Of a stretch of 64,000 nucleotides of DNA, positions 1-64,000 are shown in pieces (within the stretch, counting starts at the first letter, position 1; each line of letters begins with the position of its first letter). Under the pieces are notes generated by a model. The model searched no databases. It was not told where the DNA came from and saw nothing but the letters and a program-made list of their open reading frames with translations. Source of the stretch: a virus. The stretch is taken from positions 124,001 through 188,000 of IMG/VR virus record IMGVR_UViG_3300023202_000383; one strand, given 5' to 3'. The position numbers and the translations under genes were made by a program.

Positions 1-138
1 GGTAAGACCAGTCCTAAGACCTTAAAAGGTGCATCTAAGCAGATGCATGATTCTATGACAGAGAAAGAGCTTGAAGATTTCGCCAGGAAAGAGTCGTTTG
101 AATTGGCATTGGATACTGTTTTAGAATCAATAGGCTGA
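1..138 (+). CDS. C-terminal end of a DUF3008-like small basic protein (partial)
   Basis: Frame 1 is open from the window edge to TGA at 136-138. The visible 45 residues contain LKGASKQMHDSMTEKEL followed by EDFAR, which resembles the conserved end of DUF3008-type small proteins of phages and bacteria (KGAS-K-M---M-E-ELEDFA). The function of that family is not established. The start lies outside the window. A perfect hairpin follows immediately. Confidence 0.6.
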   Translation, partial: GKTSPKTLKGASKQMHDSMTEKELEDFARKESFELALDTVLESIG

Positions 139-187
139 TTTTTAGCACGCTCATGTCAATACACGTTTGACATGAGCGTGCTAAAAA
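139..187 (+). terminator. perfect 21-bp inverted repeat directly after a stop codon
   Basis: Arms 139-159 and 167-187 are exact reverse complements with a 7-nt loop. The left arm begins and the right arm ends with five T/A pairs, so it can act as a terminator in either direction. The longest start of the next gene (ATG 172) lies inside the right arm. Confidence 0.7.
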
Positions 188-510
188 GAGCTGCAGTCGA
201 ATCAGAGGAAGGTTGGAGAGAGAAAGTTCTCCCAACTATGCCATTTATAAAATTCCCGGACGGCTGGGAAATAAAAATTATTCCACCTATTCAAGGTGCT
301 ACAACGAGGTTTATTGCAAAAATTGAGGGCATTGAGATATCGGTTTATTCAGATCATTTTGAAAACCTAGGCTGCTATGGTAAGCCGTATTGGGAAATAC
401 ACCCCATCGGTGGGGATGTTGCTAGATATGATTTGGACAAGCCAGATGAAATGATACTTGGAATATGCGAATCTGTAGTTGAACAAATGTCTAGAAAACA
501 GACGAAATGA
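172..510 (+). CDS. conserved phage hypothetical protein (KFPDGWEIKIIPP type)
   Basis: The protein has up to 112 residues. The stretch KFPDGWEIKIIPP, then ISVYSDHFENLGCYG and YWEIHPIGGDV resembles a small family of unknown function seen in several phages (from memory). The longest start, ATG 172, lies in the terminator stem and has no Shine-Dalgarno sequence. ATG 238 starts at MPFIKFPDGW, is preceded by GGAGAGAG and matches the usual family N-terminus, so 238 is the more likely start. The stop TGA overlaps the next ATG as ATGA. Confidence 0.65.
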   Translation: MSVLKRAAVESEEGWREKVLPTMPFIKFPDGWEIKIIPPIQGATTRFIAKIEGIEISVYSDHFENLGCYGKPYWEIHPIGGDVARYDLDKPDEMILGICESVVEQMSRKQTK

Positions 511-695
511 ATTGGATATTTAGAGTATTTACGCCGATGATGCGGCCAGACATATCACGCGCTCTAAGTGATCCAAGCACTATTGCTGCTTTCAAGAAAT
601 TCCAAAAATCTTTATGCGCCAACATAATAATGATCCCCCGATGCCCCTCAAATAAAAATGCACATATTCAGCGCAGCAAATCGAAGGTCCCTTGA
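507..695 (+). CDS. small hypothetical protein
   Basis: A 62-residue frame that starts in an ATGA overlap with the upstream stop, suggesting translational coupling. Its last 38 bp overlap the next gene. It has no recognisable domain and is basic towards the end. It could be a chance open frame, but without it the interval 511-657 has no gene. Confidence 0.4.
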   Translation: MNWIFRVFTPMMRPDISRALSDPSTIAAFKKFQKSLCANIIMIPRCPSNKNAHIQRSKSKVP

Positions 696-1131
696 AGAAG
701 CGTCGGTTTTGGGCTTATGTTCAATTCGTGACGGAAAGATTGTAACGGACATAGATGGCCCACATTCTGACGCATTTGTGTGCTTTAGATTTGTCCTTAC
801 TAATGATGCCAAAATAGAAAAGATGGCATCAGATGTTGCTGCAAACATGGCATTCAAGGATATGACCGAGAGTCTCGTTCTTGGTTATAGAGGCAAGAGT
901 GTTGTGGATGTAGGATACTTTTATGCGCCACGTGTGTCACTCCATATCATCCCGGACGATGGTTTTGAATTTGTTTTGGGCGATACAATATTGGTTAATT
1001 CTGATTGTGATGGTTGGGTATTTTGTAAGTCAGGTAAAGTGATATCTCCATCACCATTTAATTTATATATCGAAGATTGCAATATGTTGTTGTCGTTGAT
1101 AAAAGAATATACTAATGAAGTCGGTGAATGA
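658..1131 (+). CDS. hypothetical protein, 157 aa
   Basis: A soluble, mixed alpha/beta protein with no domain I recognise. It begins MHIFSAANRRSLEEAS and ends in an acidic helix. No clear Shine-Dalgarno sequence is visible at ATG 658. The stop TGA overlaps the start region of the next gene, in the tightly packed style of the surrounding small genes. Confidence 0.6.
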   Translation: MHIFSAANRRSLEEASVLGLCSIRDGKIVTDIDGPHSDAFVCFRFVLTNDAKIEKMASDVAANMAFKDMTESLVLGYRGKSVVDVGYFYAPRVSLHIIPDDGFEFVLGDTILVNSDCDGWVFCKSGKVISPSPFNLYIEDCNMLLSLIKEYTNEVGE

Positions 1132-1423
1132 TATGGATATGAGCGGAATTGATCTTAGATATAAGTCGGTTGATGGGTCTATGATTGCTGGGATCGTTGA
1201 TAAATATCTGAATTCAGTGTGGCCGAGGTTGGTTCTAGAAGAAGGCGGTCCGTGTGAATTGTTTTATTGGAAGTCGCATGAATCTAAAGTCAATGAAAAC
1301 TTTGCTGAAATGATTTATGTGATATGGGATGGCAACGAATGTATTGTAGTTGTTGAAAATGACATGGAAAATGCTATCAAAGAACTAATGAAGATTCACA
1401 TAAACTCAGTCAAACCCGCTTAA
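1115..1423 (+). CDS. hypothetical protein, about 100 aa
   Basis: No family recognised. ATG 1115 overlaps the previous gene by 17 bp; ATG 1133, just past the previous stop, is an equally good start. The body alternates hydrophobic strands (EMIYVIWDG, CIVVVEND) with a C-terminal helix. It is convergent with the next gene and overlaps it by 18 bp. Confidence 0.6.
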   Translation: MKSVNDMDMSGIDLRYKSVDGSMIAGIVDKYLNSVWPRLVLEEGGPCELFYWKSHESKVNENFAEMIYVIWDGNECIVVVENDMENAIKELMKIHINSVKPA

Positions 1424-1891
1424 TTTAGTCCATTTGTCAATCGCTAAGTATTTCCCCCAATGACCATGCATTTTCCCGGGTTTGCCGTGTTTTGTTATAG
1501 TTGTTGATGGTGTTATCAGAGCTTCGTCGGTATTATTTCGACCGTAGATTATCACTCCATTCTTATATCCTATTATATTTATTGCATCATCGATGATTTG
1601 TATTTGGTAATCGTTTACAAACAACCCATCATTGTCTATCTCGCTCCATTTGCCATACAATATTTTTATGTCTCCACACCAATCTCCATCATCTGCAAAG
1701 TCCAATGATAATCCATCGTCGTGAACAAATTCGTGCTTGATCTTAGTTAGCTTAGATTTTAAGGCGGCACTGCCTATGTCAATAAAATGTTGTTCTTTTA
1801 CTGGATATAATGGATCATTTAGTTTTGGGTCTCTAAATCCACTCCTCTGTGCCCACATAGCATAAAGCCAATTTGTGAGTTCTTGTTTCAT
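1406..1891 (-). CDS. hypothetical protein, 161 aa
   Basis: Minus-strand gene between plus-strand neighbours. It starts MKQELTNWLYAMWAQRSGF with a TGA stop. The helical N-terminus is followed by a beta-rich part with repeated short strands (IQIIDDAINIIGY, GVIIYGRNN). No domain recognised and no signal or membrane segment. Confidence 0.6.
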   Translation of the reverse strand: MKQELTNWLYAMWAQRSGFRDPKLNDPLYPVKEQHFIDIGSAALKSKLTKIKHEFVHDDGLSLDFADDGDWCGDIKILYGKWSEIDNDGLFVNDYQIQIIDDAINIIGYKNGVIIYGRNNTDEALITPSTTITKHGKPGKMHGHWGKYLAIDKWTKLSGFD

Positions 1892-1932
1892 CTTATTTTA
1901 TATACCATAATGACAAGAAAATATAAAGTAGA

Positions 1933-2082
1933 ATGTTTTCGGCAATCAAATCATTCTTTAAAAAACGAAAATCTATTGCAAATAAGTCTACCCCAAAGGG
2001 CATGTCAAAAGTTATTGTTGTTGAATTCAAAAAAGATAAGATATATAAGTCAGTCAAATATGTCAAGCGCGACAATTTATAA
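1933..2082 (+). CDS. small basic protein, 49 aa
   Basis: A short lysine-rich frame from ATG 1933 to TAA 2080-2082 (MFSAIKSFFKKRKSIANK, then STPKGMSKVIVVEFKKDK). Its even spread of K/V/I codons and sensible composition make it more convincing than the competing frames on either strand here. Function unknown. Confidence 0.5.
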   Translation: MFSAIKSFFKKRKSIANKSTPKGMSKVIVVEFKKDKIYKSVKYVKRDNL

Positions 2083-2109
2083 AGCAGTTACTTGATGTCA
2101 CTGTAGGGA

Positions 2110-2475
2110 GTGAAAAAGCCATATCAATACGTTCTTGAATATAGAGGGATCGAGCTAGTTTATGTGCGTGATCTTGCGTTTGGGAATTATCAAGAGATCG
2201 TGCGTTTAGAAGATCCAACGGTTAAAATTGATCGCGAATTGTATTATTTAGTTTGCTTCTTAGTTGATGGAAGAGCACCAGACTCATCTCGATCAGACAC
2301 GCATGTTGCATATGTATTAGTGGATAACAATGAATATTATGAAGCAAGTTATTTGGCCCATCATTTACTTAAGGGATCTAGGTTGTTGAAAGGCATTAAA
2401 TATCACGACACATCACATGAACTCATAATAGCGTGTAAAGACGCTATCGATAAGCATATAGAGTCTATTGCATAG
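2110..2475 (+). CDS. hypothetical protein, 121 aa
   Basis: Begins at GTG 2110 right after TGTAGGGA, a purine-rich ribosome-binding stretch that is rather close to the start. The N-terminal half is beta-rich (YQYVLEYRGIELVYVRD) and the C-terminus helical (CKDAIDKHIESIA). No domain recognised. Its end overlaps the convergent gene on the minus strand. Confidence 0.6.
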   Translation: MKKPYQYVLEYRGIELVYVRDLAFGNYQEIVRLEDPTVKIDRELYYLVCFLVDGRAPDSSRSDTHVAYVLVDNNEYYEASYLAHHLLKGSRLLKGIKYHDTSHELIIACKDAIDKHIESIA

Positions 2476-2854
2476 ACTCCAAATAAAATTGCACAGCTTT
2501 ATCTAACGTTTCTTTATCATATTTATATAATCTGAAGTCTGGTCGACAAATTTTGTTCGGATGTGGCCTCCACCACCCGACTTTTTCACCGTAAGCCTTT
2601 GGTGTTGTAGTGTAAAATGACCCATCATATATGACAAATTCTAAATCATCGAAGGCTTTTATCATTGTGAGAAAGCAGATAGTTGCATTTGGTCTTGAGA
2701 TATTGTAGTCTATTCTATCTTCTATTACAGATACAGTATCTAGTACCTCAGCATCCGATATCAGATTGCCCCTAATCTTGATCCCCCTATATACATACGT
2801 TATATATTTATTAACGTTTTCAAAGTCCCTCCATAATTTATTTGCAATCCTCAT
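2465..2854 (-). CDS. hypothetical protein, about 130 aa
   Basis: The frame stays open upstream to 2998, but the extension is a run of Arg/Leu/His atypical of its neighbours, so I start at ATG 2854 (MRIANKLWRDFENVNKY). The body contains YVYRGIKIRG, WWRPHPNKI and a C-terminal helix. No family recognised. It is divergent from the next gene with only 18 bp between starts. Confidence 0.6.
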   Translation of the reverse strand: MRIANKLWRDFENVNKYITYVYRGIKIRGNLISDAEVLDTVSVIEDRIDYNISRPNATICFLTMIKAFDDLEFVIYDGSFYTTTPKAYGEKVGWWRPHPNKICRPDFRLYKYDKETLDKAVQFYLESMQ

Positions 2855-2872
2855 CTCTCTAAAGTATATTAA

Positions 2873-3193
2873 ATGCGAAACCAACAATCTTACCAATTGG
2901 AGACTACGATGGAATCGCAACCAATGACGGACAGACCACAATCTAATTCTGAGCGCTATATTGAGAGAATAAATGTTCAAAAATGTATAGTTGCACAATG
3001 CAGGTTAAATGTTTCCGCTATTTCAGACGAATTAGACATGAATTTAAACGGGAGTGGTAGAGATAATGTTGAATGCGAAGAAGGGGATTGCAAAGATGGC
3101 GAGCCAACTAGCGTAAATATTGCCATATCCAAATTAGAGCAGGAAGTTGAAAGGTTGTCAAAACATATTGAAGCCTTGAGAGAAATTATATAA
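2873..3193 (+). CDS. hypothetical protein with C-terminal coiled coil
   Basis: 106 residues from ATG 2873; ATG 2906 is an alternative. The acidic middle contains Cys-rich VECEEGDCKDG. The last 30 residues (ISKLEQEVERLSKHIEALRE) have clear heptad spacing of hydrophobic residues, so a coiled-coil tail is likely. No known family. Confidence 0.55.
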   Translation: MRNQQSYQLETTMESQPMTDRPQSNSERYIERINVQKCIVAQCRLNVSAISDELDMNLNGSGRDNVECEEGDCKDGEPTSVNIAISKLEQEVERLSKHIEALREII

Positions 3194-3238
3194 TTTTCGC
3201 CTGGTTAAGCTTGATGCACTGATGCATAAGGAAGACCA

Positions 3239-3517
3239 GTGGTGGAAAACACAGAACGAGTAAGATGGTACCACGTAGTTTCTAGTTTATCGGGTGGCGA
3301 CGCTGTATTGATCGTTGGTGTGTTTGTGCTTATAAGTGCCTTGATGGGTTTTGAATATGAGACTCCGATCGATGCTGTTTGGAATCTAGCGTTTTGTGCA
3401 GTTGGTTGGCAGATTGGTGGTCTTTTTAAGTGGAGAATGGGGACCCACCCGCATTTCAAATATAATTCAGATGGCAACCTATCTGGATCCGAGGAAGAAG
3501 AAGACGAAGAAGCGTAA
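3239..3517 (+). CDS. small membrane protein, two predicted TM helices
   Basis: 92 residues from GTG 3239. Hydrophobic segments at about residues 20-38 (GDAVLIVGVFVLISALMG) and 45-62 (AVWNLAFCAVGWQIGGLF) should span the membrane. The tail is very acidic (EEEEDEEA). The acidic tail is read from the same DNA that encodes the basic start of the next gene in another frame. Confidence 0.6.
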   Translation: MVENTERVRWYHVVSSLSGGDAVLIVGVFVLISALMGFEYETPIDAVWNLAFCAVGWQIGGLFKWRMGTHPHFKYNSDGNLSGSEEEEDEEA

Positions 3518-3710
3518 GTCTAAAGATAGGCTTAAGCGCAGAAAACCATGGCCATATCGGTTTGCTAGAAAGCCCAATATCGGGTTTGTATCGCAAGCTG
3601 GTCCTGGGTTCGCTGGCGGTGGGTTGGTGGGTGGTGGTTCGTACGCCGCAGCAGTTGGCGAAAGCTATATTAAAAAGCTTGATGATGTATTGTTGTCACC
3701 AATCTCTTAA
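3471..3710 (+). CDS. small basic Gly-rich protein
   Basis: About 79 residues from ATG 3471 (MATYLDPRKKKTKKRKSKD), then a Gly-rich segment (GPGFAGGGLVGGG). It overlaps the preceding membrane-protein gene by 47 bp in a different frame. An upstream in-frame start at 3396 exists but would overlap much further. Highly basic; a nucleic-acid-binding or virion role is possible but only a guess. Confidence 0.5.
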   Translation: MATYLDPRKKKTKKRKSKDRLKRRKPWPYRFARKPNIGFVSQAGPGFAGGGLVGGGSYAAAVGESYIKKLDDVLLSPIS

Positions 3711-3723
3711 CGCATAATACGTT

Positions 3724-4101
3724 GTGAACCACAAAAGAGTGCATGTTGTTGAATTTTCTGATTCACCAGATGGTGAAGTTCTGTCAGTCAATGTCATTAG
3801 TACCGTAGCTATAGATTATAAAAATATGAGGCTTTGTGATGATATCGACAACCCAGATTTTACTCCGGCATTTAGGATAATGGTTAGACTACGAAGGAGA
3901 GATGTATCGATACAAGCTCAATTAATCGTAGCACCAGATGTATGGTATCAGGAAGATATTTCAACACAATTTTCATACTCACATTCACATCAAAAGAATG
4001 ACATGATATTTGAAGGTGAAGATGCGATGTCGAATGGCGAGAGAAAATGGATAGAAAATTGCATTCAAAGGTATATTGATAGTGCTATATGTAAATCATA
4101 A
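3724..4101 (+). CDS. hypothetical protein, 125 aa
   Basis: Starts at GTG 3724 and ends at TAA 4101. Predicted beta-rich (VHVVEFSDS, VISTVAIDYKN) with a helical end. No domain recognised. The end overlaps the next reading frame. Confidence 0.55.
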   Translation: MNHKRVHVVEFSDSPDGEVLSVNVISTVAIDYKNMRLCDDIDNPDFTPAFRIMVRLRRRDVSIQAQLIVAPDVWYQEDISTQFSYSHSHQKNDMIFEGEDAMSNGERKWIENCIQRYIDSAICKS

Positions 4102-4459
4102 CAAATATATTAAAGTGGAGGAGGATAGGTTCAATTCGTTTATTGATGGTTATAGACCAAATATCATAACTGGGCCAAATGGTGCTCCGGAGATAGAGGT
4201 CATAGATATAGTCCATATATCGAACAATAGGGCATATTATGGTGCAGATAAGCCGGGTGTCATCCCGTGGGTGTTGATGTCAATAAAGATACCAAATAGG
4301 GTTTACATAATAACAGATGGTGATAAGTGGGCATATGTCAGGCTGTCGATCTTCGGTTTATTATTGCCAGACAATGTTGATATTGAATTGAATCAGAAAG
4401 ATAGAGCGATAATTATAGGTGAGATGTTGCAATTTTCTGATAGTGTTCTAGCCATATGA
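4076..4459 (+). CDS. hypothetical protein, related in part to the gene at 30127
   Basis: 127 residues; the exact start is unsure (TTG 4076 or GTG codons just downstream). The segment VYIITDGDKWAYV is close to FTIITDGDSWANV in the protein at 30127-30492. Both proteins have a beta-rich N-terminal half and similar length, so they are probably distant paralogues. Function unknown. Confidence 0.55.
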   Translation: MIVLYVNHNKYIKVEEDRFNSFIDGYRPNIITGPNGAPEIEVIDIVHISNNRAYYGADKPGVIPWVLMSIKIPNRVYIITDGDKWAYVRLSIFGLLLPDNVDIELNQKDRAIIIGEMLQFSDSVLAI

Positions 4460-4493
4460 TTTCTCTCATCTTTGGCTTGTTGCAAGATAAGAT

Positions 4494-4718
4494 ATGAAAA
4501 CGGAAGACCTAAAAATTGGCAAAAGCGTTAGTTATATTTTTAGGGCTGTTGTGCCGTACAAGACGACCGGAATTGGGCACGGAAAAGTTGTTTCATTTGA
4601 CAATGACACTGTTTGTTTAGTTGATTCTGTTGGAGATCAATATTTGCATTTTGTTCCAATGCACGAGGTTTTTGATGCACAGCATCAAGCCGAAATGTTT
4701 ATTAAAAATGAAGAATAA
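4494..4718 (+). CDS. hypothetical protein, 74 aa
   Basis: ATG 4494 is preceded by a purine-rich AAGATAAGAT. The protein (KIGKSVSYIFRAVVPYK, GKVVSFDNDTVCLVD) looks like a small beta-barrel (SH3- or OB-like) but has no recognised family. It is the last gene before the structured RNA element at 4787. Confidence 0.55.
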   Translation: MKTEDLKIGKSVSYIFRAVVPYKTTGIGHGKVVSFDNDTVCLVDSVGDQYLHFVPMHEVFDAQHQAEMFIKNEE

Positions 4719-4786
4719 TTTCTGGCATCGAAACAATGTGCCATCGGTGCAAAGATAATATCGAACGTATTGTAAAAACAGAACAA

Positions 4787-4975
4787 TGATCCAGTTACAT
4801 ATGCCATCCATCCTCTCGCCCAGAACCTCAACGAGGTCACGCCTGTCTTCTATAAAAAGGCTATGCGTACTCGTCGGTCGCGGGACAGAGGGTAAGCATA
4901 TGTAACTGGATCACCAAGCATTGAGAGCGGCACGTAACGCCCGGTGATCCAGAAGGTCACCGGGCGTTTGTTATT
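4787..4975 (+). ncRNA. candidate structured RNA / attenuator with its own terminator
   Basis: A perfect 18-bp helix pairs 4787-4804 with 4896-4913. It encloses an inner stem (CCTCT--CCC with GGG--AGAGG), a hairpin (ACCTC/GAGGT, 4825-4837) and further pairable segments. A terminator follows: a perfect 12-bp stem 4936-4947/4957-4968, then TTGTTATTTT. CTGGATCACC at the 3' end of the long helix is also complementary to GGTGATCCAG in the 5' arm and loop of the terminator, so helix 1 and the terminator compete for the same strand. No known riboswitch class was recognised. Confidence 0.6.
4936..4975 (+). terminator. rho-independent terminator
   Basis: 12-bp perfect GC-rich stem (4936-4947/4957-4968), 9-nt loop, then a T-rich tract. 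It closes the structured RNA and precedes the small gene at 5038. Confidence 0.85.
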
Positions 4976-4985
4976 TTAGGAGGCA

Positions 4986-5015
4986 ATGATGACTAGCGTT
5001 GAACGATTCCCTTAG
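4986..5015 (+). CDS. possible leader peptide (9 codons)
   Basis: AGGAGG at 4978-4983 precedes ATG 4986/4989; the frame reads MMTSVERFP and stops at TAG 5013. It lies between the terminator and a hairpin (5010-5018/5021-5029) that covers part of the Shine-Dalgarno sequence of the gene at 5038. This is a typical leader arrangement, but no function is proven. Confidence 0.35.
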   Translation: MMTSVERFP

Positions 5016-5037
5016 TTATCTAACTAAGGAGAGTCGA

Positions 5038-5253
5038 ATGACAGACGAGAGAGTAAAAGAATGGCGATGGCTAAGACACCCAAAGACTACGCAAGAAAGG
5101 AGAGCCAATCAAGACAGAAATGGTGGGTATCATAGGCCGAGGAGAAGAAAACAGAATGTGCCTTGTGCTTATGATGATATTCATGTTTCTTGTTTAGATG
5201 ACAAATGCTGGAAAAGATGGCGTAAGACCCAATACTATCCAGTAGACATGTAA
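5038..5253 (+). CDS. small basic Cys-containing protein, 71 aa
   Basis: AAGGAG precedes ATG 5038 at good spacing; the longer TTG 4999 start is unlikely. Rich in R/K/W (KEWRWLRHPK, HRPRRRKQN) with Cys pairs in NVPCAYDD and VSCLDDKCWKRW. No family recognised. It sits downstream of the structured RNA and hairpin leader, so its expression may be controlled by them. It ends 4 nt before a tRNA. Confidence 0.6.
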   Translation: MTDERVKEWRWLRHPKTTQERRANQDRNGGYHRPRRRKQNVPCAYDDIHVSCLDDKCWKRWRKTQYYPVDM

Positions 5254-5257
5254 ATAG

Positions 5258-5340
5258 GCGGGTGTGGCGGAACGGAAGACGCGGCAGGTTTAGGTCCTGC
5301 TGACCGCAAGGTCGTGGAGGTTCGACTCCTCTCACCCGTA
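5258..5340 (+). tRNA. tRNA-Leu(TAG)
   Basis: Class II cloverleaf: acceptor GCGGGTG/CACCCGT, anticodon loop TTTAGGT, long variable arm, T-loop TTCGACT, discriminator A. No CCA encoded; TT follows. Confidence 0.93.
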
Positions 5341-5348
5341 TTCGGATG

Positions 5349-5399
5349 ATTCGCACCTTAGATCAAATATAAGAAGGAGTATAGATCTGAGGTGCGAAT
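5349..5399 (+). promoter_or_regulatory. 16-bp inverted repeat around the ribosome-binding site
   Basis: 5349-5364 pairs with 5384-5399 (one G-T wobble). The loop holds AAGGAG at 5373, and the ATG of the endonuclease starts at the very next base (5400). The linear Shine-Dalgarno-to-ATG distance is too long, so stem formation would bring them closer. Probably limits or times endonuclease translation. Confidence 0.5.
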
Positions 5400-6062
5400 A
5401 TGGCTGCAAAAATTGATGAAACAATTGTAAAAAAGATTATAAAATTAAGGCAAAATGGAGAACCGGTAAAAAGAATAGCAAAAATTGTTGGATGTTCCAG
5501 TAGCACTGCGTCAAAATATTGTCAAGATGTAAATATCGACAATATTGACAGACACAATAAGATTTGCAACGATACAAAAAGAGAAAATGCATTGGCAGCA
5601 AGCGATGTTGCTAGAGAAAAGTGGCGGCAAAGAAGGGATGAGGTAAAGCGGGCTGCTAAATCTGAATGGAATGAGATAAAAAGTGATCCTCTTATGGTTG
5701 CATTTTTAGGATTATATGCTGGTGAAGGTAAAAAGACAACGTCAACGATAGGAATATCCAACAATGACCCAAGAATTATAAGACTGTCACTAAAAGCAAT
5801 TAGGAAATTGGATCCTAATAAAACATTGTCAGCCAGGGTGGTTTATTACGAGTCACACAACCCAGACGAATGCATGAAGTTTTGGCGAGAGATTTTTGAT
5901 GAGAACGTCAAAATAAAATTGGTTAAAAATTCAGACAATAGGTGCCAAAATTTGTCAGAGCCGCATAAACGGTGCACATTTGGGAGATGTGATCTGGAAT
6001 ACAATAAGTTCCGAACTTATTGGCGAATAATGCAGTGGATTGACTGCATGTATGATATGTGA
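5400..6062 (+). CDS. HTH plus LAGLIDADG-like homing endonuclease, 220 aa
   Basis: Residues 1-45 form a resolvase-like helix-turn-helix (IVKKIIKLRQNG, VGCSSSTASKYCQ). Residues 98-135 carry a LAGLIDADG-type motif (FLGLYAGEGKKTTSTIGISN, then DPRIIRLSLKAIR), as in single-motif intron/free-standing homing enzymes that cut DNA as dimers. Inserted between tRNA-Leu and tRNA-Glu, a common site for such mobile genes. No host gene or intron boundary is visible, so it appears free-standing. Confidence 0.7.
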   Translation: MAAKIDETIVKKIIKLRQNGEPVKRIAKIVGCSSSTASKYCQDVNIDNIDRHNKICNDTKRENALAASDVAREKWRQRRDEVKRAAKSEWNEIKSDPLMVAFLGLYAGEGKKTTSTIGISNNDPRIIRLSLKAIRKLDPNKTLSARVVYYESHNPDECMKFWREIFDENVKIKLVKNSDNRCQNLSEPHKRCTFGRCDLEYNKFRTYWRIMQWIDCMYDM

Positions 6063-6079
6063 TCTTTTGAAAGTTAATA

Positions 6080-6198
6080 ACCGTGATCACTTGCTTAGGT
6101 AGAGCCGCAGCCCACTAAAGTAGCCGTGTTGCGTACGGCAGCCGAAGTAGGTGTCTACTGGTGGTCAGAGCCCAATATGATGGGTGGCCACCAGTATC
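6080..6198 (+). other. gene-free interval with strong hairpins
   Basis: Holds a hairpin ACTGGTGG/CCACCAGT with an inner GCCCA/TGGGT (6155-6195) and GCCGT/ACGGC just upstream. The segment TTAGGTAGAGC is tRNA-like but no cloverleaf can be closed. Possibly a small RNA or tRNA remnant. Confidence 0.35.
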
Positions 6199-6199
6199 A

Positions 6200-6273
6200 G
6201 CCCCTGTCGTCTAGTTTGGTTAGGACGTCGCCCTCTCACGGCGAAAACGCTGGTTCAAATCCAGTCAGGGGTA
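6200..6273 (+). tRNA. tRNA-Glu(CTC)
   Basis: Acceptor GCCCCTG/CAGGGGT, anticodon loop CTCTCAC, T-loop TTCAAAT, discriminator A, no CCA, TT follows. The CTC anticodon reads only GAG. Confidence 0.92.
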
Positions 6274-6278
6274 TTATT

Positions 6279-6365
6279 GGAAGAGTGGCCGAGCGGTAAG
6301 GCAGCAGTTTGCTAAACTGTAATAGGGGTAATTCTCTATCGCGGGTTCGATTCCCGCCTCTTCCG
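6279..6365 (+). tRNA. tRNA-Ser(GCT)
   Basis: Class II: acceptor GGAAGAG/CTCTTCC, anticodon loop TTGCTAA, long variable arm, discriminator G, TT follows. Confidence 0.93.
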
Positions 6366-6370
6366 TTTAT

Positions 6371-6457
6371 GGAATCGTGGCAGAGAGGCTGAATGCGTCG
6401 TCTTGGAAAGGCGATATGCACTTTTGTGCATCATGGGTTCGAATCCCATCGATTCCG
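6371..6457 (+). tRNA. tRNA-Ser(GGA)
   Basis: Class II: acceptor GGAATCG/CGATTCC, anticodon loop TTGGAAA, variable arm with TGCAC/GTGCA, discriminator G, TT follows. Confidence 0.93.
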
Positions 6458-6482
6458 TTCCAAATATATCGAGGAGGAGAAG

Positions 6483-6563
6483 ATGGGGGAAATGTGGTTA
6501 TATGTCAGAGCGTTTTTTGACATGTTTTTTAAGTTCATAAAGGACGTCTTTGGGTCAAGATGA
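6483..6563 (+). CDS. 26-residue hydrophobic peptide
   Basis: A strong GAGGAGGAG precedes ATG 6483. The peptide (MGEMWLYVRAFFDMFFKF, then IKDVFGSR) is amphipathic and could associate with membrane. Below usual gene-calling length; the ribosome-binding site is the main support. Confidence 0.45.
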   Translation: MGEMWLYVRAFFDMFFKFIKDVFGSR

Positions 6564-6657
6564 CGTCTCGTTGGCTTCCCTTTGCCTTTGGAGGTTAATA
6601 GGGTGTCCAGACCTATCCCAGAAAAGACCGCAAAAGAGAGCCCTTCCGGGCCTTACA

Positions 6658-6729
6658 GACCCCGTAGCTTAATGGGCAAAGCATCGGTTTCCGGAACCGA
6701 CGATGCGGGTTCAATTCTTGCCGGGGTTA
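6658..6729 (+). tRNA. tRNA-Arg(CCG)
   Basis: Acceptor GACCCCG/CGGGGTT, anticodon loop TTCCGGA, T-loop TTCAATT, discriminator A, TT follows. The discriminator A plus TT forms the ATT codon at which the downstream GT29-like frame becomes protein-like. Confidence 0.9.
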
Positions 6730-7259
6730 TTGATAAACATGTTAGGGATAAATCGGTAGCAATAATAGGAAATAGTAATTCTATATTTAATGGCAATTAT
6801 GGAGATACAATAGATTCTCATGATATAATTATTAGGATTAATAGGGGGCATGAGATAGAAAGCCCTAAATCCCAAGGATCAAAAACTGATATTTTGTCAA
6901 TATCTATCCCAATACCAGAAAAGCTAGTAACACCGATAATGCCTGAACTAGTAATATGGGCCACAAACAAGATTGGCAATATGCCGAAGTATAACAATAT
7001 AGTTATGGTCAGGAATAGTGACAGTGCATGGAAAAAGCTCTTTGACCAAATCGGATCGAGACCATCTACCGGCTTGATCACAATAAATCTGTTTGCTAAT
7101 TATATGAATTGTAAGAACATATCATTATTTGGATTCGATTTTTTTAAAACAAAGACGTTCTATCATACAGATAGGCGAATAAAGATGCCGCATGACGGCA
7201 AATCAGAGGAAGCATTCGTTAGAAAATTGGTTGGTCGGAAAAACCTAATGCTCTATTGA
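6729..7259 (+). CDS. GT29-like (sialyltransferase-type) glycosyltransferase
   Basis: Recognised by the N-terminal motif SVAIIGNSNSIFNGNYG followed by IDSHDIIIRIN, typical of family 29 glycosyltransferases that use nucleotide sugars. The frame is open back through the whole tRNA-Arg to 6582, but family similarity begins at RDKSVAIIG. No ATG or GTG lies in frame there; the only candidate is ATT at 6729, made from the tRNA discriminator and TT. An initiator inside the tRNA (ATG 6672) is the alternative. Its 3' end overlaps a convergent sulfotransferase gene by 41 bp. Probably modifies host or virion glycans. Confidence 0.65.
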   Translation: MDKHVRDKSVAIIGNSNSIFNGNYGDTIDSHDIIIRINRGHEIESPKSQGSKTDILSISIPIPEKLVTPIMPELVIWATNKIGNMPKYNNIVMVRNSDSAWKKLFDQIGSRPSTGLITINLFANYMNCKNISLFGFDFFKTKTFYHTDRRIKMPHDGKSEEAFVRKLVGRKNLMLY

Positions 7260-7923
7260 ATTCTACCCCACCTGCCAGTTTAAACCATTGTTCCGCTGCA
7301 GGTGTCCATTCCTCTAAAGTAGTATTCTTACTTCTCTTGGTGAGATTTTGTTTTCTCAATGCTTCGTCTACTACAATGCTTGGGTCGATATGTTGAATGC
7401 CGAGAAACTCGACAATTCTGATAACTTCAGACATTGCTGTCGATTCATTTGTGATTGATTCGAATTTACATGGTAAATATTTAGATTCCATCCATCCGAT
7501 ATTCAGTTTTGCATGATTTAATATATAATTACCGCACCGCTTGATTGAATCAAGGTGATTTTTGAATTTACCACCCTGAGTGAGTCGGTGTCTACGCCAT
7601 GACAAAATGCAGTGGCGGAGTTCTCTATGCATAAATATAACTTTGCAATCTGATAATTGATTATGACACTGATATTGCACATGGCCGATACTGAATCCGT
7701 TTTCTGGTATCGCGTCTATTGACTCGCTGAGCGATCGTTTTATGGAACCATATTTTCCTTGCTCTTTTAGTTTGGCCATCTGCTCCAAACTATTGATACC
7801 TTTATTTACAATATATCGATCTTCTCTCACATGATGGCCGGTCCAATTAAGACCTAGTATGTCAAGATACTGGCACATTAGGTATGTACCTGATTTTGGG
7901 ATTGATGTTACGAATGCTTTCAT
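7219..7923 (-). CDS. sulfotransferase-domain protein
   Basis: Starts MKAFVTSIPKSGTYLM, the 5'-phosphosulfate-binding loop (IPKSGT) of PAPS-dependent sulfotransferases. VIFMHRELRHCILSWRR is in the place of the 3'-phosphate-binding motif, so the second motif is divergent. ATG 7923 overlaps the stop of the upstream methyltransferase gene (ATGA), forming a two-gene minus-strand operon. Likely transfers sulfate to a sugar or small acceptor. Confidence 0.75.
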   Translation of the reverse strand: MKAFVTSIPKSGTYLMCQYLDILGLNWTGHHVREDRYIVNKGINSLEQMAKLKEQGKYGSIKRSLSESIDAIPENGFSIGHVQYQCHNQLSDCKVIFMHRELRHCILSWRRHRLTQGGKFKNHLDSIKRCGNYILNHAKLNIGWMESKYLPCKFESITNESTAMSEVIRIVEFLGIQHIDPSIVVDEALRKQNLTKRSKNTTLEEWTPAAEQWFKLAGGVEFNRALGFSDQPIF

Positions 7924-8537
7924 TTTGTTATCATTGCATTGCCGCATTCTAATGCAGCAAACTTCATGGAATAATCGTTGCTACAGAATTCCATAACTGC
8001 TTTTGTGCAACCTGGAAAATTTCCGCCTTTAGGCCACGGTCCAAAATCATCGATTATTATAATGCCGTGATCAACCATTCTTGGATAAAAGTATTCTAGC
8101 GATTGTTTTGTTGGATGATATAGATCAACATCAATATGAACGAAGCTGTACTTTTCTGTGTCTGATTGTTCAAAGACTTCTGGGATCCAGCCTTTGTGGA
8201 CGCTGATGTTGTCGGCCTCTTTAAGAACCCATTTTAGGTTATCAACTGATGATTTGAATTGGCCTTTTTTGCTTTTTGGGATGCGGTCTTTATCAGACGG
8301 CATGCTAAGGCCTTTAAATGAATCAAATATGTCGAATTGGCAATAATTCAAATAGTTTGATATTAAGTATGATGATAATCCTTTATAGCATCCAGCCTCC
8401 GCTATATTGCCATAGGGACACAAGCGAGCTATCTGGATCATATTGTAAAACCTTCGTCTCCTACGAGACAGATCCGGCATATTAGTCAGAGCGATAGCTC
8501 TGTCATATATTGTATTAAATTCGCTGAAAGGATGCAT
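7920..8537 (-). CDS. TylF/macrocin-O-methyltransferase family protein
   Basis: 205 residues with the SAM-binding start IAEAGCYKGLSSYLI, then DIFDSFKGL and FVHIDVDLYHPTKQSLEYFY, and the metal-site region GIIIIDDFG, all typical of the TylF family of O-methyltransferases. Coupled to the sulfotransferase by a 4-bp overlap. A role in sugar methylation fits the other glycan genes here. Confidence 0.85.
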   Translation of the reverse strand: MHPFSEFNTIYDRAIALTNMPDLSRRRRRFYNMIQIARLCPYGNIAEAGCYKGLSSYLISNYLNYCQFDIFDSFKGLSMPSDKDRIPKSKKGQFKSSVDNLKWVLKEADNISVHKGWIPEVFEQSDTEKYSFVHIDVDLYHPTKQSLEYFYPRMVDHGIIIIDDFGPWPKGGNFPGCTKAVMEFCSNDYSMKFAALECGNAMITK

Positions 8538-8556
8538 ATTTTATTTTTGTGATGAT

Positions 8557-8643
8557 GGTGGGATGGCAGAGCGGCTGAATGCGTTGGTTTTGAAAACCAA
8601 TAACGATTAACTTCGTTCGTGGGTTCGAATCCCACTCCCACCT
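8557..8643 (+). tRNA. tRNA-Ser(TGA)
   Basis: Class II: acceptor GGTGGGA/TCCCACC, anticodon loop TTTGAAA, variable arm ACGATTAACTTCGT, T-loop TTCGAAT. The discriminator is T rather than the usual G. TT follows. Confidence 0.9.
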
Positions 8644-8649
8644 TTTCTG

Positions 8650-8799
8650 CCCATTCTGCTGCCAAGGTCCTTACGCTCCCCCAAGTGAATTAGCCCCGCT
8701 CGGCCTCGAACCGAGTTTTCCGGATTTAAAGCCCGGCGTGCTAACCAGGTACACTACGGGGCCACTTCCCGGACCAAGGATGACGTCCAGCAGGATGGG
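8650..8799. repeat. imperfect inverted repeat flanking the minus-strand tRNA
   Basis: 8650-8661 pairs with 8788-8799 over 12 positions (one G-T), and GGTCC 8666-8670 with GGACC 8771-8775. They bracket the only minus-strand tRNA of the window. Confidence 0.5.
8691..8763 (-). tRNA. tRNA with anticodon TTA (predicted ochre suppressor)
   Basis: A full cloverleaf on the minus strand: acceptor GGCCCCG/CGGGGCT, D-stem GTGT/GCAC, anticodon stem CCGGG/TCCGG with loop CTTTAAA (C32, T33, TTA, A37, A38), 4-nt variable loop, T-stem CTCGG/CCGAG, loop TTCGAGG, discriminator A. All usual conserved positions (T8, A9, A14, GG in the D-loop, A21, T33, TTC, A58) are present. Anticodon UUA pairs with UAA. The acceptor stem is the same as that of tRNA-Arg(ACG) at 10344. 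Its amino acid is unknown. Confidence 0.75.
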
Positions 8800-8804
8800 T
8801 ATTT

Positions 8805-8892
8805 GGAGCGTCAAGCAGATTGGCGACTGCACTGTTTTCGAACAGCAGCGAGCCTGAACAAGGCCTTGGGGGTTCGATTCCCTCACGCTCCG
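8805..8892 (+). tRNA. tRNA-Ser(CGA), irregular anticodon arm
   Basis: Class II: acceptor GGAGCGT/ACGCTCC, D-stem GCAG/CTGC, variable arm GCC/GGC, T-loop TTCGATT, discriminator G, TT follows. The anticodon arm CTGTTTTCGAACAG folds only as 5 bp with a 4-nt loop or 3 bp with an 8-nt loop, so it seems to have lost bases and may be non-functional. Confidence 0.7.
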
Positions 8893-8894
8893 TT

Positions 8895-9263
8895 ATGAAG
8901 TTAAGGCATAAATTACCAAACAGTAGCAAACGACCAACCACTATTAGAGAAGTGCTTGTTGTCACAATCGATAGAAAGCCAAAGACGCTGATAAGCCTAA
9001 TTTCTCAATCTATAGAGGATCCAGATAGAGAGATATTTTGGGTCATAACATATAGTTGGGATGCGTCGAGAGATGCTACATCGAGGCATGCTACATCATA
9101 CCTAACTAGATCTGTATTGGTAGATGCGAATTTGGAGAGATATGGTGCTATTATCAATGTTGGTAGTGATATCAACCCAGAGTATGGTGTTGACAGGACA
9201 ACTGAATTGGAAATAATTCCGACTAAAGAACAAATAATAAAAGCGATAAATAATAAATTTTAG
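8895..9263 (+). CDS. hypothetical protein, 122 aa
   Basis: ATG 8895 lies 2 nt after tRNA-Ser(CGA) with no Shine-Dalgarno sequence; the frame is open through the tRNA but the tRNA part is not protein-like. The product starts MKLRHKLPNSSKRPTTI and contains ISLISQSIEDPDREIFWVIT. No family recognised. The stop TAG (9261-9263) shares its G with base 1 of the next tRNA. Confidence 0.6.
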   Translation: MKLRHKLPNSSKRPTTIREVLVVTIDRKPKTLISLISQSIEDPDREIFWVITYSWDASRDATSRHATSYLTRSVLVDANLERYGAIINVGSDINPEYGVDRTTELEIIPTKEQIIKAINNKF

Positions 9264-9335
9264 CCTCCGTAGCTCAATTGGTAGAGCAGCGTGCTCTTAA
9301 CGCGTTTGTTGTAGGTTCGAGCCCTACCGGGGGTA
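9263..9335 (+). tRNA. tRNA-Lys(CTT)
   Basis: Acceptor GCCTCCG/CGGGGGT, anticodon loop CTCTTAA, T-loop TTCGAGC, discriminator A, TT follows. G1 is also the last base of the upstream stop codon. Confidence 0.92.
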
Positions 9336-9337
9336 TT

Positions 9338-9392
9338 GGGAGTGTAGCTCAGCTGGCAGAGTTCTCGGCTTTTAACCGAGCGTTTTGGGTTG
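9338..9392 (+). pseudogene. 5' part of a degenerate tRNA-Lys(TTT)
   Basis: GGGAGTG acceptor strand, D-arm GCTC/GAGT and anticodon arm CTCGG-CTTTTAA-CCGAG are good, but the T-arm region (GGGTTGCAAGC) is damaged and no CACTCCC acceptor partner follows. An intact tRNA-Lys(TTT) starts at 9416. Confidence 0.65.
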
Positions 9393-9415
9393 CAAGCATT
9401 AACGGTGATGCACCT

Positions 9416-9488
9416 GGCCTCCTAACTCAATCGGCAGAGTTCTTGACTTTTAATCAAGATGTTCTGGGTTCGAATCCCAGGGAGGCCA
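9416..9488 (+). tRNA. tRNA-Lys(TTT)
   Basis: Acceptor GGCCTCC/GGAGGCC, anticodon arm CTTGA-CTTTTAA-TCAAG, T-loop TTCGAAT, discriminator A, TT follows. Confidence 0.93.
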
Positions 9489-9522
9489 TTTAAAGCATAC
9501 TTATGTCATTAAAATATAAGTT

Positions 9523-10257
9523 ATGGACCCAGATAAAATTCTTATTGCGTGGTATCGTAAGAACAAAGAGACTTTGTCTGCCAATGGAATGAAAAGTCTT
9601 GATGATGTTATTGGTTTTATGGGCTGGCCATCAGAAGAGGATTTTCAGCCTTATTTAGAAGATGGCGGAAGCGCACTAAATACATATGAAGAAGATTTGG
9701 GTCTCCCATTGCCAAAAGAAATAATGCAGTATAAGATAAGCAAATGGCTTGGTAGAGAGGTTAAAATCGATCACCCGCTTGTGGTCAATCCAGATAAATG
9801 GCGGGGGATAGAAATGGATTCGCAATTTGATTCCGAAGATCCAATTGAATATAAACAATACTGGTTGCTAGTATACAATTCTGCTGGCCCAGAATTTAAG
9901 AAAAATATGGGATCATATAAAGATGTTACGGGCCGTATCGAATCTCCGGAAGTTCGAGGGAAGCTATATTATACTAGCATAAATGGCGTACCGGTTTCTA
10001 TTGTTGCTGGCGATGACTCTGTTGCATTCTTAATCGACAACGAAAAGATCAAAATATTCGATTATGATGGAAACAGGTTATATAAAGAAACTGGTAGTGA
10101 TCCTGATGACTACCCGAAAGTGATCAGTTGGATATCTGGATATCCAGGCCTCGGGATTAAATTAGATGATTTGAACCAGTTGCACGCCATCCTTGGTAAT
10201 AAATTAGCTAACTTAGTGATTGGCAAAGACGATATAAGTGTGCTCGATTTGCCGTAA
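9523..10257 (+). CDS. hypothetical protein, 244 aa
   Basis: Acidic soluble protein starting MDPDKILIAWYRKNKETL. Two SMI1/KNR4-like cues (GDDSVAFLIDNEKIKIFD) are weak, and I do not assign a family. The helical N-terminal third is followed by a strand-rich C-terminal half. It sits between tRNA-Lys and tRNA-Gly genes. Confidence 0.65.
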   Translation: MDPDKILIAWYRKNKETLSANGMKSLDDVIGFMGWPSEEDFQPYLEDGGSALNTYEEDLGLPLPKEIMQYKISKWLGREVKIDHPLVVNPDKWRGIEMDSQFDSEDPIEYKQYWLLVYNSAGPEFKKNMGSYKDVTGRIESPEVRGKLYYTSINGVPVSIVAGDDSVAFLIDNEKIKIFDYDGNRLYKETGSDPDDYPKVISWISGYPGLGIKLDDLNQLHAILGNKLANLVIGKDDISVLDLP

Positions 10258-10267
10258 TTCTTAATAT

Positions 10268-10339
10268 GTGCCTATAGCTCAGTGGCAGAGCGTCACCTTG
10301 CCAAGGTGAATGTCGTGGGTTCAAATCCCACTAGGCACT
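10268..10339 (+). tRNA. tRNA-Gly(GCC)
   Basis: Acceptor GTGCCTA/TAGGCAC, anticodon arm TCACC-TTGCCAA-GGTGA, discriminator T, TT follows. Confidence 0.93.
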
Positions 10340-10343
10340 TTCT

Positions 10344-10416
10344 GGCCCCGTAGCTCAATGGATTAGAGCAATGCACTACGGATGCAAAGATAGAGGTTCG
10401 AATCCTCTCGGGGCTA
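10344..10416 (+). tRNA. tRNA-Arg(ACG)
   Basis: Acceptor GGCCCCG/CGGGGCT, anticodon loop CTACGGA on TGCA/TGCA, T-loop TTCGAAT, discriminator A, TT follows. The base pair 27-43 is mismatched. Confidence 0.88.
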
Positions 10417-10432
10417 TTTCCAAATATAAAGT

Positions 10433-10594
10433 GTGATATTTAACTCCAAATTTCAATTTTGGTGTGGCGCACTGGCTTTTGTGTTTGGGTTTATTGCAAC
10501 ATCTATATTATCTGAACTGGTTTGGTGTGTTATAGGTGTTGTAAGCCTTATTTGGGGATCGATCTTATATGAACTTAGAAGATGCGGCCAATAG
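10433..10594 (+). CDS. small membrane protein, 53 aa
   Basis: GTG 10433 to TAG 10592-10594. Two hydrophobic stretches (FWCGALAFVFGFIATSIL and LVWCVIGVVSLIWGSILY) form a likely helical hairpin in the membrane with a basic C-terminus (ELRRCGQ). Too short for most gene callers. No clear ribosome-binding site. Confidence 0.5.
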   Translation: MIFNSKFQFWCGALAFVFGFIATSILSELVWCVIGVVSLIWGSILYELRRCGQ

Positions 10595-10676
10595 GGTATT
10601 TTTCGTCACAGTTGGTGATGTCATAACAACGTGTAAAACCTCAACCTCATAGAGTGCAATAGCTCGGGAGAAAACA

Positions 10677-11429
10677 ATGTCTGAAAAGAAGAATCCACGT
10701 CTGAACCAGATCATCGCGGTGCTGACCGCCCGCAAGAACCAGTCCCAAAAGAGACTGACTGATCTGTATAAAATGGTCCAGAGACCCGATGCCTTTAACG
10801 GCATGAGCAAGGTCTACACTCCTCGCGATGAAGATGGGGTCAAGTTCCCGACTGACTCGAAGCGTGTCCAGTTTCGTGCTAAGGATGTGTTTGATCGTGC
10901 CGAAGAGATCCTTACTGATTTCTTCGATCTAGCACTCACCCAGGATTCTGGCAACCAAGTGGCTAAGGCTGATGTGGTTGTTGGTGGCGAGACGATCGCT
11001 ACTGATGTTCCTGTCTCGACGCTGCTTTTCTTTGAGAAGCAGCTGACCGACATGAGAACTTTGATCACTAACGTTCCTACTCTCGATCCCGCCCACGAAT
11101 GGGATTTCGATGACAACTCTGGGCTGTACCGGACCAAGGACGAGATCATCAGTACCAAGACGCAGAAGGTCGCCAAGCCGATCGTTCTGCATCCGCCCAC
11201 CAAGGAACACCCGGCCCAGACCGAAATGGTGACCGAAGATCAGGTCGTTGGCGACTGGCATACGACCTACCTGTCCGGTGCTATCAGCCAGAGACGCAGA
11301 GATCAGCTTCTGCAGCGTGTCGATAAGCTGATCGATGCCGTCAAGACGGCTCGCGAGGAAGCCAACGCGATCGAAGTCGAACAACGCAAGGTCGGCAACA
11401 AGCTTATGGCCTTCCTGTTCTCCGAATAA
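10677..11429 (+). CDS. DUF7873 family protein, 250 aa
   Basis: GGGAGAAAACA precedes ATG 10677. The sequence pattern (LTDLYKMVQRPDAFNGMSK, FFEKQLTDMRTLI, WDFDDNSGLYRTK, HPPTKEHPAQTEMVTED, TAREEANAIEVE) matches DUF7873 proteins as I remember them from actinobacteria, deinococci and phages; the role is unknown. Base composition is clearly more GC-rich and codon use more C/G-ending than in the flanking genes, suggesting either recent transfer or high expression. A GC-rich hairpin follows the stop. Confidence 0.8.
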   Translation: MSEKKNPRLNQIIAVLTARKNQSQKRLTDLYKMVQRPDAFNGMSKVYTPRDEDGVKFPTDSKRVQFRAKDVFDRAEEILTDFFDLALTQDSGNQVAKADVVVGGETIATDVPVSTLLFFEKQLTDMRTLITNVPTLDPAHEWDFDDNSGLYRTKDEIISTKTQKVAKPIVLHPPTKEHPAQTEMVTEDQVVGDWHTTYLSGAISQRRRDQLLQRVDKLIDAVKTAREEANAIEVEQRKVGNKLMAFLFSE

Positions 11430-11437
11430 CTATCAAA

Positions 11438-11463
11438 CCCCTCCCCCTAGGATGGGGGAGGGG
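11438..11463 (+). terminator. 10-bp GC-rich hairpin without U-tract
   Basis: CCCCTCCCCC (11438-11447) pairs exactly with GGGGGAGGGG (11454-11463) with a 6-nt loop. No T-run follows, so it may be a 3'-end stabiliser or processing signal instead of a terminator. Confidence 0.5.
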
Positions 11464-11512
11464 CTCCCATAGCTGGAGCCAAACTTAGACTTAAGCTCAA
11501 GTTAAATAAAAG

Positions 11513-11602
11513 CGTGACAGTGTGTGGTTCGAATCCCGCCCCCGGCATTCAAACTAACCCTAAGCCGGGGTAGCCCAATGGCAGAGGCAGCGCGAATAAA
11601 AG
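11513..11602 (+). tRNA. candidate permuted tRNA: 3' half (11513-11547) before 5' half (11564-11602)
   Basis: The upstream segment has a T-loop (TTCGAAT), T-stem strand CCCGC, acceptor strand CCCCGGC and discriminator A, followed by TT like the normal tRNAs. After a 16-nt linker comes GCCGGGG-TA, a D-arm (GCCC/AGGC) and GCGCG. GCCGGGG and CCCCGGC are fully complementary. AATAAAAG occurs both just before the 3' half (11505-11512) and at the end of the 5' half (11595-11602). The T-stem needs a bulged base and no clean anticodon can be read. A scrambled remnant is the alternative. Confidence 0.5.
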
Positions 11603-11661
11603 TCAAGTTATTGCTCCCAAGCTCAAGCGTGCTGTTCATCGTCTCGAACTCCAACCCCTGG

Positions 11662-11753
11662 ATGCCTGGTGCTGGTTCGAATCCGGCCCTCCCCTTTCTG
11701 GTTTGAAGCACGCGAAAACATCGGGGAGGTAGCTCAAGGGCAGAGCAAGGTAT
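11662..11753 (+). tRNA. second candidate permuted tRNA: 3' half (11662-11695) before 5' half (11723-11753)
   Basis: ATGCCT, T-arm GCTGG-TTCGAAT-CCGGC, acceptor CCTCCCC and discriminator T (then TT) precede, after a 27-nt linker, GGGGAGG-TA-GCTC-loop-GAGC-A-AGGTAT. The acceptor strands (GGGGAGG/CCTCCCC) and the anticodon-stem strands (AGGTAT/ATGCCT) are fully complementary, but the anticodon loop itself is not present in either half. Confidence 0.5.
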
Positions 11754-11824
11754 ATGAAGCTAAGGGAAGGATTAAACGGAAATGTGGCGATGAAGTGAGC
11801 AACAGGCCAGCGCGGATACAAAGA

Positions 11825-11861
11825 ACTATCTCTTGAAAAGATAGTGGACTTGTAATCCACT
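11825..11861 (+). other. two tandem anticodon-arm-like hairpins
   Basis: ACTATCT-CTTGAAA-AGATAGT (11825-11845) and AGTGGA-CTTGTAA-TCCACT (11843-11861) each have a 7-nt loop of form C-T-NNN-A-A, as in tRNA-Ser(TGA) and tRNA-Thr(TGT). No D- or T-arm adjoins them; they lie just downstream of the permuted tRNA halves. Confidence 0.5.
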
Positions 11862-11863
11862 CC

Positions 11864-11897
11864 GCCCCCGTAGCAGGGTATGCTACGGGGGCTTTTT
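11864..11897 (+). terminator. rho-independent terminator
   Basis: Perfect 11-bp stem GCCCCCGTAGC/GCTACGGGGGC with a 7-nt loop, followed by TTTTTAT. It ends the unit that contains the rearranged tRNA pieces. Confidence 0.9.
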
Positions 11898-11904
11898 ATA
11901 AAAC

Positions 11905-12030
11905 AATCGGCAGAAATGCCGTTGCGATAACCGGTTCCAGGCTCCAAAGGTTGGAGCAAAAACTAGGGATTGCGCACTAATCCCGCCTCTTACTGGTGCC
12001 GATTTGCCCGTCTCCACCCGAGCGGGCAAA
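11905..12030 (+). other. gene-free interval with a series of hairpins
   Basis: AATCGGCA (11905) can close with TGCCGATT (11997-12004) around three local hairpins: CGGCA-GAAA-TGCCG, GCTCC/GGAGC and GGGATT/AATCCC. A further 8-bp hairpin TTTGCCCG/CGGGCAAA (12003-12030) abuts tRNA-Gly. Probably a structured RNA; no known class recognised. Confidence 0.4.
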
Positions 12031-12031
12031 T

Positions 12032-12103
12032 GCGCTATTGGTGTAATAGGAAACACGCCACTCTTCCAAAGTGGAATTATCAGTTCGATTCTGATATGGC
12101 GCA
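12032..12103 (+). tRNA. tRNA-Gly(TCC)
   Basis: Acceptor GCGCTAT/ATGGCGC, D-stem GTGT/ACAC, anticodon arm CCACT-CTTCCAA-AGTGG, T-loop TTCGATT, discriminator A, TT follows. Confidence 0.93.
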
Positions 12104-12125
12104 TTAGTTCGAATAATGCAGAATC

Positions 12126-12473
12126 ATGAATCTTCATAAAATAATTGCAAAGACCATTGTCGATGAATTGAATTTAAATTCTGCTTATATGGTAAAATCA
12201 AATAAACATAGGTCGTTCATAAGACAATATGGTACCACTAGAGAAGATGCGATTATAGAAAATGATAAAGTATATATAGGAATCAGATATAGAAGAATCG
12301 AATTCGACCCATGCGATCCAGATTTCGATCCGATAAGAATCGAATTCGACCCATGCGATCCAGATTTCGATCCGATAAGAATCGAATTCGACCCATGCGA
12401 TCCAGATTTCGATCCGATAATATTTTCATCAAAGATCGCAAACAAAATAGACAATTTACCGCCACTTCCTTAA
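12126..12473 (+). CDS. hypothetical protein with three identical 14-residue repeats
   Basis: 115 residues. Residues about 57-98 are three perfect copies of RIEFDPCDPDFDPI. The acidic Asp-Pro-rich repeat with one Cys per copy could bind metal, but that is a guess. The flanks (MNLHKIIAKTIVDEL and IFSSKIANKIDNLPP) are ordinary. The repeat is exact at DNA level, so it expanded recently. Confidence 0.6.
   Translation: MNLHKIIAKTIVDELNLNSAYMVKSNKHRSFIRQYGTTREDAIIENDKVYIGIRYRRIEFDPCDPDFDPIRIEFDPCDPDFDPIRIEFDPCDPDFDPIIFSSKIANKIDNLPPLP
12294..12419 (+). repeat. 42-bp tandem repeat, three perfect copies
   Basis: Copies at 12294-12335, 12336-12377 and 12378-12419 are identical and in frame with the gene at 12126. 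Confidence 0.95.
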
Positions 12474-12491
12474 AACAGGTATTTTATTGTC

Positions 12492-13004
12492 ATGGCCCAG
12501 AAAAAGAAACAGCGAGAATATACTCAGGAAGAAATTTCTGGAGCCTTGGAGAAGCTTGATCAAATATTAAGACATATCAAATTAGTCCAAGATGCTTGTC
12601 ATCTACTCGGTAGAAGATTGATTCAAGATGGGGATGTTCAACTTGGGTTGAATCTAATAAGAAATAGCTTCAAGCACGACAATAGCAAGTTTTATGGTCT
12701 AGAGTGGGAGCATATTGCTACAGCCGTGTCAGACAATAAAGATATTCAACAATTAGTTATTTACCATCATCGAATGATAAATGATCACCATCCTGAATTT
12801 TGGGACGGGATCGACCATATGCCGCAGGTTTCTTTAGCAGAATGCGTATGTGATTGGTACGCTAGAAGCACTGAATTCGCCACTGATCTCAGGGAATGGA
12901 TAAATAAAGAAGCATTAGATAGATATGATGTTTCTAAACACAGCAAAACATACAAATCAATAAAACGGTATGTTGATTTGTTGGTAGAGAAACCATTTAA
13001 ATGA
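12492..13004 (+). CDS. DUF5662-like protein, 170 aa
   Basis: The pattern HDNSKFYGLEWEHI, YHHRMINDHHPEFWDG, LAECVCDWYARSTEF is that of the phage/bacterial DUF5662 family, helical proteins with conserved His/Asp that suggest an HD-like metal site; activity unknown. ATG 12492 opens shortly after the repeat-protein gene. It ends TGA; the same frame then stays open for about 60 codons. Confidence 0.7.
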   Translation: MAQKKKQREYTQEEISGALEKLDQILRHIKLVQDACHLLGRRLIQDGDVQLGLNLIRNSFKHDNSKFYGLEWEHIATAVSDNKDIQQLVIYHHRMINDHHPEFWDGIDHMPQVSLAECVCDWYARSTEFATDLREWINKEALDRYDVSKHSKTYKSIKRYVDLLVEKPFK

Positions 13005-13043
13005 GGAATATTATGGATCGTCGCAATTATAAAGCTGCTTGAT

Positions 13044-13190
13044 GTGAACGATGATTACAAGCCATTTATGATATATGGTTGGATAGAATTAAGGCAACAT
13101 TGTTTTGATAACAAGAAGTTGTTGTCCATTAGCGATTACACCAGAGCAAATACAATGTCTGTCGATAAGTGGGAACAAGCATACTTGTAA
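13044..13190 (+). CDS. small hypothetical protein, 48 aa
   Basis: GTG 13044 to TAA 13188-13190, immediately upstream of tRNA-Thr(CGT). The product (MNDDYKPFMIYGWIELR...) looks coding in composition. No Shine-Dalgarno sequence. The frame is the same as that of the DUF5662-like gene and is uninterrupted from its TGA, so UGA readthrough is an alternative. Confidence 0.4.
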   Translation: MNDDYKPFMIYGWIELRQHCFDNKKLLSISDYTRANTMSVDKWEQAYL

Positions 13191-13194
13191 TTAT

Positions 13195-13267
13195 GCCGAT
13201 GTAGCTCAATTGGTAGAGCAGTTCTCTCGTAAAGAACAGGTCGTCGGTTCAAGCCCGACCATCGGCT
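13195..13267 (+). tRNA. tRNA-Thr(CGT)
   Basis: Acceptor GCCGATG/CATCGGC, anticodon arm GTTCT-CTCGTAA-AGAAC, T-loop TTCAAGC, discriminator T, TT follows. Confidence 0.93.
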
Positions 13268-13269
13268 TT

Positions 13270-13584
13270 ATGAAATCATTGAGAAGCTTTAGGAGGAAGG
13301 TTCTCAGCATTAAAGCCTCTGCGGAGTTGAGCTGCGCCAAATCAACAAAATATCATAGGCTGTTTCTTGAATGCGGCCATATTGTAAATCAACATAAAGA
13401 CAGAAAAATGTGGAGCATGAGAGTGACACTTGTTAAAAAGGGTTATGGTCCCTTTTTCACATGTTGCAAAATGTGTCAATCAAATGAGCCGCCTTCATTG
13501 GATATCACGACAAAAGAGTATGAAGTATTGCCGAAAGACGTGAGAGCCAAAATAGATAAACAGCTTGACAAAATGGTCAAATAA
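13270..13584 (+). CDS. hypothetical Cys-containing protein, 104 aa
   Basis: ATG 13270 is 2 nt after tRNA-Thr with no ribosome-binding site. Cysteines and histidines in LECGHIVNQH and FFTCCKMC resemble a zinc-binding unit. Basic N-terminus. The stop overlaps the next ATG (TAATG). Confidence 0.6.
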   Translation: MKSLRSFRRKVLSIKASAELSCAKSTKYHRLFLECGHIVNQHKDRKMWSMRVTLVKKGYGPFFTCCKMCQSNEPPSLDITTKEYEVLPKDVRAKIDKQLDKMVK

Positions 13585-13877
13585 TGTATTATGGCAGCCC
13601 AGAATATCACCGAGTAGTTGGATATAAAGGCGGAAGAATCATATATAATCCTGATCCTGAGACGAATTGTGCAATGTATGTGATTAATGTTAATCACAAA
13701 ACAAAATGTGGTTGGCTCGTGGATGTTAATGGAAAACGCGTGAAACCGATAATAAGCAAAGAAGTAACTGGAGAAGATATTTGCCACAAGCGATGGTACA
13801 GAGTCGGCAGCGGCATACATGTTGAGCATTTAGTAGAAGAAGCCGAGTATTATTTGCGGTGGTGCATGGCTCCATAG
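13584..13877 (+). CDS. hypothetical protein, 97 aa
   Basis: Coupled to the previous gene by the TAATG overlap. Beta-rich (YKGGRIIYNPDPET, GWLVDVNGKRVKP). Its last codons ATG-GCT-CCA-TAG lie in the acceptor stem of tRNA-Thr(GGT), and the stop is formed by tRNA bases 8-10. No family recognised. Confidence 0.6.
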   Translation: MYYGSPEYHRVVGYKGGRIIYNPDPETNCAMYVINVNHKTKCGWLVDVNGKRVKPIISKEVTGEDICHKRWYRVGSGIHVEHLVEEAEYYLRWCMAP

Positions 13878-13938
13878 TTAAATGGCATAACACGTTCTTG
13901 GTACGAACGGATTGTGGGTTCAACTCCCGCTGGAGCCT
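13868..13938 (+). tRNA. tRNA-Thr(GGT)
   Basis: Acceptor GGCTCCA/TGGAGCC, anticodon arm CGTTC-TTGGTAC-GAACG, T-loop TTCAACT, discriminator T, TT follows. It overlaps the end of the upstream gene by 10 nt. Confidence 0.92.
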
Positions 13939-13953
13939 TTATTAGGAGATAAA

Positions 13954-14184
13954 ATGAGCAACAAGAAAGATCTTAGAGATATGGCGGCTATCATCTTTAA
14001 TGGATGTATTATTAGAGGGGTGGCAGGTCCCGACCACTCTGCTGGCGATAACAATAAAGCCATTAAGTTTGCTGTTGCCTGCGGGAAAAAGTTGATTGAC
14101 CGTGCCGATAAAGAAGCCCCAGCTGAGTCAGATATGCCTCCTCAAAGTGTGCTTAATGCTCCTTTGCCAGATCAGAATGTTTGA
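13954..14184 (+). CDS. hypothetical protein, 76 aa
   Basis: AGGAGATAAA precedes ATG 13954. Contains FNGCIIRGVAGP and a helical stretch (IKFAVACGKKLIDRADKEA), with a Pro-rich tail. Function unknown. The stop overlaps the next gene by 8 bp. Confidence 0.6.
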   Translation: MSNKKDLRDMAAIIFNGCIIRGVAGPDHSAGDNNKAIKFAVACGKKLIDRADKEAPAESDMPPQSVLNAPLPDQNV

Positions 14185-14440
14185 CAGACAAATCCAATCA
14201 AGCAGATGGGTTCTCGATAAGGCTATGATTGTGTTCTTTGTTAATGTATTTCTCGACAATCCGAATGAAATATTTAAAGACTTTGATCCGGGCAAGAAGC
14301 CAAAGCCGAAGATTTGGGTTGAATTAACTGGATTCTTGTTTTGCAGGAATTCCACATTTACTGAAACTCAAACAAGAGCTGATGCTAAAATTAGAGCTGC
14401 ATTTGATGTAGACAAGATGTTGACATGTGGGGGATTATGA
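14177..14440 (+). CDS. hypothetical protein, 87 aa
   Basis: Start taken at ATG 14177 (MFDRQIQSSRWVLDKAM), overlapping the previous stop; the longer frame is a shadow. Contains IWVELTGFLFCRNS. Linked by ATGA to the next gene, part of a run of overlapping small genes up to 15112. Confidence 0.55.
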   Translation: MFDRQIQSSRWVLDKAMIVFFVNVFLDNPNEIFKDFDPGKKPKPKIWVELTGFLFCRNSTFTETQTRADAKIRAAFDVDKMLTCGGL

Positions 14441-14631
14441 TTTCAAAATATAGTGTTAATACCAAAACTAATTCATTTCATCTTTGCCATGTTTTTGATG
14501 CATCAAAAAAAGAATTTGTGGTATCTAATAATCCGAGCATTGCATGCCATGATAGTAATTATATAATCAATAGAGATGAATTAATGGAACACATCGGAGA
14601 ATGTGTTGAAGAAATACTAACTAATGAATAA
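14437..14631 (+). CDS. hypothetical protein, 64 aa
   Basis: ATG 14437 overlaps the previous TGA and is preceded by GGGGATT. Beta-rich N-terminus, acidic helical C-terminus (LMEHIGECVEEILTNE). No family recognised. Confidence 0.55.
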   Translation: MISKYSVNTKTNSFHLCHVFDASKKEFVVSNNPSIACHDSNYIINRDELMEHIGECVEEILTNE

Positions 14632-14866
14632 AAAGTTAGAACAAATACCGAAAGGTCACTATTGTTACAATAAAGATGGCGTGTGCCCGCATTGGGAGAA
14701 TCATCCAGAATATGGTGAGCAGAACAGTGGGTACTGCAGCTTGCTAGAGATTGGAGACTGGATGTTTGTTCCGGAAAATCAATGGATTGGGAAAGATGGC
14801 ATTATCCGGCACATGGGACTGTTGTGGGACAAAGTCAAAATCTGTGAGAAGAATGAAGACAAATGA
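14624..14866 (+). CDS. small Cys-rich protein, 80 aa
   Basis: ATG 14624 overlaps the preceding stop. Four Cys/His clusters (HYCYNKDGVCPHWENH, GYCSLLEIGDW) suggest a zinc-bound mini-domain. Two aromatic-rich stretches follow. Function unknown. Confidence 0.6.
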   Translation: MNKKLEQIPKGHYCYNKDGVCPHWENHPEYGEQNSGYCSLLEIGDWMFVPENQWIGKDGIIRHMGLLWDKVKICEKNEDK

Positions 14867-14958
14867 AGGAAATAGTAAGCAAAATATGTAACCAAACTCT
14901 TGTGCAAATAAAAGATGCCATATCTGATTTATTGGAAAGGCGATCGAATGGTGAATAA
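14863..14958 (+). CDS. 31-residue helical peptide
   Basis: Begins in an ATGA overlap with the preceding stop and ends at TAA 14956-14958. A single amphipathic helix (SKICNQTLVQIKDAISDLL). Short, but the chained overlap supports it. Confidence 0.4.
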   Translation: MKEIVSKICNQTLVQIKDAISDLLERRSNGE

Positions 14959-15112
14959 AGCGTCCAGTATGCTTTCAATAGCTAACCTACTAATTGCAAA
15001 AAACATGGTAGATAAGTCACTTGGCGATGAATCCAAATTACCGTTTTGGATCCGCAAAGAATGCAAGCATCGTGACTTATCTTTATCGGAGTGGATAAAA
15101 GTAATACCTTGA
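14948..15112 (+). CDS. small hypothetical protein, 54 aa
   Basis: ATG 14948 (MVNKASSMLSIANLL) overlaps the previous small frame. Contains KLPFWIRKECKHRDLSLSEW, basic with Cys and His. No family recognised. Confidence 0.5.
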   Translation: MVNKASSMLSIANLLIAKNMVDKSLGDESKLPFWIRKECKHRDLSLSEWIKVIP

Positions 15113-15156
15113 TTGTACGTGATAAAACAGATCTCAGATTATGTCCCACAATAGAA

Positions 15157-15230
15157 GGCCCTGTATCCCAACTGGCAGAGGAATGACGCTTAAAACGTCA
15201 GAGTTGGCGGTTCGAATCCGCCCAGGGCTA
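15157..15230 (+). tRNA. tRNA-Leu(TAA), short variable loop
   Basis: Acceptor GGCCCTG/CAGGGCT, anticodon arm TGACG-CTTAAAA-CGTCA, variable loop GAGTT (5 nt), T-arm GGCGG/CCGCC, discriminator A, TT follows. A Leu anticodon on a class I body is unusual. Confidence 0.88.
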
Positions 15231-15232
15231 TT

Positions 15233-15433
15233 ATGCTTGACAAGGATGGCCTTTATTCTGTTGACTTGCCATATGCTTGTTATGGCATTGTGATTGAGAA
15301 TGGTGTTGTTATAGAAGCGGCTAATATAGCGGGATGGATGACGGGAAAGCGTGCTGAGGATGTCGAAAGATGGTTGATCAAAAAGAACGCGAAAATGATC
15401 GGTCCGCTTGAGCATCATTTGCCGAATTCATAA
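15233..15433 (+). CDS. hypothetical protein, 66 aa
   Basis: ATG 15233 is 2 nt after tRNA-Leu. YGIVIENGVVIEAANIAGW and MTGKRAEDVERWLIKK recall a small phage protein family with a WxxGxxxxxVxxWL pattern (from memory; function unknown). Convergent overlap with the sulfotransferase gene. Confidence 0.6.
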   Translation: MLDKDGLYSVDLPYACYGIVIENGVVIEAANIAGWMTGKRAEDVERWLIKKNAKMIGPLEHHLPNS

Positions 15434-16053
15434 CCAAAATATTTTATGTCTTTCTTGAACACTTTGGCGACTATATCTTTGGTTTTGTCTGTATAATGCT
15501 CCCAGTATGGTTTTCTTGGTCTGCTTGACTTATTCAGATGCGGTATCTTGTGCTTGCCAAGGCCAATTCTGTCCAATACTTCATTTGTGTCGTGTTCAAA
15601 ATTTTCGAATCTTCCTATGAAATCCATTGCAACATTTCCGTTGTGATCGGTTATCCAATCTAATTGAAGCCTATGGTCCCAATTAGAGACATATTCTTCA
15701 AACGGCATGTTTTTGGTTGAATATGGCATGCCATCGAACATGTCGTCCTTTTTATAAAAATAGTGCGACACGGCCCTGTCCCAGGGATTTCTGACAAACG
15801 CGAATTTGAAATAATCATCTAGGTCTATATTGCACCTATCTACATACTCTCTTATTGTCCAATGGCCACCGGTCCAATTTTTAAGTGCCTCTTTCGATTT
15901 TTTAGTCTTTTGTGGATAAAGATTGGCTATGTCTTCATTAGAAATGTCATCTAATACATCTAGGTCGTGGGTATTAACCAGGATGCATTTTAAACTTATG
16001 CCCCCAGTTTTTGGTATCCTAACGCCCAGCCACTTGTGCTCGGAATTCATCAT
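15415..16053 (-). CDS. sulfotransferase family protein (Sulfotransfer_2 type)
   Basis: N-terminal VRIPKTGGISLKC is the 5'-phosphosulfate loop and FAFVRNPWDRAVSHYFYKK the 3'-phosphate-binding motif, both intact, followed by DFIGRFENF typical of carbohydrate sulfotransferases that use PAPS. 212 residues, a single domain with no membrane anchor. Close in design to the protein at 26698. Likely sulfates a surface glycan. Confidence 0.88.
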   Translation of the reverse strand: MMNSEHKWLGVRIPKTGGISLKCILVNTHDLDVLDDISNEDIANLYPQKTKKSKEALKNWTGGHWTIREYVDRCNIDLDDYFKFAFVRNPWDRAVSHYFYKKDDMFDGMPYSTKNMPFEEYVSNWDHRLQLDWITDHNGNVAMDFIGRFENFEHDTNEVLDRIGLGKHKIPHLNKSSRPRKPYWEHYTDKTKDIVAKVFKKDIKYFGYEFGK

Positions 16054-16212
16054 GATAATTAAATACTGATATGGGACGATTAGACACTGAATTTATATCT
16101 TAAGTCATTAACTGCAGCAGTTGATGATGGTGCTGTACGCATAGGTCGGTGAGCATAGAGCTAACCGAGGATAAAATGTAATAGATAAATCCATTGATAA
16201 ATGGCTTAATAC

Positions 16213-16284
16213 GCCCTCGTAGCTCAGCGGAAGAGCAGCTGCCTTCTAAGCAGCAGGCCGCAGGTTCGAATCCTGCCGGGGGTA
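16213..16284 (+). tRNA. tRNA-Arg(TCT)
   Basis: Acceptor GCCCTCG/CGGGGGT, anticodon arm GCTGC-CTTCTAA-GCAGC, T-loop TTCGAAT, discriminator A, TT follows. Confidence 0.93.
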
Positions 16285-16286
16285 TT

Positions 16287-16360
16287 GTGACTGGAGCTCG
16301 GTCTGGTAGAGCACCTGATTGTGGTTCAGGGGGTCGCGGGTTCAAATCCCGTCAGTCACC
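16287..16360 (+). tRNA. tRNA-His(GTG)
   Basis: Acceptor GTGACTG/CAGTCAC, anticodon arm CCTGA-TTGTGGT-TCAGG, T-loop TTCAAAT, discriminator C, TT follows. Position -1 is T, so the usual encoded G-1 opposite C73 is missing; position 8 is G. Confidence 0.9.
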
Positions 16361-16381
16361 TTTACAACAAATATTCTATGG

Positions 16382-17278
16382 ATGTCAAGATATAGACCAA
16401 AAGTATATTTATTAAATGACACGAGCCGAGAACATGTCGGTTCAAAAGCTGCATCATATGTCATAAAGTCAGCGATCCGTAAGAACTACAGATTATATGC
16501 TAAGCATTTTACAAACACTCCGGTTGATTATGATATATTAAAAGCATCAAATATTGTAGTTATCAATGGCGAAGGAACTATGCATCATGATACAAGCAGG
16601 TCTATAATTTTAATGACGGCTATTAGACGAGCAATTAAGATGAACAAGCAAGTTCATCTCGTTAATACCGTGTGGCAAGATATGCACAGAAAATGGACTC
16701 GCATACTAAATAAAGTTGATAGCATAGTTGTAAGAGAGCCGAGAAGCAAGGCCGCATTGGAAGACATCGGAGTCAATAATGTCGAGATTTACCCAGACAT
16801 TTGTGTTGGGTTGAAAGCTAAGAAAGTAAAACCACAAATAAACTTTAGAGGCAAAGTCGTCGTGGGAGATAGCGTTAGAAAATTCAACGACATGCCACTA
16901 AAGGACGATAGAGTGTTTAGAAGGACGCCAAATTACAATATCCCGCGTGACAATTGGGCGCATTTTATAGCAGTGTTAAAGACTATAGGCGTATATGTAA
17001 CTGGTAGGCATCACGGGATATATGCCTGTTGTGCTGCTAAGACGCCGTTTGTGGCGTTTAAATCCAACACGCACAAAATGGAGGGACTTCTTGAATGGGC
17101 TGGATCATCCATCCCAATTTTAGACAACCCAAAAGATGCGCCATCAGCTATAAGATGGGCAAAGGACAACCAAGAAGAATATGATAAGCTCTTCAAATGG
17201 ATGAGAAGTCTACAAAAATGGCCAGGGTTTGATGATACTCGAGCACGACGCAATAATAATTCCGGAAGCGGCGGTTGA
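16382..17278 (+). CDS. polysaccharide pyruvyl transferase family protein
   Basis: 298 residues from ATG 16382 (MSRYRPKVYLLNDTSREHV); the longer frame runs into tRNA-His. Family marks: VVINGEGTMHHD, DSIVVREPRSKAALEDIGV, VEIYPDI and a C-terminal GRHHGIYACCAAKTPFVAF. Members transfer pyruvate or act as glycosyltransferase-like enzymes on surface polysaccharides. Fits the other glycan enzymes nearby. Confidence 0.85.
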   Translation: MSRYRPKVYLLNDTSREHVGSKAASYVIKSAIRKNYRLYAKHFTNTPVDYDILKASNIVVINGEGTMHHDTSRSIILMTAIRRAIKMNKQVHLVNTVWQDMHRKWTRILNKVDSIVVREPRSKAALEDIGVNNVEIYPDICVGLKAKKVKPQINFRGKVVVGDSVRKFNDMPLKDDRVFRRTPNYNIPRDNWAHFIAVLKTIGVYVTGRHHGIYACCAAKTPFVAFKSNTHKMEGLLEWAGSSIPILDNPKDAPSAIRWAKDNQEEYDKLFKWMRSLQKWPGFDDTRARRNNNSGSGG

Positions 17279-17648
17279 TTACCAAGGTTATGGGTGGCCG
17301 CATTCTAATTTGTTCTATATTTACAATGCCAGTTTCTCTTCTAAACGGATTGGTGGGGAACAGATTACATTTCTAGCTGAACAAGCCAAGGTGGTAATAT
17401 GCAATGTAAAGATGGATTTAGATATATGCCTCCGCGACAGGTCTCGATATTGTGTAGATCTTAATATTAGTGACCCGAGTATTCAACCTTGGATTATTGT
17501 GTTTTTTGGGCTAGATAAGTTTTTGTTGACCGACTCAGTGAATTGGTACGTTTTAAAAAGTTCTAATCTATATCATGATAGTAACCATGGTAGAGTCGGC
17601 GTACCTAAGTCTGTAATCGAAGCATGCATAGAGGCCAATATTAGGTGA
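17229..17648 (+). CDS. hypothetical protein, 139 aa
   Basis: Overlaps the end of the pyruvyl transferase gene by 50 bp. Starts MMILEHDAIIIPEAAVDYQG and is beta-rich. No family recognised. Chained to the next gene by a 4-bp overlap. Confidence 0.55.
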   Translation: MMILEHDAIIIPEAAVDYQGYGWPHSNLFYIYNASFSSKRIGGEQITFLAEQAKVVICNVKMDLDICLRDRSRYCVDLNISDPSIQPWIIVFFGLDKFLLTDSVNWYVLKSSNLYHDSNHGRVGVPKSVIEACIEANIR

Positions 17649-18118
17649 ACCTGTTCATTCTAGATCGAAATCCAATAAAAGCTGCAGAAATGTATTGTGA
17701 TAAGCACGTTTGTAAAATCATACTTGAATCTGCACAGATGATGGCGATGGTTCATTGGATCCAGGGTTTTGATGTTCCTTCGGAATTAATATGCAAGTCG
17801 CATAAAAATAATCATGTTTCTAAATGGGTCAGGCAAACTACTGGAAATTACGAATGGACTGGGATCCATGCTAAGGCGTTATGTTCAGAATACACATACC
17901 GATATGGTAAGACCCATAAATGGAATAGCCATATTGATTGGTTAGCAACTAGCAATTCCTGCATCAGAGACCGAGGGATGACCGAATTCAGGCAAGCGGT
18001 CGACGATCCATGTCGTGACCCAGACCCAGTATTGGCATACCGCAAATATTATATGACTACCAAAAGAAGCATCTGTAAATGGGACAAAGGTAGACCAAAA
18101 CCGCGTTGGTTCATTTGA
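17645..18118 (+). CDS. conserved phage protein (DKHVCKIILESAQMM type)
   Basis: GTG 17645 overlaps the previous stop. The pattern MNLFILDRNPIKAAEMYCDK, HVCKIILESAQMM near the start and YRKYYMTTKRSICKWDKG, RPKPRWF at the end is one I recall from many phages. It is sometimes labelled pyrimidine-dimer glycosylase-like, but I do not see enough to assert that activity. 157 residues, helical, rich in His/Trp. Confidence 0.65.
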   Translation: MNLFILDRNPIKAAEMYCDKHVCKIILESAQMMAMVHWIQGFDVPSELICKSHKNNHVSKWVRQTTGNYEWTGIHAKALCSEYTYRYGKTHKWNSHIDWLATSNSCIRDRGMTEFRQAVDDPCRDPDPVLAYRKYYMTTKRSICKWDKGRPKPRWFI

Positions 18119-18388
18119 ATGCCAGAATATGAATTTAGTTTGGTTTGTATTGATGGTAACATGGTTGTTGATATTATAGACAATCCTGGGTCTAAGCCAT
18201 ATGTATTGGTAAAGCACGACTATCACAATAGATTGGTTGACTTAGATGAGTCTAGAATAGCTGACTGTTATCATGATCTCAAGAACACGTATATTCTTAG
18301 CGAATTTAGAAGGTGTCTTAGGTTCAATGATGGCCCGGTGATAGATGCCGCCATAAAATGGATTAGGAGTTTAGATATCAATGCCTAA
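18119..18388 (+). CDS. hypothetical protein, 89 aa
   Basis: ATG 18119 directly follows the preceding stop. Beta-rich start (YEFSLVCIDGNMVVDIID), helical end (AAIKWIRSLDINA). It overlaps the next gene by 8 bp. Unknown function. Confidence 0.6.
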   Translation: MPEYEFSLVCIDGNMVVDIIDNPGSKPYVLVKHDYHNRLVDLDESRIADCYHDLKNTYILSEFRRCLRFNDGPVIDAAIKWIRSLDINA

Positions 18389-18767
18389 AGAACCAAAAGT
18401 TAGCGAGATAGATCTTAAATGTGTCTGTTGTGGCGCAGGCATAGATGAAGTACCGGGATCTCCTGACTCTGAAGCGTCTTCGTCGTGTTGGGATGGTGCT
18501 GTTGTCGATAAGATTTGTGGTGGTTATGGGTCTAAGCATGATATGTCATTGTTCATTATTGGTATTTGTGATAAATGCGTGTCTGAAAGAATAGAAAGCG
18601 GGCTGCTAATAAGATTCAGAACCATGGACGATATGCTCGAATCTCCTGAATTTAAAGCACAACAAGCTGGAATTTTAGAGATAATTAGGGATCAAAAAGG
18701 AAATGCAAAAAAGAATTCGCTCAAAAGATTCTGGAGAACACTTAGAGAATACCTCATTAATCCCTGA
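18381..18767 (+). CDS. hypothetical zinc-ribbon-like protein, 128 aa
   Basis: CVCCGAG near the N-terminus and GICDKCVSER further on form a plausible four-Cys zinc site, with WDGAVVDKICGGYGSKHD between; the second half is helical and basic. No known family. It ends just before tRNA-Pro and overlaps a smaller gene in another frame. Confidence 0.6.
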   Translation: MPKEPKVSEIDLKCVCCGAGIDEVPGSPDSEASSSCWDGAVVDKICGGYGSKHDMSLFIIGICDKCVSERIESGLLIRFRTMDDMLESPEFKAQQAGILEIIRDQKGNAKKNSLKRFWRTLREYLINP

Positions 18768-18882
18768 GTGCGACCACTCCAGTATGACTGTTGCAGAATC
18801 TTATGTTAAATCAAAATGCATGATTTGTGGAAAGATTTTGATTTGCATAGAGACACCAAACAGCGTTATGCCGAGCGGTTGA
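18703..18882 (+). CDS. small zinc-finger-like protein, 59 aa
   Basis: AAAAAGGAA precedes ATG 18703. ECDHSS and YVKSKCMICGK give a C-x2-H ... C-x2-C pattern common in tiny phage proteins. The frame overlaps the preceding gene by 65 bp and runs 22 nt into tRNA-Pro, where TGA stops it. Confidence 0.5.
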   Translation: MQKRIRSKDSGEHLENTSLIPECDHSSMTVAESYVKSKCMICGKILICIETPNSVMPSG

Positions 18883-18933
18883 GGCGCTGCGTTTGGGGCG
18901 CAGATCTGGCTGGTTCGACTCCAGCAACGCTGA
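18861..18933 (+). tRNA. tRNA-Pro(TGG)
   Basis: Acceptor CAGCGTT/AACGCTG, anticodon arm CTGCG-TTTGGGG-CGCAG, T-loop TTCGACT, discriminator A, TT follows. Confidence 0.92.
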
Positions 18934-18997
18934 TTGAAAGACATGATTGATAGCGAACCCACAAAACACAGAGAATTAAAGCAGAAGCGAGGACCCG

Positions 18998-19717
18998 ATG
19001 GATGACACACCGAAACCATGCCCGTTTTGCGGGGAAGATGATGCATACTTCACCAGCCACTATGTATCGCCTAACGTAAGGGTCGCGTGTGGGACGTGTG
19101 GAGCATCCAGCATTGACAAGTGCTGCAAAGAGGACGCTGTGAAATTGTGGAATGCACGCGCCACCCCGAAGGCAGAGACAGTGGGTCGAATCACAGAAAG
19201 GAAGTGCAAAATGAACTTTGAGCCAACACACACAATGGGAAAGAATGGACCAAGATGCAAGCCCCTAAACTTTGAGTCTGATCATATATCTAACGAATGC
19301 CTATTAGATAACGGCGTGGTTGTTGAGGTTCCAACGCTTGATCTCATTCCCATTAACCCACCGCTCAAGTGCGAGCCGGAGTACGTGACGGTTCGGAGGT
19401 TGATCGACGGGTACGGTGCAATGCATCGTGATTGGTGGACCAGCCGGGACCCGGACAGCGTGAAACACCACACGAACACAGGCGATGAGCGCACGTTCCT
19501 CGTCGGAGTGCCTATGGTCGAAGAGTTTGTCGAGCATTTCGACGTAGGGATCAAGGGCTATAAGTGGGGTGGCATCTCATTCAGCCCGCTCGGAGATGAT
19601 TTTAAGTTCCGATCGTTAATACCATGCAAGGAAACGTTGGACGAAGCTCGCATTGCGGTATGGGAATACATGATCGAGCACGAGCCCGACAAAGCACGGG
19701 CATGGATTGAGCAGTGA
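18998..19717 (+). CDS. Lar-like restriction-alleviation zinc ribbon with extra C-terminal domain
   Basis: Residues 5-55 (PKPCPFCGEDDAYFTSHY, RVACGTCGASSIDKC, DAVKLWNAR) match the Lar/RalR zinc ribbon with two CxxC knuckles and the conserved W-N-R end. Lar proteins protect DNA from type I restriction. The remaining 180 residues (VTVRRLIDGYGAMHRDWWT, KWGGISFSPLGDDFKF) are not recognised. GC content is visibly higher than in the neighbours, suggesting recent acquisition. Confidence 0.75.
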   Translation: MDDTPKPCPFCGEDDAYFTSHYVSPNVRVACGTCGASSIDKCCKEDAVKLWNARATPKAETVGRITERKCKMNFEPTHTMGKNGPRCKPLNFESDHISNECLLDNGVVVEVPTLDLIPINPPLKCEPEYVTVRRLIDGYGAMHRDWWTSRDPDSVKHHTNTGDERTFLVGVPMVEEFVEHFDVGIKGYKWGGISFSPLGDDFKFRSLIPCKETLDEARIAVWEYMIEHEPDKARAWIEQ

Positions 19718-19733
19718 TTTGGGGTGAATGTGA

Positions 19734-19994
19734 TTGAAATTAAGATTTATTGACAATATCTCTATTGCTAAGATAAGCAATATTTGTTGCTTTTCTGGAG
19801 CTCATAAGCGTGAGGAAATCACGTTTAAGGCTGGTGATGAAATTGAGTATAACGGACTATCAGAAGAACGCAGGTTAGATGCTCCTAATGGTCGTAAAGG
19901 CGATAAGGTGGTTGATATTTTCATTAGCGATAGAACATTACATCCTAATAGGTATATTGACGTCCCTATTAAATCGTTTGAGGCAATAGAATGA
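19734..19994 (+). CDS. hypothetical protein, 86 aa
   Basis: TTG 19734 is the only usable start in frame (preceded by GGGGTGAA). Starts MKLRFIDNISIAKISN and ends IDVPIKSFEAIE; strand-rich. The TGA stop is immediately followed by the first base of tRNA-Pro. Confidence 0.55.
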   Translation: MKLRFIDNISIAKISNICCFSGAHKREEITFKAGDEIEYNGLSEERRLDAPNGRKGDKVVDIFISDRTLHPNRYIDVPIKSFEAIE

Positions 19995-20067
19995 CCGCAT
20001 TTAGCTCAATTTGGTAGAGCGCTCGCTTTGGGGCGAGAGGTTGCAAGTTCAAATCTTGCAATGCGGA
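19995..20067 (+). tRNA. tRNA-Pro(TGG), unusual anticodon loop
   Basis: Acceptor CCGCATT/AATGCGG, D-arm GCTC/GAGC, T-arm GCAAG/CTTGC, discriminator A, TT follows. The anticodon arm CTCG-CTTTGGGG-CGAG has an 8-nt loop with 4 bp, or a 6-nt loop with 5 bp, not the normal 7. Confidence 0.82.
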
Positions 20068-20102
20068 TTCACAAAAGTTTTGATCCCAATCAAACATAAG
20101 CT

Positions 20103-21020
20103 ATGAAATTCAATGAAATCGACTGGGATCTAATACAATCAGATTATGATTCGGGCCTTACTCTTAGGCAGGTTGGCAAGAGACATAAAATTGGCAATTC
20201 TAGTATCCATAAAGCACAAAAATCAGGACTTCTTAAGACTACGCGGAAGCGATCGTTATCAGAAGAGCATAGAAAAAAGCTTTCTGATAGTATGAAAAAA
20301 GCTGGTATAAGACCGCCCACAACTGTCAAGAGAGAAATTTCAAGCACTAAAGCATGTACTAAATGTACATGCTTGAAACCTATTAATCAATTCCATAAAA
20401 AAGATGGAGCATATGATGGTAGGCAATCAATATGCAAATCGTGCCGCAATATTCATGGTAGAAAATATATGTGCAAGCCGCATATAAACAAAAAACTCAA
20501 GAAACGAAAAGAAGAAATAAAATACAGAAATCAGAGATATATTAAAGAATATTTGTCGATGCATTCATGCAAGTGTGGTGTCGATGACATCAGACTTCTT
20601 GAATTCCACCATCTTAAAAATAAAAAATATGAAGTCCATCAAATGGTGTGGCACAAGTTAGAATCCATAGATAAAGAAATCGCAAAATGTGTTGTTTTGT
20701 GTGTTAATTGTCATAGAAGAGAAACAAATAAAGATAACCCTAGAGAGAATCAGAAGCATCGCAGGGCCATAAAATACAAATTAATAGAAGAAATTCATGG
20801 TACTAAATGTGTGGAGTGTGGGCTTGACGATAAGATAATTATGGATTTAAACCATATCGACCCAACGACCAAATTATTCAATATTGGCGGGTGGTCTGCG
20901 GGCGATACTGATGTATTGATTAAAGAGATAAAGAAATGTGAGCTTATCTGCCCTAATTGTCATCGTCTCAAAACTATTACACAGTCCGACAATTACCTTC
21001 ACAGGATAAAGGAGGCCTAA
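20103..21020 (+). CDS. HTH + double zinc-ribbon/HNH homing endonuclease, 305 aa
   Basis: Residues 1-45 are a helix-turn-helix (LRQVGKRHKIGNSSIHKAQ), then a zinc ribbon (CTKCTCLKPINQFHKKDG, CKSC). Two HNH-like units follow: LLEFHHLKNKK...CVVLCVNCHRRE and LNHIDPTTKLF...CELICPNCHRLK. Free-standing mobile gene between tRNA-Pro and the release factor; GGAGG at its 3' end serves the next gene. Confidence 0.85.
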   Translation: MKFNEIDWDLIQSDYDSGLTLRQVGKRHKIGNSSIHKAQKSGLLKTTRKRSLSEEHRKKLSDSMKKAGIRPPTTVKREISSTKACTKCTCLKPINQFHKKDGAYDGRQSICKSCRNIHGRKYMCKPHINKKLKKRKEEIKYRNQRYIKEYLSMHSCKCGVDDIRLLEFHHLKNKKYEVHQMVWHKLESIDKEIAKCVVLCVNCHRRETNKDNPRENQKHRRAIKYKLIEEIHGTKCVECGLDDKIIMDLNHIDPTTKLFNIGGWSAGDTDVLIKEIKKCELICPNCHRLKTITQSDNYLHRIKEA

Positions 21021-21021
21021 A

Positions 21022-21794
21022 ATGGCCAGGAAACCAAGAATACCGGTTAAGAACAGGGGGCGGCTTTGACTCCGCTAAGAATGGTGGAGTAAGGGGGTGT
21101 CTTTGAAAATGCCACTGAAATTATCGTCGAAATCCAATTTGGCGAAGGTGGCGATGATAGCAAGTTGTTTGTGGACGACCTGTTATCTGCTTACTTGAAA
21201 TATGCCAAGTCGCTCGGTTTTAAGTCCGATCTGATATTCTCAGATAACGGGCATGCTACAATTAAAATCATTGGTAACAATGTTTGGAAGGCTTTTAGAT
21301 ATGAGCCTGGTAAACATTGTGTTCAGCGTATCCCACCAACAGAGAGCAAGGGTAGAGCGCAGACTTCTATTGTTTCTGTGGCTGTGTTGCCGATACCGCC
21401 CAAGATAGGCACTAAGCTTAAATCGAGTGATCTCAAAATTGAGAGGGTTAACCTCGGTGGAAAGGGCGGACAGCACCAGAATAAGACTCTATCTGGTTGC
21501 AGAATGACTCATATTCCAACTGGCCTTAAAGCAACCATCAATGGTAGAGATTACCATAGCAATGAGCGGGAAGCTAAGAGGATACTGGCTGCTAGAGTTC
21601 AGGAGCTTAAACAATCTAAAGCCAATGCTAATTACTCCGCAAAAAGAGTTGAGCAACTTGGGGGCGGAGGCAGGAGCGATAAGGTGAGAACTTACAACTT
21701 CATTAAATCTAGGGTTGTAGACCATAATCTTGGCACTAAGACCAGGAACATCAAGCAAGTGATGAAGGGCAACTTTGAGCTGTTGTTGAAATAA
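21022..21794 (+). CDS. peptide chain release factor (RF1-type body) with two prfB-like +1 frameshift sites
   Basis: GGAGG precedes ATG 21022. The frame reads 15 codons to AGG-GGG-CGG-CTT-TGA (21055-21069); +1 shift gives 12 codons to AGG-GGG-TGT-CTT-TGA (21092-21106); a second +1 shift enters the main frame at GAA 21105. Both sites copy the E. coli prfB signal (AGGGGG, 3 nt, CTTTGA). The joined product is about 256 residues, lacking RF domain 1. Seen: IQFGEGGDDSKLFVDDLL, the stop-recognition region RIPPTESKGRAQTS (PPT, compare PAT of RF1), the catalytic GGQ in LGGKGGQHQNKT, and RSDKVRTYNF as in RF1. It should hydrolyse peptidyl-tRNA at stop codons; the PxT motif predicts UAA/UAG. Confidence 0.88.
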
Positions 21795-21819
21795 TGGAAA
21801 CACCGAACATAGGTGTCAT

Positions 21820-22179
21820 ATGGACAAACCGCACGTAATAAAGAGGAAAAAAGCCATAGATGTGACGCCACTAGATCACGGCATTTGGTGCACAGTATGT
21901 GACAGTGAGCCGTTCGTCAACGCTATTGTACTGCGAAAGTGGTCTGAAGATGGCAAAAAGATATGGTTTATGTTAGACACTCATAATTTCATGGATGCCG
22001 ACCCTGATGAAGAGATAGATGTTGTTGAGATTGAGCCAATGTATCCTCCTAAATTGTTTAGAGAATGTCTAGAAAAAGACAAGATAAAAATGGCCAATAG
22101 GCCGATAGAGCAGCATAATTGTCCACACTGCAACGGCTCTGGAAAATCCCCGTTGCCAAAGAGCCTGGTGGTAGAATAG
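21820..22179 (+). CDS. hypothetical protein with C-terminal CxxC zinc knuckle
   Basis: 119 residues from ATG 21820. Contains HGIWCTVCDSEPF and a C-terminal CPHCNGSGKS, the kind of knuckle seen in DnaJ-like zinc sites. Middle part acidic (DADPDEEIDVVEIEP). No family recognised. Confidence 0.6.
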   Translation: MDKPHVIKRKKAIDVTPLDHGIWCTVCDSEPFVNAIVLRKWSEDGKKIWFMLDTHNFMDADPDEEIDVVEIEPMYPPKLFRECLEKDKIKMANRPIEQHNCPHCNGSGKSPLPKSLVVE

Positions 22180-22265
22180 TATTTAATATTAACCAAGTAA
22201 ATGACGATAGAGAAGGTAAAGACCACCGTTTGTTCTTGGCGTTGAATATAAATGTGTCCCTGTAG
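22119..22265 (+). CDS. possible small protein ending in the tRNA-Arg first base
   Basis: TTG 22119 opens 48 codons (…KEPGGRIVFNINQVNDD…) in a frame different from the gene above and stops at TAG 22263-22265, whose G is base 1 of tRNA-Arg(CCT). Weak start; support is mainly the coding-like composition and the repeated TAG/tRNA junction. Confidence 0.25.
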   Translation: MSTLQRLWKIPVAKEPGGRIVFNINQVNDDREGKDHRLFLALNINVSL

Positions 22266-22337
22266 CCCCCATCGGTTAATTGGATAAACCACGGGCTTCC
22301 TAAGCCTGGACTGCAGGTTCGAATCCTGCTGGGGGTA
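22265..22337 (+). tRNA. tRNA-Arg(CCT)
   Basis: Acceptor GCCCCCA/TGGGGGT, D-stem GGTT/AACC, anticodon arm CGGGC-TTCCTAA-GCCTG, T-loop TTCGAAT, discriminator A, TT follows. Confidence 0.92.
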
Positions 22338-22351
22338 TTAAGGAGTGTCAA

Positions 22352-22540
22352 ATGGCTAAGAAAGTAATACTGCAGGTTCAAAAGTCTGATGGCTGGTACG
22401 TTGGTAAGGCCAAGGACTGTTTGGGTGTAATTAGTCAAGGCAGGACAATCGAAGAACTAAAAGAAAATATTATTGATGCCCATTTATTGATGTATCCTAA
22501 TGAACCTAGAGAGATAGATATAGAAGTAGTTACTATATGA
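22352..22540 (+). CDS. HicB-like domain protein, 62 aa
   Basis: AAGGAG precedes ATG 22352. The sequence (DGWYVGKAKDCLGVISQGRT, EELKENIIDAHLLM) matches the HicB-type partial RNase H fold of antitoxins. No HicA toxin lies next to it and there is no DNA-binding tail, so it may be a stand-alone phage HicB-like protein. Confidence 0.7.
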   Translation: MAKKVILQVQKSDGWYVGKAKDCLGVISQGRTIEELKENIIDAHLLMYPNEPREIDIEVVTI

Positions 22541-22558
22541 AAGACGAATGTGACTAGG

Positions 22559-22672
22559 ATGAAGTGTCATAAGAATCCGTATGTATGGCATGAGACGAAA
22601 AACGCTATTAGAGTTTATTTTGAGTCTGTTTATTGGGCGTTTAGCAAGACAGGCAGAAAACTGCCAGTCTAA
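22559..22672 (+). CDS. 37-residue hypothetical peptide
   Basis: ATG 22559 (alternative GTG 22550) to TAA 22670-22672. Aromatic-rich (NPYVWHETKNAIRVYFESVY). A terminator-like hairpin follows directly, which supports a real transcript end. Confidence 0.4.
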   Translation: MKCHKNPYVWHETKNAIRVYFESVYWAFSKTGRKLPV

Positions 22673-22675
22673 TTA

Positions 22676-22699
22676 AGTGGCTCTTTGGGAAGAGCCACT
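22676..22699 (+). terminator. 8-bp hairpin after a small gene
   Basis: AGTGGCTC pairs with GAGCCACT around an 8-nt loop; the following T-run is weak (GCAGTTTT). Confidence 0.5.
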
Positions 22700-22739
22700 A
22701 AGCAGTTTTCCAAACATACCATAGAAAGGAGGTGGTGGA

Positions 22740-23357
22740 ATGTCTGCTGTACTTTCGCAGCCGGTTCTTGTTATCAACAAGAATTATCGTGCCGTTAACT
22801 TCGCAAGCGTCAAAAGAGCTTTCTGCCTTCTAGCTAATGGTGTGGCAGAAGTCATTGACGTAGAAGACGGCAAATACTACAATTACGACTTTGAGTCGTG
22901 GCAAGAACTTAGTGAGTTTGAATCTGAGTTCGAAGACAATAGGTATGACTGGGTCAATTGCGTTGACTACAAAATTCCTATACCAAAAATTGTTCGTCTG
23001 TTAGCATTCGGAGAATTCAAGAGACCGAAGGTTAAGTTCAATCGTAGGAACATCTACGCAAGGGATAAGAACACTTGTCAGTATTGTGGAAAGAGGTTCT
23101 CTACTAAGGATCTTAACTTGGACCATGTTTTGCCAAGATCTCTTGGAGGCCAGAGTTGTTGGACCAATATCGTATGCAGTTGCATAAAGTGCAACACGAA
23201 AAAGGCCAACAGAACGCCAGAGCAGGCTGGGATGAAGTTGATAAGACCTCCGAAGGCATTAGATAGGCCAATTTTTATGGTCAAGGAAAAGTATCACCAC
23301 GATTCCTGGAAGCATTTCGTGGACGAAGCTTATTGGAATGTGACCCTACGTGACTAG
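22740..23357 (+). CDS. HNH endonuclease, 205 aa
   Basis: A strong AAAGGAGGTGGTGGA precedes ATG 22740. The N-terminal VLVINKNYRAVNFASVKRAF and the C-terminal RRNIYARDKNTCQYCGKRF, LNLDHVLPRSLGG, NIVCSCIKCNTKKAN are typical of the widespread bacterial/phage McrA-like HNH nuclease family. It could be a homing or restriction-type nuclease or assist packaging; the good ribosome-binding site suggests regular expression. Confidence 0.85.
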   Translation: MSAVLSQPVLVINKNYRAVNFASVKRAFCLLANGVAEVIDVEDGKYYNYDFESWQELSEFESEFEDNRYDWVNCVDYKIPIPKIVRLLAFGEFKRPKVKFNRRNIYARDKNTCQYCGKRFSTKDLNLDHVLPRSLGGQSCWTNIVCSCIKCNTKKANRTPEQAGMKLIRPPKALDRPIFMVKEKYHHDSWKHFVDEAYWNVTLRD

Positions 23358-23379
23358 GCAATACAATATGTGCCTAAGA

Positions 23380-23521
23380 CAACAAAAGTGTAGAAGTTTT
23401 GGGTTGAATTGGTTAGAGCAAGCAGTTTAAGAATTAATTACCGTGTTGGTAATAACTTGGGATCGTAAGACTAACGCCACCCTGTCTGATCCCTCACTCT
23501 CGGTAGGTTAAGCCGAGTTTG
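23380..23521 (+). other. gene-free interval with a tRNA-like remnant
   Basis: GGGTTGAATTGGTTAGAGC, a TTTAAGA loop, a variable-arm-like ATTACC/GGTAAT and a late CCACCC suggest a decayed class II (Leu-like) tRNA. CTCGG/CCGAG follows before tRNA-Ile. No gene seen. Confidence 0.3.
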
Positions 23522-23594
23522 GGGCCTGTAGCTCAGCGGTCAGAGCTGGCCACTCATAATGGCTAGGTCGGGGGTTCGAATCCCTCCAGGCCCA
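23522..23594 (+). tRNA. tRNA-Ile(CAT), probably lysidine type
   Basis: Acceptor GGGCCTG/CAGGCCC, anticodon loop CTCATAA, T-arm GGGGG/CCCTC, discriminator A, TT follows. Its body resembles Ile2 tRNAs; elongator Met is the alternative. Confidence 0.85.
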
Positions 23595-23608
23595 TTCAAG
23601 CATATGAT

Positions 23609-23680
23609 ATGAAGATACAATGCAACGAATGTGGGAAATATTCAATAAGAGACCAAGCTAAGCGCTTATTGAATTCATGA
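23609..23680 (+). CDS. 23-residue peptide with CxxC
   Basis: ATG 23609 to TGA 23678-23680; reads MKIQCNECGKYSIRDQAK then RLLNS. It looks like the start of a zinc-ribbon protein cut short by the convergent gene, so it may be a remnant. Confidence 0.3.
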   Translation: MKIQCNECGKYSIRDQAKRLLNS

Positions 23681-24053
23681 AACTGACGAATTCTGAGTCA
23701 GCATTGAGATCAGCCAATACTGCTGCTAAATCTGCGGTTATTTGCTCATCTATTGAAGACAATTCTTTGTTGCTGCCTAGAACGTTAATGGATCCGTTCG
23801 TAGTTACGGCAGCAAACCTGAATGTATAATCTTCTACAGTATTAGGTGTGGGGTCCGGGGATCCCTTGCCGTATCCTATAGCCTGTAGAAATGTATTTAG
23901 TTCTGGTAGTGTAGTAGCAACAGAGAAATCAGATAGCTCACCATTCACAAATCTCACGACGCCATTTGAAGTGTTATCCTTTATAGCAGCGAAATTATCT
24001 TCTAGGCCGTTGGTTCTGGCTAGTTGAATTGATAGTGTCCAAAGAGTTTCCAT
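23658..24053 (-). CDS. hypothetical protein, 131 aa
   Basis: Minus strand with GGAGGTATTAA before ATG 24053. Low in Cys and charged residues, rich in T/N/A/S (NGSINVLGSNKELSSID), ending in a helix (ADLAAVLADLNADSEFVSFM). The composition resembles virion proteins, but no family is recognised. Confidence 0.6.
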   Translation of the reverse strand: METLWTLSIQLARTNGLEDNFAAIKDNTSNGVVRFVNGELSDFSVATTLPELNTFLQAIGYGKGSPDPTPNTVEDYTFRFAAVTTNGSINVLGSNKELSSIDEQITADLAAVLADLNADSEFVSFMNSISA

Positions 24054-24102
24054 TTAATACCTCCTTGATATGTTTGATAAAATATAATTAGGAGGTTTAA
24101 CT

Positions 24103-24315
24103 ATGTTTATGTTTCTAAAGAAATTGTTCACAAAGACTCCTTTGGGTCTCATTGTGAGGGTTGAAAACAAGAATAAGCACCATGCTGCTGATAAGCAGTA
24201 TTATGTTGTAAAGGTGAAGTTTACTAATGGTGTCAGACATCTGATGTTGACTGATACTGAGGTCGAGCGTGCCCTCAAAAGAGTAGAGAAAAATAAAGAA
24301 GATCTACCTAAGTAA
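24103..24315 (+). CDS. hypothetical protein, 70 aa
   Basis: TAGGAGG precedes ATG 24103. Small basic beta protein (YYVVKVKFTNGVRHLMLTD). The divergent promoter region is shared with the minus-strand gene at 24053. Unknown function. Confidence 0.65.
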   Translation: MFMFLKKLFTKTPLGLIVRVENKNKHHAADKQYYVVKVKFTNGVRHLMLTDTEVERALKRVEKNKEDLPK

Positions 24316-24342
24316 ATAGCAAATTCAAGCCCATTGGAGATT

Positions 24343-25656
24343 ATGATGCCGAGACCAGATAAACCACGAGCAGACCTGACTGCCAAAGAAGCTATTGCTA
24401 ATCTAAGTAAAGAAATATCAGATTTCATGTTATCCAGGCGCATGAATTCAATGGTTGAGATGGGCGACTTTAAGGGTCTTCAGGAATGGGCGTTGAGGGC
24501 AGCCGAAAAATATAAAGAAAGAGGGCTTAGTAGAGCCCATTATATGGAATTCGTCAACGCTGTTAAGGGCACGCCTTTACCAGGGAAAGAAGGGAAGTTC
24601 ACTGGAAGTTATGGTCGAAAGATATGGGACCATATCCAAAGGGGTGACGTAGCCGCTTTGGCTCAAATGTTGTCTAATTATGCCCTGTCCGGTGCTGACT
24701 TGTCTGTATTGTCACAATCTAAAAAACCGTATCATAGAGAAAGTTTAAGCGATGTTGATATCGTTGCATCTATGATGACGGAAGATCCGAATATATTTAA
24801 TGATTTGCCCGATCGTTACAAGGAATTGGTTGAGGCATATGCTGAAATGTTTCCGGGCGATGAGAGTATAGCGATAAAGCTTATATATGAAAATGCACAG
24901 ATATTTGAAGATGAAGAAGTTGGTGACTATGCTGGAGATTATGGACGTGAAGAAGCGGATATGTCTTCCGGAGATCTGACTAGCTCAGAGGCAAGACCAA
25001 ACCTCAGCAAAGAGATCTCAGAATTTATGAATAGTGAGCGAATGGCCGAAATGGTCAGTTCCGGCGATTTAGATGGTCTTAAGCAATGGGCTTTGGAAGC
25101 AGCTGCAAAATATCGTGGCAAGGGGTTGAGTGAAAGAAATTACAAAGAATTTATCAGGAGAGTACATCAAGCCAGAAATATTGATAGACTGAGTATGATG
25201 CTTTCTAATTATATGCTGAAAGCAGCGGGTCTCGGTGTTCTTGAATCATCGAATGCCATAGATGCAATAGCGCGTTGTATTACTGAGGATATCAACACAT
25301 TTAACAATATGTCTGACGAGCAGAAGAGGCTTGCCACTTTACATCTTGAAATGTTCCCAGACACGCAAGTTGTGATGCTTGAAGACCATAACGATTATGA
25401 AGATGGAGTAGAAGCCAGTATGTCTGTTGGCGTTAGCAAGCCTGAACCGGAGCCTGAGGCAGAGGACCACGGACACGACGAAATGGTTTTGGTAATTGCT
25501 GATATGAAAGACCAGCCGCCAGCGGTCTTTTCTGGAAATTATGGGTTGTTGGAATCTTTATTTAAAGGTCAGGGTCGCGAATACCATATAATGAAAGCCT
25601 CTGAAGTCCATGATTTCTTAGGCGGCAGAGAGTTTGTAACTTCACATATGTCATGA
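24343..25656 (+). CDS. hypothetical protein with an internal duplication, 437 aa
   Basis: TTGGAGATT precedes ATG 24343. Two repeats share NLSKEISDFM / NLSKEISEFM, then ALRAAEKYKERGLS / ALEAAAKYRGKGLS, then the MLSNY and MFPGDE / MFPDTQ segments, at about residues 15-190 and 220-345. The rest is acidic with a separate C-terminal unit (EMVLVIADMKDQPPAVF). Helical; function unknown. ATGA overlap with the acetyltransferase gene. Confidence 0.7.
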   Translation: MMPRPDKPRADLTAKEAIANLSKEISDFMLSRRMNSMVEMGDFKGLQEWALRAAEKYKERGLSRAHYMEFVNAVKGTPLPGKEGKFTGSYGRKIWDHIQRGDVAALAQMLSNYALSGADLSVLSQSKKPYHRESLSDVDIVASMMTEDPNIFNDLPDRYKELVEAYAEMFPGDESIAIKLIYENAQIFEDEEVGDYAGDYGREEADMSSGDLTSSEARPNLSKEISEFMNSERMAEMVSSGDLDGLKQWALEAAAKYRGKGLSERNYKEFIRRVHQARNIDRLSMMLSNYMLKAAGLGVLESSNAIDAIARCITEDINTFNNMSDEQKRLATLHLEMFPDTQVVMLEDHNDYEDGVEASMSVGVSKPEPEPEAEDHGHDEMVLVIADMKDQPPAVFSGNYGLLESLFKGQGREYHIMKASEVHDFLGGREFVTSHMS

Positions 25657-26069
25657 TTAGATATGCTAGAATCGAAGATTTAGACGACATATTAAGGTTA
25701 TTAGACCAGCTAAGCCCAGCTGATAAAACAGATAGATCGGAATTTGTATTCAGAATGCTCATAAATAATGGGCATTATGTTATAGCTTTATATGAAGATG
25801 GTAATAAAGTAATTGGCACTGCAACTTTGATGGTCAGGATAAATCTGTCTCACGATTGCAGGCCGGTTGGCTATATAGAAAATGTTGTTGTTGATGATTC
25901 GTACAGGGGTCAGGGCATAGGGAAAAAACTTGTTGAAAATCTTCTTGATAAAGCAGACGCTCTGGACTGCTATAAAGTAATATTAGATTGCTCCAAACAC
26001 AATATTAAGTTCTATGAAAAGGTTGGCTTCTCTGTAACTGATGAAGTGAATATGAGAGTTGACCTGTAG
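25653..26069 (+). CDS. GNAT family N-acetyltransferase
   Basis: 138 residues. Motif A is clear: YIENVVVDDSYRGQGIGKKL (acetyl-CoA pyrophosphate loop), then CYKVILDCSKHNIKFYEKVG. Overall closest by eye to glucosamine-6-phosphate N-acetyltransferase (GNA1)-like enzymes, which would fit sugar metabolism, but the substrate is not certain. Translationally coupled to the preceding gene. Confidence 0.85.
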   Translation: MIRYARIEDLDDILRLLDQLSPADKTDRSEFVFRMLINNGHYVIALYEDGNKVIGTATLMVRINLSHDCRPVGYIENVVVDDSYRGQGIGKKLVENLLDKADALDCYKVILDCSKHNIKFYEKVGFSVTDEVNMRVDL

Positions 26070-26098
26070 AACAAAAATATTTATGGAGGATAGGAGAG

Positions 26099-26701
26099 AT
26101 GAGAATATTAATTGCTATGGTCGTGTTGTTGGTGTCGTCTGCTGTTCTAGCAGACAATTTAACTGATTCAGAACGTAAAGAAAAAGCCGATGTTGTGCGT
26201 TCTGAATTGGCGCATAATCAAATGCAGAGGCGAATGATAATTGAGAGAGCCAAGATGCTCAACTCTGCTATGGTTATGCTGCGTAAAGAACGCCCTGATG
26301 CCAGTGACGAAGACAAGAAAGAAATCGACAAGAGAATTGATCGCCTAAAGCTTGAGCTGCAATCTCTTAGAATAGAGTCTTTGAGGTTGTCGCATTCTAG
26401 AATGCGACTAATCCATGAGCAAAATCGAGATCGTGCAAGAGAAAAAGAAAAGCCGCCAGTCTTCAAAATGAGGACTAGGTATAAGATTAAGAACAAGAGA
26501 TTTGTGCCAATTCCGCCACATATTGCTGCTACAAGTTACTACTTACGTGACCCACGAACTGGCCAGTATTATTATGTCAATATGCATGATGCTGGGTCTG
26601 CAACGCCTGGACTAAGGCACGCTCCTAGGCAGCCGAAGGTTCTTAAGTATGATTATGAGAGATATCACAAATATAATCCAGTCGAATCTAAAAGTAAGTG
26701 A
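26099..26701 (+). CDS. secreted or periplasmic coiled-coil protein, 200 aa
   Basis: GGATAGGAGAG precedes ATG 26099. Residues 1-18 (MRILIAMVVLLVSSAVLA) are a signal peptide with a probable cleavage after ALA. A charged coiled coil follows (about 25-120), then a tail rich in Y/P (YYLRDPRTGQYYYVNMHDAG). No family. Overlaps the sulfotransferase start by 4 bp. Confidence 0.65.
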   Translation: MRILIAMVVLLVSSAVLADNLTDSERKEKADVVRSELAHNQMQRRMIIERAKMLNSAMVMLRKERPDASDEDKKEIDKRIDRLKLELQSLRIESLRLSHSRMRLIHEQNRDRAREKEKPPVFKMRTRYKIKNKRFVPIPPHIAATSYYLRDPRTGQYYYVNMHDAGSATPGLRHAPRQPKVLKYDYERYHKYNPVESKSK

Positions 26702-27276
26702 TATCAAGCATATATAAATGCATATTTGTGCACATCCCGCGAACGGGCGGCACCAGTATAGAGAAGCAGCTTAATCCTTCTCTTAGGGATGGCGTAAAGA
26801 GCGGTCATTCTAAACACATGACCGCTAAGCAGATTTATAGTTTACATCCTGATGCGTGGGACAAGTACTTCAAATTCTCATTTGTTAGAAACCCATGGGA
26901 CAGAATGGTATCTATGTACTACCAAGGATTCTATAATAATCCTAAAATTCCAACTAGATATTATGGGCATAAATCAGGACATTCTTTAGAAGAATTTATT
27001 GAATGGTGGAAGCCCACCAAATGGGAAAAGCTGCTGCAAGTAGAATATTTTGACCATAGTGAGATGGACTTTATTGGTAGGTTTGAGAGACGCAGTAGGG
27101 ATTTGACATACATCTCTGATCAGATAGGTCTAGATTTGACAAGCAGCATAAAACTTCGTCCTAGTCGCGGCAGGCCGAAGGATTATACGAAGCTTTATAC
27201 TAGGCAAGCAATTAAAACGGTAGAAAACAGATTCGCAGAAGATATTGAAGCGTTTGGATATAAATTTGGAAAATAA
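26698..27276 (+). CDS. sulfotransferase family protein (Sulfotransfer_2 type)
   Basis: GTG 26698 in GTGA overlap with the upstream stop. IFVHIPRTGGTSIEKQL (PAPS 5' loop) and FKFSFVRNPWDRMVSMYYQG (3'-phosphate motif) are intact, then MDFIGRFERRS. 192 residues, cytosolic. Second enzyme of the same type as that at 15415 but only moderately similar, so the two probably differ in acceptor. Confidence 0.88.
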   Translation: MISSIYKCIFVHIPRTGGTSIEKQLNPSLRDGVKSGHSKHMTAKQIYSLHPDAWDKYFKFSFVRNPWDRMVSMYYQGFYNNPKIPTRYYGHKSGHSLEEFIEWWKPTKWEKLLQVEYFDHSEMDFIGRFERRSRDLTYISDQIGLDLTSSIKLRPSRGRPKDYTKLYTRQAIKTVENRFAEDIEAFGYKFGK

Positions 27277-27286
27277 AATATAAAAT

Positions 27287-27733
27287 ATGGAAGATTCGAC
27301 TAAGAAAACAATATATAAAACTGTTGCCAGTGTTTTGGCTGGCGCTGTACTAACTTGGGGCACTTGGGTAACGGTTAATATATATGGGTCGCAAAGCAAG
27401 CAAGCAGAATATGACACATATATTCAAGCGGCGTTTAGTACTCTTGCTAAAGCAGAAGAAATGGCATCTAAAGCCGATAGAGAGTCATATGCTAACAGCA
27501 AAGTAAACGAAATGCTGGTTCAAATAATGTCTGGACATGGCATAGATCCAGAAAAAGTTAAAAACGCTCTAGAAAGTGTTGATCCAACAGAAGATGGCGC
27601 AGAAGAGGACAGGAGCTTGCCTAATAGGAATACAAGCTCGGATCGTAGCTCTCCACCCAGGACAATTACTGGAGAAGAGTTAGATAGATACATGCAACGC
27701 CAGGTCCAGCAGGTAGCACCCGCTGGAAAATAG
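27287..27733 (+). CDS. membrane-anchored hypothetical protein, 148 aa
   Basis: One N-terminal transmembrane segment (TVASVLAGAVLTWGTWVTV), then a helical stretch and a disordered acidic/Ser/Pro tail (DGAEEDRSLPNRNTSSD). Six base pairs separate its stop from tRNA-Leu. Function unknown. Confidence 0.6.
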   Translation: MEDSTKKTIYKTVASVLAGAVLTWGTWVTVNIYGSQSKQAEYDTYIQAAFSTLAKAEEMASKADRESYANSKVNEMLVQIMSGHGIDPEKVKNALESVDPTEDGAEEDRSLPNRNTSSDRSSPPRTITGEELDRYMQRQVQQVAPAGK

Positions 27734-27739
27734 ATTTAA

Positions 27740-27821
27740 GCCCCCATGATGGAATTGGCAGACATGTGGCACTCAAAATGCCATGCCGCAAGGCGTGTAG
27801 GTTCGAATCCTACTGGGGGTA
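27740..27821 (+). tRNA. tRNA-Leu(CAA)
   Basis: Class II: acceptor GCCCCCA/TGGGGGT, anticodon arm TGGCA-CTCAAAA-TGCCA, variable arm GCCGCAAGGC, discriminator A, TT follows. Confidence 0.92.
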
Positions 27822-27823
27822 TT

Positions 27824-27866
27824 GGGCCTGTAGCTCAGTTTGGCCAGAGCGTTCAGGATTGTACTT
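27824..27866 (+). pseudogene. 5' half of a split tRNA (GGGCCTG acceptor)
   Basis: GGGCCTG-TA-GCTC-loop-GAGC-G is a good tRNA 5' half, almost the same as tRNA-Ile(CAT) at 23522, but it then runs into AT-rich sequence and an endonuclease gene. The matching 3' half is at about 28446-28477. Confidence 0.65.
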
Positions 27867-27895
27867 TTGTCCACAAATTCGAGCAAATATGATAA

Positions 27896-28417
27896 ATGGA
27901 TAAATGGAAAAACGAACAGTATCTTACTAAATTAATATCAAGCGGATTGACTCAAAGAGAAATTGCAAAAGAATGCAATGTTAGTCAATCGACAATAAAA
28001 TATTGGCTTAAAAAGTTTAGCCTAAAAACAAGCAATGACAATAAACCACGACCACGACCACGACCACGACCACAATGTAGATACTGCGGTGACGACAAGC
28101 TTGAGTCATTTTACAGAAAACAACGCAGAATGTGCAAAAAATGCGACGCAAAAAGAATAGTGGAATTGTCAAGGTCCAAAAAAGCTAGAGCTGTTGAATA
28201 CAAAGGCGGTGAATGCGAACGATGTGGATATCATAAATATCATGGGTCATTGGCGTTCCATCATGTAGATCCATCTTCAAAGGATCCAAATTTTAATTCT
28301 ATGAATTTATGGAAATGGGATAGAATAAAAGAAGAAATTGATAAATGTATGCTATTGTGCACTAACTGTCATCAAGAATTGCACGGTGGTGTTTGGGCGA
28401 TTGGCGCAGATGGCTAG
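27896..28417 (+). CDS. HTH + zinc ribbon + HNH homing endonuclease, 173 aa
   Basis: Residues 1-40 are a helix-turn-helix (GLTQREIAKECNVSQSTIKYW), followed by a (Pro-Arg)4 linker encoded by a CGACCA repeat, a zinc ribbon (CRYCGDDKLESFYRKQ), and an HNH unit (CERCGYHKYHG, LAFHHVDPSSKD, CMLLCTNCHQELHGG). Inserted between the two halves of a tRNA. Its last codons overlap a second tRNA 5' half (28395), with TAG falling in that D-loop. Confidence 0.85.
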   Translation: MDKWKNEQYLTKLISSGLTQREIAKECNVSQSTIKYWLKKFSLKTSNDNKPRPRPRPRPQCRYCGDDKLESFYRKQRRMCKKCDAKRIVELSRSKKARAVEYKGGECERCGYHKYHGSLAFHHVDPSSKDPNFNSMNLWKWDRIKEEIDKCMLLCTNCHQELHGGVWAIGADG

Positions 28418-28514
28418 CGCGCCGGTGTTAGTGCTTACACCGCATGTGAGTCGGGGGTTCGAGTCCCTCCAGGCCCATTACATAATGCCCCCAGTTCGAT
28501 CCTGAGATCGCCCA
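28395..28514 (+). pseudogene. interleaved tRNA pieces (GGGCGAT...ATCGCCC enclosing ...CAGGCCC)
   Basis: 5' half GGGCGAT-TG-GCGC-loop-GCGC begins at 28395 and its acceptor partner ATCGCCC with A is at 28507-28514. Between them lie one hairpin (CGGTG/CACCG) and the T-arm plus CAGGCCC-A (to 28477) that match the 5' half at 27824. Both 3' ends are followed by TT. Neither cloverleaf has a normal anticodon loop. Confidence 0.55.
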
Positions 28515-28555
28515 TTATAAATTTTTGTTGTTTGCTATGTTATGTACATTAAAAC

Positions 28556-29137
28556 ATGGCAGATCCCAAAAAAGCCCAAGAAATTTTAAGAGAATACTTC
28601 AAGAGCGTCTCCAAAGAGCAATTTCTCAAAGACGTTGAAGAATCCAGTCCAGGATTCTTAAAAGAATGCGCCGATGTAGCTCAACTGGCAGAGCAGCCGC
28701 CTCATGAGCGGTATGTTGGGGGTTCGAATCCCTCCATCGGTATTACAGTAGTTGCTTCGGCATTAGTGCCGGGCAATGGTAAGATCTTGCTTGGTAAACG
28801 TAAGAAAAGTACCAGCCAATGGTGGGGCATGCCTGGCGGGAAGGTTGAATTTGGCGAAAACCCTATCGAGGCTGTAAAGCGAGAAGTCTTCGAGGAGACA
28901 AACCTTAAGATTGATAAATTAAGCTTGTTCGATGTTGTGTCATGGGTGGGAGAAAATGGGCACAAGATAGTTATAATTTACGCAGCAAGGTCGAAAACCG
29001 GCGAGCTTAAGAATATGGAGCCCGATAAGTTCGAAGAGTGGCGATATTTTGGCGTAGATGAATTATCAGAAACCGGCAACCCTTCCATCGGGAAGTACCA
29101 AAATGAAGAAGATTTCTGGTGGAGATTTTGGAAATGA
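28556..29137 (+). CDS. NUDIX hydrolase frame with tRNA-Met embedded in frame
   Basis: From about residue 63 the protein is a NUDIX enzyme: VVASALVPGNGKILLGKRKK, then the Nudix box GKVEFGENPIEAVKREVFEE (pattern GX5EX7REUXEE), so it likely cleaves a nucleoside-diphosphate derivative. The frame also includes a helical N-terminal segment (MADPKKAQEILREYF, then VSKEQFLKDVEESS) and stays open through all of tRNA-Met. NUDIX similarity starts at the ATT made by the tRNA discriminator plus TT (28742). It is either one long protein or two pieces separated by tRNA processing. Confidence 0.75.
   Translation: MADPKKAQEILREYFKSVSKEQFLKDVEESSPGFLKECADVAQLAEQPPHERYVGGSNPSIGITVVASALVPGNGKILLGKRKKSTSQWWGMPGGKVEFGENPIEAVKREVFEETNLKIDKLSLFDVVSWVGENGHKIVIIYAARSKTGELKNMEPDKFEEWRYFGVDELSETGNPSIGKYQNEEDFWWRFWK
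28670..28742 (+). tRNA. tRNA-Met(CAT)
   Basis: Acceptor GCCGATG/CATCGGT, anticodon arm GCCGC-CTCATGA-GCGGT, T-loop TTCGAAT, discriminator A, TT follows. Elongator-type body; Ile2 identity is possible. It lies entirely within an open reading frame. Confidence 0.88.
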
Positions 29138-29361
29138 CAGAAGAGAATGCTAGAAAACAGGCGAAGAAAATCGCTGAAAAGATCCAAGTCGAAGCGAGAA
29201 AAGAACGAGAAAAGTACCACGACATTATCATGCGGGGCGGAAATGCCTCGGAATATGGAATGAGAGGAGATGTCGAATTAATAACCGACATTCTCGCTCC
29301 TGAAATTCTTAAAATAAGTAGAAAATTGCCATTCTCTGATGATCCCGACTTCACTTTCTGA
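29134..29361 (+). CDS. hypothetical protein, 75 aa
   Basis: ATG 29134 overlaps the NUDIX stop (ATGA). Highly charged N-terminal helix (KQAKKIAEKIQVEARKERE) then ILAPEILKISRKLPF. Two base pairs separate its stop from tRNA-Thr(TGT). Unknown. Confidence 0.6.
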   Translation: MTEENARKQAKKIAEKIQVEARKEREKYHDIIMRGGNASEYGMRGDVELITDILAPEILKISRKLPFSDDPDFTF

Positions 29362-29363
29362 AT

Positions 29364-29436
29364 GGCACCTTAGCTCAGTTGGCAGAGCGGCTCTCTTGTA
29401 AAGAGCAGGTCGTCGGTTCAAGCCCGACAGGTGCCT
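29364..29436 (+). tRNA. tRNA-Thr(TGT)
   Basis: Acceptor GGCACCT/AGGTGCC, anticodon arm GCTCT-CTTGTAA-AGAGC, T-loop TTCAAGC, discriminator T, TT follows. Confidence 0.93.
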
Positions 29437-29438
29437 TT

Positions 29439-29990
29439 ATGAATTACTTTACAATATCGATAGCGTTTTATGCTGGCGCATCTATTATCACTTTGGTAAT
29501 GATGCTTGGCTCATATTGTGAGAATGTGTGTTGTAAAAGAAATTATTCTCATAGTATAAAAGTGTTGTTATTGATATTCGCTTGTTCGTGCTTATGGCCG
29601 ATTCTTTTGGTATATACTACAATATATCTTTGTGATTTGAGATCGAAAACAAAATCATGTGAGGATGATCGCTCTGAAAGAATATCGCACATTGTGTTTG
29701 ATAAGCCAGTCGATTCCGGTCAGTGGATTACTGGAATAACTATACGCAAACCGGCGATTTCTCCAGATCCAGATACAGAGGCCAGATTAAAATTTGATAT
29801 CGATATCGAGTTAGATAGTCCGTTATCTGGTATAGGGGCACAATCATCGGCATCTACTAAAGTATATATGAATGATAGCGGCGAACTAGAATTTGTCGAT
29901 GGAGATCTTGTTAAAGCAGGCAATCTTGATATTGCAATAGATACTATAGAAAAGATCATTGGTTGGCATTTTGATGGGATACTTAAGTAA
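29439..29990 (+). CDS. membrane protein with two TM helices, 183 aa
   Basis: ATG 29439 is 2 nt after tRNA-Thr; the longer frame is tRNA sequence. Hydrophobic segments at about residues 5-26 (ISIAFYAGASIITLVMMLG) and 41-64 (VLLLIFACSCLWPILLVYT), then a cytoplasmic beta-rich domain (LKFDIDIELDSPLSG). Function unknown. Confidence 0.6.
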   Translation: MNYFTISIAFYAGASIITLVMMLGSYCENVCCKRNYSHSIKVLLLIFACSCLWPILLVYTTIYLCDLRSKTKSCEDDRSERISHIVFDKPVDSGQWITGITIRKPAISPDPDTEARLKFDIDIELDSPLSGIGAQSSASTKVYMNDSGELEFVDGDLVKAGNLDIAIDTIEKIIGWHFDGILK

Positions 29991-30023
29991 GTGGTCACGG
30001 TTAAATTGGCCGGGTAGCCAAAT

Positions 30024-30108
30024 GCACGGTTGGCCGAGTGGTTGAAGGCGTTGGCCTGCAAAGCCAATGGGCGGAAGCTCCACGTGGGTTCGAATCCCTC
30101 ACCGTGCT
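30024..30108 (+). tRNA. tRNA-Cys(GCA) with a long variable arm
   Basis: Acceptor GCACGGT/ACCGTGC, D-arm of Ser/Leu style (GCC-loop-GGC), anticodon arm TTGGC-CTGCAAA-GCCAA, long variable arm GGGCGGAAGCTC, T-loop TTCGAAT, discriminator T, TT follows. GCA plus U73 are Cys identity elements, but the body is class II. Confidence 0.88.
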
Positions 30109-30126
30109 TTTGCCAAAGGTTTGATT

Positions 30127-30492
30127 ATGAATAAAATAACTTTTAATCAATTCATTCCTGGCAAAGAGACTCTGGTACATATAAATGTTGTTCGTGTAGT
30201 GTCTATGAATGAAGTTGGCGACATAGAGGAAGATATCGCCAATCCTTCAAAATCTGTATTTCTTGAATTAACCGTACGTAATAATGCTAATATTAGTTTT
30301 ACTATCATAACTGATGGTGACAGTTGGGCCAATGTAGCAAAAGTTTTGGCCGATATTTACAGCTATGATAGTCTTGGTGCTGACATGAAGTATAGAATTG
30401 TAGACATGTCTGACTTAATTCAACTAACCACGGCAGACCAAGACAAAATAAAATCTAATATCCAAAAATTCTTGGAAGATTTAGACATATGA
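30127..30492 (+). CDS. hypothetical protein, distant paralogue of 4076
   Basis: 121 residues from ATG 30127. FTIITDGDSWANVAKVL matches VYIITDGDKWAYV of the protein at 4076, and both precede a helical C-terminus. No outside family recognised. ATGA overlap with the methyltransferase gene. Confidence 0.6.
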   Translation: MNKITFNQFIPGKETLVHINVVRVVSMNEVGDIEEDIANPSKSVFLELTVRNNANISFTIITDGDSWANVAKVLADIYSYDSLGADMKYRIVDMSDLIQLTTADQDKIKSNIQKFLEDLDI

Positions 30493-31067
30493 GATCGATA
30501 ATCCATGTTGGTGCACATAGAGGTCAGGAAGCCAAGAAATATCATAATTCTGGGTCGCAAGTTGTGTGGGTCGAGGCAATACCGTGGATCTTCTTAGACC
30601 TCCAGGAGAAAATTAAAAAATATAAAAATCAAGTTGCCATAAATGCATTGGTGTCAGACAAGCATGATTCTGAATATAACTTTAAAATATCAAATAATAG
30701 AGATGGTGTAAGTTCATCTATATATGAATTCGGTAAAGATGGAAATGAAATGTTCGACATCTCTATGTGCAGTTCTATATTGTTGCGTAGCACTACATTA
30801 AAAATGCTGTTTGATAATTATAGGTTGCATAAAAGAAATATTGAGCATATGGTTCTGGATGTTCAAGGTGCAGAACTGTTGGTATTAAAAGGTGCCGGTT
30901 CTCTGCTAGGTCAGTTCAAGATTATTAAAACCGAAGTGAGTACGGTTGAAGTTTACAAAGATGGCGTTCAATGGCCAGAATTGAGACAGTTCTTGAACAA
31001 TAAGGGATTCAAGGAAGTTGCGGCACCATCTAAAGAACATTGCGATGTAGTTTTTAAACGCGTATAA
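30489..31067 (+). CDS. FkbM family methyltransferase
   Basis: IIHVGAHRGQEAKKY (SAM-binding motif I), VWVEAIP, then MVLDVQGAELLVLKGAG and IIKTEVSTVEVYKDG are the hallmark of FkbM-type O-methyltransferases, which methylate sugars. 192 residues, complete. Translationally coupled to the gene before it. Confidence 0.88.
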   Translation: MRSIIHVGAHRGQEAKKYHNSGSQVVWVEAIPWIFLDLQEKIKKYKNQVAINALVSDKHDSEYNFKISNNRDGVSSSIYEFGKDGNEMFDISMCSSILLRSTTLKMLFDNYRLHKRNIEHMVLDVQGAELLVLKGAGSLLGQFKIIKTEVSTVEVYKDGVQWPELRQFLNNKGFKEVAAPSKEHCDVVFKRV

Positions 31068-31099
31068 TTTCTGTGCAATAATGCGTTTGATATAACGTA

Positions 31100-31170
31100 T
31101 TCAAAGATAGACTGCGGCAATGGGCCGCAGAAGAAGAGTGGCAGCAATCGGCTGCGAAGAAGAAGGAGAT
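31100..31170 (+). promoter_or_regulatory. two tandem hairpins in the 5' leader of 31175
   Basis: CTGCGG/CCGCAG and GCAGC/GCTGC, each followed by GAAGAAG, lie just upstream of AAGGAG and ATG 31175. They may control translation or protect the 5' end of the message. Confidence 0.4.
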
Positions 31171-31174
31171 TGTC

Positions 31175-32071
31175 ATGAGTATTGGCGAGAAGTTTCTATC
31201 TGTACGTAGTATCCTCCAAGAGCACAATAAAGTTATTGGCGAAGGAAATGCGGGATTTATAGATCTCGACAAATTTTTTGCCAATATCAAAGCTGCTGGA
31301 GGAACGTCTGAACCCCGCTTAAAATCAATGAAGTATGAGGATATCCTTGCATGCTTCCCTGCAAGCGGGTCTACCGATGGTGGCGTCAAGCCCACAGCAC
31401 TTGCCCGAGACATAGCTAAGGTCTTTAGGGGCAAGGAAGACACAACGGCGAGCCGAAGGCCAGTATCTTCTAGGCGTGCCGAATTGATGCCGCTAAATGA
31501 GCTTATCGGAGCGTTTGATCCCGACGAGCCGGATAACCCCGTAGCGAAGCGGCTTAAAACGATTAGTAGTAATCGACCGTTTATTGTCTACAATGATGGT
31601 GTAGACGTAAATGTCGAGGCTACATATCAATTGCTAAAAGAATTGAAGCAGGGATATCCGCCGAGAGACAGCTTCGATGTAAATGGAGTCCCCAAGAAGA
31701 TATATTCTGTCGGTGACAGGCCAGATAGATTGGTTCCCGAAAATCCAATTTATCACGGAAGGCCGTTGCGTCCCGATGGGACATGTGATCAAACTGGCAG
31801 ATCATGGGATGGTGTCGATAAGGAAGTCAGGCAACTGATACGTATTGGTACCAGGATTGGCGAGATCAAGATCAAGAGTATCGATGATGCCCATTCAGTC
31901 ATGGACCTCGCCATCTCTGAGGATGCTGCTAATAAGTTGAGATCTCGGTACAAGAAAACATCTCTCGAATTTGATAACAAGGACAGATTGGGCAACCTGC
32001 CTAATCTGGTTGTAGAATTAGGTAAGTCCGGCTCTAGCTTTCCGGACGGCAAAAAAGTTCTTTTGGGCTAA
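31175..32071 (+). CDS. hypothetical protein, 298 aa
   Basis: AAGGAG before ATG 31175. Helical start (FLSVRSILQEHNKVIGEG), a Ser/Arg linker (TTASRRPVSSRRAE) and a C-terminal globular part. No family recognised. Its stop is 18 bp before the vWA gene and the two share higher GC and leader style, so they probably act together. Confidence 0.65.
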   Translation: MSIGEKFLSVRSILQEHNKVIGEGNAGFIDLDKFFANIKAAGGTSEPRLKSMKYEDILACFPASGSTDGGVKPTALARDIAKVFRGKEDTTASRRPVSSRRAELMPLNELIGAFDPDEPDNPVAKRLKTISSNRPFIVYNDGVDVNVEATYQLLKELKQGYPPRDSFDVNGVPKKIYSVGDRPDRLVPENPIYHGRPLRPDGTCDQTGRSWDGVDKEVRQLIRIGTRIGEIKIKSIDDAHSVMDLAISEDAANKLRSRYKKTSLEFDNKDRLGNLPNLVVELGKSGSSFPDGKKVLLG

Positions 32072-32089
32072 ATTGACAAGGAGACAAAA

Positions 32090-32878
32090 ATGTCTGGAAA
32101 AGCTCATGTTGCGATTGTTTTAGATAGGTCGGGCTCGATGTTCGACAAGGTCGAAGAAACTGTTAAAGGTTTCAACGAGCAGGTTCAGCAGGTAAAGCAC
32201 AATGCTGAGGAGATTGAAACCGAAGTGTCATTGATCACATTTAATGGCAATGTCTTCGAACACTTATGGAACGAACCTGCTGGTTCGTTGGTCGAGACAA
32301 CTGCTGAAGGTTATGAGCCCAGTGGAGTAACGGCTATGTACGATGCTCTTGGGTATGTGGTTGACAAATTTAAGGAAACTACTGATTATCAGAATGAAGA
32401 CAATACATATCTGATAGTTGTGATTTCCGATGGTGATGAAAATTCATCTCGTCATTACAATTCGAGTTCTATAAAAGAGATAGTCGAGGGATGCCAAGCG
32501 ACTGGAAGATGGACGTTTACATTTATCGGCTGCGATAAGAGTTCTCTTGAGAAGTTAGCTAGGGCAACTAGCGTCCCAGTTAGCAATATGGCTGCTGTCG
32601 ATTGGAGTGCCAGGAATGCTGTGTCGGCTGGATTTGCTGCCACTGCGGCCAACACTGGTAGATACTTGAGAAGCAGGGGCGAGGGCGTTATCAGAACTGC
32701 CAATTTGTATAGTAAAACTGACAATTTGGTGGATATATCAGCAGACAATGCCGACATGATTGTTGACAATCTTGCGGATGAATCTGGTAATGTGTTAAAG
32801 ACCACTACCAATGTGCTTGGGTCCGGCAATGTGCTTGGATCCGGTAAGCAAGTTACGATTAGCCGCAGCGATTCTTAA
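32090..32878 (+). CDS. von Willebrand factor A domain protein
   Basis: AAGGAG before ATG 32090. The MIDAS metal site is complete: DRSGSM (residues 12-17), a Thr in PSGVTAMYDAL and SDGDE near residue 108. vWA proteins bind partner proteins through the metal ion; phage copies have varied roles. The C-terminus has a small duplicated LGSGNVLGSG. Overlaps the convergent epimerase by 20 bp. Confidence 0.87.
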   Translation: MSGKAHVAIVLDRSGSMFDKVEETVKGFNEQVQQVKHNAEEIETEVSLITFNGNVFEHLWNEPAGSLVETTAEGYEPSGVTAMYDALGYVVDKFKETTDYQNEDNTYLIVVISDGDENSSRHYNSSSIKEIVEGCQATGRWTFTFIGCDKSSLEKLARATSVPVSNMAAVDWSARNAVSAGFAATAANTGRYLRSRGEGVIRTANLYSKTDNLVDISADNADMIVDNLADESGNVLKTTTNVLGSGNVLGSGKQVTISRSDS

Positions 32879-33809
32879 CGTACCAGTCGATCGTTCGTTT
32901 TAGACCTTCATCAAGGCCTACCTTGGGTTCCCATCCGAGGTAGGCCTTTGCTTTAGATATATCTAGGCATCGCCTTGGCTGCCCGTCCGGTTTTGATGAA
33001 TCCCACACTATCTCACCTTCGTATCCACATAAATCGGCTATTTTGTTGGATAAATCTCTTATTGTGATTTCGCTGCCTGTGCCGAGGTTTATTGGCGTGG
33101 GGTTATCAACCTTTTTGGTGATTTCGATTATTCCATCTGCTGCATCACCCACATATAGGAATTCTCTGCTTGCAGATCCTGTGCCCCAACATTCTACTTG
33201 TGGCTTCCTGTTTTCTTTAGCTTCCAAAAATTTTCGAATAAGAGCTGGTATTACGTGGCTGGTTTCTAAATTGAAGTTGTCTTCGGGTCCGTAAAGATTT
33301 ACTGGCACTGGAATAGCACTACGCATTCCATACTCTCTATTATATGCATCTAGCATGACGAATAGAGATTTCTTAGCAACACCATATGGGGCGTTTGTTT
33401 CTTCAGGGTATCCATTCCATATGTCGTCTTCATTAAACGGCACTGGTGTGAATTTTGGATATGCGCACACTGTACCAACTTGGATAAATTTATATATGCC
33501 TCTTTTTCTAGATTCTTCGATTAAATTAAGACCCATAGCTATATTGGCAAAAAAGAATCTGCCGGGCCGCTTCATATTTGCACCTATCCCGCCGACTTCT
33601 GCTGCTAGATGAATCACAATTGTGTGTCTAGGATCCCTGCATATTGTTTGGAACATTTCTTTTGCGTGGCTTGATTGAGTCAGATCAAATCGCTTACTTC
33701 TAGGAATCCATATGGATCTGCACCCTATATCTGATAATTTTTTGACTAGTGGCTTACCCAGGAAGCCCGCACCACCTGTTACAATAAAATCAAATCTCGA
33801 AAGGTCCAA
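32859..33809 (-). CDS. NAD-dependent epimerase/dehydratase (GDP-L-fucose synthase-like)
   Basis: Start set at TTG 33809, which has AAGGAGG 5 nt upstream; the longer ATG start would overlap the preceding gene. Rossmann motif FIVTGGAGFLGKPLV, HLAAEVGGIGAN, catalytic YGVAKK (YxxxK) with the upstream Thr-Val-Cys of the fucose-synthase group, VPVNLYGPEDNF and a C-terminal LGWEPKVGLDEGLKRTI. It makes nucleotide-activated deoxysugar, consistent with the glycan genes. Confidence 0.87.
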   Translation of the reverse strand: MDLSRFDFIVTGGAGFLGKPLVKKLSDIGCRSIWIPRSKRFDLTQSSHAKEMFQTICRDPRHTIVIHLAAEVGGIGANMKRPGRFFFANIAMGLNLIEESRKRGIYKFIQVGTVCAYPKFTPVPFNEDDIWNGYPEETNAPYGVAKKSLFVMLDAYNREYGMRSAIPVPVNLYGPEDNFNLETSHVIPALIRKFLEAKENRKPQVECWGTGSASREFLYVGDAADGIIEITKKVDNPTPINLGTGSEITIRDLSNKIADLCGYEGEIVWDSSKPDGQPRRCLDISKAKAYLGWEPKVGLDEGLKRTIDWYVKNRCG

Positions 33810-33810
33810 A

Positions 33811-34224
33811 TCATCCTCCTTGAATGTTTGGCAATCCTTGTCTCTGTTTGAACATGTGGGCATCACGTCGAATATTATATTCTGGGTTGGGCTTCATAAC
33901 CCTATTTACTTTTATCTTTCCGGAGTCTCTATTGATGCTGCTTCTCTTGTAGCCCTTTTTGTGTATGGCGGGCGATTTGTATTGCGAGCGGAATTCCGTT
34001 TCTTGATCTTGTTTAGATTTGCTGGGCAGGTTTCTCAATGTATCGTTGATATCTCTAAGAGCATTTACATCGTCAATTGATAGATCAGCTATATCTATCT
34101 TAGATGCATTTTTTATTATCTCATCTATTATTGTGCCGTTGTCAGTCTCGGAGTATGATTCTGTTTCGCCAATAATTGAGTTGAGTTTAGATTCAAAATC
34201 AGTCGTTTTATAGTTTATATTCAT
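33811..34224 (-). CDS. hypothetical protein, 137 aa
   Basis: Minus strand, directly upstream of the epimerase: its TGA and the TTG start are 1 nt apart and its last codons supply the Shine-Dalgarno sequence. N-terminal half acidic and helical, C-terminal half basic (KKGYKRSSINRDSGKIKVNR). No family recognised. Confidence 0.6.
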   Translation of the reverse strand: MNINYKTTDFESKLNSIIGETESYSETDNGTIIDEIIKNASKIDIADLSIDDVNALRDINDTLRNLPSKSKQDQETEFRSQYKSPAIHKKGYKRSSINRDSGKIKVNRVMKPNPEYNIRRDAHMFKQRQGLPNIQGG

Positions 34225-34246
34225 ATTATATCTTTGGATAAGAAAA

Positions 34247-34277
34247 GACCCGTTGATGCGGTCTGCACCAACGGGCC
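34247..34277 (-). terminator. terminator of the ribonucleotide reductase transcript
   Basis: On the minus strand a 13-bp stem (with two G-T pairs) and 5-nt loop is followed by TTTTCTT. It lies between the reductase stop and the next minus-strand gene. Confidence 0.8.
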
Positions 34278-34339
34278 TGGATCCCGGCCAGCGGACCTCC
34301 CGCCGACTTCACGGGATGCCTATTACTGTGTGATTTCTT

Positions 34340-37150
34340 TTAAAGGTTGATCTGGCATGTTCCACCAGCACATGCTGCTTCACCAGACAGGTCAGTGTTG
34401 TCTTCTTCCTCGTGGAAGTCTTCCCAATTTATTTTTGTATAATTTGAGATTAGCTCTTTCCACTTTGCTTCATCTGCGTCGGTGGATATTTCTTCAAATG
34501 GAGCGTTTTCATACTCTTTATCACCAGTAAATGCCAGCATTGATACGCCCGAGAAGTACTTCTTATTTTTCCACAAGAATTCTTTAACATCATCCCATTC
34601 ATCTTCCTTGACGCTTATCGTGTTAGACACATTGTGCGTGACCCCTGGAGATGAATCAGGCTTGGCGGTTCCGGGCGATACCCAATTCTTTTGAGTAGAC
34701 ATGACACGCTCAAGGAATTCAACAGCTGTGAAGTCCGATCTTATAAGTGCCCCATCTGGTGCCTTGACTGGGAACATTAGAAGATCTTTGTTCTTATTGA
34801 CAGTAATGCACATATGCGGATTATGTTTTTTAAATTCCTTGTATGCTTCGCATTGCGGATTTACTCTTATTCTTCTGAAATATCTTCTAGCGTGGTGGCA
34901 ATGATGGCCAGCACCTACGCCTCCAAGCACTAATGATGCGGTGCCGCTTGGTTTGACGCATGTTACTCTAGCTGCCGACCTTATTCCAATTTTGTTTGCG
35001 ATTTCAATATTGGTTTCGACAGCTATTTGAGCTGCTGTCTTCTGAACCTCCGGGCTTAGAGCAATATCTGGATTGTCCATTATACCAGTGAGAGATACTC
35101 CTAGAAGTGCCTCTCTAGTGCATATTGCTTCGCTGACCCATCCAAGATAACCAAAATCTGTATATCCTGCTTGAGCTGTGCCAAGTATAGCTGCTGCTTT
35201 TACTCTGTCATAAAACTCTTCTGTTGTGTCTGCAGTTGCACAATTTACCTCAGATAAATTACATTGCTGCCAGCCCCAGTAGGTTGAGCCGACTTTCAAT
35301 TTTGGGGTCTTTTTGCCATTCTCTTTGGCCCATTTTTCTGTCCATACTTTTATCTGTGGCGTGATTTCGAATTTTGGGTTCAACCCGATTTCGACGCATT
35401 GTCCTATTTGAATAGTATTGATGAATACTTCATTATTTGATGGTTCGTTTAGGCAGTACACCTGCTTCTTGCCAATATATTCAATAGCTTTAACTTTGGT
35501 ATAGTCGTAAGATCCCTGGGGATAAGCTAGCGGGATTCTATCGCCAATTTTTAAGTCTTTGCATTGTTTCCTGATTTTAGTCCTACCAGCAACAGCAGTA
35601 GCAGTAGATCCAGTACCGTTTTTGCGCCAGTTTCTCTTATCTTCAAGGACTATCCATTGATGATTGGAAGTAGTCTCTATTTGGTCACCATTCTGCAATG
35701 TTATTCTATATACCTTAGCAGATTTAGATGTCCTAAAAACATTCGATGCAATTGATCTACCGTGACTGTTGACTATATTCTGGACGCCATAATCATCGAG
35801 AGTCTTATGGCTAGCATATTCTTGGCGTCCTCCGTTTTCCCACAATTCTTCGATGGTCTTGTATCCATCGCTTGTCATTAGCTTCATGTTGCCAGTAAAG
35901 CACGGATTAGCCCCTGTATCTTCGTCATTAGTAAAATAAAATCCAGGCTCGCCCCATTGTCTTGTCGATTTGAATATTCTGTCGTATTGTCTCTTCTTTG
36001 TCTCTTTACGATGCAAAACAACAGAGTTGTTAGACCTAGCCCTCCATGGATGAGTCTCGCCCCATTTGCCAGTCTTGGCATTCATCATTTCGCCATCGTC
36101 AATAGAAAACAGGCATATCATTGCCGCTTCTCTGATGCCGCCAGCGTAAACAGCGTCTGCCAATGAGCACATGATGTCATAACATTCTATTGGTCTTAGG
36201 TGTCTTCCTTGTGCTAAGTCTAGAATGCTTCTGGATCTATCTAATGCCTGCTTAAGCGGTAAGTGTCCAGGTGCCTTCCCGCCGCTTGTTTTAAGAGGAG
36301 ATCCCTTAGGTCTTATCTTGCCGTATGAGAACTCTACGTATGTTCCCGTATGCATATAGGATCTGATCAATTCGTGTGCTGCATCTGCCCAGCCTTCGAT
36401 TGTGTCTGGTATAGCAAAATGTTTTACATTGTCACTATCGATTCTTTTAAGCTCTGGCAACTGATCTACATGCTGGAATTGAACAGAGAACCCAACTCCA
36501 GTTCCACTCAACAGCAACCAGAAAGCTTCTGCAAAAAATTTTGGTCTGTTGCAAACAGAGAATGAGCAGTTGTAGCCTTTAGCGTGATTCAATTCTTGAG
36601 CAGGTCCTCCGAATTGCATAGATCTCATTGATCCAAGCACCTGCTTGTCCCGTACCTTATCCATTACCCAATCTAATTCGCCCTTAATTTGCGGGTATCG
36701 GTCAGCGTGCATTTTGTGCACTCTGTCTACACACTCTTCATAGGTTTCTCGCCTTTTCAGATCTTCTCTGTAGCGAGAATATCGCATTCTTACTACGAGA
36801 TCTTCTATTATTGTTGGGTCTGGGTCTAGACGAGTCTTTCTTAGATCGTCTTTGTGTCTACTATATAATATGTATTCTTCTGCAACACCGTGAAATTGAT
36901 AATCCATCAGTTTACGTTTGACGATTTGTTGAATGTCGTCGACGCCTATTCGATTGTCGCTGTCTAATCTGACAAATGCTTCATCTTCTATCGCTTTTAA
37001 AAGATGATCGAATTTCCCATTAATGTCTGTGCTAGCATCTTTTGCTGCTTTTTGGATCGCTATCTTTATTTTGTCTGGATTCCAGTCTACTGATGTTTTC
37101 CCATCTCTTTTGATAACTTTAGCGGACGCCTTCGTAAGTGGTGACATCAT
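34340..37150 (-). CDS. nrdJ: class II (B12-dependent) ribonucleotide reductase with an intein
   Basis: 936 residues including an intein. N-terminal ATP-cone-like VIKRDGKTSVDWNPDKI; catalytic core with SMRSMQFGGPAQ, GYNCSFSVCN, LLLSGTGVGFSVQ and the intein-split active-site segment NP-CVEIGL; C-terminal VKPSGTASLVLGGVG and the redox tail ACAGGTCQ. It matches the monomeric RTPR/NrdJ type, which makes dNTPs with adenosylcobalamin and needs no oxygen. After removal of 168 intein residues the enzyme is 768 residues, normal for the family. It supplies precursors for phage DNA. Confidence 0.93.
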   Translation of the reverse strand: MMSPLTKASAKVIKRDGKTSVDWNPDKIKIAIQKAAKDASTDINGKFDHLLKAIEDEAFVRLDSDNRIGVDDIQQIVKRKLMDYQFHGVAEEYILYSRHKDDLRKTRLDPDPTIIEDLVVRMRYSRYREDLKRRETYEECVDRVHKMHADRYPQIKGELDWVMDKVRDKQVLGSMRSMQFGGPAQELNHAKGYNCSFSVCNRPKFFAEAFWLLLSGTGVGFSVQFQHVDQLPELKRIDSDNVKHFAIPDTIEGWADAAHELIRSYMHTGTYVEFSYGKIRPKGSPLKTSGGKAPGHLPLKQALDRSRSILDLAQGRHLRPIECYDIMCSLADAVYAGGIREAAMICLFSIDDGEMMNAKTGKWGETHPWRARSNNSVVLHRKETKKRQYDRIFKSTRQWGEPGFYFTNDEDTGANPCFTGNMKLMTSDGYKTIEELWENGGRQEYASHKTLDDYGVQNIVNSHGRSIASNVFRTSKSAKVYRITLQNGDQIETTSNHQWIVLEDKRNWRKNGTGSTATAVAGRTKIRKQCKDLKIGDRIPLAYPQGSYDYTKVKAIEYIGKKQVYCLNEPSNNEVFINTIQIGQCVEIGLNPKFEITPQIKVWTEKWAKENGKKTPKLKVGSTYWGWQQCNLSEVNCATADTTEEFYDRVKAAAILGTAQAGYTDFGYLGWVSEAICTREALLGVSLTGIMDNPDIALSPEVQKTAAQIAVETNIEIANKIGIRSAARVTCVKPSGTASLVLGGVGAGHHCHHARRYFRRIRVNPQCEAYKEFKKHNPHMCITVNKNKDLLMFPVKAPDGALIRSDFTAVEFLERVMSTQKNWVSPGTAKPDSSPGVTHNVSNTISVKEDEWDDVKEFLWKNKKYFSGVSMLAFTGDKEYENAPFEEISTDADEAKWKELISNYTKINWEDFHEEEDNTDLSGEAACAGGTCQINL
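35399..35902 (-). mobile_element. mini-intein in NrdJ (residues 417-584)
   Basis: Begins CFTGNMKLMTSDGYKTIEEL (block A, Cys1), block B TTSNHQW with the TxxH motif, and ends VYCLNEPSNNEVFINTIQ, then IGQ, followed by extein Cys585. No endonuclease domain. The C-terminal residues are Gly-Gln instead of His-Asn. Inserted exactly before the active-site Cys, so the enzyme is inactive until splicing. Confidence 0.85.
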
Positions 37151-37302
37151 TACCTCGTGTTTATGAATTAAATTTCTTGTCGGATTGACCAGTGTATCTT
37201 TGACAAATGTTTTGCAAGCTCATGCCACATGTTGGATAGCGCTGGTCACAACAGACTGTCATTTACATTTTGTTTATATACTTAAACGACAAAAATACTA
37301 TA

Positions 37303-37773
37303 ATGGATATTTTAGAAAATCTGAATCTTGCGATTCAATCAATATCTGAAGATATCGATAAAGGCGATCTAGATGCATTTAATACTGCCGGTTCATATGT
37401 TGATGCTCCTGGTTATCTGATAGCGTATAGGATGCTAATTGGTGGCAGAAGATCTGGTTATTGGATAGTAAATTATAATGACCAAATGGTTGGCACAATA
37501 AACATAAAAGGAACTAAATGGAAGCACGAACAAATAAATCATACATATAATTATCCTAATAAAGTAATGAATAAGGACAATAGGAGGTATCTAGATAGCA
37601 AAATGCACGATTTGGGCAGGGAGATAAGGAAAGCGATTTCTGCCAGAAATGCCGACATTGTAAAAATAAAAGTAGATAACGAAGAGATCAATGCATCTGA
37701 AATGAATTATACGATACCAAATTATAGGGGAGGAGCCGCATTTGCAGACCCAGAAAGGCGGAGGCCAAGATGA
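37303..37773 (+). CDS. hypothetical protein, 156 aa
   Basis: Divergent from nrdJ. ATG 37303 (MDILENLNLAIQSISEDI) chosen over the in-frame 37270. It contains IAYRMLIGGRRSGYWIVNY and a basic C-terminus (ADPERRRPR). ATGA overlap with the next gene, starting a three-gene coupled set. No family recognised. Confidence 0.6.
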   Translation: MDILENLNLAIQSISEDIDKGDLDAFNTAGSYVDAPGYLIAYRMLIGGRRSGYWIVNYNDQMVGTINIKGTKWKHEQINHTYNYPNKVMNKDNRRYLDSKMHDLGREIRKAISARNADIVKIKVDNEEINASEMNYTIPNYRGGAAFADPERRRPR

Positions 37774-38060
37774 GTTGCGATAAAACCCCATGGCCGCAGT
37801 CAAAGACTGCTCAAGTGATGCTCACAAACAAGGCTGTAGTGCATTCCAATGCACAGCCAGAAACGCCAGATAGTGTAGTCAATCAAATAGCTGCCATGAT
37901 GGATGAGAACGATGAGCCAAAGCCAGCTAAAACTAAAGACGTTAAAATAGAAACTAGTCCGCTGAAGCTCAATGGCAATCTGCCTGCTGCGAAAGTCGTT
38001 GATATGAGCTCAGAAAAAGTGCTTGTTGACTTGCTATCGCAGGGCTATGAGATATTATGA
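37770..38060 (+). CDS. hypothetical protein, 96 aa
   Basis: Starts in ATGA overlap. Unstructured-looking Pro/Lys-rich middle (DENDEPKPAKTKDVKIE) and a short C-terminal helix (SSEKVLVDLLSQGYEIL). ATGA overlap with the next gene. Confidence 0.55.
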   Translation: MSCDKTPWPQSKTAQVMLTNKAVVHSNAQPETPDSVVNQIAAMMDENDEPKPAKTKDVKIETSPLKLNGNLPAAKVVDMSSEKVLVDLLSQGYEIL

Positions 38061-38578
38061 AATTCGATGATATACTAAACTTGGCGTTAGAGACTATCGA
38101 ACCAGAAGACAAAGCTGGGTCGCAATGGGCTAAAAGCGGTTCACAAGATAGAGAAAAGGGCAAAATCGGGCCAAAAACTTTTAGCGGCGAAGAAGATAAA
38201 GTAAAAATCAAATTCGACCCAGACGACCCGGACATTAAGGGTGAGTATATTGAACATACCCATCCGATACCGGATGGAATGGAGCCATCTGTTGCCATAG
38301 CACTTCCATCTCATGAAGACTTAGAAGTAGCCATGGATCATATAGACCATAATATTGCTGGCATAATAGTTTATACCAGTGATGGCAGATATCAGTCTAA
38401 ATTGACTTATACTGACAAAATAAGACCAAATGCTGACACATCAGCTTACAAACAAGTATTCGAGATAGCCGCTAAAGATCGCACAGATGAAAATATTCAG
38501 AGGGCGATAGATGAATTAAAGAAGTTGGGATTTGATGTGGATATAATCGACCACGAGAAATCACAAGAATTAGCTTAA
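38057..38578 (+). CDS. hypothetical acidic protein, 173 aa
   Basis: Third gene of the coupled set. Contains FDPDDPDIKGEYIEHTHPIP and SVAIALPSHEDLEVAMDHID, then AGIIVYTSDGRY; the His/Asp arrangement HTHP...HEDLE recalls JAB-like metalloproteins, but I do not claim it. Convergent with the cupin gene. Confidence 0.55.
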   Translation: MKFDDILNLALETIEPEDKAGSQWAKSGSQDREKGKIGPKTFSGEEDKVKIKFDPDDPDIKGEYIEHTHPIPDGMEPSVAIALPSHEDLEVAMDHIDHNIAGIIVYTSDGRYQSKLTYTDKIRPNADTSAYKQVFEIAAKDRTDENIQRAIDELKKLGFDVDIIDHEKSQELA

Positions 38579-38579
38579 C

Positions 38580-38930
38580 TTATTCTAACGACCCACAATC
38601 CCTTCTGATAATATCATTTGTGTCTAACTCTGTCCAGTAAATTTCATAGCAGATCGAATCATTATCTAAAACTTCAAATCTATGATATTCTTCTGGTTTT
38701 ATTGTCATAGATTGGTGTGGTTCTAATATTGTTTCGTCGACTAAGTCATAATCATTTTTCTCAATTACTACTTTTATTCGCCCTTTTTCAACAAAAAACA
38801 TCGAATATTTATGGCTATGCTTATGCATAGAACTTTTGCCGCCGGTTTTACCGACTATTCTAAATATTTCAACATTGTTTTTGGAAAACAATTTACTTGT
38901 GCATCCCCATACTTTTCCGCTAATATCCAT
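38580..38930 (-). CDS. cupin-domain protein, 116 aa
   Basis: From ATG 38930: MDISGKVWGCTSKLF, then metal-binding cupin motifs HKHSHKYSMFFVEKGRIKV and EPHQSMTIKPEEYHRFEVL. Similar in layout to small sugar-related cupins (mannose-6-phosphate isomerase type). It starts inside the end of the HNH gene. A second copy of its N-terminus, with a good ribosome-binding site, lies on the far side of that HNH gene (39636-39725). Confidence 0.8.
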   Translation of the reverse strand: MDISGKVWGCTSKLFSKNNVEIFRIVGKTGGKSSMHKHSHKYSMFFVEKGRIKVVIEKNDYDLVDETILEPHQSMTIKPEEYHRFEVLDNDSICYEIYWTELDTNDIIRRDCGSLE

Positions 38931-39657
38931 TTTTGTTCTCCATGTGAAATTTACACAATTGATAGATCCAACCATAAAATTCGTCGATGGTTTTGTTTGA
39001 TTTTGCTGAATTACATGTGGTACAACATGGTACTACATTGTTGACTGCATAATGCTGTAGATTGTCTACTCTATCCAATCCGTTATAATAATAATCTCCA
39101 TTGCCTCTTGGATTTTTAATAATTGACTGAGGCTTAGATCCACAATAATGGCAATTCATTGATGTCAATTTAATAAATTCGCCAAATGGTATATCAAAGA
39201 CCAGATTCCTGTTGCCAGCTGATGATTTATATATATTAAAAAGCGCCTTTTTTGAACTCATCCCAAATTCAGTTTTGCGTTTTAAATAGCACCCGCAACT
39301 AGACATTTTATTTGGCTGCAAGCTAGAAGTGCGTTTTGTTATTTTCTTGCCGCAGTCGCACCGGCATAGCCATATTCTGTCTGTGCGTTTGAAATTTTTG
39401 CCCCTAACTTTTGTGCCAGCTGACTCTAGTACTATTAATTTGCCGAACCTCTGCCCAATAAGATTTTTACGACTTCTGCACCCGCAGTTTGTGGATTTTC
39501 CATTAGCTAGGTGCCCAAAACTTACTAATTTTATGCTCCCACATTTGCATTTGCATTCATAATAATTTGAATTAGAATTTTGGTTTTTACAAGGTCCATT
39601 TAGCACAGTCCACGACCCGCATTTGCTGCCGGGCTTTAAGTTTGCCGCTTTACGCAT
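38920..39657 (-). CDS. zinc-ribbon/HNH homing endonuclease, 245 aa
   Basis: Three Cys-rich repeats (YECKCKCGSIK, WLCRCDCGKKI, SSCGCYLKR) of the sort found in phage homing enzymes, then an HNH-like nuclease unit MNCHYCGSKPQ, YNGLDRVDNLQHYAVNN and VVPCCTTCNSAKSN. Inserted in the 5' end of the cupin gene: its start lies within a displaced N-terminal fragment and its stop overlaps the present cupin start. Confidence 0.85.
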   Translation of the reverse strand: MRKAANLKPGSKCGSWTVLNGPCKNQNSNSNYYECKCKCGSIKLVSFGHLANGKSTNCGCRSRKNLIGQRFGKLIVLESAGTKVRGKNFKRTDRIWLCRCDCGKKITKRTSSLQPNKMSSCGCYLKRKTEFGMSSKKALFNIYKSSAGNRNLVFDIPFGEFIKLTSMNCHYCGSKPQSIIKNPRGNGDYYYNGLDRVDNLQHYAVNNVVPCCTTCNSAKSNKTIDEFYGWIYQLCKFHMENKNGY

Positions 39658-39725
39658 ATCGAGTTATATTTGAGTAAGAATGTGAATGTTTGTGTTTTGC
39701 CCCAGACCTTTCCTTGGACTTCCAT
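39636..39725 (-). pseudogene. displaced N-terminal fragment of the cupin gene
   Basis: TAGGAGG precedes ATG 39725; the 29 codons start MEVQGKVWGKTQTFTF, clearly related to MDISGKVWGCTSKLFS of the cupin at 38930. The frame then runs into the HNH gene and stops. It looks like the original cupin start, left behind when the endonuclease inserted with its own flanking copy. Confidence 0.65.
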
Positions 39726-39792
39726 GATAGCCTCCTAATTGCTGGAAAAGCTTCTATGATATATTTTAGCAGGGGTTGACCGAAGAGGGATT

Positions 39793-40569
39793 ATGAAAGA
39801 CGGCTTCGATAGAGTGTATATTGACGATTCGTTTAAGAAATCGAATTGCATGAGAGTGTATGACATCGACATTGATGTCGAACGCCAAGTGGTTTTGTTT
39901 TATGAGCCGATATCGAAGTTCCCTAAGTCAGATGAACAATTTATGTTTAAACAGTATAATTTCTTTAAATATAGATACTTAAGATTTAAAGATGAACAAT
40001 ATTATCATAAAGCCAAAATCATAAAAGACAAGATTGGGAAACAATATATAAATCTTATCAGAAAAGAAGCACAGAGGTGCGCAGAACGGACCAGCAGGAC
40101 GGAATCTTATGATGATGCGTTCTCTGAAGCGAATATATTGTTCTCTAGATCAATAGATTTATTTAATTTTAATCTGGGATATAGATTTTCAACTTACATT
40201 GTTAATTCCATAAGAACTACGTTGCCTAGAAACTTCCTACGATTATTTAGGCACCATAGCAAGGAATGGAATTGTTCTAATGCTGTTGATAGTGACGATG
40301 CATTTATCAAGATCATAGACCCAAAATCTGGCAAGGACCTGGATGGGGCGTTAATAAGGTCCGACATTGATATGATATTTAATGGTAATGTTGAATTGTT
40401 AGATGATAGAGAACGAGAGATAATGCGTAGAAGGTATGGTTTCAATGGCGAAACAATATCTATGAGGGATCTCGCCAAAGAAACAGGGATTAGTCTAGCT
40501 AGCGTTAGCGGTGCAGAATCATCAGCTAAAAAGAAGCTGCGTGGATTCCGCGAAAAAGGCGGTATTTAA
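39793..40569 (+). CDS. sigma-70 family RNA polymerase sigma factor
   Basis: 258 residues. Region 2: ESYDDAFSEANILFSRSIDL, FNFNLGYRFSTYIVNSIR (core binding and -10 contact). Region 4: LDDREREIMRRRYGFNGE, ISMRDLAKETGISLASV (HTH for -35). Region 1.1 and most of region 3 are missing, as in phage late sigma factors. It probably redirects host RNA polymerase to phage promoters. AAGAGGGATT precedes ATG 39793. Confidence 0.87.
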   Translation: MKDGFDRVYIDDSFKKSNCMRVYDIDIDVERQVVLFYEPISKFPKSDEQFMFKQYNFFKYRYLRFKDEQYYHKAKIIKDKIGKQYINLIRKEAQRCAERTSRTESYDDAFSEANILFSRSIDLFNFNLGYRFSTYIVNSIRTTLPRNFLRLFRHHSKEWNCSNAVDSDDAFIKIIDPKSGKDLDGALIRSDIDMIFNGNVELLDDREREIMRRRYGFNGETISMRDLAKETGISLASVSGAESSAKKKLRGFREKGGI

Positions 40570-40574
40570 TTCCG

Positions 40575-41606
40575 GTGAATAAAATTGTATTTAGACATCA
40601 TTTATCGCCTGGAGATATAGTGTGCATGACTGCGGCGATCCGCGATCTGCATATGAACCATAGCGGTAAGTTTGAGACTGGCGTTGATACAACTGCAATG
40701 CAGGTTTGGCAGGGCAATCCATATATTACCAAATTCAACCATAAAGATATAGTAAAGCTAGACAACGACAAAGATGATAAATATAGAGCTACCCACGACG
40801 AAATAAAAGAAATATGGGATTCTGGCAAGATCCCATCAGTGAAGCTTCATTATGATTTGATCCATCAATCGAACACTTGCACTGGCCATTTTATAGATGG
40901 GTTTTGCGATGGCATAGAAGATCTTCTAAATGTTAGAATAAAGAACCGCAAATGTTATGGTGACATATATATATCTGATGTCGAGCGGTCATGGGTGTCT
41001 CAAGTCCAAGAAGTGACTGAATCTGACACCCATTTCTGGATAGTTGTGAATGGCGGAAAATACGACTTCACATGCAAATGGTGGGATCCATTTAGGATGC
41101 AGAAGGTCGTAAACGCTATGAGACACATAACATTTGTGCAAGTTGGTGAAAAAGGGCACAACCATCATCCATTGGTTGGCCCAAATGTGATAGATTTTAT
41201 AGGCAAAACAGACATTAGGCAGCTGATAAGATTAGTGTATCATAGTAGTGGAGCCATATGTCCGGTTACATTTATGATGCATCTGGCGGCTGCTGTGCCA
41301 GTAAGGCCAGAAAAGACGTATGCTAGAAAAACAAGGCCTTGTGTTGTTATTGCTGGGGGCAGAGAGCCCTCCAGATGGGAAGCATATACCAATCATGCAT
41401 ATTTGCACAAATGTGGTACACTAGCATGCTGCGACAATGGTGGGTGTTGGAAGTCTAGAGTTGTTCCTTTAGGTGACGAAGATGAGAAAGATAAGGATCT
41501 CTGTTTAGATCCAGTTACCACAGAAAATGGTATAATCGTCCCTAAATGTATGAAAATGATAACAGTGTCTGATGTTATAGAAGCTATTGAAAGCTATTTA
41601 CCATAG
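40575..41606 (+). CDS. glycosyltransferase family 9-like protein
   Basis: Starts at GTG 40575 with FRHHLSPGDIVCMTAAIRDL, the GT9 (heptosyltransferase-type) N-terminal motif; C-terminal VGPNVIDFIGKTDIRQLIRL and CPVTFMMHLAAAVP correspond to the nucleotide-sugar-binding half. Cys-rich insert near residue 285. 343 residues. Likely adds a sugar to a surface glycan. It ends 8 bp before groEL. Confidence 0.8.
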   Translation: MNKIVFRHHLSPGDIVCMTAAIRDLHMNHSGKFETGVDTTAMQVWQGNPYITKFNHKDIVKLDNDKDDKYRATHDEIKEIWDSGKIPSVKLHYDLIHQSNTCTGHFIDGFCDGIEDLLNVRIKNRKCYGDIYISDVERSWVSQVQEVTESDTHFWIVVNGGKYDFTCKWWDPFRMQKVVNAMRHITFVQVGEKGHNHHPLVGPNVIDFIGKTDIRQLIRLVYHSSGAICPVTFMMHLAAAVPVRPEKTYARKTRPCVVIAGGREPSRWEAYTNHAYLHKCGTLACCDNGGCWKSRVVPLGDEDEKDKDLCLDPVTTENGIIVPKCMKMITVSDVIEAIESYLP

Positions 41607-41614
41607 GAGTTGTA

Positions 41615-43234
41615 ATGCCGAAGGATATCATTTTTGATGAGTCAGTTAGAAGCAAGATCCAAGACGGTCTCAACAAGCTGGCCCAAGCAGTCAGAGTGAC
41701 TTTGGGGCCGACTGGCCGTGTTGTCATGATTGAAAGGGATTTTGGAGACCCTATCATAACGAAGGATGGGGTCACTGTAGCCAAACACATAGATCTTGAA
41801 GATAAGCTGTCGAATATGGCTGCAATGATGGTGCGTCAGGCGGCGTCCAAAACTGCCTCTGAGGCTGGAGATGGCACAACGACTGCTACTATTTATACTG
41901 AAGCAATATATGGTGCTGGTATAAAGAGTGTTCTGGCTGGGGCTAATCCTCAAGATCTCAAAAATGGGATGAATAAAGCTGTACAGGCTATCGTCCATCA
42001 ACTTGAGAGAATGGCTAAGCCTATAACCAGCACAGAAGAGATAAAGCAGGTCGCTGCGTGCAGCGCCAATCAAGACAATATTATAGGGTCTATAATTGCC
42101 GACGCTATGGATAAAGTCGGCAAAGATGGCGTTGTCACAATAGAAGAAGGCAAGACGTTGGATACTTCGGTATCTGTTGTCGATGGTTATCAATTCGATA
42201 AAGGATATATGAGCCAACATTTTGTGACCAATAAGGAAAAGATGGTCGCTGAATACGAGGAGCCCTATATACTGTTGAGCGAAGATCGAATCGACGATCT
42301 TAAAAGCCTCTTGGGGATGCTTGAGCTCGCAATCAAGAAGGGCCAAAGGCCGATAGTTATCATAGCCGATGATTTTGATGATACGGTCATGACGACTTTG
42401 ACTGTCAATCACTTAAGGGGGTCGTTGAAAGTGTTGGCTATAAAGTCCCCCGGCTTTGGCGACAGACGTAAGCAGATGATGGAAGATATAGCAACAATAA
42501 CTGGTGCGAAGGTCTTCTCCAAGGCATCTGGCGTGACAATGAAGAATCCTAGCATAGACGCTTTTGGGTCGTGCGAAAAGATCACTGCGTCTGATGATTC
42601 CACTATTATAGTGGAAGGTGCTGGCGATGAATCTGAAATAGAAGAAAGAATAAATCAGATCAGGACTCAGCTCGAATCTGTTGGTGGCGATTTTGATAAA
42701 GAAAAGCTCCAAGAAAGGCTTTCTAAGCTGATAGGCGGCGTTGCTAGAATTGTCGTCGGCGGTGCTACAGAAGTTGAAGTTAGAGAAAAGAAAGATCGCA
42801 TCGACGACGCTTTACATGCTTGCAAAGCTGCTGTTCAAGAAGGAATATTGCCTGGCGGTGGTGTTGCTGTTCTACGAGCTTTCCAATCTGTTTCTCTGGA
42901 GTTTGATTCTAGAGATGAGGAAATGGGAGTTGGCATAATATTCAAAGCCATAGAAGATCCAATAAGGCAAATCGCCAAGAATACTGGCAAGGATGATGGT
43001 GCTGTTCTCGCTAAAGTGATGGAAAGCAGCGATGCCAACTTTGGGTTCAATGCTGCCAAGGATTCCTTCGAAAATCTGATCGACGCTGGCATAATCGTCC
43101 CAGCCAAGGTTGAGAGGATTGCATTGCAAAATGCCGCATCTATAGCTGCCTTACTTCTTGCTACGGATTGCATGATATCTATAATTCCTGAAGTCGCACC
43201 CGCACAGCCTGACGGGATATATCCAGGGATGTAG
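41615..43234 (+). CDS. groEL: GroEL-type chaperonin subunit
   Basis: AGGAG before ATG 41615; 539 residues, normal length. Family marks: VTLGPTGRVVMIERDFG, ITKDGVTVAKHI, SEAGDGTTTATIYTEAI (ATP site), GFGDRRKQMMEDIA, GGVARIVVGGATEVEV, GILPGGGVAVL. Apical helices are present. The C-terminus ends DGIYPGM, without the usual Gly-Gly-Met repeats. No GroES is seen nearby. Phage GroELs help fold phage proteins, some without a co-chaperonin. Confidence 0.96.
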   Translation: MPKDIIFDESVRSKIQDGLNKLAQAVRVTLGPTGRVVMIERDFGDPIITKDGVTVAKHIDLEDKLSNMAAMMVRQAASKTASEAGDGTTTATIYTEAIYGAGIKSVLAGANPQDLKNGMNKAVQAIVHQLERMAKPITSTEEIKQVAACSANQDNIIGSIIADAMDKVGKDGVVTIEEGKTLDTSVSVVDGYQFDKGYMSQHFVTNKEKMVAEYEEPYILLSEDRIDDLKSLLGMLELAIKKGQRPIVIIADDFDDTVMTTLTVNHLRGSLKVLAIKSPGFGDRRKQMMEDIATITGAKVFSKASGVTMKNPSIDAFGSCEKITASDDSTIIVEGAGDESEIEERINQIRTQLESVGGDFDKEKLQERLSKLIGGVARIVVGGATEVEVREKKDRIDDALHACKAAVQEGILPGGGVAVLRAFQSVSLEFDSRDEEMGVGIIFKAIEDPIRQIAKNTGKDDGAVLAKVMESSDANFGFNAAKDSFENLIDAGIIVPAKVERIALQNAASIAALLLATDCMISIIPEVAPAQPDGIYPGM

Positions 43235-43250
43235 TCAAAGATATCATGGA

Positions 43251-44363
43251 ATGATTTCTGATAGATTAGATACGGCCTTGGAGCAGGTCGGTCACTGGAG
43301 ACCCCATACTGGTGGCCGAGTTAGATTTACTGCATATCCAGAGAAATATCCAGACTCGATGGACAAATTAGATTCATCTGGTAAAATCAAAAAGAAGCGA
43401 AAGAAGAAAAAAGGCAAGTTCTTCGAAGATTCTAGTAATCTGACCGTGTATCTATATATACCAGAATGGGACGATTACGATGCTTTTTCTGGCAGCGAAG
43501 AAGATCTACGGAAAGAATTATTCGGCTATCTTCAAAAATATGATTCGAAGCAATTGTTTAATATAGCCAAAGAAGGCCATGATTTTAAATTATATTATGA
43601 TTTGCCAAGTAAAAACGCTGTGATCAGGAATCTTATTGATAATTTAATAGATCGTGCTCATGAGCGTGCGAAGGAAGATACAATGCATAGCCCAAGAATT
43701 CCTCCAAAAGGCCCTAATCCATATAGAGCCAGGGCACATAATCCAATTAGGTCGTGGGTTGGTGCTGAAAATTTGGATAAAGTAGATGATGTTTTAAATG
43801 AATTAGTAAGTAGCGGCGCTGTTGCTATGGGCGATGTGGCGGCATTTCATGATGTCACTAAGAATGCTGCCACTCACGGAGGATACGGAAGAGTTGACGG
43901 GCTTAGCGGAGGAGACCACAAACAACCGAAACCGGGTCGACTACTTCGGAAAACGAAAAAGAAAAAGAAGAGCAAAGGGAAGCCAAAAAAGATACATTCC
44001 CGGCTCACCCATAAACTCGCTGGGATAAATGAGGAAGGTGAGCGTCCTCTAAGTGTACACCCGGGGGAATTATTAGATAACACTGTTGAAGATATATATT
44101 GGATGTTCCGCAAGTTGCAGTCTAGAGAGAAGCGGACGGAAGATGCTATTCATAAATTAAGATATGGATTGTTGTTCCTAAAAAATTTCAAATCCAGTGT
44201 AGAGCCTGAGAAACAGAGATATTGGTTTAGAAGGGCAGTTGATAGTCTTGAAGCAGTAGCTGGATTCTACGCGGATACAGATGAGGGTAAAGAGCTGGAC
44301 AGTGTTTTGAAGTCGCTCGATAAGTATATAAAATTAGTAAATGATCGATCTGAATCTGACTAA
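43251..44363 (+). CDS. hypothetical protein, 370 aa
   Basis: Two Lys-rich clusters (KIKKKRKKKKGKFF and KTKKKKKSKGKPKK) flank globular segments (LTVYLYIPEWDDYDAF). The C-terminal 130 residues are helical. No family recognised. It directly follows groEL and may be co-transcribed. Confidence 0.65.
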   Translation: MISDRLDTALEQVGHWRPHTGGRVRFTAYPEKYPDSMDKLDSSGKIKKKRKKKKGKFFEDSSNLTVYLYIPEWDDYDAFSGSEEDLRKELFGYLQKYDSKQLFNIAKEGHDFKLYYDLPSKNAVIRNLIDNLIDRAHERAKEDTMHSPRIPPKGPNPYRARAHNPIRSWVGAENLDKVDDVLNELVSSGAVAMGDVAAFHDVTKNAATHGGYGRVDGLSGGDHKQPKPGRLLRKTKKKKKSKGKPKKIHSRLTHKLAGINEEGERPLSVHPGELLDNTVEDIYWMFRKLQSREKRTEDAIHKLRYGLLFLKNFKSSVEPEKQRYWFRRAVDSLEAVAGFYADTDEGKELDSVLKSLDKYIKLVNDRSESD

Positions 44364-44366
44364 TTT

Positions 44367-44792
44367 ATGAAGAAGAAGCCATATCTTAGAATAGGTAGAG
44401 ACGAGCCAGCTGAGGGGAAAGCTGTATATGAGTTGGTCGTAGACGACTACTTTGAGGAACTCAATCCTCCGAAACAGCTTGGTGTCGAATCGATGAGTCC
44501 AGCAATGTATTATGTCACTAGTGGTGACGCTGTGCAGAAAGCGTTGAAGCTTAAGAAAGACTTATACGCTTATGCTGGAAATGCAAGATCAGCTCTAAAT
44601 TCTATTAAATCTCCATCGAAATCCAGCAAAGAATTTGTCAAAAAATGTTGGTCTGCCGCTTCTAAATGCAATCAGCTTATAAAGGATTTAGAAGCAGCTC
44701 GTGGGGATGATGTGTTCTTAGAGACCGAGAGAGACATCGAGGGTAAATTAAAATGCATTCCTAAAAACCCACGAATTAAGAAGTCTTCTTAA
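44367..44792 (+). CDS. hypothetical protein, 141 aa
   Basis: Starts MKKKPYLRIGRDEPAEGKAV, with a mainly helical rest (AVQKALKLKKDLYAYAGNA). No family. The 3' end overlaps the convergent kinase gene by 45 bp. Confidence 0.6.
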   Translation: MKKKPYLRIGRDEPAEGKAVYELVVDDYFEELNPPKQLGVESMSPAMYYVTSGDAVQKALKLKKDLYAYAGNARSALNSIKSPSKSSKEFVKKCWSAASKCNQLIKDLEAARGDDVFLETERDIEGKLKCIPKNPRIKKSS

Positions 44793-45209
44793 GTCCTCTA
44801 GAGACCCATTGTTGCTTATTGTTTCCGTCGAATCTTCTGGGCCTATTTGATCTGTTGTATTTCTGTTTGCAGATGCCCTATCTATCCATAATATATGATC
44901 AAATAAGTGCTTAGATGCTTTGATTTCATCTTTATTTCTTACGCCTACTATAATATTGTGATTTTCAAGTCCCTTGGATACTGGATAACTCGGATCCTTG
45001 GCTTGCTTTTCCCTTCCGAATTGATATAGGTCATCTCTCAAATCTTTTTTGTTGGCAACTACGTAATCAACATCTAAGTTATTTGAATCGGCAAAATCTT
45101 GCATGATTATATCAGATGTGTTTATAGCAGACATATTAAGCTTTTCTGCTAACATATCTGCGGCGGCGCTTTTGCCGGATTCGCTATATCCAAGAATCAT
45201 GATGTTCAT
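44748..45209 (-). CDS. P-loop nucleotide kinase (deoxynucleotide monophosphate kinase-like)
   Basis: From ATG 45209: MNIMILGYSESGKSAAADML is a Walker A with the SGKS-AAD arrangement of phage dNMP kinases; VGVRNKDEIKASKHL and HILWIDRASANRNTTD fit the second half. 153 residues, complete. It fits nucleotide metabolism with nrdJ and dUTPase. ATGA overlap with the upstream gene. Confidence 0.75.
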   Translation of the reverse strand: MNIMILGYSESGKSAAADMLAEKLNMSAINTSDIIMQDFADSNNLDVDYVVANKKDLRDDLYQFGREKQAKDPSYPVSKGLENHNIIVGVRNKDEIKASKHLFDHILWIDRASANRNTTDQIGPEDSTETISNNGSLEDLRRLLNSWVFRNAF

Positions 45210-45556
45210 TGCACATTCCAAACATAATAGGCTGCTATCAAACTTGCGCCAACTGTCGATATGATAGCAACAATCACGCATATTGTTGCTATCCTGTTGT
45301 TGGTTTTGTCGTGGTTTTCTTCGGGGTCTTGCTCGTCTATTCCCATCAATTTGTTCCTGTTATTTCTGAGTTTTGTCAGCTGGATCTCTCCGATTTTCAA
45401 CACATCATACTCTGATTTGCTTATCTGCATAATGTCGCTTGGTGTCTTGCCGTCTTGCAATAAACTTAATGCGACGTATTCAAAGCTTATAGCTTGGTCG
45501 ACACCACTATAGTAGTTACCATTATCATCATAGGCTTTATATTTAAAGTATCGCAT
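45206..45556 (-). CDS. small protein with C-terminal TM helix, 116 aa
   Basis: Residues 1-45 (FKYKAYDDNGNYYSGVDQAI, ALSLLQDGKTPSDIMQI) resemble the N-terminal segment of type II secretion/pilus F proteins, possibly by chance of fold. A single TM helix at 90-112 (IATICVIVAIISTVGASLI). Coupled to the kinase. Confidence 0.55.
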   Translation of the reverse strand: MRYFKYKAYDDNGNYYSGVDQAISFEYVALSLLQDGKTPSDIMQISKSEYDVLKIGEIQLTKLRNNRNKLMGIDEQDPEENHDKTNNRIATICVIVAIISTVGASLIAAYYVWNVQ

Positions 45557-45567
45557 TGGAGGTTGCT

Positions 45568-45750
45568 GTGGATTTATTGGTAAAATACCAGTCTGATGAG
45601 ATAAGGGAGCATATGTCTGTTAAATATGCCAAAAGAGGCGATGCTGGCATAGATCTATATAATGCAAGTGGTAAAGAAATAATCATCAAACCAGACACTA
45701 AAGAACGGGGATCGTGGCGCACCGTCTTTCTTAGAAAAATAATCGCATAG
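45568..45750 (+). pseudogene. N-terminal fragment of the original dUTPase
   Basis: GGAGG precedes GTG 45568. MDLLVKYQSDEIREHMSVKY, then AKRGDAGIDLYNASGKEII is the beginning of a dUTPase with motif 1 (GDAGIDLY). After KPDTKERGSW the similarity stops and the frame ends at TAG 45748-45750. The matching C-terminal piece is at 47020. Confidence 0.75.
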
Positions 45751-45823
45751 CACATGCCAGCCAATCGAGGTGGTGATTTCTTGTCGTCAACTATTTTAAT
45801 TTATGTAGATTAGGGGCAGCAAA

Positions 45824-47014
45824 ATGCCATTGGTCAAAGTACTACCAACTGCTAATTATAAAGAACTTCCAAAATTAAAGCAGTTCACAAAAGGTTCTGT
45901 TGGCATCGACCTATATTGCGCATCCGATGCCACAATCATGCCCAGGCAAAAAATAGATATTCCATGTGCTATAAAATTAGAATTGCCAAAAGGGTATTAT
46001 GCTAGGATTACCGGCAGATCTTCATCATTCATGCTTGGTATAGATATTAGAGAAGGCATAATCGACCAAGACTACAGGGGCGAGATTTATATTGGTGCCT
46101 ATAATTTTAGCGATGAGACGGTCACGATTAGCAGAGGTGACCGGCTAGCTCAAATGCTAATATCAAAATACGAGGATATAAGCATTGAGTACGTTGAATC
46201 AATAAATGATACTCAGAGGGGAGACGGGGGTTTTGGCAGCACAGATGTTACTGTTGGGGTAGAACATGCCAATTTTATCAATAAAGAATTCTTAGATGAA
46301 TTCTACATAAAAAAAGGGCTGTCTGCTGCCGAAATCGCCAAGAGATTCAACGTTGGCAAAACAACAGTACTGAGGAAAATGACAGAAAATGGTGTTGCCG
46401 CCTTAAATTCGTGGGAAAGACATCCACCAGAATTAGACGAATTACAGAGCATGCTAATTGCCGGGTCTATAATCGGCGATTTATCCATCAAGCATAGCGA
46501 GGCTTGGACGCATGCCAGGTGTGACTTCGCACACGGGCCTAATCAAATAGACTACTTAAGATATAAAAAAGACATAATGGCGAAATTCGTTACAATGGAC
46601 ATAAATTCTAAATATAACAAAGAATTCGATTCCGTCACTTTTTATTTCTCGACCATCACACATCCAATATTCACGCGACTGAGGGAGGAATATTATCCTA
46701 ATGGTGTGAAAGTGGTGACCGATAAGCTTTTGAATAGATTGAATCCTTTTTCACTATCTGTTTGGTATATGGACGATGGGTCTCTGCACATTAGTAATAG
46801 CAATAGTAGGTGGATATCTATGCATGTGGAGGGGTTTGACCCCGACTCACAAGTTAGAATCTTGTCGTGGCTTAATGATAACAGGTATGAGGCTAAATTC
46901 AGAAACGACGGGAAAGGCCATAGGTTTATCGTTCTCAATTCGATTGGTACAAGAAGGCTTATAGACACAGTAGAACCACACATCATCCCATGCATGCAAT
47001 ACAAAATTAGGTAA
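45824..47014 (+). CDS. dut: dUTPase fused to a LAGLIDADG homing endonuclease, 396 aa
   Basis: Residues 1-145 form a full dUTPase: motif 1 GSVGIDLYCA, 2 TGRSSSFML, 3 GIIDQDYRGEIYIG, 4 ISRGDRLAQMLI, 5 RGDGGFGSTDV. It converts dUTP to dUMP. Immediately after motif 5 follows an HTH (LSAAEIAKRFNVGKTTVLRK) and a LAGLIDADG-type endonuclease with LIAGSIIGDLSI and LSVWYMDDGSLHI. The fusion sits between the N- and C-terminal remnants of another dUTPase. Confidence 0.88.
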   Translation: MPLVKVLPTANYKELPKLKQFTKGSVGIDLYCASDATIMPRQKIDIPCAIKLELPKGYYARITGRSSSFMLGIDIREGIIDQDYRGEIYIGAYNFSDETVTISRGDRLAQMLISKYEDISIEYVESINDTQRGDGGFGSTDVTVGVEHANFINKEFLDEFYIKKGLSAAEIAKRFNVGKTTVLRKMTENGVAALNSWERHPPELDELQSMLIAGSIIGDLSIKHSEAWTHARCDFAHGPNQIDYLRYKKDIMAKFVTMDINSKYNKEFDSVTFYFSTITHPIFTRLREEYYPNGVKVVTDKLLNRLNPFSLSVWYMDDGSLHISNSNSRWISMHVEGFDPDSQVRILSWLNDNRYEAKFRNDGKGHRFIVLNSIGTRRLIDTVEPHIIPCMQYKIR

Positions 47015-47019
47015 CTAGC

Positions 47020-47112
47020 GTGATTCCGTATTTAAGTGCTAACATCATAGAAGTGAATTCGTTGCCGGACACCGAGAGAGAGCATAGTGGTTTTGGGAAT
47101 TCCGGTCTTTAA
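47020..47112 (+). pseudogene. C-terminal fragment of the original dUTPase
   Basis: GTG 47020 to TAA 47112 reads VIPYLSANIIEVNSLPDTER then EHSGFGNSGL, which is a dUTPase end with motif 5 (compare RG-GGFGSTG). It begins 5 bp after the fusion gene and has no start of its own. Confidence 0.75.
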
Positions 47113-47130
47113 TAGTTCAAAGATAATAAA

Positions 47131-47415
47131 ATGTTTTTAGTGGTATATTGTAAAATTAGTGATGATAAATCCGAAGGCATAGAGCTATCGACTGTATATT
47201 TTGGTGGTGTCTGTGCGACTCAAGAAGAAGCGGATAATGTCGCAACTGAATGCGTTAGCAACACACAGGGCGGGATAATAATACCTAGAATATTGCAGTT
47301 TGAAGGCAATATGTTTGATGCCATAGATGAGGTCATTGTCCAGCTTGATAAAATGATACAAAGAATGCAAGACAATGATGATATTATGCGGAATACTAAA
47401 TATTATAAGAGGTAG
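47131..47415 (+). CDS. hypothetical protein, 94 aa
   Basis: ATG 47131 follows GATAATAAA. Beta-rich start (LVVYCKISDDKSEGIELS), FGGVCATQEEADNVATEC, helical end. It resembles small phage proteins of unknown function. Convergent with the methyltransferase gene, with no gap. Confidence 0.6.
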   Translation: MFLVVYCKISDDKSEGIELSTVYFGGVCATQEEADNVATECVSNTQGGIIIPRILQFEGNMFDAIDEVIVQLDKMIQRMQDNDDIMRNTKYYKR

Positions 47416-48135
47416 TTATTTCTTGTTTGCTCTTGATTTTATGGTATAATCCTTGCCTAAAGGATGCATTTGTTTTTCTATTGTGCATTGAATCTTTATA
47501 GCTCTAATTTTATTTGAATCTTTTACGGTTTTAACGAAGAAGCAATTTACATTTATGCTTCTTGCATGGATGTATCCAAATTCAGATAGGAAACTGATCA
47601 GTTTTGTTTTGTCTTGGTTTGAATTTGCTTCAGCAACAATCACATCTGGCTTGTTGGATTTTAGGTCCATGCCACTTAAAACATCAAGCTCGTGACCTTC
47701 TACATCTATAGAAATGAAGTTGATATGTCTATTGGGCAAGACATTAGACAGGGGTTTGCATATGACTTTGTGATTCTTGACGCCAGGATATTCTAATTTC
47801 CTGCCTCGATATCTCTTTTTTAGGTCATTTTCGTCAACGTTTATCCCAGACAAAAGACCTATGTCCTCTGCCATAAAGTCAACAACGTATTCTTTAGACC
47901 CACATGCTATCTCTAGGCATTTAGAGTTTGGTCGATTTGATTTGCACAACGGAAAATATTTTGGATGCGGTTCTATGCATATGCCGTCCCACCCGGCTAA
48001 CTCGAACGAATATGAATTACTTAAATGTACACCATCAAATGCACCAACGTCTACGTAAAACCCATCTGGCTTCCTGTCAAAGAATTCCCATAATAAGTAA
48101 TCCTCCCCATGCTGACTATAGTATTTATATTCCAT
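47416..48135 (-). CDS. FkbM family methyltransferase
   Basis: Starts MEYKYYSQHGEDYLLWEFF, GFYVDVGAFDGVHLSNSY (SAM motif), GICIEPHPKYF and FISIDVEGHELDVLSGMDL, the standard order in FkbM enzymes. 239 residues. Second FkbM protein of the window (see 30489), different group. Divergent from the next gene with a 2-bp overlap of start codons. Confidence 0.88.
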   Translation of the reverse strand: MEYKYYSQHGEDYLLWEFFDRKPDGFYVDVGAFDGVHLSNSYSFELAGWDGICIEPHPKYFPLCKSNRPNSKCLEIACGSKEYVVDFMAEDIGLLSGINVDENDLKKRYRGRKLEYPGVKNHKVICKPLSNVLPNRHINFISIDVEGHELDVLSGMDLKSNKPDVIVAEANSNQDKTKLISFLSEFGYIHARSINVNCFFVKTVKDSNKIRAIKIQCTIEKQMHPLGKDYTIKSRANKK

Positions 48136-48904
48136 GAAAATAGCTCATATAATAAATCCAGTTAATGTTAAACCGAATTCCAATCTCGGTATTGCTCAAC
48201 CAATAACATTTAAGACGATGGAAATCGCCAAAGATCATGTTAAAAATACTATCGATGTTAAACTATATTCTGCACAATACAAAGAAGATAGGGTGGCTGT
48301 GCCTGCCGGATTTATTATGACCCCGGACCTAAAAGAATCGGTGTTGGATTATGGTAAATTTAATATTCCTAGGAAGTTGCCTATTCTTGACGATATAATA
48401 AGAAGGTTACATCATTACTCCAACGAAGATTATTTGATATATACAAATGCTGACATAGCATTGATGCCAAATTTTTATCAAGAAGTTGCAAGATATATAG
48501 ACGATGGGCACGATGCCATCGAAATAACAAGAAGAACGATACCATCTACATATAGTGATGTGAGCCAGATAAAAAAGATGTTTAAATTAAAAGGGAAGAA
48601 GCATCCCGGCCACGATTGTTTTGTGTTCCACGCGTCTCTGTTTCAGAGAATGTTTGAATTGGCCAAAGTTTGTATAGGTGCACCTGCTGTCGGTAAGTGC
48701 ATGTTGTTGAACTTGCGGTGCTTCGCTAAGAAATTTATCAGGGTCACTGATCGTCATTTAACATTCCATATTGGTGACGATAAGATTTGGAATAAATATG
48801 CTGACTATAAAGAATACAATAGGTCAGAATATAGAAAAGCACACAATAGACTGCTAGTTAGGCATGCAATCCCAAATAGACTATTGGAATGGGCCGAGCT
48901 ATGA
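48134..48904 (+). CDS. glycosyltransferase-like protein, 256 aa
   Basis: MKIAHIINPVNVKPNSNLG followed later by DYLIYTNADIALMPNFYQEV with a D-x-D-like NADIAL element, and GHDCFVFHASLF; I read it as a GT-A-fold protein of the kind found beside FkbM genes. No exact family. ATG overlaps the start of the divergent methyltransferase. Confidence 0.65.
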   Translation: MKIAHIINPVNVKPNSNLGIAQPITFKTMEIAKDHVKNTIDVKLYSAQYKEDRVAVPAGFIMTPDLKESVLDYGKFNIPRKLPILDDIIRRLHHYSNEDYLIYTNADIALMPNFYQEVARYIDDGHDAIEITRRTIPSTYSDVSQIKKMFKLKGKKHPGHDCFVFHASLFQRMFELAKVCIGAPAVGKCMLLNLRCFAKKFIRVTDRHLTFHIGDDKIWNKYADYKEYNRSEYRKAHNRLLVRHAIPNRLLEWAEL

Positions 48905-49945
48905 GCAATAGAATATGTAATCTGTGTGCTTTGAGGCTATTCTTGTCAGCACTTTTATGATTCTGTGTGGCTTGAATAATTTTTTAGCTTCATCGTACTG
49001 ATAATTGTTGACAAACACGATTGAGTTTTTATATTCTCCAGACACTTCAGCTATTTCTCTTATATCAGCTTTCCTGAATCTTCTTATGGCAATAAGAACG
49101 TCCTTGCTCCTCGATAGGCCCAACCCTATTGCGTTGTAAAATTCGTTGCCAAATCTATCTTCGTGTCTTAAGGGATAATATTTGTGTCCTTGGAGTGCAC
49201 ATGCTACGGCCTTTTCTCCAACGTTTGGAAACATGTCGTGTATCGTCCTGTTTTCACTATCTTCTAAGAGGTTAAAGATACCTTTGTATACTGCTGGAGA
49301 TACCCATTTCGGCCCACCATATTTATAAGTCTTTCCTATTATGTTGTTTATAGTAATGTCTTGCGTGGCACTATTTGCCATTTTAGATATTACTAAATAG
49401 CGTATTCTTTTATCATCCATTGTCCTTCTGAATGATTTATCATACTTGTTCTCGACTATATCTTGAAAATTGACGTACTTCTCGAATATTTGTCTTCCTG
49501 CTTTTCTCCTGTGGTAAGCATGGATATGATCGGACACCTTTATCATCGAAACATCATCTATTCGTTTCAATTCATTGTATGTTTCTGTGTCTGTATATAC
49601 TGGATCTGTATATCCAGTGACTCTCAGCAACAGTTTATGGATAAGTATTTCTTTATCCATATATGTTGAATTTTTTAGGTCGCTCTTTTTTACTAATGGA
49701 TACTTATTTGAATCTCGGTCGTGAAATTGATCATGTATTGGTATGTCGCGGCTTATTACGCCTTTTTCTCTGTCTATCGGCCTTATATATCTATATCGTT
49801 TTTTGGGCTCTAGAAAGCAATAATTTCTTTTCATCCCATTCTTGTATGTGACATATATTCTATCGGTGTCGAGACGTAATTTTTCAACCACGTCTTTCGC
49901 CTTTAATGCCTCGAATAACCTTCTAACCCATATCGGGGGTGACAT
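48899..49945 (-). CDS. hypothetical protein, 348 aa
   Basis: Basic, mixed alpha/beta (YVTYKNGMKRNYCFLEPKKR, GEKAVACALQGHKYYPLRHE). The C-terminal half (AIGLGLSRSKDVLIAIRRF) could be a nucleotide-binding or nuclease fold, but no motif is diagnostic. It overlaps the upstream HTH gene by 43 bp, so the two are probably a functional pair. Confidence 0.6.
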   Translation of the reverse strand: MSPPIWVRRLFEALKAKDVVEKLRLDTDRIYVTYKNGMKRNYCFLEPKKRYRYIRPIDREKGVISRDIPIHDQFHDRDSNKYPLVKKSDLKNSTYMDKEILIHKLLLRVTGYTDPVYTDTETYNELKRIDDVSMIKVSDHIHAYHRRKAGRQIFEKYVNFQDIVENKYDKSFRRTMDDKRIRYLVISKMANSATQDITINNIIGKTYKYGGPKWVSPAVYKGIFNLLEDSENRTIHDMFPNVGEKAVACALQGHKYYPLRHEDRFGNEFYNAIGLGLSRSKDVLIAIRRFRKADIREIAEVSGEYKNSIVFVNNYQYDEAKKLFKPHRIIKVLTRIASKHTDYIFYCS

Positions 49946-50514
49946 TGATAATACCTAATGCTAATTCCTGCCTTGGTTAACCATTGCCTTATTGTGCTGG
50001 CACTAACCCCAGCCAGCCTGGCACATTCTCTCATACCCATCATCTTATCGATATGATGCTCTTTAAGCCATTCTATATTATTTAGTGGGTGTTTTTGCTC
50101 ATTGTTGTCGATCGTGATGTTTTCTTTTGCTAACATCCTCTTTATTCTTTCTTTAGAACACTGAAAGATGTGAGCTAGTCTTCTAAGGCTATAACCTTTT
50201 TCATATAATTCACATACTCTATTGATATTTAGTGGCTCTATTTCGTCATTGTACTTAGGTTCTCTTGGTGGTTTGTATGGTTCTAGTCTCTCTATCTCCG
50301 CTAGGCAGTTGCCAAAGTCTATTATGACTACTTCGTCTACTCCCCATCTCTTCTTTGTATGTATAATTGACTGTTCTGATGTGCCGATCACGTGTGACAA
50401 TTCGGCATTAGTAAGGTCTTGATGCGACTTAAACCAAGATCTTAATGATTTTATGTCTTTTTTGCCGATCGATTCGAATTGCTCTTTGATCTTATCTAGG
50501 TCTTGATCTTTCAT
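49903..50514 (-). CDS. protein with several helix-turn-helix units, 203 aa
   Basis: Three HTH-like segments: LTNAELSHVIGTSEQSIIHT, YSLRRLAHIFQCSKERIKRM and MGMRECARLAGVSASTIRQW. Looks like a DNA-binding protein built from resolvase-type HTHs, as found in the DNA-recognition parts of homing enzymes or transposases; no catalytic domain. Overlaps its neighbours on both sides (4 and 43 bp). Confidence 0.7.
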   Translation of the reverse strand: MKDQDLDKIKEQFESIGKKDIKSLRSWFKSHQDLTNAELSHVIGTSEQSIIHTKKRWGVDEVVIIDFGNCLAEIERLEPYKPPREPKYNDEIEPLNINRVCELYEKGYSLRRLAHIFQCSKERIKRMLAKENITIDNNEQKHPLNNIEWLKEHHIDKMMGMRECARLAGVSASTIRQWLTKAGISIRYYQCHPRYGLEGYSRH

Positions 50515-53447
50515 GGCTGGTTAGGATCAGGGACCGGTTCCCACACAGCGAGTTTTACGCCGCGTCTTGGATCAAATGCTACCCATTTACGCCTAAACAA
50601 CACATTAAGCCTTGTGTTGTAATAGAAATTGTTTCTATGTGTTGTCGCATCTGGCTCGTGAGGCAGGTAATCTATGATAGCACCACCAAACATCTCGACA
50701 AATCTATGAGGATTGTCTCCAGGCTCTCTAGGTCTAACGGCTGTAGACGATGAGCTTGAACTGGACTCGCTCGATTCGGAGCTTTCGCTGCTTGCTGAAC
50801 TTGAAGCACTAGATCCGCTTGAATCGCTGGATCCACTGGATGAGCTTGATGGTATCGAGCTTTCGCTGCTTGCCGAACTTGAGCTGCTTGGGAATGTTCC
50901 GCAGGCAGCGAATTCGAATCCAGCAGTTTGGTTGTCGTTATCATCTACAGCCACGACTCTAAAGTCATATGTACTATTAGCGTCTAATCCAGTAACAGTA
51001 AATGTAGTTGCTGGTGGAGGCAATGTTCCGCCTCCAGAGTTCGACCCAGATAAAATCCAAAATGCATCACCAGTCATTCTGTAGTAGATATCATATCTTA
51101 CGACTTCTCCGTCTGGGTCAGTCGACGCATCCCATTCTATGTCTATGGTAGTAGCGGTGGAGTCGACGCATCTAATATTTCCTGGTGCAGTCGGCGGAAT
51201 ATCTCCTGGAGATGTAGAGCTGCTGGAACTACTACCGCTAGATGATGAGCTTTGGCTCGAATCTGAGCTTTGGCTGGAACTGCTGGAATCGGAGCTTGAG
51301 CTTTGGCTAGAACTGCTATCACTGCTCGAGCTACTAGAACCAGAACTGGAGCTAGAACTAATGCTGCTGGAGCTGCTAACACTACTAGAACTTGAGCTCC
51401 CGCTCGATGAGCTCGATGAGCTTTTGCTTGATCCTGAGCTTGAGCTGCTTCCGCTAGAACTGCTTCTACTGGAGCTTGATGGCAATGTAAATCCAGACCC
51501 AGCGAAGGCCAAGCCACCAACAACATCATCAATTACAGTGCCAGTTATTGGGTATGCAGCAGAGAATCCAGGACTAGAAACCCTTAGTACATCCCCACCG
51601 TTAGTGTCCAATATCCATAATCTACCGTTGGCGTCATACGCCATGGCAGTTGGGATAAGTGAACTATCTCCTGGATCGATCGAGTGCAATCCAGTATATG
51701 GGAATGGCACCCTTGTAAATCTTGTGTTCGCACTAGGAACGGGACCTATCGCAACAACTAAGTCCAAGTTGGATGGATCTATTGCACAAGCGCGGATACC
51801 AGCATTATTGGGGTTCGCTATACTGCCAAGAAATGTCCTAACGCCAGTAGCTATGTCTACTTCTGCGATTCTAACTGCTGGCGTTAATCCGCTCGATGGG
51901 ATGACTACAGAACCTGGAGTAAGAACATAGTAAACACCGGTCACATCACTTTTAGTGAAGCACCCGTCGTAATTTACCTGCAAAATGTTACTTGAAGTGT
52001 TGTCTACGGCACTAATATCAGCGAACTTTTGTCCGAGGTTTAGTGTTGTGGAAGCGCCGTGAACAACTATATCATCAGAAATGTCATCTCTGAACGCTGC
52101 ACCGCCGACTGCCGAAGAGAAAATTTCGGGAGTTCTTATCCCATCGACTCTTACTGTCAACCCAGCAGATGGACCTTCTGGCACTACCCTGTAAAGTCTT
52201 CTAGTTCCGACCATATATAAATCAGTCAGAGACTCCGGAGTGCTTGACGATGAAGAAGATGCTGTAACTGGTTGATCCAGGAATGGCGATCCGCTTATTA
52301 TAAAGACGCTACCATCGAATGTCGCTAAAGCTGTACCAAATTGGTCGCCAGCCCCAGCGCCAGACTCTTGGTCGAAATCCGATGTAGTAATTTGTTGCGA
52401 CTGAGAAAATGACCCACCGGACCTTGTAAATGTTACTATCGATCCGGAATTAGATCTATCGTTGTTGTTTGTTGTGGATGATGCACAAACAACCATCCTA
52501 TTGCTGTCCAATAAGGCGATTTTATTGCCGAGACCGTTGAATTGGCCTCCAACTATTCTTTGTGTTTGGGTCGCGGTGCCGTTGCTAGTGTTTAAACTGA
52601 ATACATATACAGCACCATTGGCATCGCCTAGTGGGTCCTCTTCTCCAGGCGCTCCAGTCACGATAGTACTGCCGCTTATGGCTACCGATGACCCAAATAG
52701 GACATCTTGGTCGCTTGGGTTACTGCCGGATGGCCTCAACACATCTGTTTCTATATAACTTGGCCCAGTAAGTTCATAGATGTGGAAAGCGCCATTAAAG
52801 TTTGCAGGCGACAATTCGTCTTGTCTGGCCCCGATTACAACAAAGTTACCATCAGTATCTATGTCGGAGCCGAAGAACCTGAAGTTGTTTGTGCCAGATG
52901 GCTGGTTGGGGCCATTTATGGCTTGGACAAAATTGAATCCCGATCCAGTGTAATCATATATAAAGACTCTACCGTGACCACTATTTGCGGCGATAGACGA
53001 TACAAATATTCTGTTTCCGTTTGCATGGATTATGTCTAAAACGTTGTCCGATATAGATATTGTAAGCTGTTCATTTAATGTATATGTACCGCCGCTTCTC
53101 TCGTACGCATAAACTTTCTTGAGAAAGCCACTTACGATAAACAATGTGGTGCCATTAAATGCGATTGCCTTTCCAAAGCTACCGAATGATTCCTCTGGCG
53201 ATTCGATAGTTTGAGCAAAGACTAATTCATCATTTATTATATCATATATATGTACCGCTCTGCCGACGCTCGATCCTGTAGCGGAGTTTAATTTAGCACC
53301 TATGGCGACTATGCTTCCATTTGAAGCAATGTCATCGCCAAAATTTTCTTGCCCAAAGACAACCGGCGGATTGACCTTATCGACTTCTACCAGTGATGAT
53401 AGGTCGTTACCTTTGAATAAATATGCTGCACCAACATCGAATGCCAT
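50511..53447 (-). CDS. large FG-GAP/Fn3 protein with Ser-rich linkers, 978 aa
   Basis: Residues 1-400 are FG-GAP-like repeats (FGDDIASNGSIVAIGAK, FGSSVAISGSTIVTGAPG) forming a probable beta-propeller. A second propeller-like part follows to about 650, a long Ser-only linker, one Fn3 domain (TAPGNIRCVDSTATTIDIEW, YDFRVVAVDDN) near 770-860, a second Ser linker and a basic C-terminal cap. The architecture suggests a virion fibre or adhesion protein. No signal peptide. Confidence 0.75.
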   Translation of the reverse strand: MAFDVGAAYLFKGNDLSSLVEVDKVNPPVVFGQENFGDDIASNGSIVAIGAKLNSATGSSVGRAVHIYDIINDELVFAQTIESPEESFGSFGKAIAFNGTTLFIVSGFLKKVYAYERSGGTYTLNEQLTISISDNVLDIIHANGNRIFVSSIAANSGHGRVFIYDYTGSGFNFVQAINGPNQPSGTNNFRFFGSDIDTDGNFVVIGARQDELSPANFNGAFHIYELTGPSYIETDVLRPSGSNPSDQDVLFGSSVAISGSTIVTGAPGEEDPLGDANGAVYVFSLNTSNGTATQTQRIVGGQFNGLGNKIALLDSNRMVVCASSTTNNNDRSNSGSIVTFTRSGGSFSQSQQITTSDFDQESGAGAGDQFGTALATFDGSVFIISGSPFLDQPVTASSSSSSTPESLTDLYMVGTRRLYRVVPEGPSAGLTVRVDGIRTPEIFSSAVGGAAFRDDISDDIVVHGASTTLNLGQKFADISAVDNTSSNILQVNYDGCFTKSDVTGVYYVLTPGSVVIPSSGLTPAVRIAEVDIATGVRTFLGSIANPNNAGIRACAIDPSNLDLVVAIGPVPSANTRFTRVPFPYTGLHSIDPGDSSLIPTAMAYDANGRLWILDTNGGDVLRVSSPGFSAAYPITGTVIDDVVGGLAFAGSGFTLPSSSSRSSSSGSSSSSGSSKSSSSSSSGSSSSSSVSSSSSISSSSSSGSSSSSSDSSSSQSSSSDSSSSSQSSDSSQSSSSSGSSSSSSTSPGDIPPTAPGNIRCVDSTATTIDIEWDASTDPDGEVVRYDIYYRMTGDAFWILSGSNSGGGTLPPPATTFTVTGLDANSTYDFRVVAVDDNDNQTAGFEFAACGTFPSSSSSASSESSIPSSSSSGSSDSSGSSASSSASSESSESSESSSSSSSTAVRPREPGDNPHRFVEMFGGAIIDYLPHEPDATTHRNNFYYNTRLNVLFRRKWVAFDPRRGVKLAVWEPVPDPNQP

Positions 53448-53451
53448 CTGA

Positions 53452-54738
53452 TTATCCTAACAGGAAACCGAATTCCGTCTTGATTTCTTCTTCGATAGTT
53501 CTCAATTCAGGCCAATCAGATTCTGATATTACTTGCTCGCCATCGAATATGACTCGTACTGTTTCTTTCGATCTCCAATCGGCTTCTCCAAGCACCTCTG
53601 CGACATTGTCGCTAATGTCAATAATTGATTCTCTAGTCCTAATATTATATATCAAGATCAATTTATTGCCGTTAGAGAAATCAAAATAGCTACCTTTGTT
53701 CTCTAATTTATGATCGAAGAATTCATCTATTTGGTGGCATTTTATATATTCAGATGGATTACGCCATTGGACATCTTTTGTATTATCCAATTGCTCCACT
53801 ATCCTCTCTAATTTGTTTTCAAATGATTCTTCTACGTCTTCCGGCCCTTCCTTGTCCGTCTCTTCTCTACCTCTTAGCTTATCTACTAATCCTTTTATTC
53901 CGCCGCCTATTTTCTTGCCGGCTTGCTTGAGCTTGTCAACGATTTGTGATGCTATTTTCTTAACTTTTAGTTTGTCTGCTGCTGATTTAACGTCGCGTTT
54001 TATTCTGCTGACAATGTCATCTTTTTCTGGTTCTTCTGGTTCTTCTGGTTCTGGCTTTTCTTCCTTAGCTTCTGGTTCTGGTTTTTCTTCCGGTTCAGAT
54101 TCCGCTTCGGGTTCCTCTGGTTCGGGAACCGGCATCTTTGGCTCTTTTTCAGCTTCTGGCTCCGGTATCCTCGGGGCCTTTTCAGGTTCGTCAGGCATCT
54201 CCGGGGGCTCTTCTTGTGGCTTCGTTGGTGGTTCTGGCTCATCAGGCTCAGGTTCTGGTCGTTCCGGAAGTTCGTCTGGGTCTGGAGGAGTCACAGCTTT
54301 CGGCTCTGGCAACTTTCTTTCAGTATCTCTAGGATTGCTAATATAGGCTTGATTCCAGTGCCTATAGGTCCTTTTCATAAATTCTATGCCAAGCAGGTCT
54401 TTGGCTTTGCTATATCGCTCGCGGGGGCTAAGTTTGCTGCTCATTATTTCTGGCAGCGCTTCCTTAAATTGCTCTTTCGCTTGTTGCGGCAAAGACCTGA
54501 TCTTCTTTAGGTTCATTCCATAAAGAAGCTCGTTGTTGGTTCTAGGGTGCCTATATGCCCCGAATGGTATCACTAGTGGATTAGGGTCTGTTGTGTTTGG
54601 GCCAGCGTAATCCATCTGTAGAACCCTAAGCACACCCTCAATCAATAAGTCGATGTCATTGTGGTGGTCATATTCAGACAGCAACTTATCTAGTTGCGAT
54701 TCTGTGGCTGAATGTGTGATAAATTCGTGTAAATCCAT
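53452..54738 (-). CDS. virion-like protein with Pro/Glu-rich middle, 428 aa
   Basis: N-terminal globular part (FITHSATESQLDKLLSEYD), then about 110 residues of P/E/K repeats (EPEPDEPEPPTKPQEEPP) acting as a long stiff spacer, a basic helical part (KLKVKKIASQIVDKLKQAGK) and a C-terminal beta domain. No known family. Lies 4 bp from the Ser-rich protein gene and 1 bp from the next, so probably one minus-strand operon. Confidence 0.65.
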   Translation of the reverse strand: MDLHEFITHSATESQLDKLLSEYDHHNDIDLLIEGVLRVLQMDYAGPNTTDPNPLVIPFGAYRHPRTNNELLYGMNLKKIRSLPQQAKEQFKEALPEIMSSKLSPRERYSKAKDLLGIEFMKRTYRHWNQAYISNPRDTERKLPEPKAVTPPDPDELPERPEPEPDEPEPPTKPQEEPPEMPDEPEKAPRIPEPEAEKEPKMPVPEPEEPEAESEPEEKPEPEAKEEKPEPEEPEEPEKDDIVSRIKRDVKSAADKLKVKKIASQIVDKLKQAGKKIGGGIKGLVDKLRGREETDKEGPEDVEESFENKLERIVEQLDNTKDVQWRNPSEYIKCHQIDEFFDHKLENKGSYFDFSNGNKLILIYNIRTRESIIDISDNVAEVLGEADWRSKETVRVIFDGEQVISESDWPELRTIEEEIKTEFGFLLG

Positions 54739-55110
54739 TTACTTGTAATCATCCAAATCTAATTCCTGGGAGACATGATCTCCGTGGTCTTTTACTTTAT
54801 CGTCATCGTTTTCTAGGTCTCTTTCTGATATTTGATTATCGTAATCACTGACCGTCGTGTCCACGACCTTACCTGGCCCTACTGCATTAGGGATTCTATA
54901 GGTCCATTTCTTTTTAATGGATTCTAATTCAGATTCTATATCTGGTTTCTTAACTACTTCTGGTTCCGGTTTTTCTTGGTCTGGGGGAGATACAGATCTA
55001 CCACTACCGCGTCGCTGTTTCATCTTTATCAGCTTTTGCGGTAGTGGTAGATCTTTAAATGGGATTCGAACGAGTCCCTTGTGAAACTTCTTATCTACAG
55101 TGGCAGGCAA
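54739..55110 (-). CDS. hypothetical basic/acidic protein, about 123 aa
   Basis: The frame is open to 55233, overlapping the LysM gene, but TTG 55110, just after that gene's stop, is a tidier start (ATG 55023 is another). Basic first half (QKLIKMKQRRGSGRSVSP), acidic end (ERDLENDDDKVKDHGDHV). Probably a disordered virion or scaffold-like protein; not recognised. Confidence 0.5.
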   Translation of the reverse strand: MPATVDKKFHKGLVRIPFKDLPLPQKLIKMKQRRGSGRSVSPPDQEKPEPEVVKKPDIESELESIKKKWTYRIPNAVGPGKVVDTTVSDYDNQISERDLENDDDKVKDHGDHVSQELDLDDYK

Positions 55111-55123
55111 ATCCTGTTGAGGA

Positions 55124-57094
55124 CTATTTCTTACTCGCCGGGAGTTCCTGCTTCTGTTTTTCAATGAATACACTCGCTTGCTTGACGGAATCGAAATAAC
55201 CTTCTGGATGGTCTTCCGCCCTACGCCACTCAAACTTCTCGCCGCTAGAGGTCTGGCCCGCCTTGGTTATTTCTTTTTGCCATTGCTGGACTTCATATTT
55301 GCCTTGTATCGTCTTTCCGTCATCGTCTTTTGCTGGCATTATCTTAAACGCGCGTCCGGTGTTACCACGCACATCCTTGTACTTCTTGCTGAGCTCTGGA
55401 TCTTTTTCAGATACATGTCTAAACTTCTTAATTGCGGACTTGATATCTTTGTTGACTTTAATTCCAGTCTTCCCCATGATCTTGCCAATCGCAGTAGGGC
55501 CATGCTTGACTCGCGGCCGCTTAATATATTCTTTGTACTGCTCGATCTGCGCATTTATTTGATCGGCGGCTGGATGATCAGCTGGTGCCTTAAGGCCGAA
55601 ATAAAGTCTAAGAGCCGTTTCCTGGCCTGGAGTTAGGTATGATTGGCCCATAAAATCTTGGCTAGATGCTTTATCGAAAAAGCCCTTGATGAGTGATGCT
55701 CTAAGGGCTTTTTCATCTCTAGTAGCCATTTGTGTTTCTGGTTTCGGAGGTTTTGGCTTTTCAGGCGATCTCTCATCTTTTACGGCAATCGTGCCTTTAC
55801 CGGCCCTTCCACCCTTGCCAAGCTGTTTTGCGACACCGCCACACATATCACAGCCAACTAGGAATTTGCGGCCCCCATATTCCATTTCTACGACGCCGCC
55901 GCCGCTTAGTTTCAATTCCACTCCCGGATTGATGGCTTTATCGTCCGCGCGTCGCAGATCTGCAATTCCAGCGTCTTTGAGTGATTTGCGGTTTTGTCTA
56001 GCGATCATTTTCCAGAGACTTTCATCACCAAATACGTCTCTGGCTATGCTTTTGAGAGTATCACCCTCTTTTGTTTCGTATGTTTCTTTAGATCCGCACT
56101 GTGGGCATATCTTCTTGGCCATAAATGCATCAACATGGCCCTGTATGTCATGCATCGACCCTTCGTCGTCGCCAACGGGAGCATCCATTGATTGGATTAC
56201 ATCGCCGACTTTTTGGCCTTTCGTTCTGGCTGTTCTAGTATCGACCTGAGAACGACCTTGCTTGTATGCACGGCGGTCGGCTCGTCTGCTCATTGCATTG
56301 AAGACGTGACCAGAGAATGGCTGAATACCCTTGTCGGTCTTCAGTGCCTGCATGATAGCAAACGTGGCTTCTTGGAATGCATCTCCAAGATCCATGCTGC
56401 GTTGGCGGCGTACGATTTTAGAAATCGGGCCTTTAACGCCGGAAGCTTCCCCACCCTTGAACTTCAGTCCGCCAAGGGCTTCAACGATTTCCGCTATAGT
56501 CCATGGTTGTCTACCGATTCTGTCGAGAGCCAGGGGAAGCTTGACATTCTTCAGATGTCTATAGTCCGGGAAGTCGGGATCATTGCGATACCCCTCTGGG
56601 TTGCTGTCCGACACTTCTCCTACATGCGTCTTTTCTTTTCCAGTTGCAGTTCTGTACTTCTCGTTGTCGGCTCTGAATTTCTGGATAGCAGCGAGGATTT
56701 CTTCGTCGAAGATATTGCCTTGCTCGTCTGCATTGCCAGCGAGGTCATATTCCTTGCCATCTACAGTTATCTGGTCTGGAAGACCACTGATACTCTTTTT
56801 GGATTTGTCTTCATCTCCTTCATCGGCCTTTGTGATTATTTTTATAGCATAGTCATCGTCATCCAGGCTGCTGCCGAGACCGCCTTCTTCCTTAGACATC
56901 TCAATGTATTCTGCGGCACCCTCGCGGTCCGTGAATTTACTGGAAACGGGCTCCCCTGATTTGTCTACAACAACATACTCATAGTTATCCTCGTCGAAAA
57001 ACACATCCTCAAGCAGGATCGGTGCTTCGACAAGATACAATACACCATGACTACGTATGAACATAACGAACCTCCTATTAGTAGATTTGCCCAA
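55124..57094 (-). CDS. LysM-containing protein with sigma-2-like segment and zinc knuckles, 656 aa
   Basis: A helical segment at about residues 230-275 (DLGDAFQEATFAIMQALKTD, FSGHVFNAMSRRADRRAY) resembles sigma-70 region 2. Then a CPQCG knuckle, a LysM-like unit (EGDTLKSIARDVFGDESLWK, IARQNRKS) and a CDMCGG knuckle. The C-terminal third is basic. No family covers the whole. It could be a DNA-directed factor carried in the virion or a structural protein; GC content is raised compared with neighbours. Confidence 0.6.
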   Translation of the reverse strand: MGKSTNRRFVMFIRSHGVLYLVEAPILLEDVFFDEDNYEYVVVDKSGEPVSSKFTDREGAAEYIEMSKEEGGLGSSLDDDDYAIKIITKADEGDEDKSKKSISGLPDQITVDGKEYDLAGNADEQGNIFDEEILAAIQKFRADNEKYRTATGKEKTHVGEVSDSNPEGYRNDPDFPDYRHLKNVKLPLALDRIGRQPWTIAEIVEALGGLKFKGGEASGVKGPISKIVRRQRSMDLGDAFQEATFAIMQALKTDKGIQPFSGHVFNAMSRRADRRAYKQGRSQVDTRTARTKGQKVGDVIQSMDAPVGDDEGSMHDIQGHVDAFMAKKICPQCGSKETYETKEGDTLKSIARDVFGDESLWKMIARQNRKSLKDAGIADLRRADDKAINPGVELKLSGGGVVEMEYGGRKFLVGCDMCGGVAKQLGKGGRAGKGTIAVKDERSPEKPKPPKPETQMATRDEKALRASLIKGFFDKASSQDFMGQSYLTPGQETALRLYFGLKAPADHPAADQINAQIEQYKEYIKRPRVKHGPTAIGKIMGKTGIKVNKDIKSAIKKFRHVSEKDPELSKKYKDVRGNTGRAFKIMPAKDDDGKTIQGKYEVQQWQKEITKAGQTSSGEKFEWRRAEDHPEGYFDSVKQASVFIEKQKQELPASKK

Positions 57095-57103
57095 CTGGTT
57101 CTT

Positions 57104-58084
57104 TTATCGCCCTCTGATATATTCTTCGAACAATTCGCAGGCGTTATCCTTGAATTGTTCGAGATCATTCTTGGTAGCAAGCCCGTTGCTCAATGCAAGA
57201 TCGAACTCGTCGTCGAGCCTGCAGCCGAATTGTATGGGATCGTCTGTGTTTAGAGTGATCCTACAACCGGCTTCAATCATTCTTTTTATAGGATGGTCCC
57301 CTATCGATTTTACGACCCCAGTGTAGAGATTGCTGTGGAGGGCCAAATCAAAGGTGATCCCCTGGTTGTTGCACATGTCAAGAATCTCTTTAGAGGCTTG
57401 GATTCCGTGTGCTATTCGATCGACGCCACTACATTTTACCACATCTTCAACGTGCTTGCAAGTATCTGGCAGCTCACCCACATGTGCACGAACGTGCTTA
57501 CCGGCTTTGCGCCAGTTTTCGATGAGTGGTTTGTAAAAGTCGATATCAAAGGCTGCCTCATCCCCAACGAGGTCCATTCCAACAAAATGACGCGCTATCT
57601 CATCATCAAAAATTATATCGGCAAATCGCTTTTGATCATCTCTAGAGGACTCGTACTTTAAAGACAATAACAGGCCGACATTTACGTTATGTCTTTTAGA
57701 CGACTCTTCGAGGTTGCGTGTTATTATCTCAGCTGCTTTATGGACCGACCAGTTGTGGTGCTTAGTAAACTTGTTTAGTGACAAGCTTATTTCAGAGAAA
57801 TCAATATTATCCTCTCTGAGATCTTTACAGACCTGGTCGACCATTATTCTTATGGCCCACTCATCCCACGTAATCTCATCCAGAATTTGGAATTTAGTTA
57901 AGAATGTCTTGAAATCATTTTTGTCGCCACGAGAGAATCTCATGGCTTTGTTTACTTCTCGAAATGATTTAGCTATATGGTATGATTTAGATTTATTTAT
58001 TATTGACCATACAGTTTCAGGGGATATAGACCCACCTAGCTAAAGGTGGCGATGAATGTCGCACCTTGGACGTTCAATCGCCAC
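57104..58084 (-). CDS. adenosine deaminase family protein interrupted by an in-frame UAG
   Basis: From residue 48 on: VGLLLSLKYESSRDDQKRFA, AHVGELPDTCKHVEDVV, RIAHGIQASKEILD and CRITLNTDDPIQFGC are the zinc- and substrate-binding motifs of adenosine deaminases. The frame extends upstream to GTG 58084 (AGGAGG 3 nt before), giving CDIHRHL, the N-terminal HxH zinc motif, then TAG at 58040-58042, then LGGSISPETVWSIIN. Without TAG and the following CTA the sequence would read HRHLGGSI as in the family. Either a recoded gene or a damaged one expressed only from ATG 57943, lacking the HxH motif. Confidence 0.75.
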
Positions 58085-58091
58085 AGTCCTC

Positions 58092-58415
58092 CTATCCTGA
58101 TATTAGATCCCTAATAGAGATATTTAAAGAGTTGAGCATTCTGTCCGTGATTCTATCCATCAAGTCATTTTTTCTATCATACGAATGAGTCAATAGAACT
58201 ATTTCTTTTACTGTTATATCATCGAGACTTTTAGACAAGTTATATTTCTTGTCGATAAGACCCGACTTTCTAAGAACCGCAACCACTTTCGCTATATACG
58301 ATTCTGATCCATCTATATTTTCTGATATGCCAGCAATGCTTTGAGCGCCGTCATCGACAGCTACTAATATATCGATAGCATACTCAATCCACTTTTCGTC
58401 TCTAAGCATTGTCAA
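58092..58415 (-). CDS. winged-helix protein similar to Rrf2 regulators, 107 aa
   Basis: WIEYAIDILVAVDDGAQSIA, ISENIDGSESYIAKVVAVLR, KSGLIDKKYNLSKSLDDITV follows the Rrf2-type winged-helix layout (HTH then wing). The Cys cluster of Fe-S Rrf2 proteins is absent. Probably a small phage regulator. Coupled by 4 bp to the gene upstream. Confidence 0.65.
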   Translation of the reverse strand: MTMLRDEKWIEYAIDILVAVDDGAQSIAGISENIDGSESYIAKVVAVLRKSGLIDKKYNLSKSLDDITVKEIVLLTHSYDRKNDLMDRITDRMLNSLNISIRDLISG

Positions 58416-58708
58416 TCCTTTTCGGATATCGTGTCAGTTTCTAGAGGCGTCGGTGGTGCTTGAAACACTTCTGGATTATAAGCCTCTAAAGACTTCTTAA
58501 AAACTTCATATGTTTGCCGATCTTCATTATGCGATGGTATTAGCATACAGGTATCACCATTATCGGCCCATATTGTGTAGCTGCCAACTGGTATCTTTAT
58601 AGCGTCAGATACCACAGCATTGATGTTAAGTGTCATTCCTTCCTCTATGACGAGCTCATTTTTGTCTAAGCTCTCTAGAGCCGCATGCAATTTATTGTCG
58701 AATTTCAT
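58412..58708 (-). CDS. hypothetical protein, 98 aa
   Basis: MKFDNKLHAALESLDKNELV then a beta-rich body (IPVGSYTIWADNGDTCMLIP) and a Pro-rich tail. The start resembles MKFDDILNLALETIE at 38057, a short common phage tag-like N-terminus. Divergent from the tail-fibre operon. Confidence 0.6.
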   Translation of the reverse strand: MKFDNKLHAALESLDKNELVIEEGMTLNINAVVSDAIKIPVGSYTIWADNGDTCMLIPSHNEDRQTYEVFKKSLEAYNPEVFQAPPTPLETDTISEKD

Positions 58709-58782
58709 ATTTCACCTATAGTATTTTTATTTCCATACGCAAGATAAGGCAAATCTATTAAAGAGATCTGGAGACTATATAT

Positions 58783-61700
58783 ATGCCGATTTTTAACAAT
58801 TCTTTGATCCCGTCAGTTAGTGCTGGCAGAATCATTGATAGATTTCTGTCTGATGAGACTCTGAATGTACGCTGGCTCACTCCGGAAGATCCTGCGCACT
58901 TTAGTGCTTTGAATAGGCCGTTGTCTGATCTTGCATTGAGGCAATTGGTAATTGCGAAAGTTCTCGACACCATTACATTAGATTTGAAGTTCGTTGAGAA
59001 GTTTCCGTTTGTGTGCCAGCCTGTTGTGGAAGGTGGTTCATTTACTTTAGATCTACCTCTGAAACTAATTAGAGATCTTCATGTGGCCTTCCCTGCTAAG
59101 TACGCGAATCCAAGACTAGCTAGGATAGATCGTTTAAATGGCTCGAATGATTCTGGGACTGATCCGAAATATACTGGAACGCTAAGATTTATATTTATTG
59201 CTGATTCTGGAGATGGTAGCGATGTTGCGTTATTTTATGCTGATTATTTAATCGATAGTAGTGATGATTTACAATTTGTTAGTGTAGAAGCCGCATCTGA
59301 CCAATCCAAAGTTCCTGGCTTAACTCCGCTCCCAAGCGAGGATTCTGGTTTCATTACCGGTGTTATGATATTTAGGACCGGTGACCAAGATTTATCAGAT
59401 ATAACTACATTTTATGATTTTGTTGCTCCAAGCGACGTCAATGGTATAGCCAATTATCCGATATTAGATGCACAAAGCTGTGAGATAAATATCGGAACTG
59501 ACGTTTTAGATAGCGGGAGCGGCTTACTAACATCTAGTGCTTATAATCAGATAATATCTGGTATTAATATAGAACCGGCAGCGGAAAGTGGAATAACTGT
59601 AGAATTTGATGAGGATCAAAATGCCTTTATAATTGGGCTAGATCAATCTCAGATAGATCATACTCAAATTGCAAATATTGGCGTCAACACTCACGACCAA
59701 ATTGATGCCCATATAATTAACACCAATAATCCCCACCAAGTCACGCCTACGCAGCTTGGCAATGGCTCTCCGATATGGAATACCAATAAAATTCAGAGCA
59801 GAAACGTCAGTAACCAAGCGCCAGAAGATGGCCAAGCTCTGATATTCGACCAAGCAACTAACCAATATATACCATCGGATGTGGCAGCTAGCGGCGGTGG
59901 CAGCGGAAATGTTGTTGAGAGAACTGTATTTATCGACCCAGTAACGGTTGATGAATCCGACTCATCCGACACTAAAGCGTTTACGACATTTGATGCATCT
60001 GACTTCGTCGACAATGATGCTGTCGCTGTCGTGCTGCAGGCCAAAGGTGATGGTGTTGCTGGCGTCGCTGGTAGTCTTTCATGGGTTGGCTTCACTGCCC
60101 ATCAATCCGAGCCGCTGGGCAGGGGTGCTGGCAGTCTTAATATACCTATATATCCTGGCGTTGTTGAAGTTTCCAGATCTGATGGTGTTCAGACTTATGC
60201 ATATGATGTGTCTGGCTTTGTTGGTAGCGGTTTCAACCAGAGCCAATTGACATTTATTCAGATCCATGCATATATAGATATCGGAACTGCTGGTGCGAGT
60301 TCATCTGACTTCATAAGAATACAAGCTAGGTGGCCAGATGGCTCATTTAGGGATTTAGCAGTAGGAAGAGCCGATGGTGGTGATGATTCTAGGCACGGCA
60401 AAACATTGTTGGTTCCTATTGCTCCTGGCCAAACGCAATTTGAAATAAGGATTGAGCAAACTTGGGACGACGACGGAGGGTGGGTATACCAGATTCTTGG
60501 TGCTGTCCAACAAGGAGGTGCTCAAGGGGGCAGCAGTGCCGGTCAGATAACCGTCAGAAAAGAAGATGGTGAACCAGAATACAATCTAATTATAGCTAGT
60601 GACGGTTCTGAGCAGGCGATCTTCCCGCTAGCCAGTGACAAGAGCTTTGAATATGCAGTACCAGCTGGGTTTGCTGACGGCTATAAGATAGAGCTTATAG
60701 GCTATATCAGAAGAAGTCTAGATGGTAGAAGTATACCGAGAGATCTTGCTGGCAGGACTTTCTTGCCAGCTGATTCGTCATCTACTAGATTCCATAGAGT
60801 AGGTGGATTTGGTACTGGTTCGTCAAGCCATTTCAAGAATATAGATAGGCTTGAAAAGAACCCCAATATGAACAATAGGTTCGACTATTGGGCTAAAAGG
60901 GTTAATCTCAACACCGGATTGACTAACGAAGCCGTGCCAGAGAATGCCACGCATGTCATGTTAAGGGTGTTGGCTGATTACAATTTACTAGGGTCTGATG
61001 AAGTTACGCTCCATATTGGAAAATTTGACAATAGCTTGCCAGAATCATATACTGGGTCTACATTCAATGATGCCAATTTAATAGGCACTACGCAAGCTAC
61101 TTCATTTATCAACACGCCTGGTACAGACAAAGCGCTGGCGTTGTCTAGAACAGCCACTACTAACTTGGATCAACAGGGATCGACAGTTGTGGTCCCAATA
61201 GAGCCAGAAGATACCAACCACATAACGTGGCTTCTTGGGCTAAGAGACATAGCAGATAACACATCGCTAGATTTTACGATTTATGTGGAAGGATATTATC
61301 TAAGAGAAAGCCAGACAATAGTCGATGATAGTGAGAGCACTGATACTGGAGGGGATACTGGTCCTGGCGGAATCTTGTTAGCCGACCTACTACAGGATCC
61401 GAATTTCTATGACCACCTTAGTGGAAATCTTGGGAATCAGAATTCCGGGATGACCACTAAGGGCGAGGCGTTGCCGTTTACTGAGGTGCCGCAGTCTGAG
61501 CAGACTATAGTTATAGATCCAGATAATGCAAGGCGTGTTGCGATACTCAGAGTAGACATTAGATATAGTGCTACCGGGAATGGCGATCCACTAACGTTTA
61601 GGCTAAGATCAACAACGGCTGGCGATACCTACACGAGGTGGGTAACGGATCTTTATCGCGCTGGCAATGGCGACAGACCTCACGCTGGTTTTTCGTCAAC

Positions 61701-62649
61701 AGTTTTGATACCTCTCGATGATTCTGGTGCTGTTAGAGTAACAGCATTCGCACAAGACATAAACGCTGCGTTCTACAGACTCCAGCTTGAAGGTTTCGCT
61801 TCCAATGAAGGGGGCGGAGGTGATGGGGGCGGGGGTGCAACACCCCCACCGGCAATTGTTTCTGGTTTAATAACTGGCTCAATAGGTGGGCTTCTTATGC
61901 GGCAAAGCACGGGAGATCCAGACAATGATATTGTCATAACTTCCGGGTCGTGTGTCGATGCGAATGAGACTATTTTGATGAGGGTAACTGGCACGCTCAT
62001 CAAGAGATTAGACGCACCTTGGAGCGAAGGCACGAATGATGGTGGTTTGGCTAGTTCGCTATCTGTTCAACCAAATAGAACTTATCATGTTTTCTTGATT
62101 GCCAAGCCTGATGGGACAGTGGATGGTGGATTTGATGAGGATGTGTCGGCCTCCGCATTATTAGCGGATGGTTCACCATCTGGGTACACAACTTATCGTA
62201 GGGTTGGGTCTATAGAGACCGATGGCAATAGCAGAATCAGAGATTTTGTCTCGAATGAGACTCCTGGTGGCGGCTTAGAAATCCTATGGTCCCAAGACAG
62301 GACCAAACCGTTGTCAACAGTTGGTTCGGGGGGATTTTTTGAACTCAATGTACCGTTTGGCGTAAGTTATGAGGCTATAATAAATGCCAGACTTAGCGGG
62401 CAAGGCGGCAACGGAGGAGAATTGCGGATAACAACTCCATCTGGTCCTATTCATAATTCCGATGTCCCAGCTATAGAAATTGGTGGTTCTTTTATAAGAG
62501 ATAGTGACCAAACAGATAATTTTATTTTGTCATCTCAATTGAGGGTAAGAACCAACGCAGCCAAACAAGTTGTAGTGTCTATCAGTGGCGATGACGATGA
62601 ATCAGAAGTGACAACAATCGGATTTATAGACTCCAGAAGACAAATTTAA
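58783..62649 (+). CDS. tail fibre-like protein, 1288 aa
   Basis: Starts MPIFNNSLIPSVSAGRIIDR and contains VNTHDQIDAHIINTNNPHQV-TPTQLG, the N-P-H-x-V-T repeat typical of phage tail fibres. Gly/Asp-rich beta modules with linkers (GGGDGGGG near 1010), and a beta-rich end. ATG 58783 follows CTGGAGAC. The N-terminal 400 residues are shared with the next gene. A host-recognition or baseplate-attached fibre is likely. Confidence 0.8.
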   Translation: MPIFNNSLIPSVSAGRIIDRFLSDETLNVRWLTPEDPAHFSALNRPLSDLALRQLVIAKVLDTITLDLKFVEKFPFVCQPVVEGGSFTLDLPLKLIRDLHVAFPAKYANPRLARIDRLNGSNDSGTDPKYTGTLRFIFIADSGDGSDVALFYADYLIDSSDDLQFVSVEAASDQSKVPGLTPLPSEDSGFITGVMIFRTGDQDLSDITTFYDFVAPSDVNGIANYPILDAQSCEINIGTDVLDSGSGLLTSSAYNQIISGINIEPAAESGITVEFDEDQNAFIIGLDQSQIDHTQIANIGVNTHDQIDAHIINTNNPHQVTPTQLGNGSPIWNTNKIQSRNVSNQAPEDGQALIFDQATNQYIPSDVAASGGGSGNVVERTVFIDPVTVDESDSSDTKAFTTFDASDFVDNDAVAVVLQAKGDGVAGVAGSLSWVGFTAHQSEPLGRGAGSLNIPIYPGVVEVSRSDGVQTYAYDVSGFVGSGFNQSQLTFIQIHAYIDIGTAGASSSDFIRIQARWPDGSFRDLAVGRADGGDDSRHGKTLLVPIAPGQTQFEIRIEQTWDDDGGWVYQILGAVQQGGAQGGSSAGQITVRKEDGEPEYNLIIASDGSEQAIFPLASDKSFEYAVPAGFADGYKIELIGYIRRSLDGRSIPRDLAGRTFLPADSSSTRFHRVGGFGTGSSSHFKNIDRLEKNPNMNNRFDYWAKRVNLNTGLTNEAVPENATHVMLRVLADYNLLGSDEVTLHIGKFDNSLPESYTGSTFNDANLIGTTQATSFINTPGTDKALALSRTATTNLDQQGSTVVVPIEPEDTNHITWLLGLRDIADNTSLDFTIYVEGYYLRESQTIVDDSESTDTGGDTGPGGILLADLLQDPNFYDHLSGNLGNQNSGMTTKGEALPFTEVPQSEQTIVIDPDNARRVAILRVDIRYSATGNGDPLTFRLRSTTAGDTYTRWVTDLYRAGNGDRPHAGFSSTVLIPLDDSGAVRVTAFAQDINAAFYRLQLEGFASNEGGGGDGGGGATPPPAIVSGLITGSIGGLLMRQSTGDPDNDIVITSGSCVDANETILMRVTGTLIKRLDAPWSEGTNDGGLASSLSVQPNRTYHVFLIAKPDGTVDGGFDEDVSASALLADGSPSGYTTYRRVGSIETDGNSRIRDFVSNETPGGGLEILWSQDRTKPLSTVGSGGFFELNVPFGVSYEAIINARLSGQGGNGGELRITTPSGPIHNSDVPAIEIGGSFIRDSDQTDNFILSSQLRVRTNAAKQVVVSISGDDDESEVTTIGFIDSRRQI

Positions 62650-62679
62650 AATAGGTAAATATAATAGGGAAATTTAGGT

Positions 62680-64000
62680 ATGCCTAATTTTAATTCAGGA
62701 TTAGTTCCAACAATAACGCCAGGGACCATTTTTGATAGGTTCTTGTCGGATGAGACGATCAATATACGGTGGTTGACTGCTTTAGATCCAGCTTACTTTG
62801 AGGCTATCAACCGTCCGATGGCTGACATAACGCTGCGTCAGTTAATTATAGCCAAAGCTCTTGATACACAAAATGCTAAGCTTGGTGCCGCCTCTATATT
62901 CCCGTTCTTGATTACTCCACAGGTCACTAACGGTTCGTCAAGTGTAGAACTCCCCGTACGGTTGTTTTGGGACATGCATGTGTCGATACCAGGCAGGTGG
63001 AGGAATTTGAGGTTAGCTAGAGTTGACAGGATATCTGGGGCAAACAATCCAGATATCACTGGAACCGCCAGATTTATTTGGGCTGCTGAAGATTCGAGCG
63101 ATGGCGATACTGAAAAAGCTTTGTTTTATGCTGACTATGAAATAGATAGCGATGTCACGTATCAAATAGCTCCAATAACATTGGTTGATTCCGGAATTGC
63201 AAATCCTCTAACTGCCGCACCAGATGGTCAAGCCAATTTTATTGGTGGACTGGTGGTATTTAGGACGGGCGATCTGGATGACTCGACATTCAGTTCATTT
63301 TTCGAGTTTGTTGGTCCAGGCACTAATTTCAAATATGAAGTTGTCGATACTGATGGATCTGAAGTTGAGACATTTAGTGAATTTGGCCTAAGCCACGGTC
63401 GTGGGTTAATGGTTGCTAGTGCCTTCAATGTAATTCCTGGCACTGGTGGTGCTGGGACAGATGGTGGCACCGAAGGTGGTAGTGGTCTTGGATTCGATAT
63501 CGAGCCAGCAGGTAGCTCGGTTACAGTCACGTTTGATGACTCGACCAATACGTTTACGATCGGAATCGATCCGACAGAGATCGCACACCAATCATTGAAC
63601 GGTGTTGGGTCATTTACCCACGCCGACATTGATGACCATATTGTAGACAAAACGAACCCACATGCTGTTACTGCTGCCCAGGTTGGTAGGGATACTGCTC
63701 AATGGAATGCTAGCAAGATCCAGGGTACTCCTGTGGACGGTGCAGCACCAGCGGCCACTAATGACATTTTAGCGTACAACCTTGGCACGAACAGATATGA
63801 GCCGAAAGCATTAAGTTCTGATATTCTTACTGTAGATCTTCCGAGCGGTGACACAGTTAGCTTGACCGATTACGTTAGCTTGATCCCATCGGTAATAATT
63901 ATAACAGAAGTTAGCGACACTGCATTGTCAGTAGTTAAGGATGACTGGCAACCAAGAAGACTTAATACAATAGCTGCCAATAGTGCTGGATCAACCGTTT
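62680..64000 (+). CDS. tail fibre-like protein, paralogue of 58783 (partial)
   Basis: ATG 62680, open to the window end. MPNFNSGLVPTITPGTIFDR, FLSDETINIRWLTALDP, NRPMADITLRQLIIAKALD and HIVDKTNPHAVTAAQVG align position by position with the preceding protein, so it arose by duplication. The C-terminus is outside the window. Confidence 0.8.
   Translation, partial: MPNFNSGLVPTITPGTIFDRFLSDETINIRWLTALDPAYFEAINRPMADITLRQLIIAKALDTQNAKLGAASIFPFLITPQVTNGSSSVELPVRLFWDMHVSIPGRWRNLRLARVDRISGANNPDITGTARFIWAAEDSSDGDTEKALFYADYEIDSDVTYQIAPITLVDSGIANPLTAAPDGQANFIGGLVVFRTGDLDDSTFSSFFEFVGPGTNFKYEVVDTDGSEVETFSEFGLSHGRGLMVASAFNVIPGTGGAGTDGGTEGGSGLGFDIEPAGSSVTVTFDDSTNTFTIGIDPTEIAHQSLNGVGSFTHADIDDHIVDKTNPHAVTAAQVGRDTAQWNASKIQGTPVDGAAPAATNDILAYNLGTNRYEPKALSSDILTVDLPSGDTVSLTDYVSLIPSVIIITEVSDTALSVVKDDWQPRRLNTIAANSAGSTV

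Follow-up and report, generated by a model that had tools for sequence, protein, structure and literature searches.

The window, a 64,000-nucleotide stretch that comprises positions 124001-188000 of a 256,507-bp virus record, originates from a giant phage and contains a gene for a short RF1-like release factor that is read in three frames (Table 1). Its upstream neighbour is an HNH endonuclease ORF (20103-21020), and an ORF of 119 aa with no assigned function forms the other flank. The wider neighbourhood harbors about 25 tRNA genes that are distributed among small ORFs over 25 kb of the window (5258-30108), and HNH endonuclease ORFs adjoin the release-factor gene. Two of the ARAGORN calls are peculiar, namely, a "tRNA-Stop (tta)" at 8690-8764 on the minus strand amid plus-strand tRNAs, which is probably spurious, and a tRNA at 19995-20067 (+) whose called anticodon oddly comprises two bases. 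The genetic code of the phage is the standard one, and UGA is an ordinary stop codon: it terminates 31 of the 82 window ORFs of at least 80 aa and 47 of the 138 ORFs of at least 120 aa across 144 kb of the phage, and none of the alternative codes tested lifts the coding density above the TAA control. The ORF counts and the density test rule out UGA recoding in this phage.

The start codon of the leader ORF (ATG, 21022) is located 6 nt downstream of the Shine-Dalgarno (SD) sequence AAGGAGG. From the leader, two successive +1 shifts lead through a middle segment into the body, thereby joining three frames into one gene with a full product of 256 aa. The frameshifting of bacterial prfB is a textbook example of autoregulatory recoding, and its type of cassette (SD AGGGGG, three nucleotides, CUU and a stop codon) is found twice in the window. 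Shift site 1 is composed of an internal SD, a 3-nt spacer, the slippery CUU, the UGA at 21067-21069 and a C at position +4; shift site 2, with its UGA at 21104-21106, exhibits an A at +4, and the prfB-type +4 C is found at site 1. The first-pass annotation had proposed a UGA sensor on an RF1-like gene; a prfB-type UGA cassette is indeed present, but there are two of them in tandem and not one. The 256,507-bp record contains exactly two copies of the motif RGGGGNNNCTTTGA, each of them at the leader of the short RF1 gene, and the reversed control pattern has no match in the same record. In the frame of the body there is no in-frame start before the first beta strand, and the earliest one is a TTG at 21165 within domain 2. 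The body thus lacks a usable start of its own, and its expression must come in from upstream.

Table 1. Features of the doubly gated release-factor gene in window coordinates, and loci of groups B and C
Feature	Position	Strand	Basis
Shine-Dalgarno AAGGAGG of the leader ORF	21009..21015	+	sequence, path scan
Leader ORF: ATG, 15 codons (MARKPRIPVKNRGRL), UGA end	21022..21069	+	translation
Shift site 1: AGGGGG CGG CTT TGA C	21055..21070	+	sequence, path scan
Middle segment, second frame, 12 codons (GAC ... CTT), UGA end 21104-21106	21068..21106	+	four-letter-word translation
Shift site 2: AGGGGG TGT CTT TGA A	21092..21107	+	sequence, path scan
Short RF1-like body, domains 2-4, 229 codons + TAA (21792-21794)	21105..21794	+	translation, profiles, model, tree
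PPT stop-recognition tripeptide (RF1-type PxT)	21333..21341	+	alignment with E. coli RF1
GGQ peptidyl-tRNA hydrolysis motif	21465..21473	+	sequence, alignment
Group B loci	L062-L125, e.g. L084:3097-3174, L062:3115-3192
Group C loci	L290:892-1250, L293:1007-1370, L295, L297, L041:2992-3110, others

The body (...CVQRIPPTESKGRAQTS...GGKGGQHQNK...RSDKVRTYNF...) had initially been described as RF1-like on account of its PPT and RSDKVRTYNF motifs and as lacking domain 1, and both descriptions hold. Pfam matches domains 2-4 alone, i.e., positions 99-194 of the 194-position PCRF profile plus RF-1. Among the NCBIfam families RF1 ranks first with 224/220 bits, ahead of RF2 (134) and RFH (50). Since domain 1 is missing, the score (219.7 bits; profile match starting at position 102/110) stays below the full-length RF1 cut-off of 423. 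In the alignment, the recognition loop VQRIPPTES corresponds to VQRVPATES of E. coli RF1, and both the PxT and the RF1-type Gln are retained; the RF2 tripeptide SPF is not present in the window factor, which carries PPT at that place. Two positions deviate from the E. coli protein: E123, which contacts the first base, is replaced by Asp in the window factor and in all short relatives, and H197 by Gln in the window factor and roughly half of the members of clade A, the subgroup to which it belongs. An AlphaFold model based on a 20-row alignment (pLDDT 89.9, pTM 0.77) has ribosome-bound RF1 as its best PDB match (TM 0.94, 35% identity), and RF1 entries are at the top of the PDB search; the TM values against ribosome-bound RF2 are mostly 0.81-0.88. 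Sequence and predicted structure thus identify the window factor as an RF1-type release factor without domain 1. According to earlier work quoted in PMC1586002, this domain is dispensable for release and codon specificity, but is required for stimulating nucleotide exchange on RF3.

The phylogenetic analyses are in agreement with this assignment. RF2 forms a separate clade in all three trees (100/99 to 100/100), from which RF1 and the short RF1 are split at 100/100. All short factors represent one clade next to canonical RF1 (99/99, 100/99 and 100/99 in the three trees), and the window factor is located within clade A (31 rows, 100/97). RFH, whose branch length amounted to 4.05, was left out. 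A position inside RF2, which the first-pass annotation had named as the outcome that would turn the arrangement into ordinary autoregulation, was not seen; the window factor groups with RF1 in all three trees, and its membership in RF2 is thereby ruled out. Canonical RF1 (prfA) is the nearest cellular clade and shares domains 2-4, PxT and GGQ with the window factor, which differs by the missing domain 1, the stop-codon gate and its placement in a separate clade (100/99).

The comparison of related genes indicates that nearly every member of the short-RF1 clade is under a stop-codon gate, and that such genes are present in dozens of phages related to that of the window and in a small number of bacteria. 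The upstream path from an ATG to the body was rebuilt for 27 clade A genes, most of them with a recognisable SD. They harbor N-terminal CUU|stop sites with UGA, UAG or UAA, and 7 of the 27 are tandem. The single-site genes use UGA (10), UAG (9) or UAA (1). The tandem genes combine UGA with UGA (the window gene and L275), UAG with UAG (L063 = L003, and L049), UAG with UGA (L051), UAA with UGA (L036 = LR756511) or UAA with UAG (L268), their stops are spaced by 34 to 70 nt, and the frame is always moved by one. Over the 34 sites of the 27 genes the sensor stop is UGA 16 times, UAG 15 times and UAA three times. The P-site codon is CUU at 33 of 34 sites, a figure that is partly conditioned by the scan, which also accepted other slippery codons. 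A +4 C is present at 25 of 34 sites compared with 45 of 258 ordinary ORF ends (17%; p about 1e-12). Anti-SD pairing upstream of 23 sites exceeds that of random windows (p = 3e-5), with several sites lacking a strong SD. Some members deviate from this scheme: L050 and L055 carry an in-frame UGA close to the N terminus in place of the shift site, L277:998-1670 has an in-frame UAG within domain 2 (KKN*LAITL) and no frameshift site, and L047 starts with a plain ATG without any gate. A search of viral contigs for tandem GGGG...CTTTGA/TAG patterns retrieved nearly exclusively coding repeats with a spacing divisible by three, and a release factor was encoded only in the record of L003 itself.

The interior of clade A is poorly resolved, and in the tree the proximal sensor codon switches at least five times and the single or tandem state at least four times. 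One example is the pair L269 and L272, whose bodies are identical at 240 of 241 residues and whose sensors are UAA and UAG, respectively, which documents that the sensor codon can turn over while the factor remains unchanged. There is no correlation between the sensor codon and the H197/Q state (Fisher p = 0.43). The initial notion of an RF2-type sensor on an RF1 gene is accordingly true of the window, but it describes one state of a family-wide device whose sister genes use UAG or UAA. The presence of these codons at the same spot, mostly in combination with an RF1-like loop, suggests that the conserved trait is the sensing of a slow stop and not UGA itself.

Three sister groups contain stop codons in a different arrangement. 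In group B a single in-frame TGA (GGC TGA) occupies a Trp column in 36 of 36 sequences compared at the codon level, and all 71 codons of the other two Trp columns are TGG; the flanking ORFs use TGA as stop. A hairpin starts 8 nt past the UGA and is formed in 94.4% of cells, its pairing falls to 22-44% when it is slid by one to three columns, and 16 double-change cells compared with 5.8 in shuffles are indicative of covariation. The UGA and the hairpin are likely to represent a stimulated UGA-readthrough element in standard-code phages. Group C exhibits a CUU|UGA within domain 2, mostly behind GGAGGGG, at the protein position of the group B UGA; 11 of its 12 tree rows form one clade, and the remaining one (L286) is located in clade A. 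Several members of group C have PPN where others have PPT. In L041 (LR745208.1, a 485-kb phage) the PxT tripeptide is deleted (QRTSNGRIHSS) and the GGQ is kept; its sequence suggests that codon reading was possibly lost or changed. The four genes of group M (L037-L040) stem from phages of 634-735 kb and contain in-frame TGA codons at varying positions, a pattern that appears to fit UGA-recoded megaphages, as expected. They encode PPT and a Gln at position 197, and they are truncated if called under code 11.

Bacterial members of clade A were found in four Ca. Obscuribacterales-type MAGs (G001-G004; L126-L129) that harbor a full RF1 and the short factor, with a full RF2 additionally present in G002 and G004. 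A fifth short copy (L234 in G045) was detected among 53 genomes of the order, and all five short factors are gated by CUU|UAG|C. The neighbouring genes examined encode a methionine sulfoxide reductase, a thioredoxin, an aminotransferase and a Rieske protein, and these surroundings look chromosomal rather than phage-derived.

A slow stop codon in the A site allows the peptidyl-tRNA-Leu to slip from CUU to UUU, and SD pairing as well as the weak-termination +4 C assist the slip. The window gene probably encodes an accessory RF1-type factor that is induced by slowed stop decoding via two successive SD-stimulated CUU/UGA +1 shifts. As long as RF2 decodes UGA promptly, ribosomes would end in the leader and little factor would be made; slowed stop decoding in the infected cell would make the peptidyl-tRNA move from CUU to UUU at each of the two sites, so that the 256-aa protein is produced. 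Serial sites would multiply the two shift probabilities, thus providing a low basal output and a steep response. The sensors of the window would report RF2 function via UGA, and the product has an RF1-type loop, which points to termination-stress sensing or cross-regulation instead of strict self-feedback. UAG-gated relatives would form a true, self-limiting RF1 loop. Compared with them, the logic of the window is less economical, since a UGA sensor lacks feedback on a factor for UAA and UAG. We infer this UAA/UAG specificity, the response to release-factor levels, the shift efficiencies and the benefit to the phage from a gene whose architecture, RF1 affiliation and recurrent gate are documented by sequence comparison.

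A relaxed or switched specificity that includes UGA would turn the cassettes into plain prfB-like negative autoregulation. For a factor that reads all three stops, codon turnover would be neutral; the repeated switches of the sensor codon without a matching change of the recognition loop, the Asp at position 123 of all short factors, the Gln at position 197 that the window factor shares with about half of the clade A members, and the independence of the H197 state from the sensor codon are compatible with this scenario. We nevertheless consider it unlikely, given that the window factor keeps PxT and the RF1 Gln without the SPF of RF2 and that UGA-recoded megaphages, in which the reading of UGA would be harmful, share PPT and Gln 197. 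It is still less probable that the shift sites merely set a low fixed dose or a delay without any sensing. The leader sequences are not conserved and a strong SD is absent from some sites, as expected for such a function, but CUU, +4 C and the stop codon are strongly retained and a sister group has converged on readthrough, which argues for a dependence on stop decoding rather than for mere weak expression. The missing domain 1 is also characteristic of the ribosome-rescue factor RFH (PrfH; PMC1586002), yet RFH has another recognition loop and RtcB as a partner, whereas the window factor has an RF1-like loop, an HNH endonuclease upstream and an RFH score of 50 bits versus a cut-off of 167 in an alignment limited to domain 3; on the basis of this family score we reject an RFH identity as highly improbable. 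A pseudogene or sequencing error that broke an RF1 start twice could account for the three frames, but is practically untenable and refuted by recurrence, since the architecture is found in more than 25 genes of other records with conserved body motifs, and the same gate in independent relatives excludes chance and sequencing error.

The proposed induction of an accessory RF1-type factor by slowed stop decoding has its closest mechanistic equivalent in bacterial prfB, with which the window shares the SD AGGGGG, the 3-nt spacer, CUU, the A-site stop, the weak +4 C and the obligatory shift (PMC5009743). In contrast to prfB, the gene is phage-borne, two serial cassettes precede domain 2 of an RF1-type factor in which domain 1 is missing, and the sensor of its relatives is UGA, UAG or UAA. 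In the substitution study that examined the shift site most extensively, CUU preceded UAG, as it does in such relatives (PMC5009743). Among viral release factors under a double gate, the eRF1 of Mimivirus R726 is the nearest precedent. As in R726 and its Megavirus equivalent mg280 (PMC3521657), a viral release-factor gene crosses two internal stops by recoding, and the stop of the shift site varies among relatives (UAG/UAA in R726/mg280). Those genes, however, are of the eukaryotic/archaeal eRF1 type and combine one readthrough with one frameshift, whereas the window has two prfB-type shifts. The presence of RF1 in UGA-recoded (code 4) phages has already been reported, according to a citation in PMC10746230; their genes (L037-L040) belong to the same short-RF1 clade, but in the window phage the code is standard, and the gene is gated by a frameshift instead of a reassigned codon. 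We found no report of phage RF1 genes with shift sites in the open-licence literature, and the novelty of our finding relates to that scope.

On a broader scale, the short RF1 may represent a distinct third lineage of bacterial-type class-I factors from large phages and a few bacteria. We see about even chances that it is gated by stop decoding through three convergent devices, namely, single or tandem CUU/stop shifts, the internal CUU/UGA and hairpin-stimulated UGA readthrough, with the tandem forms acting as AND gates over one or two stop codons and the whole serving as a general termination-stress switch.

Atkins et al. (2016) stated that no sequenced bacterial RF2 gene has an early in-frame UGA followed by a continuing frame, and that the UAG/RF1 counterpart was likewise unknown, with a giant amoeba virus as the sole exception named (PMC5009743). 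In-frame-stop gates and UAG/RF1 gates both occur in one clade of phage factors with some bacterial members, which also has tandem shift sites. Such gated genes will be overlooked or shortened by gene callers. If the sensing works as proposed, phages would monitor and correct the termination capacity of their hosts, and the natural variants, with UGA, UAG or UAA in single or double form, would be well suited for testing why release-factor genes so frequently come under the control of their own substrate.
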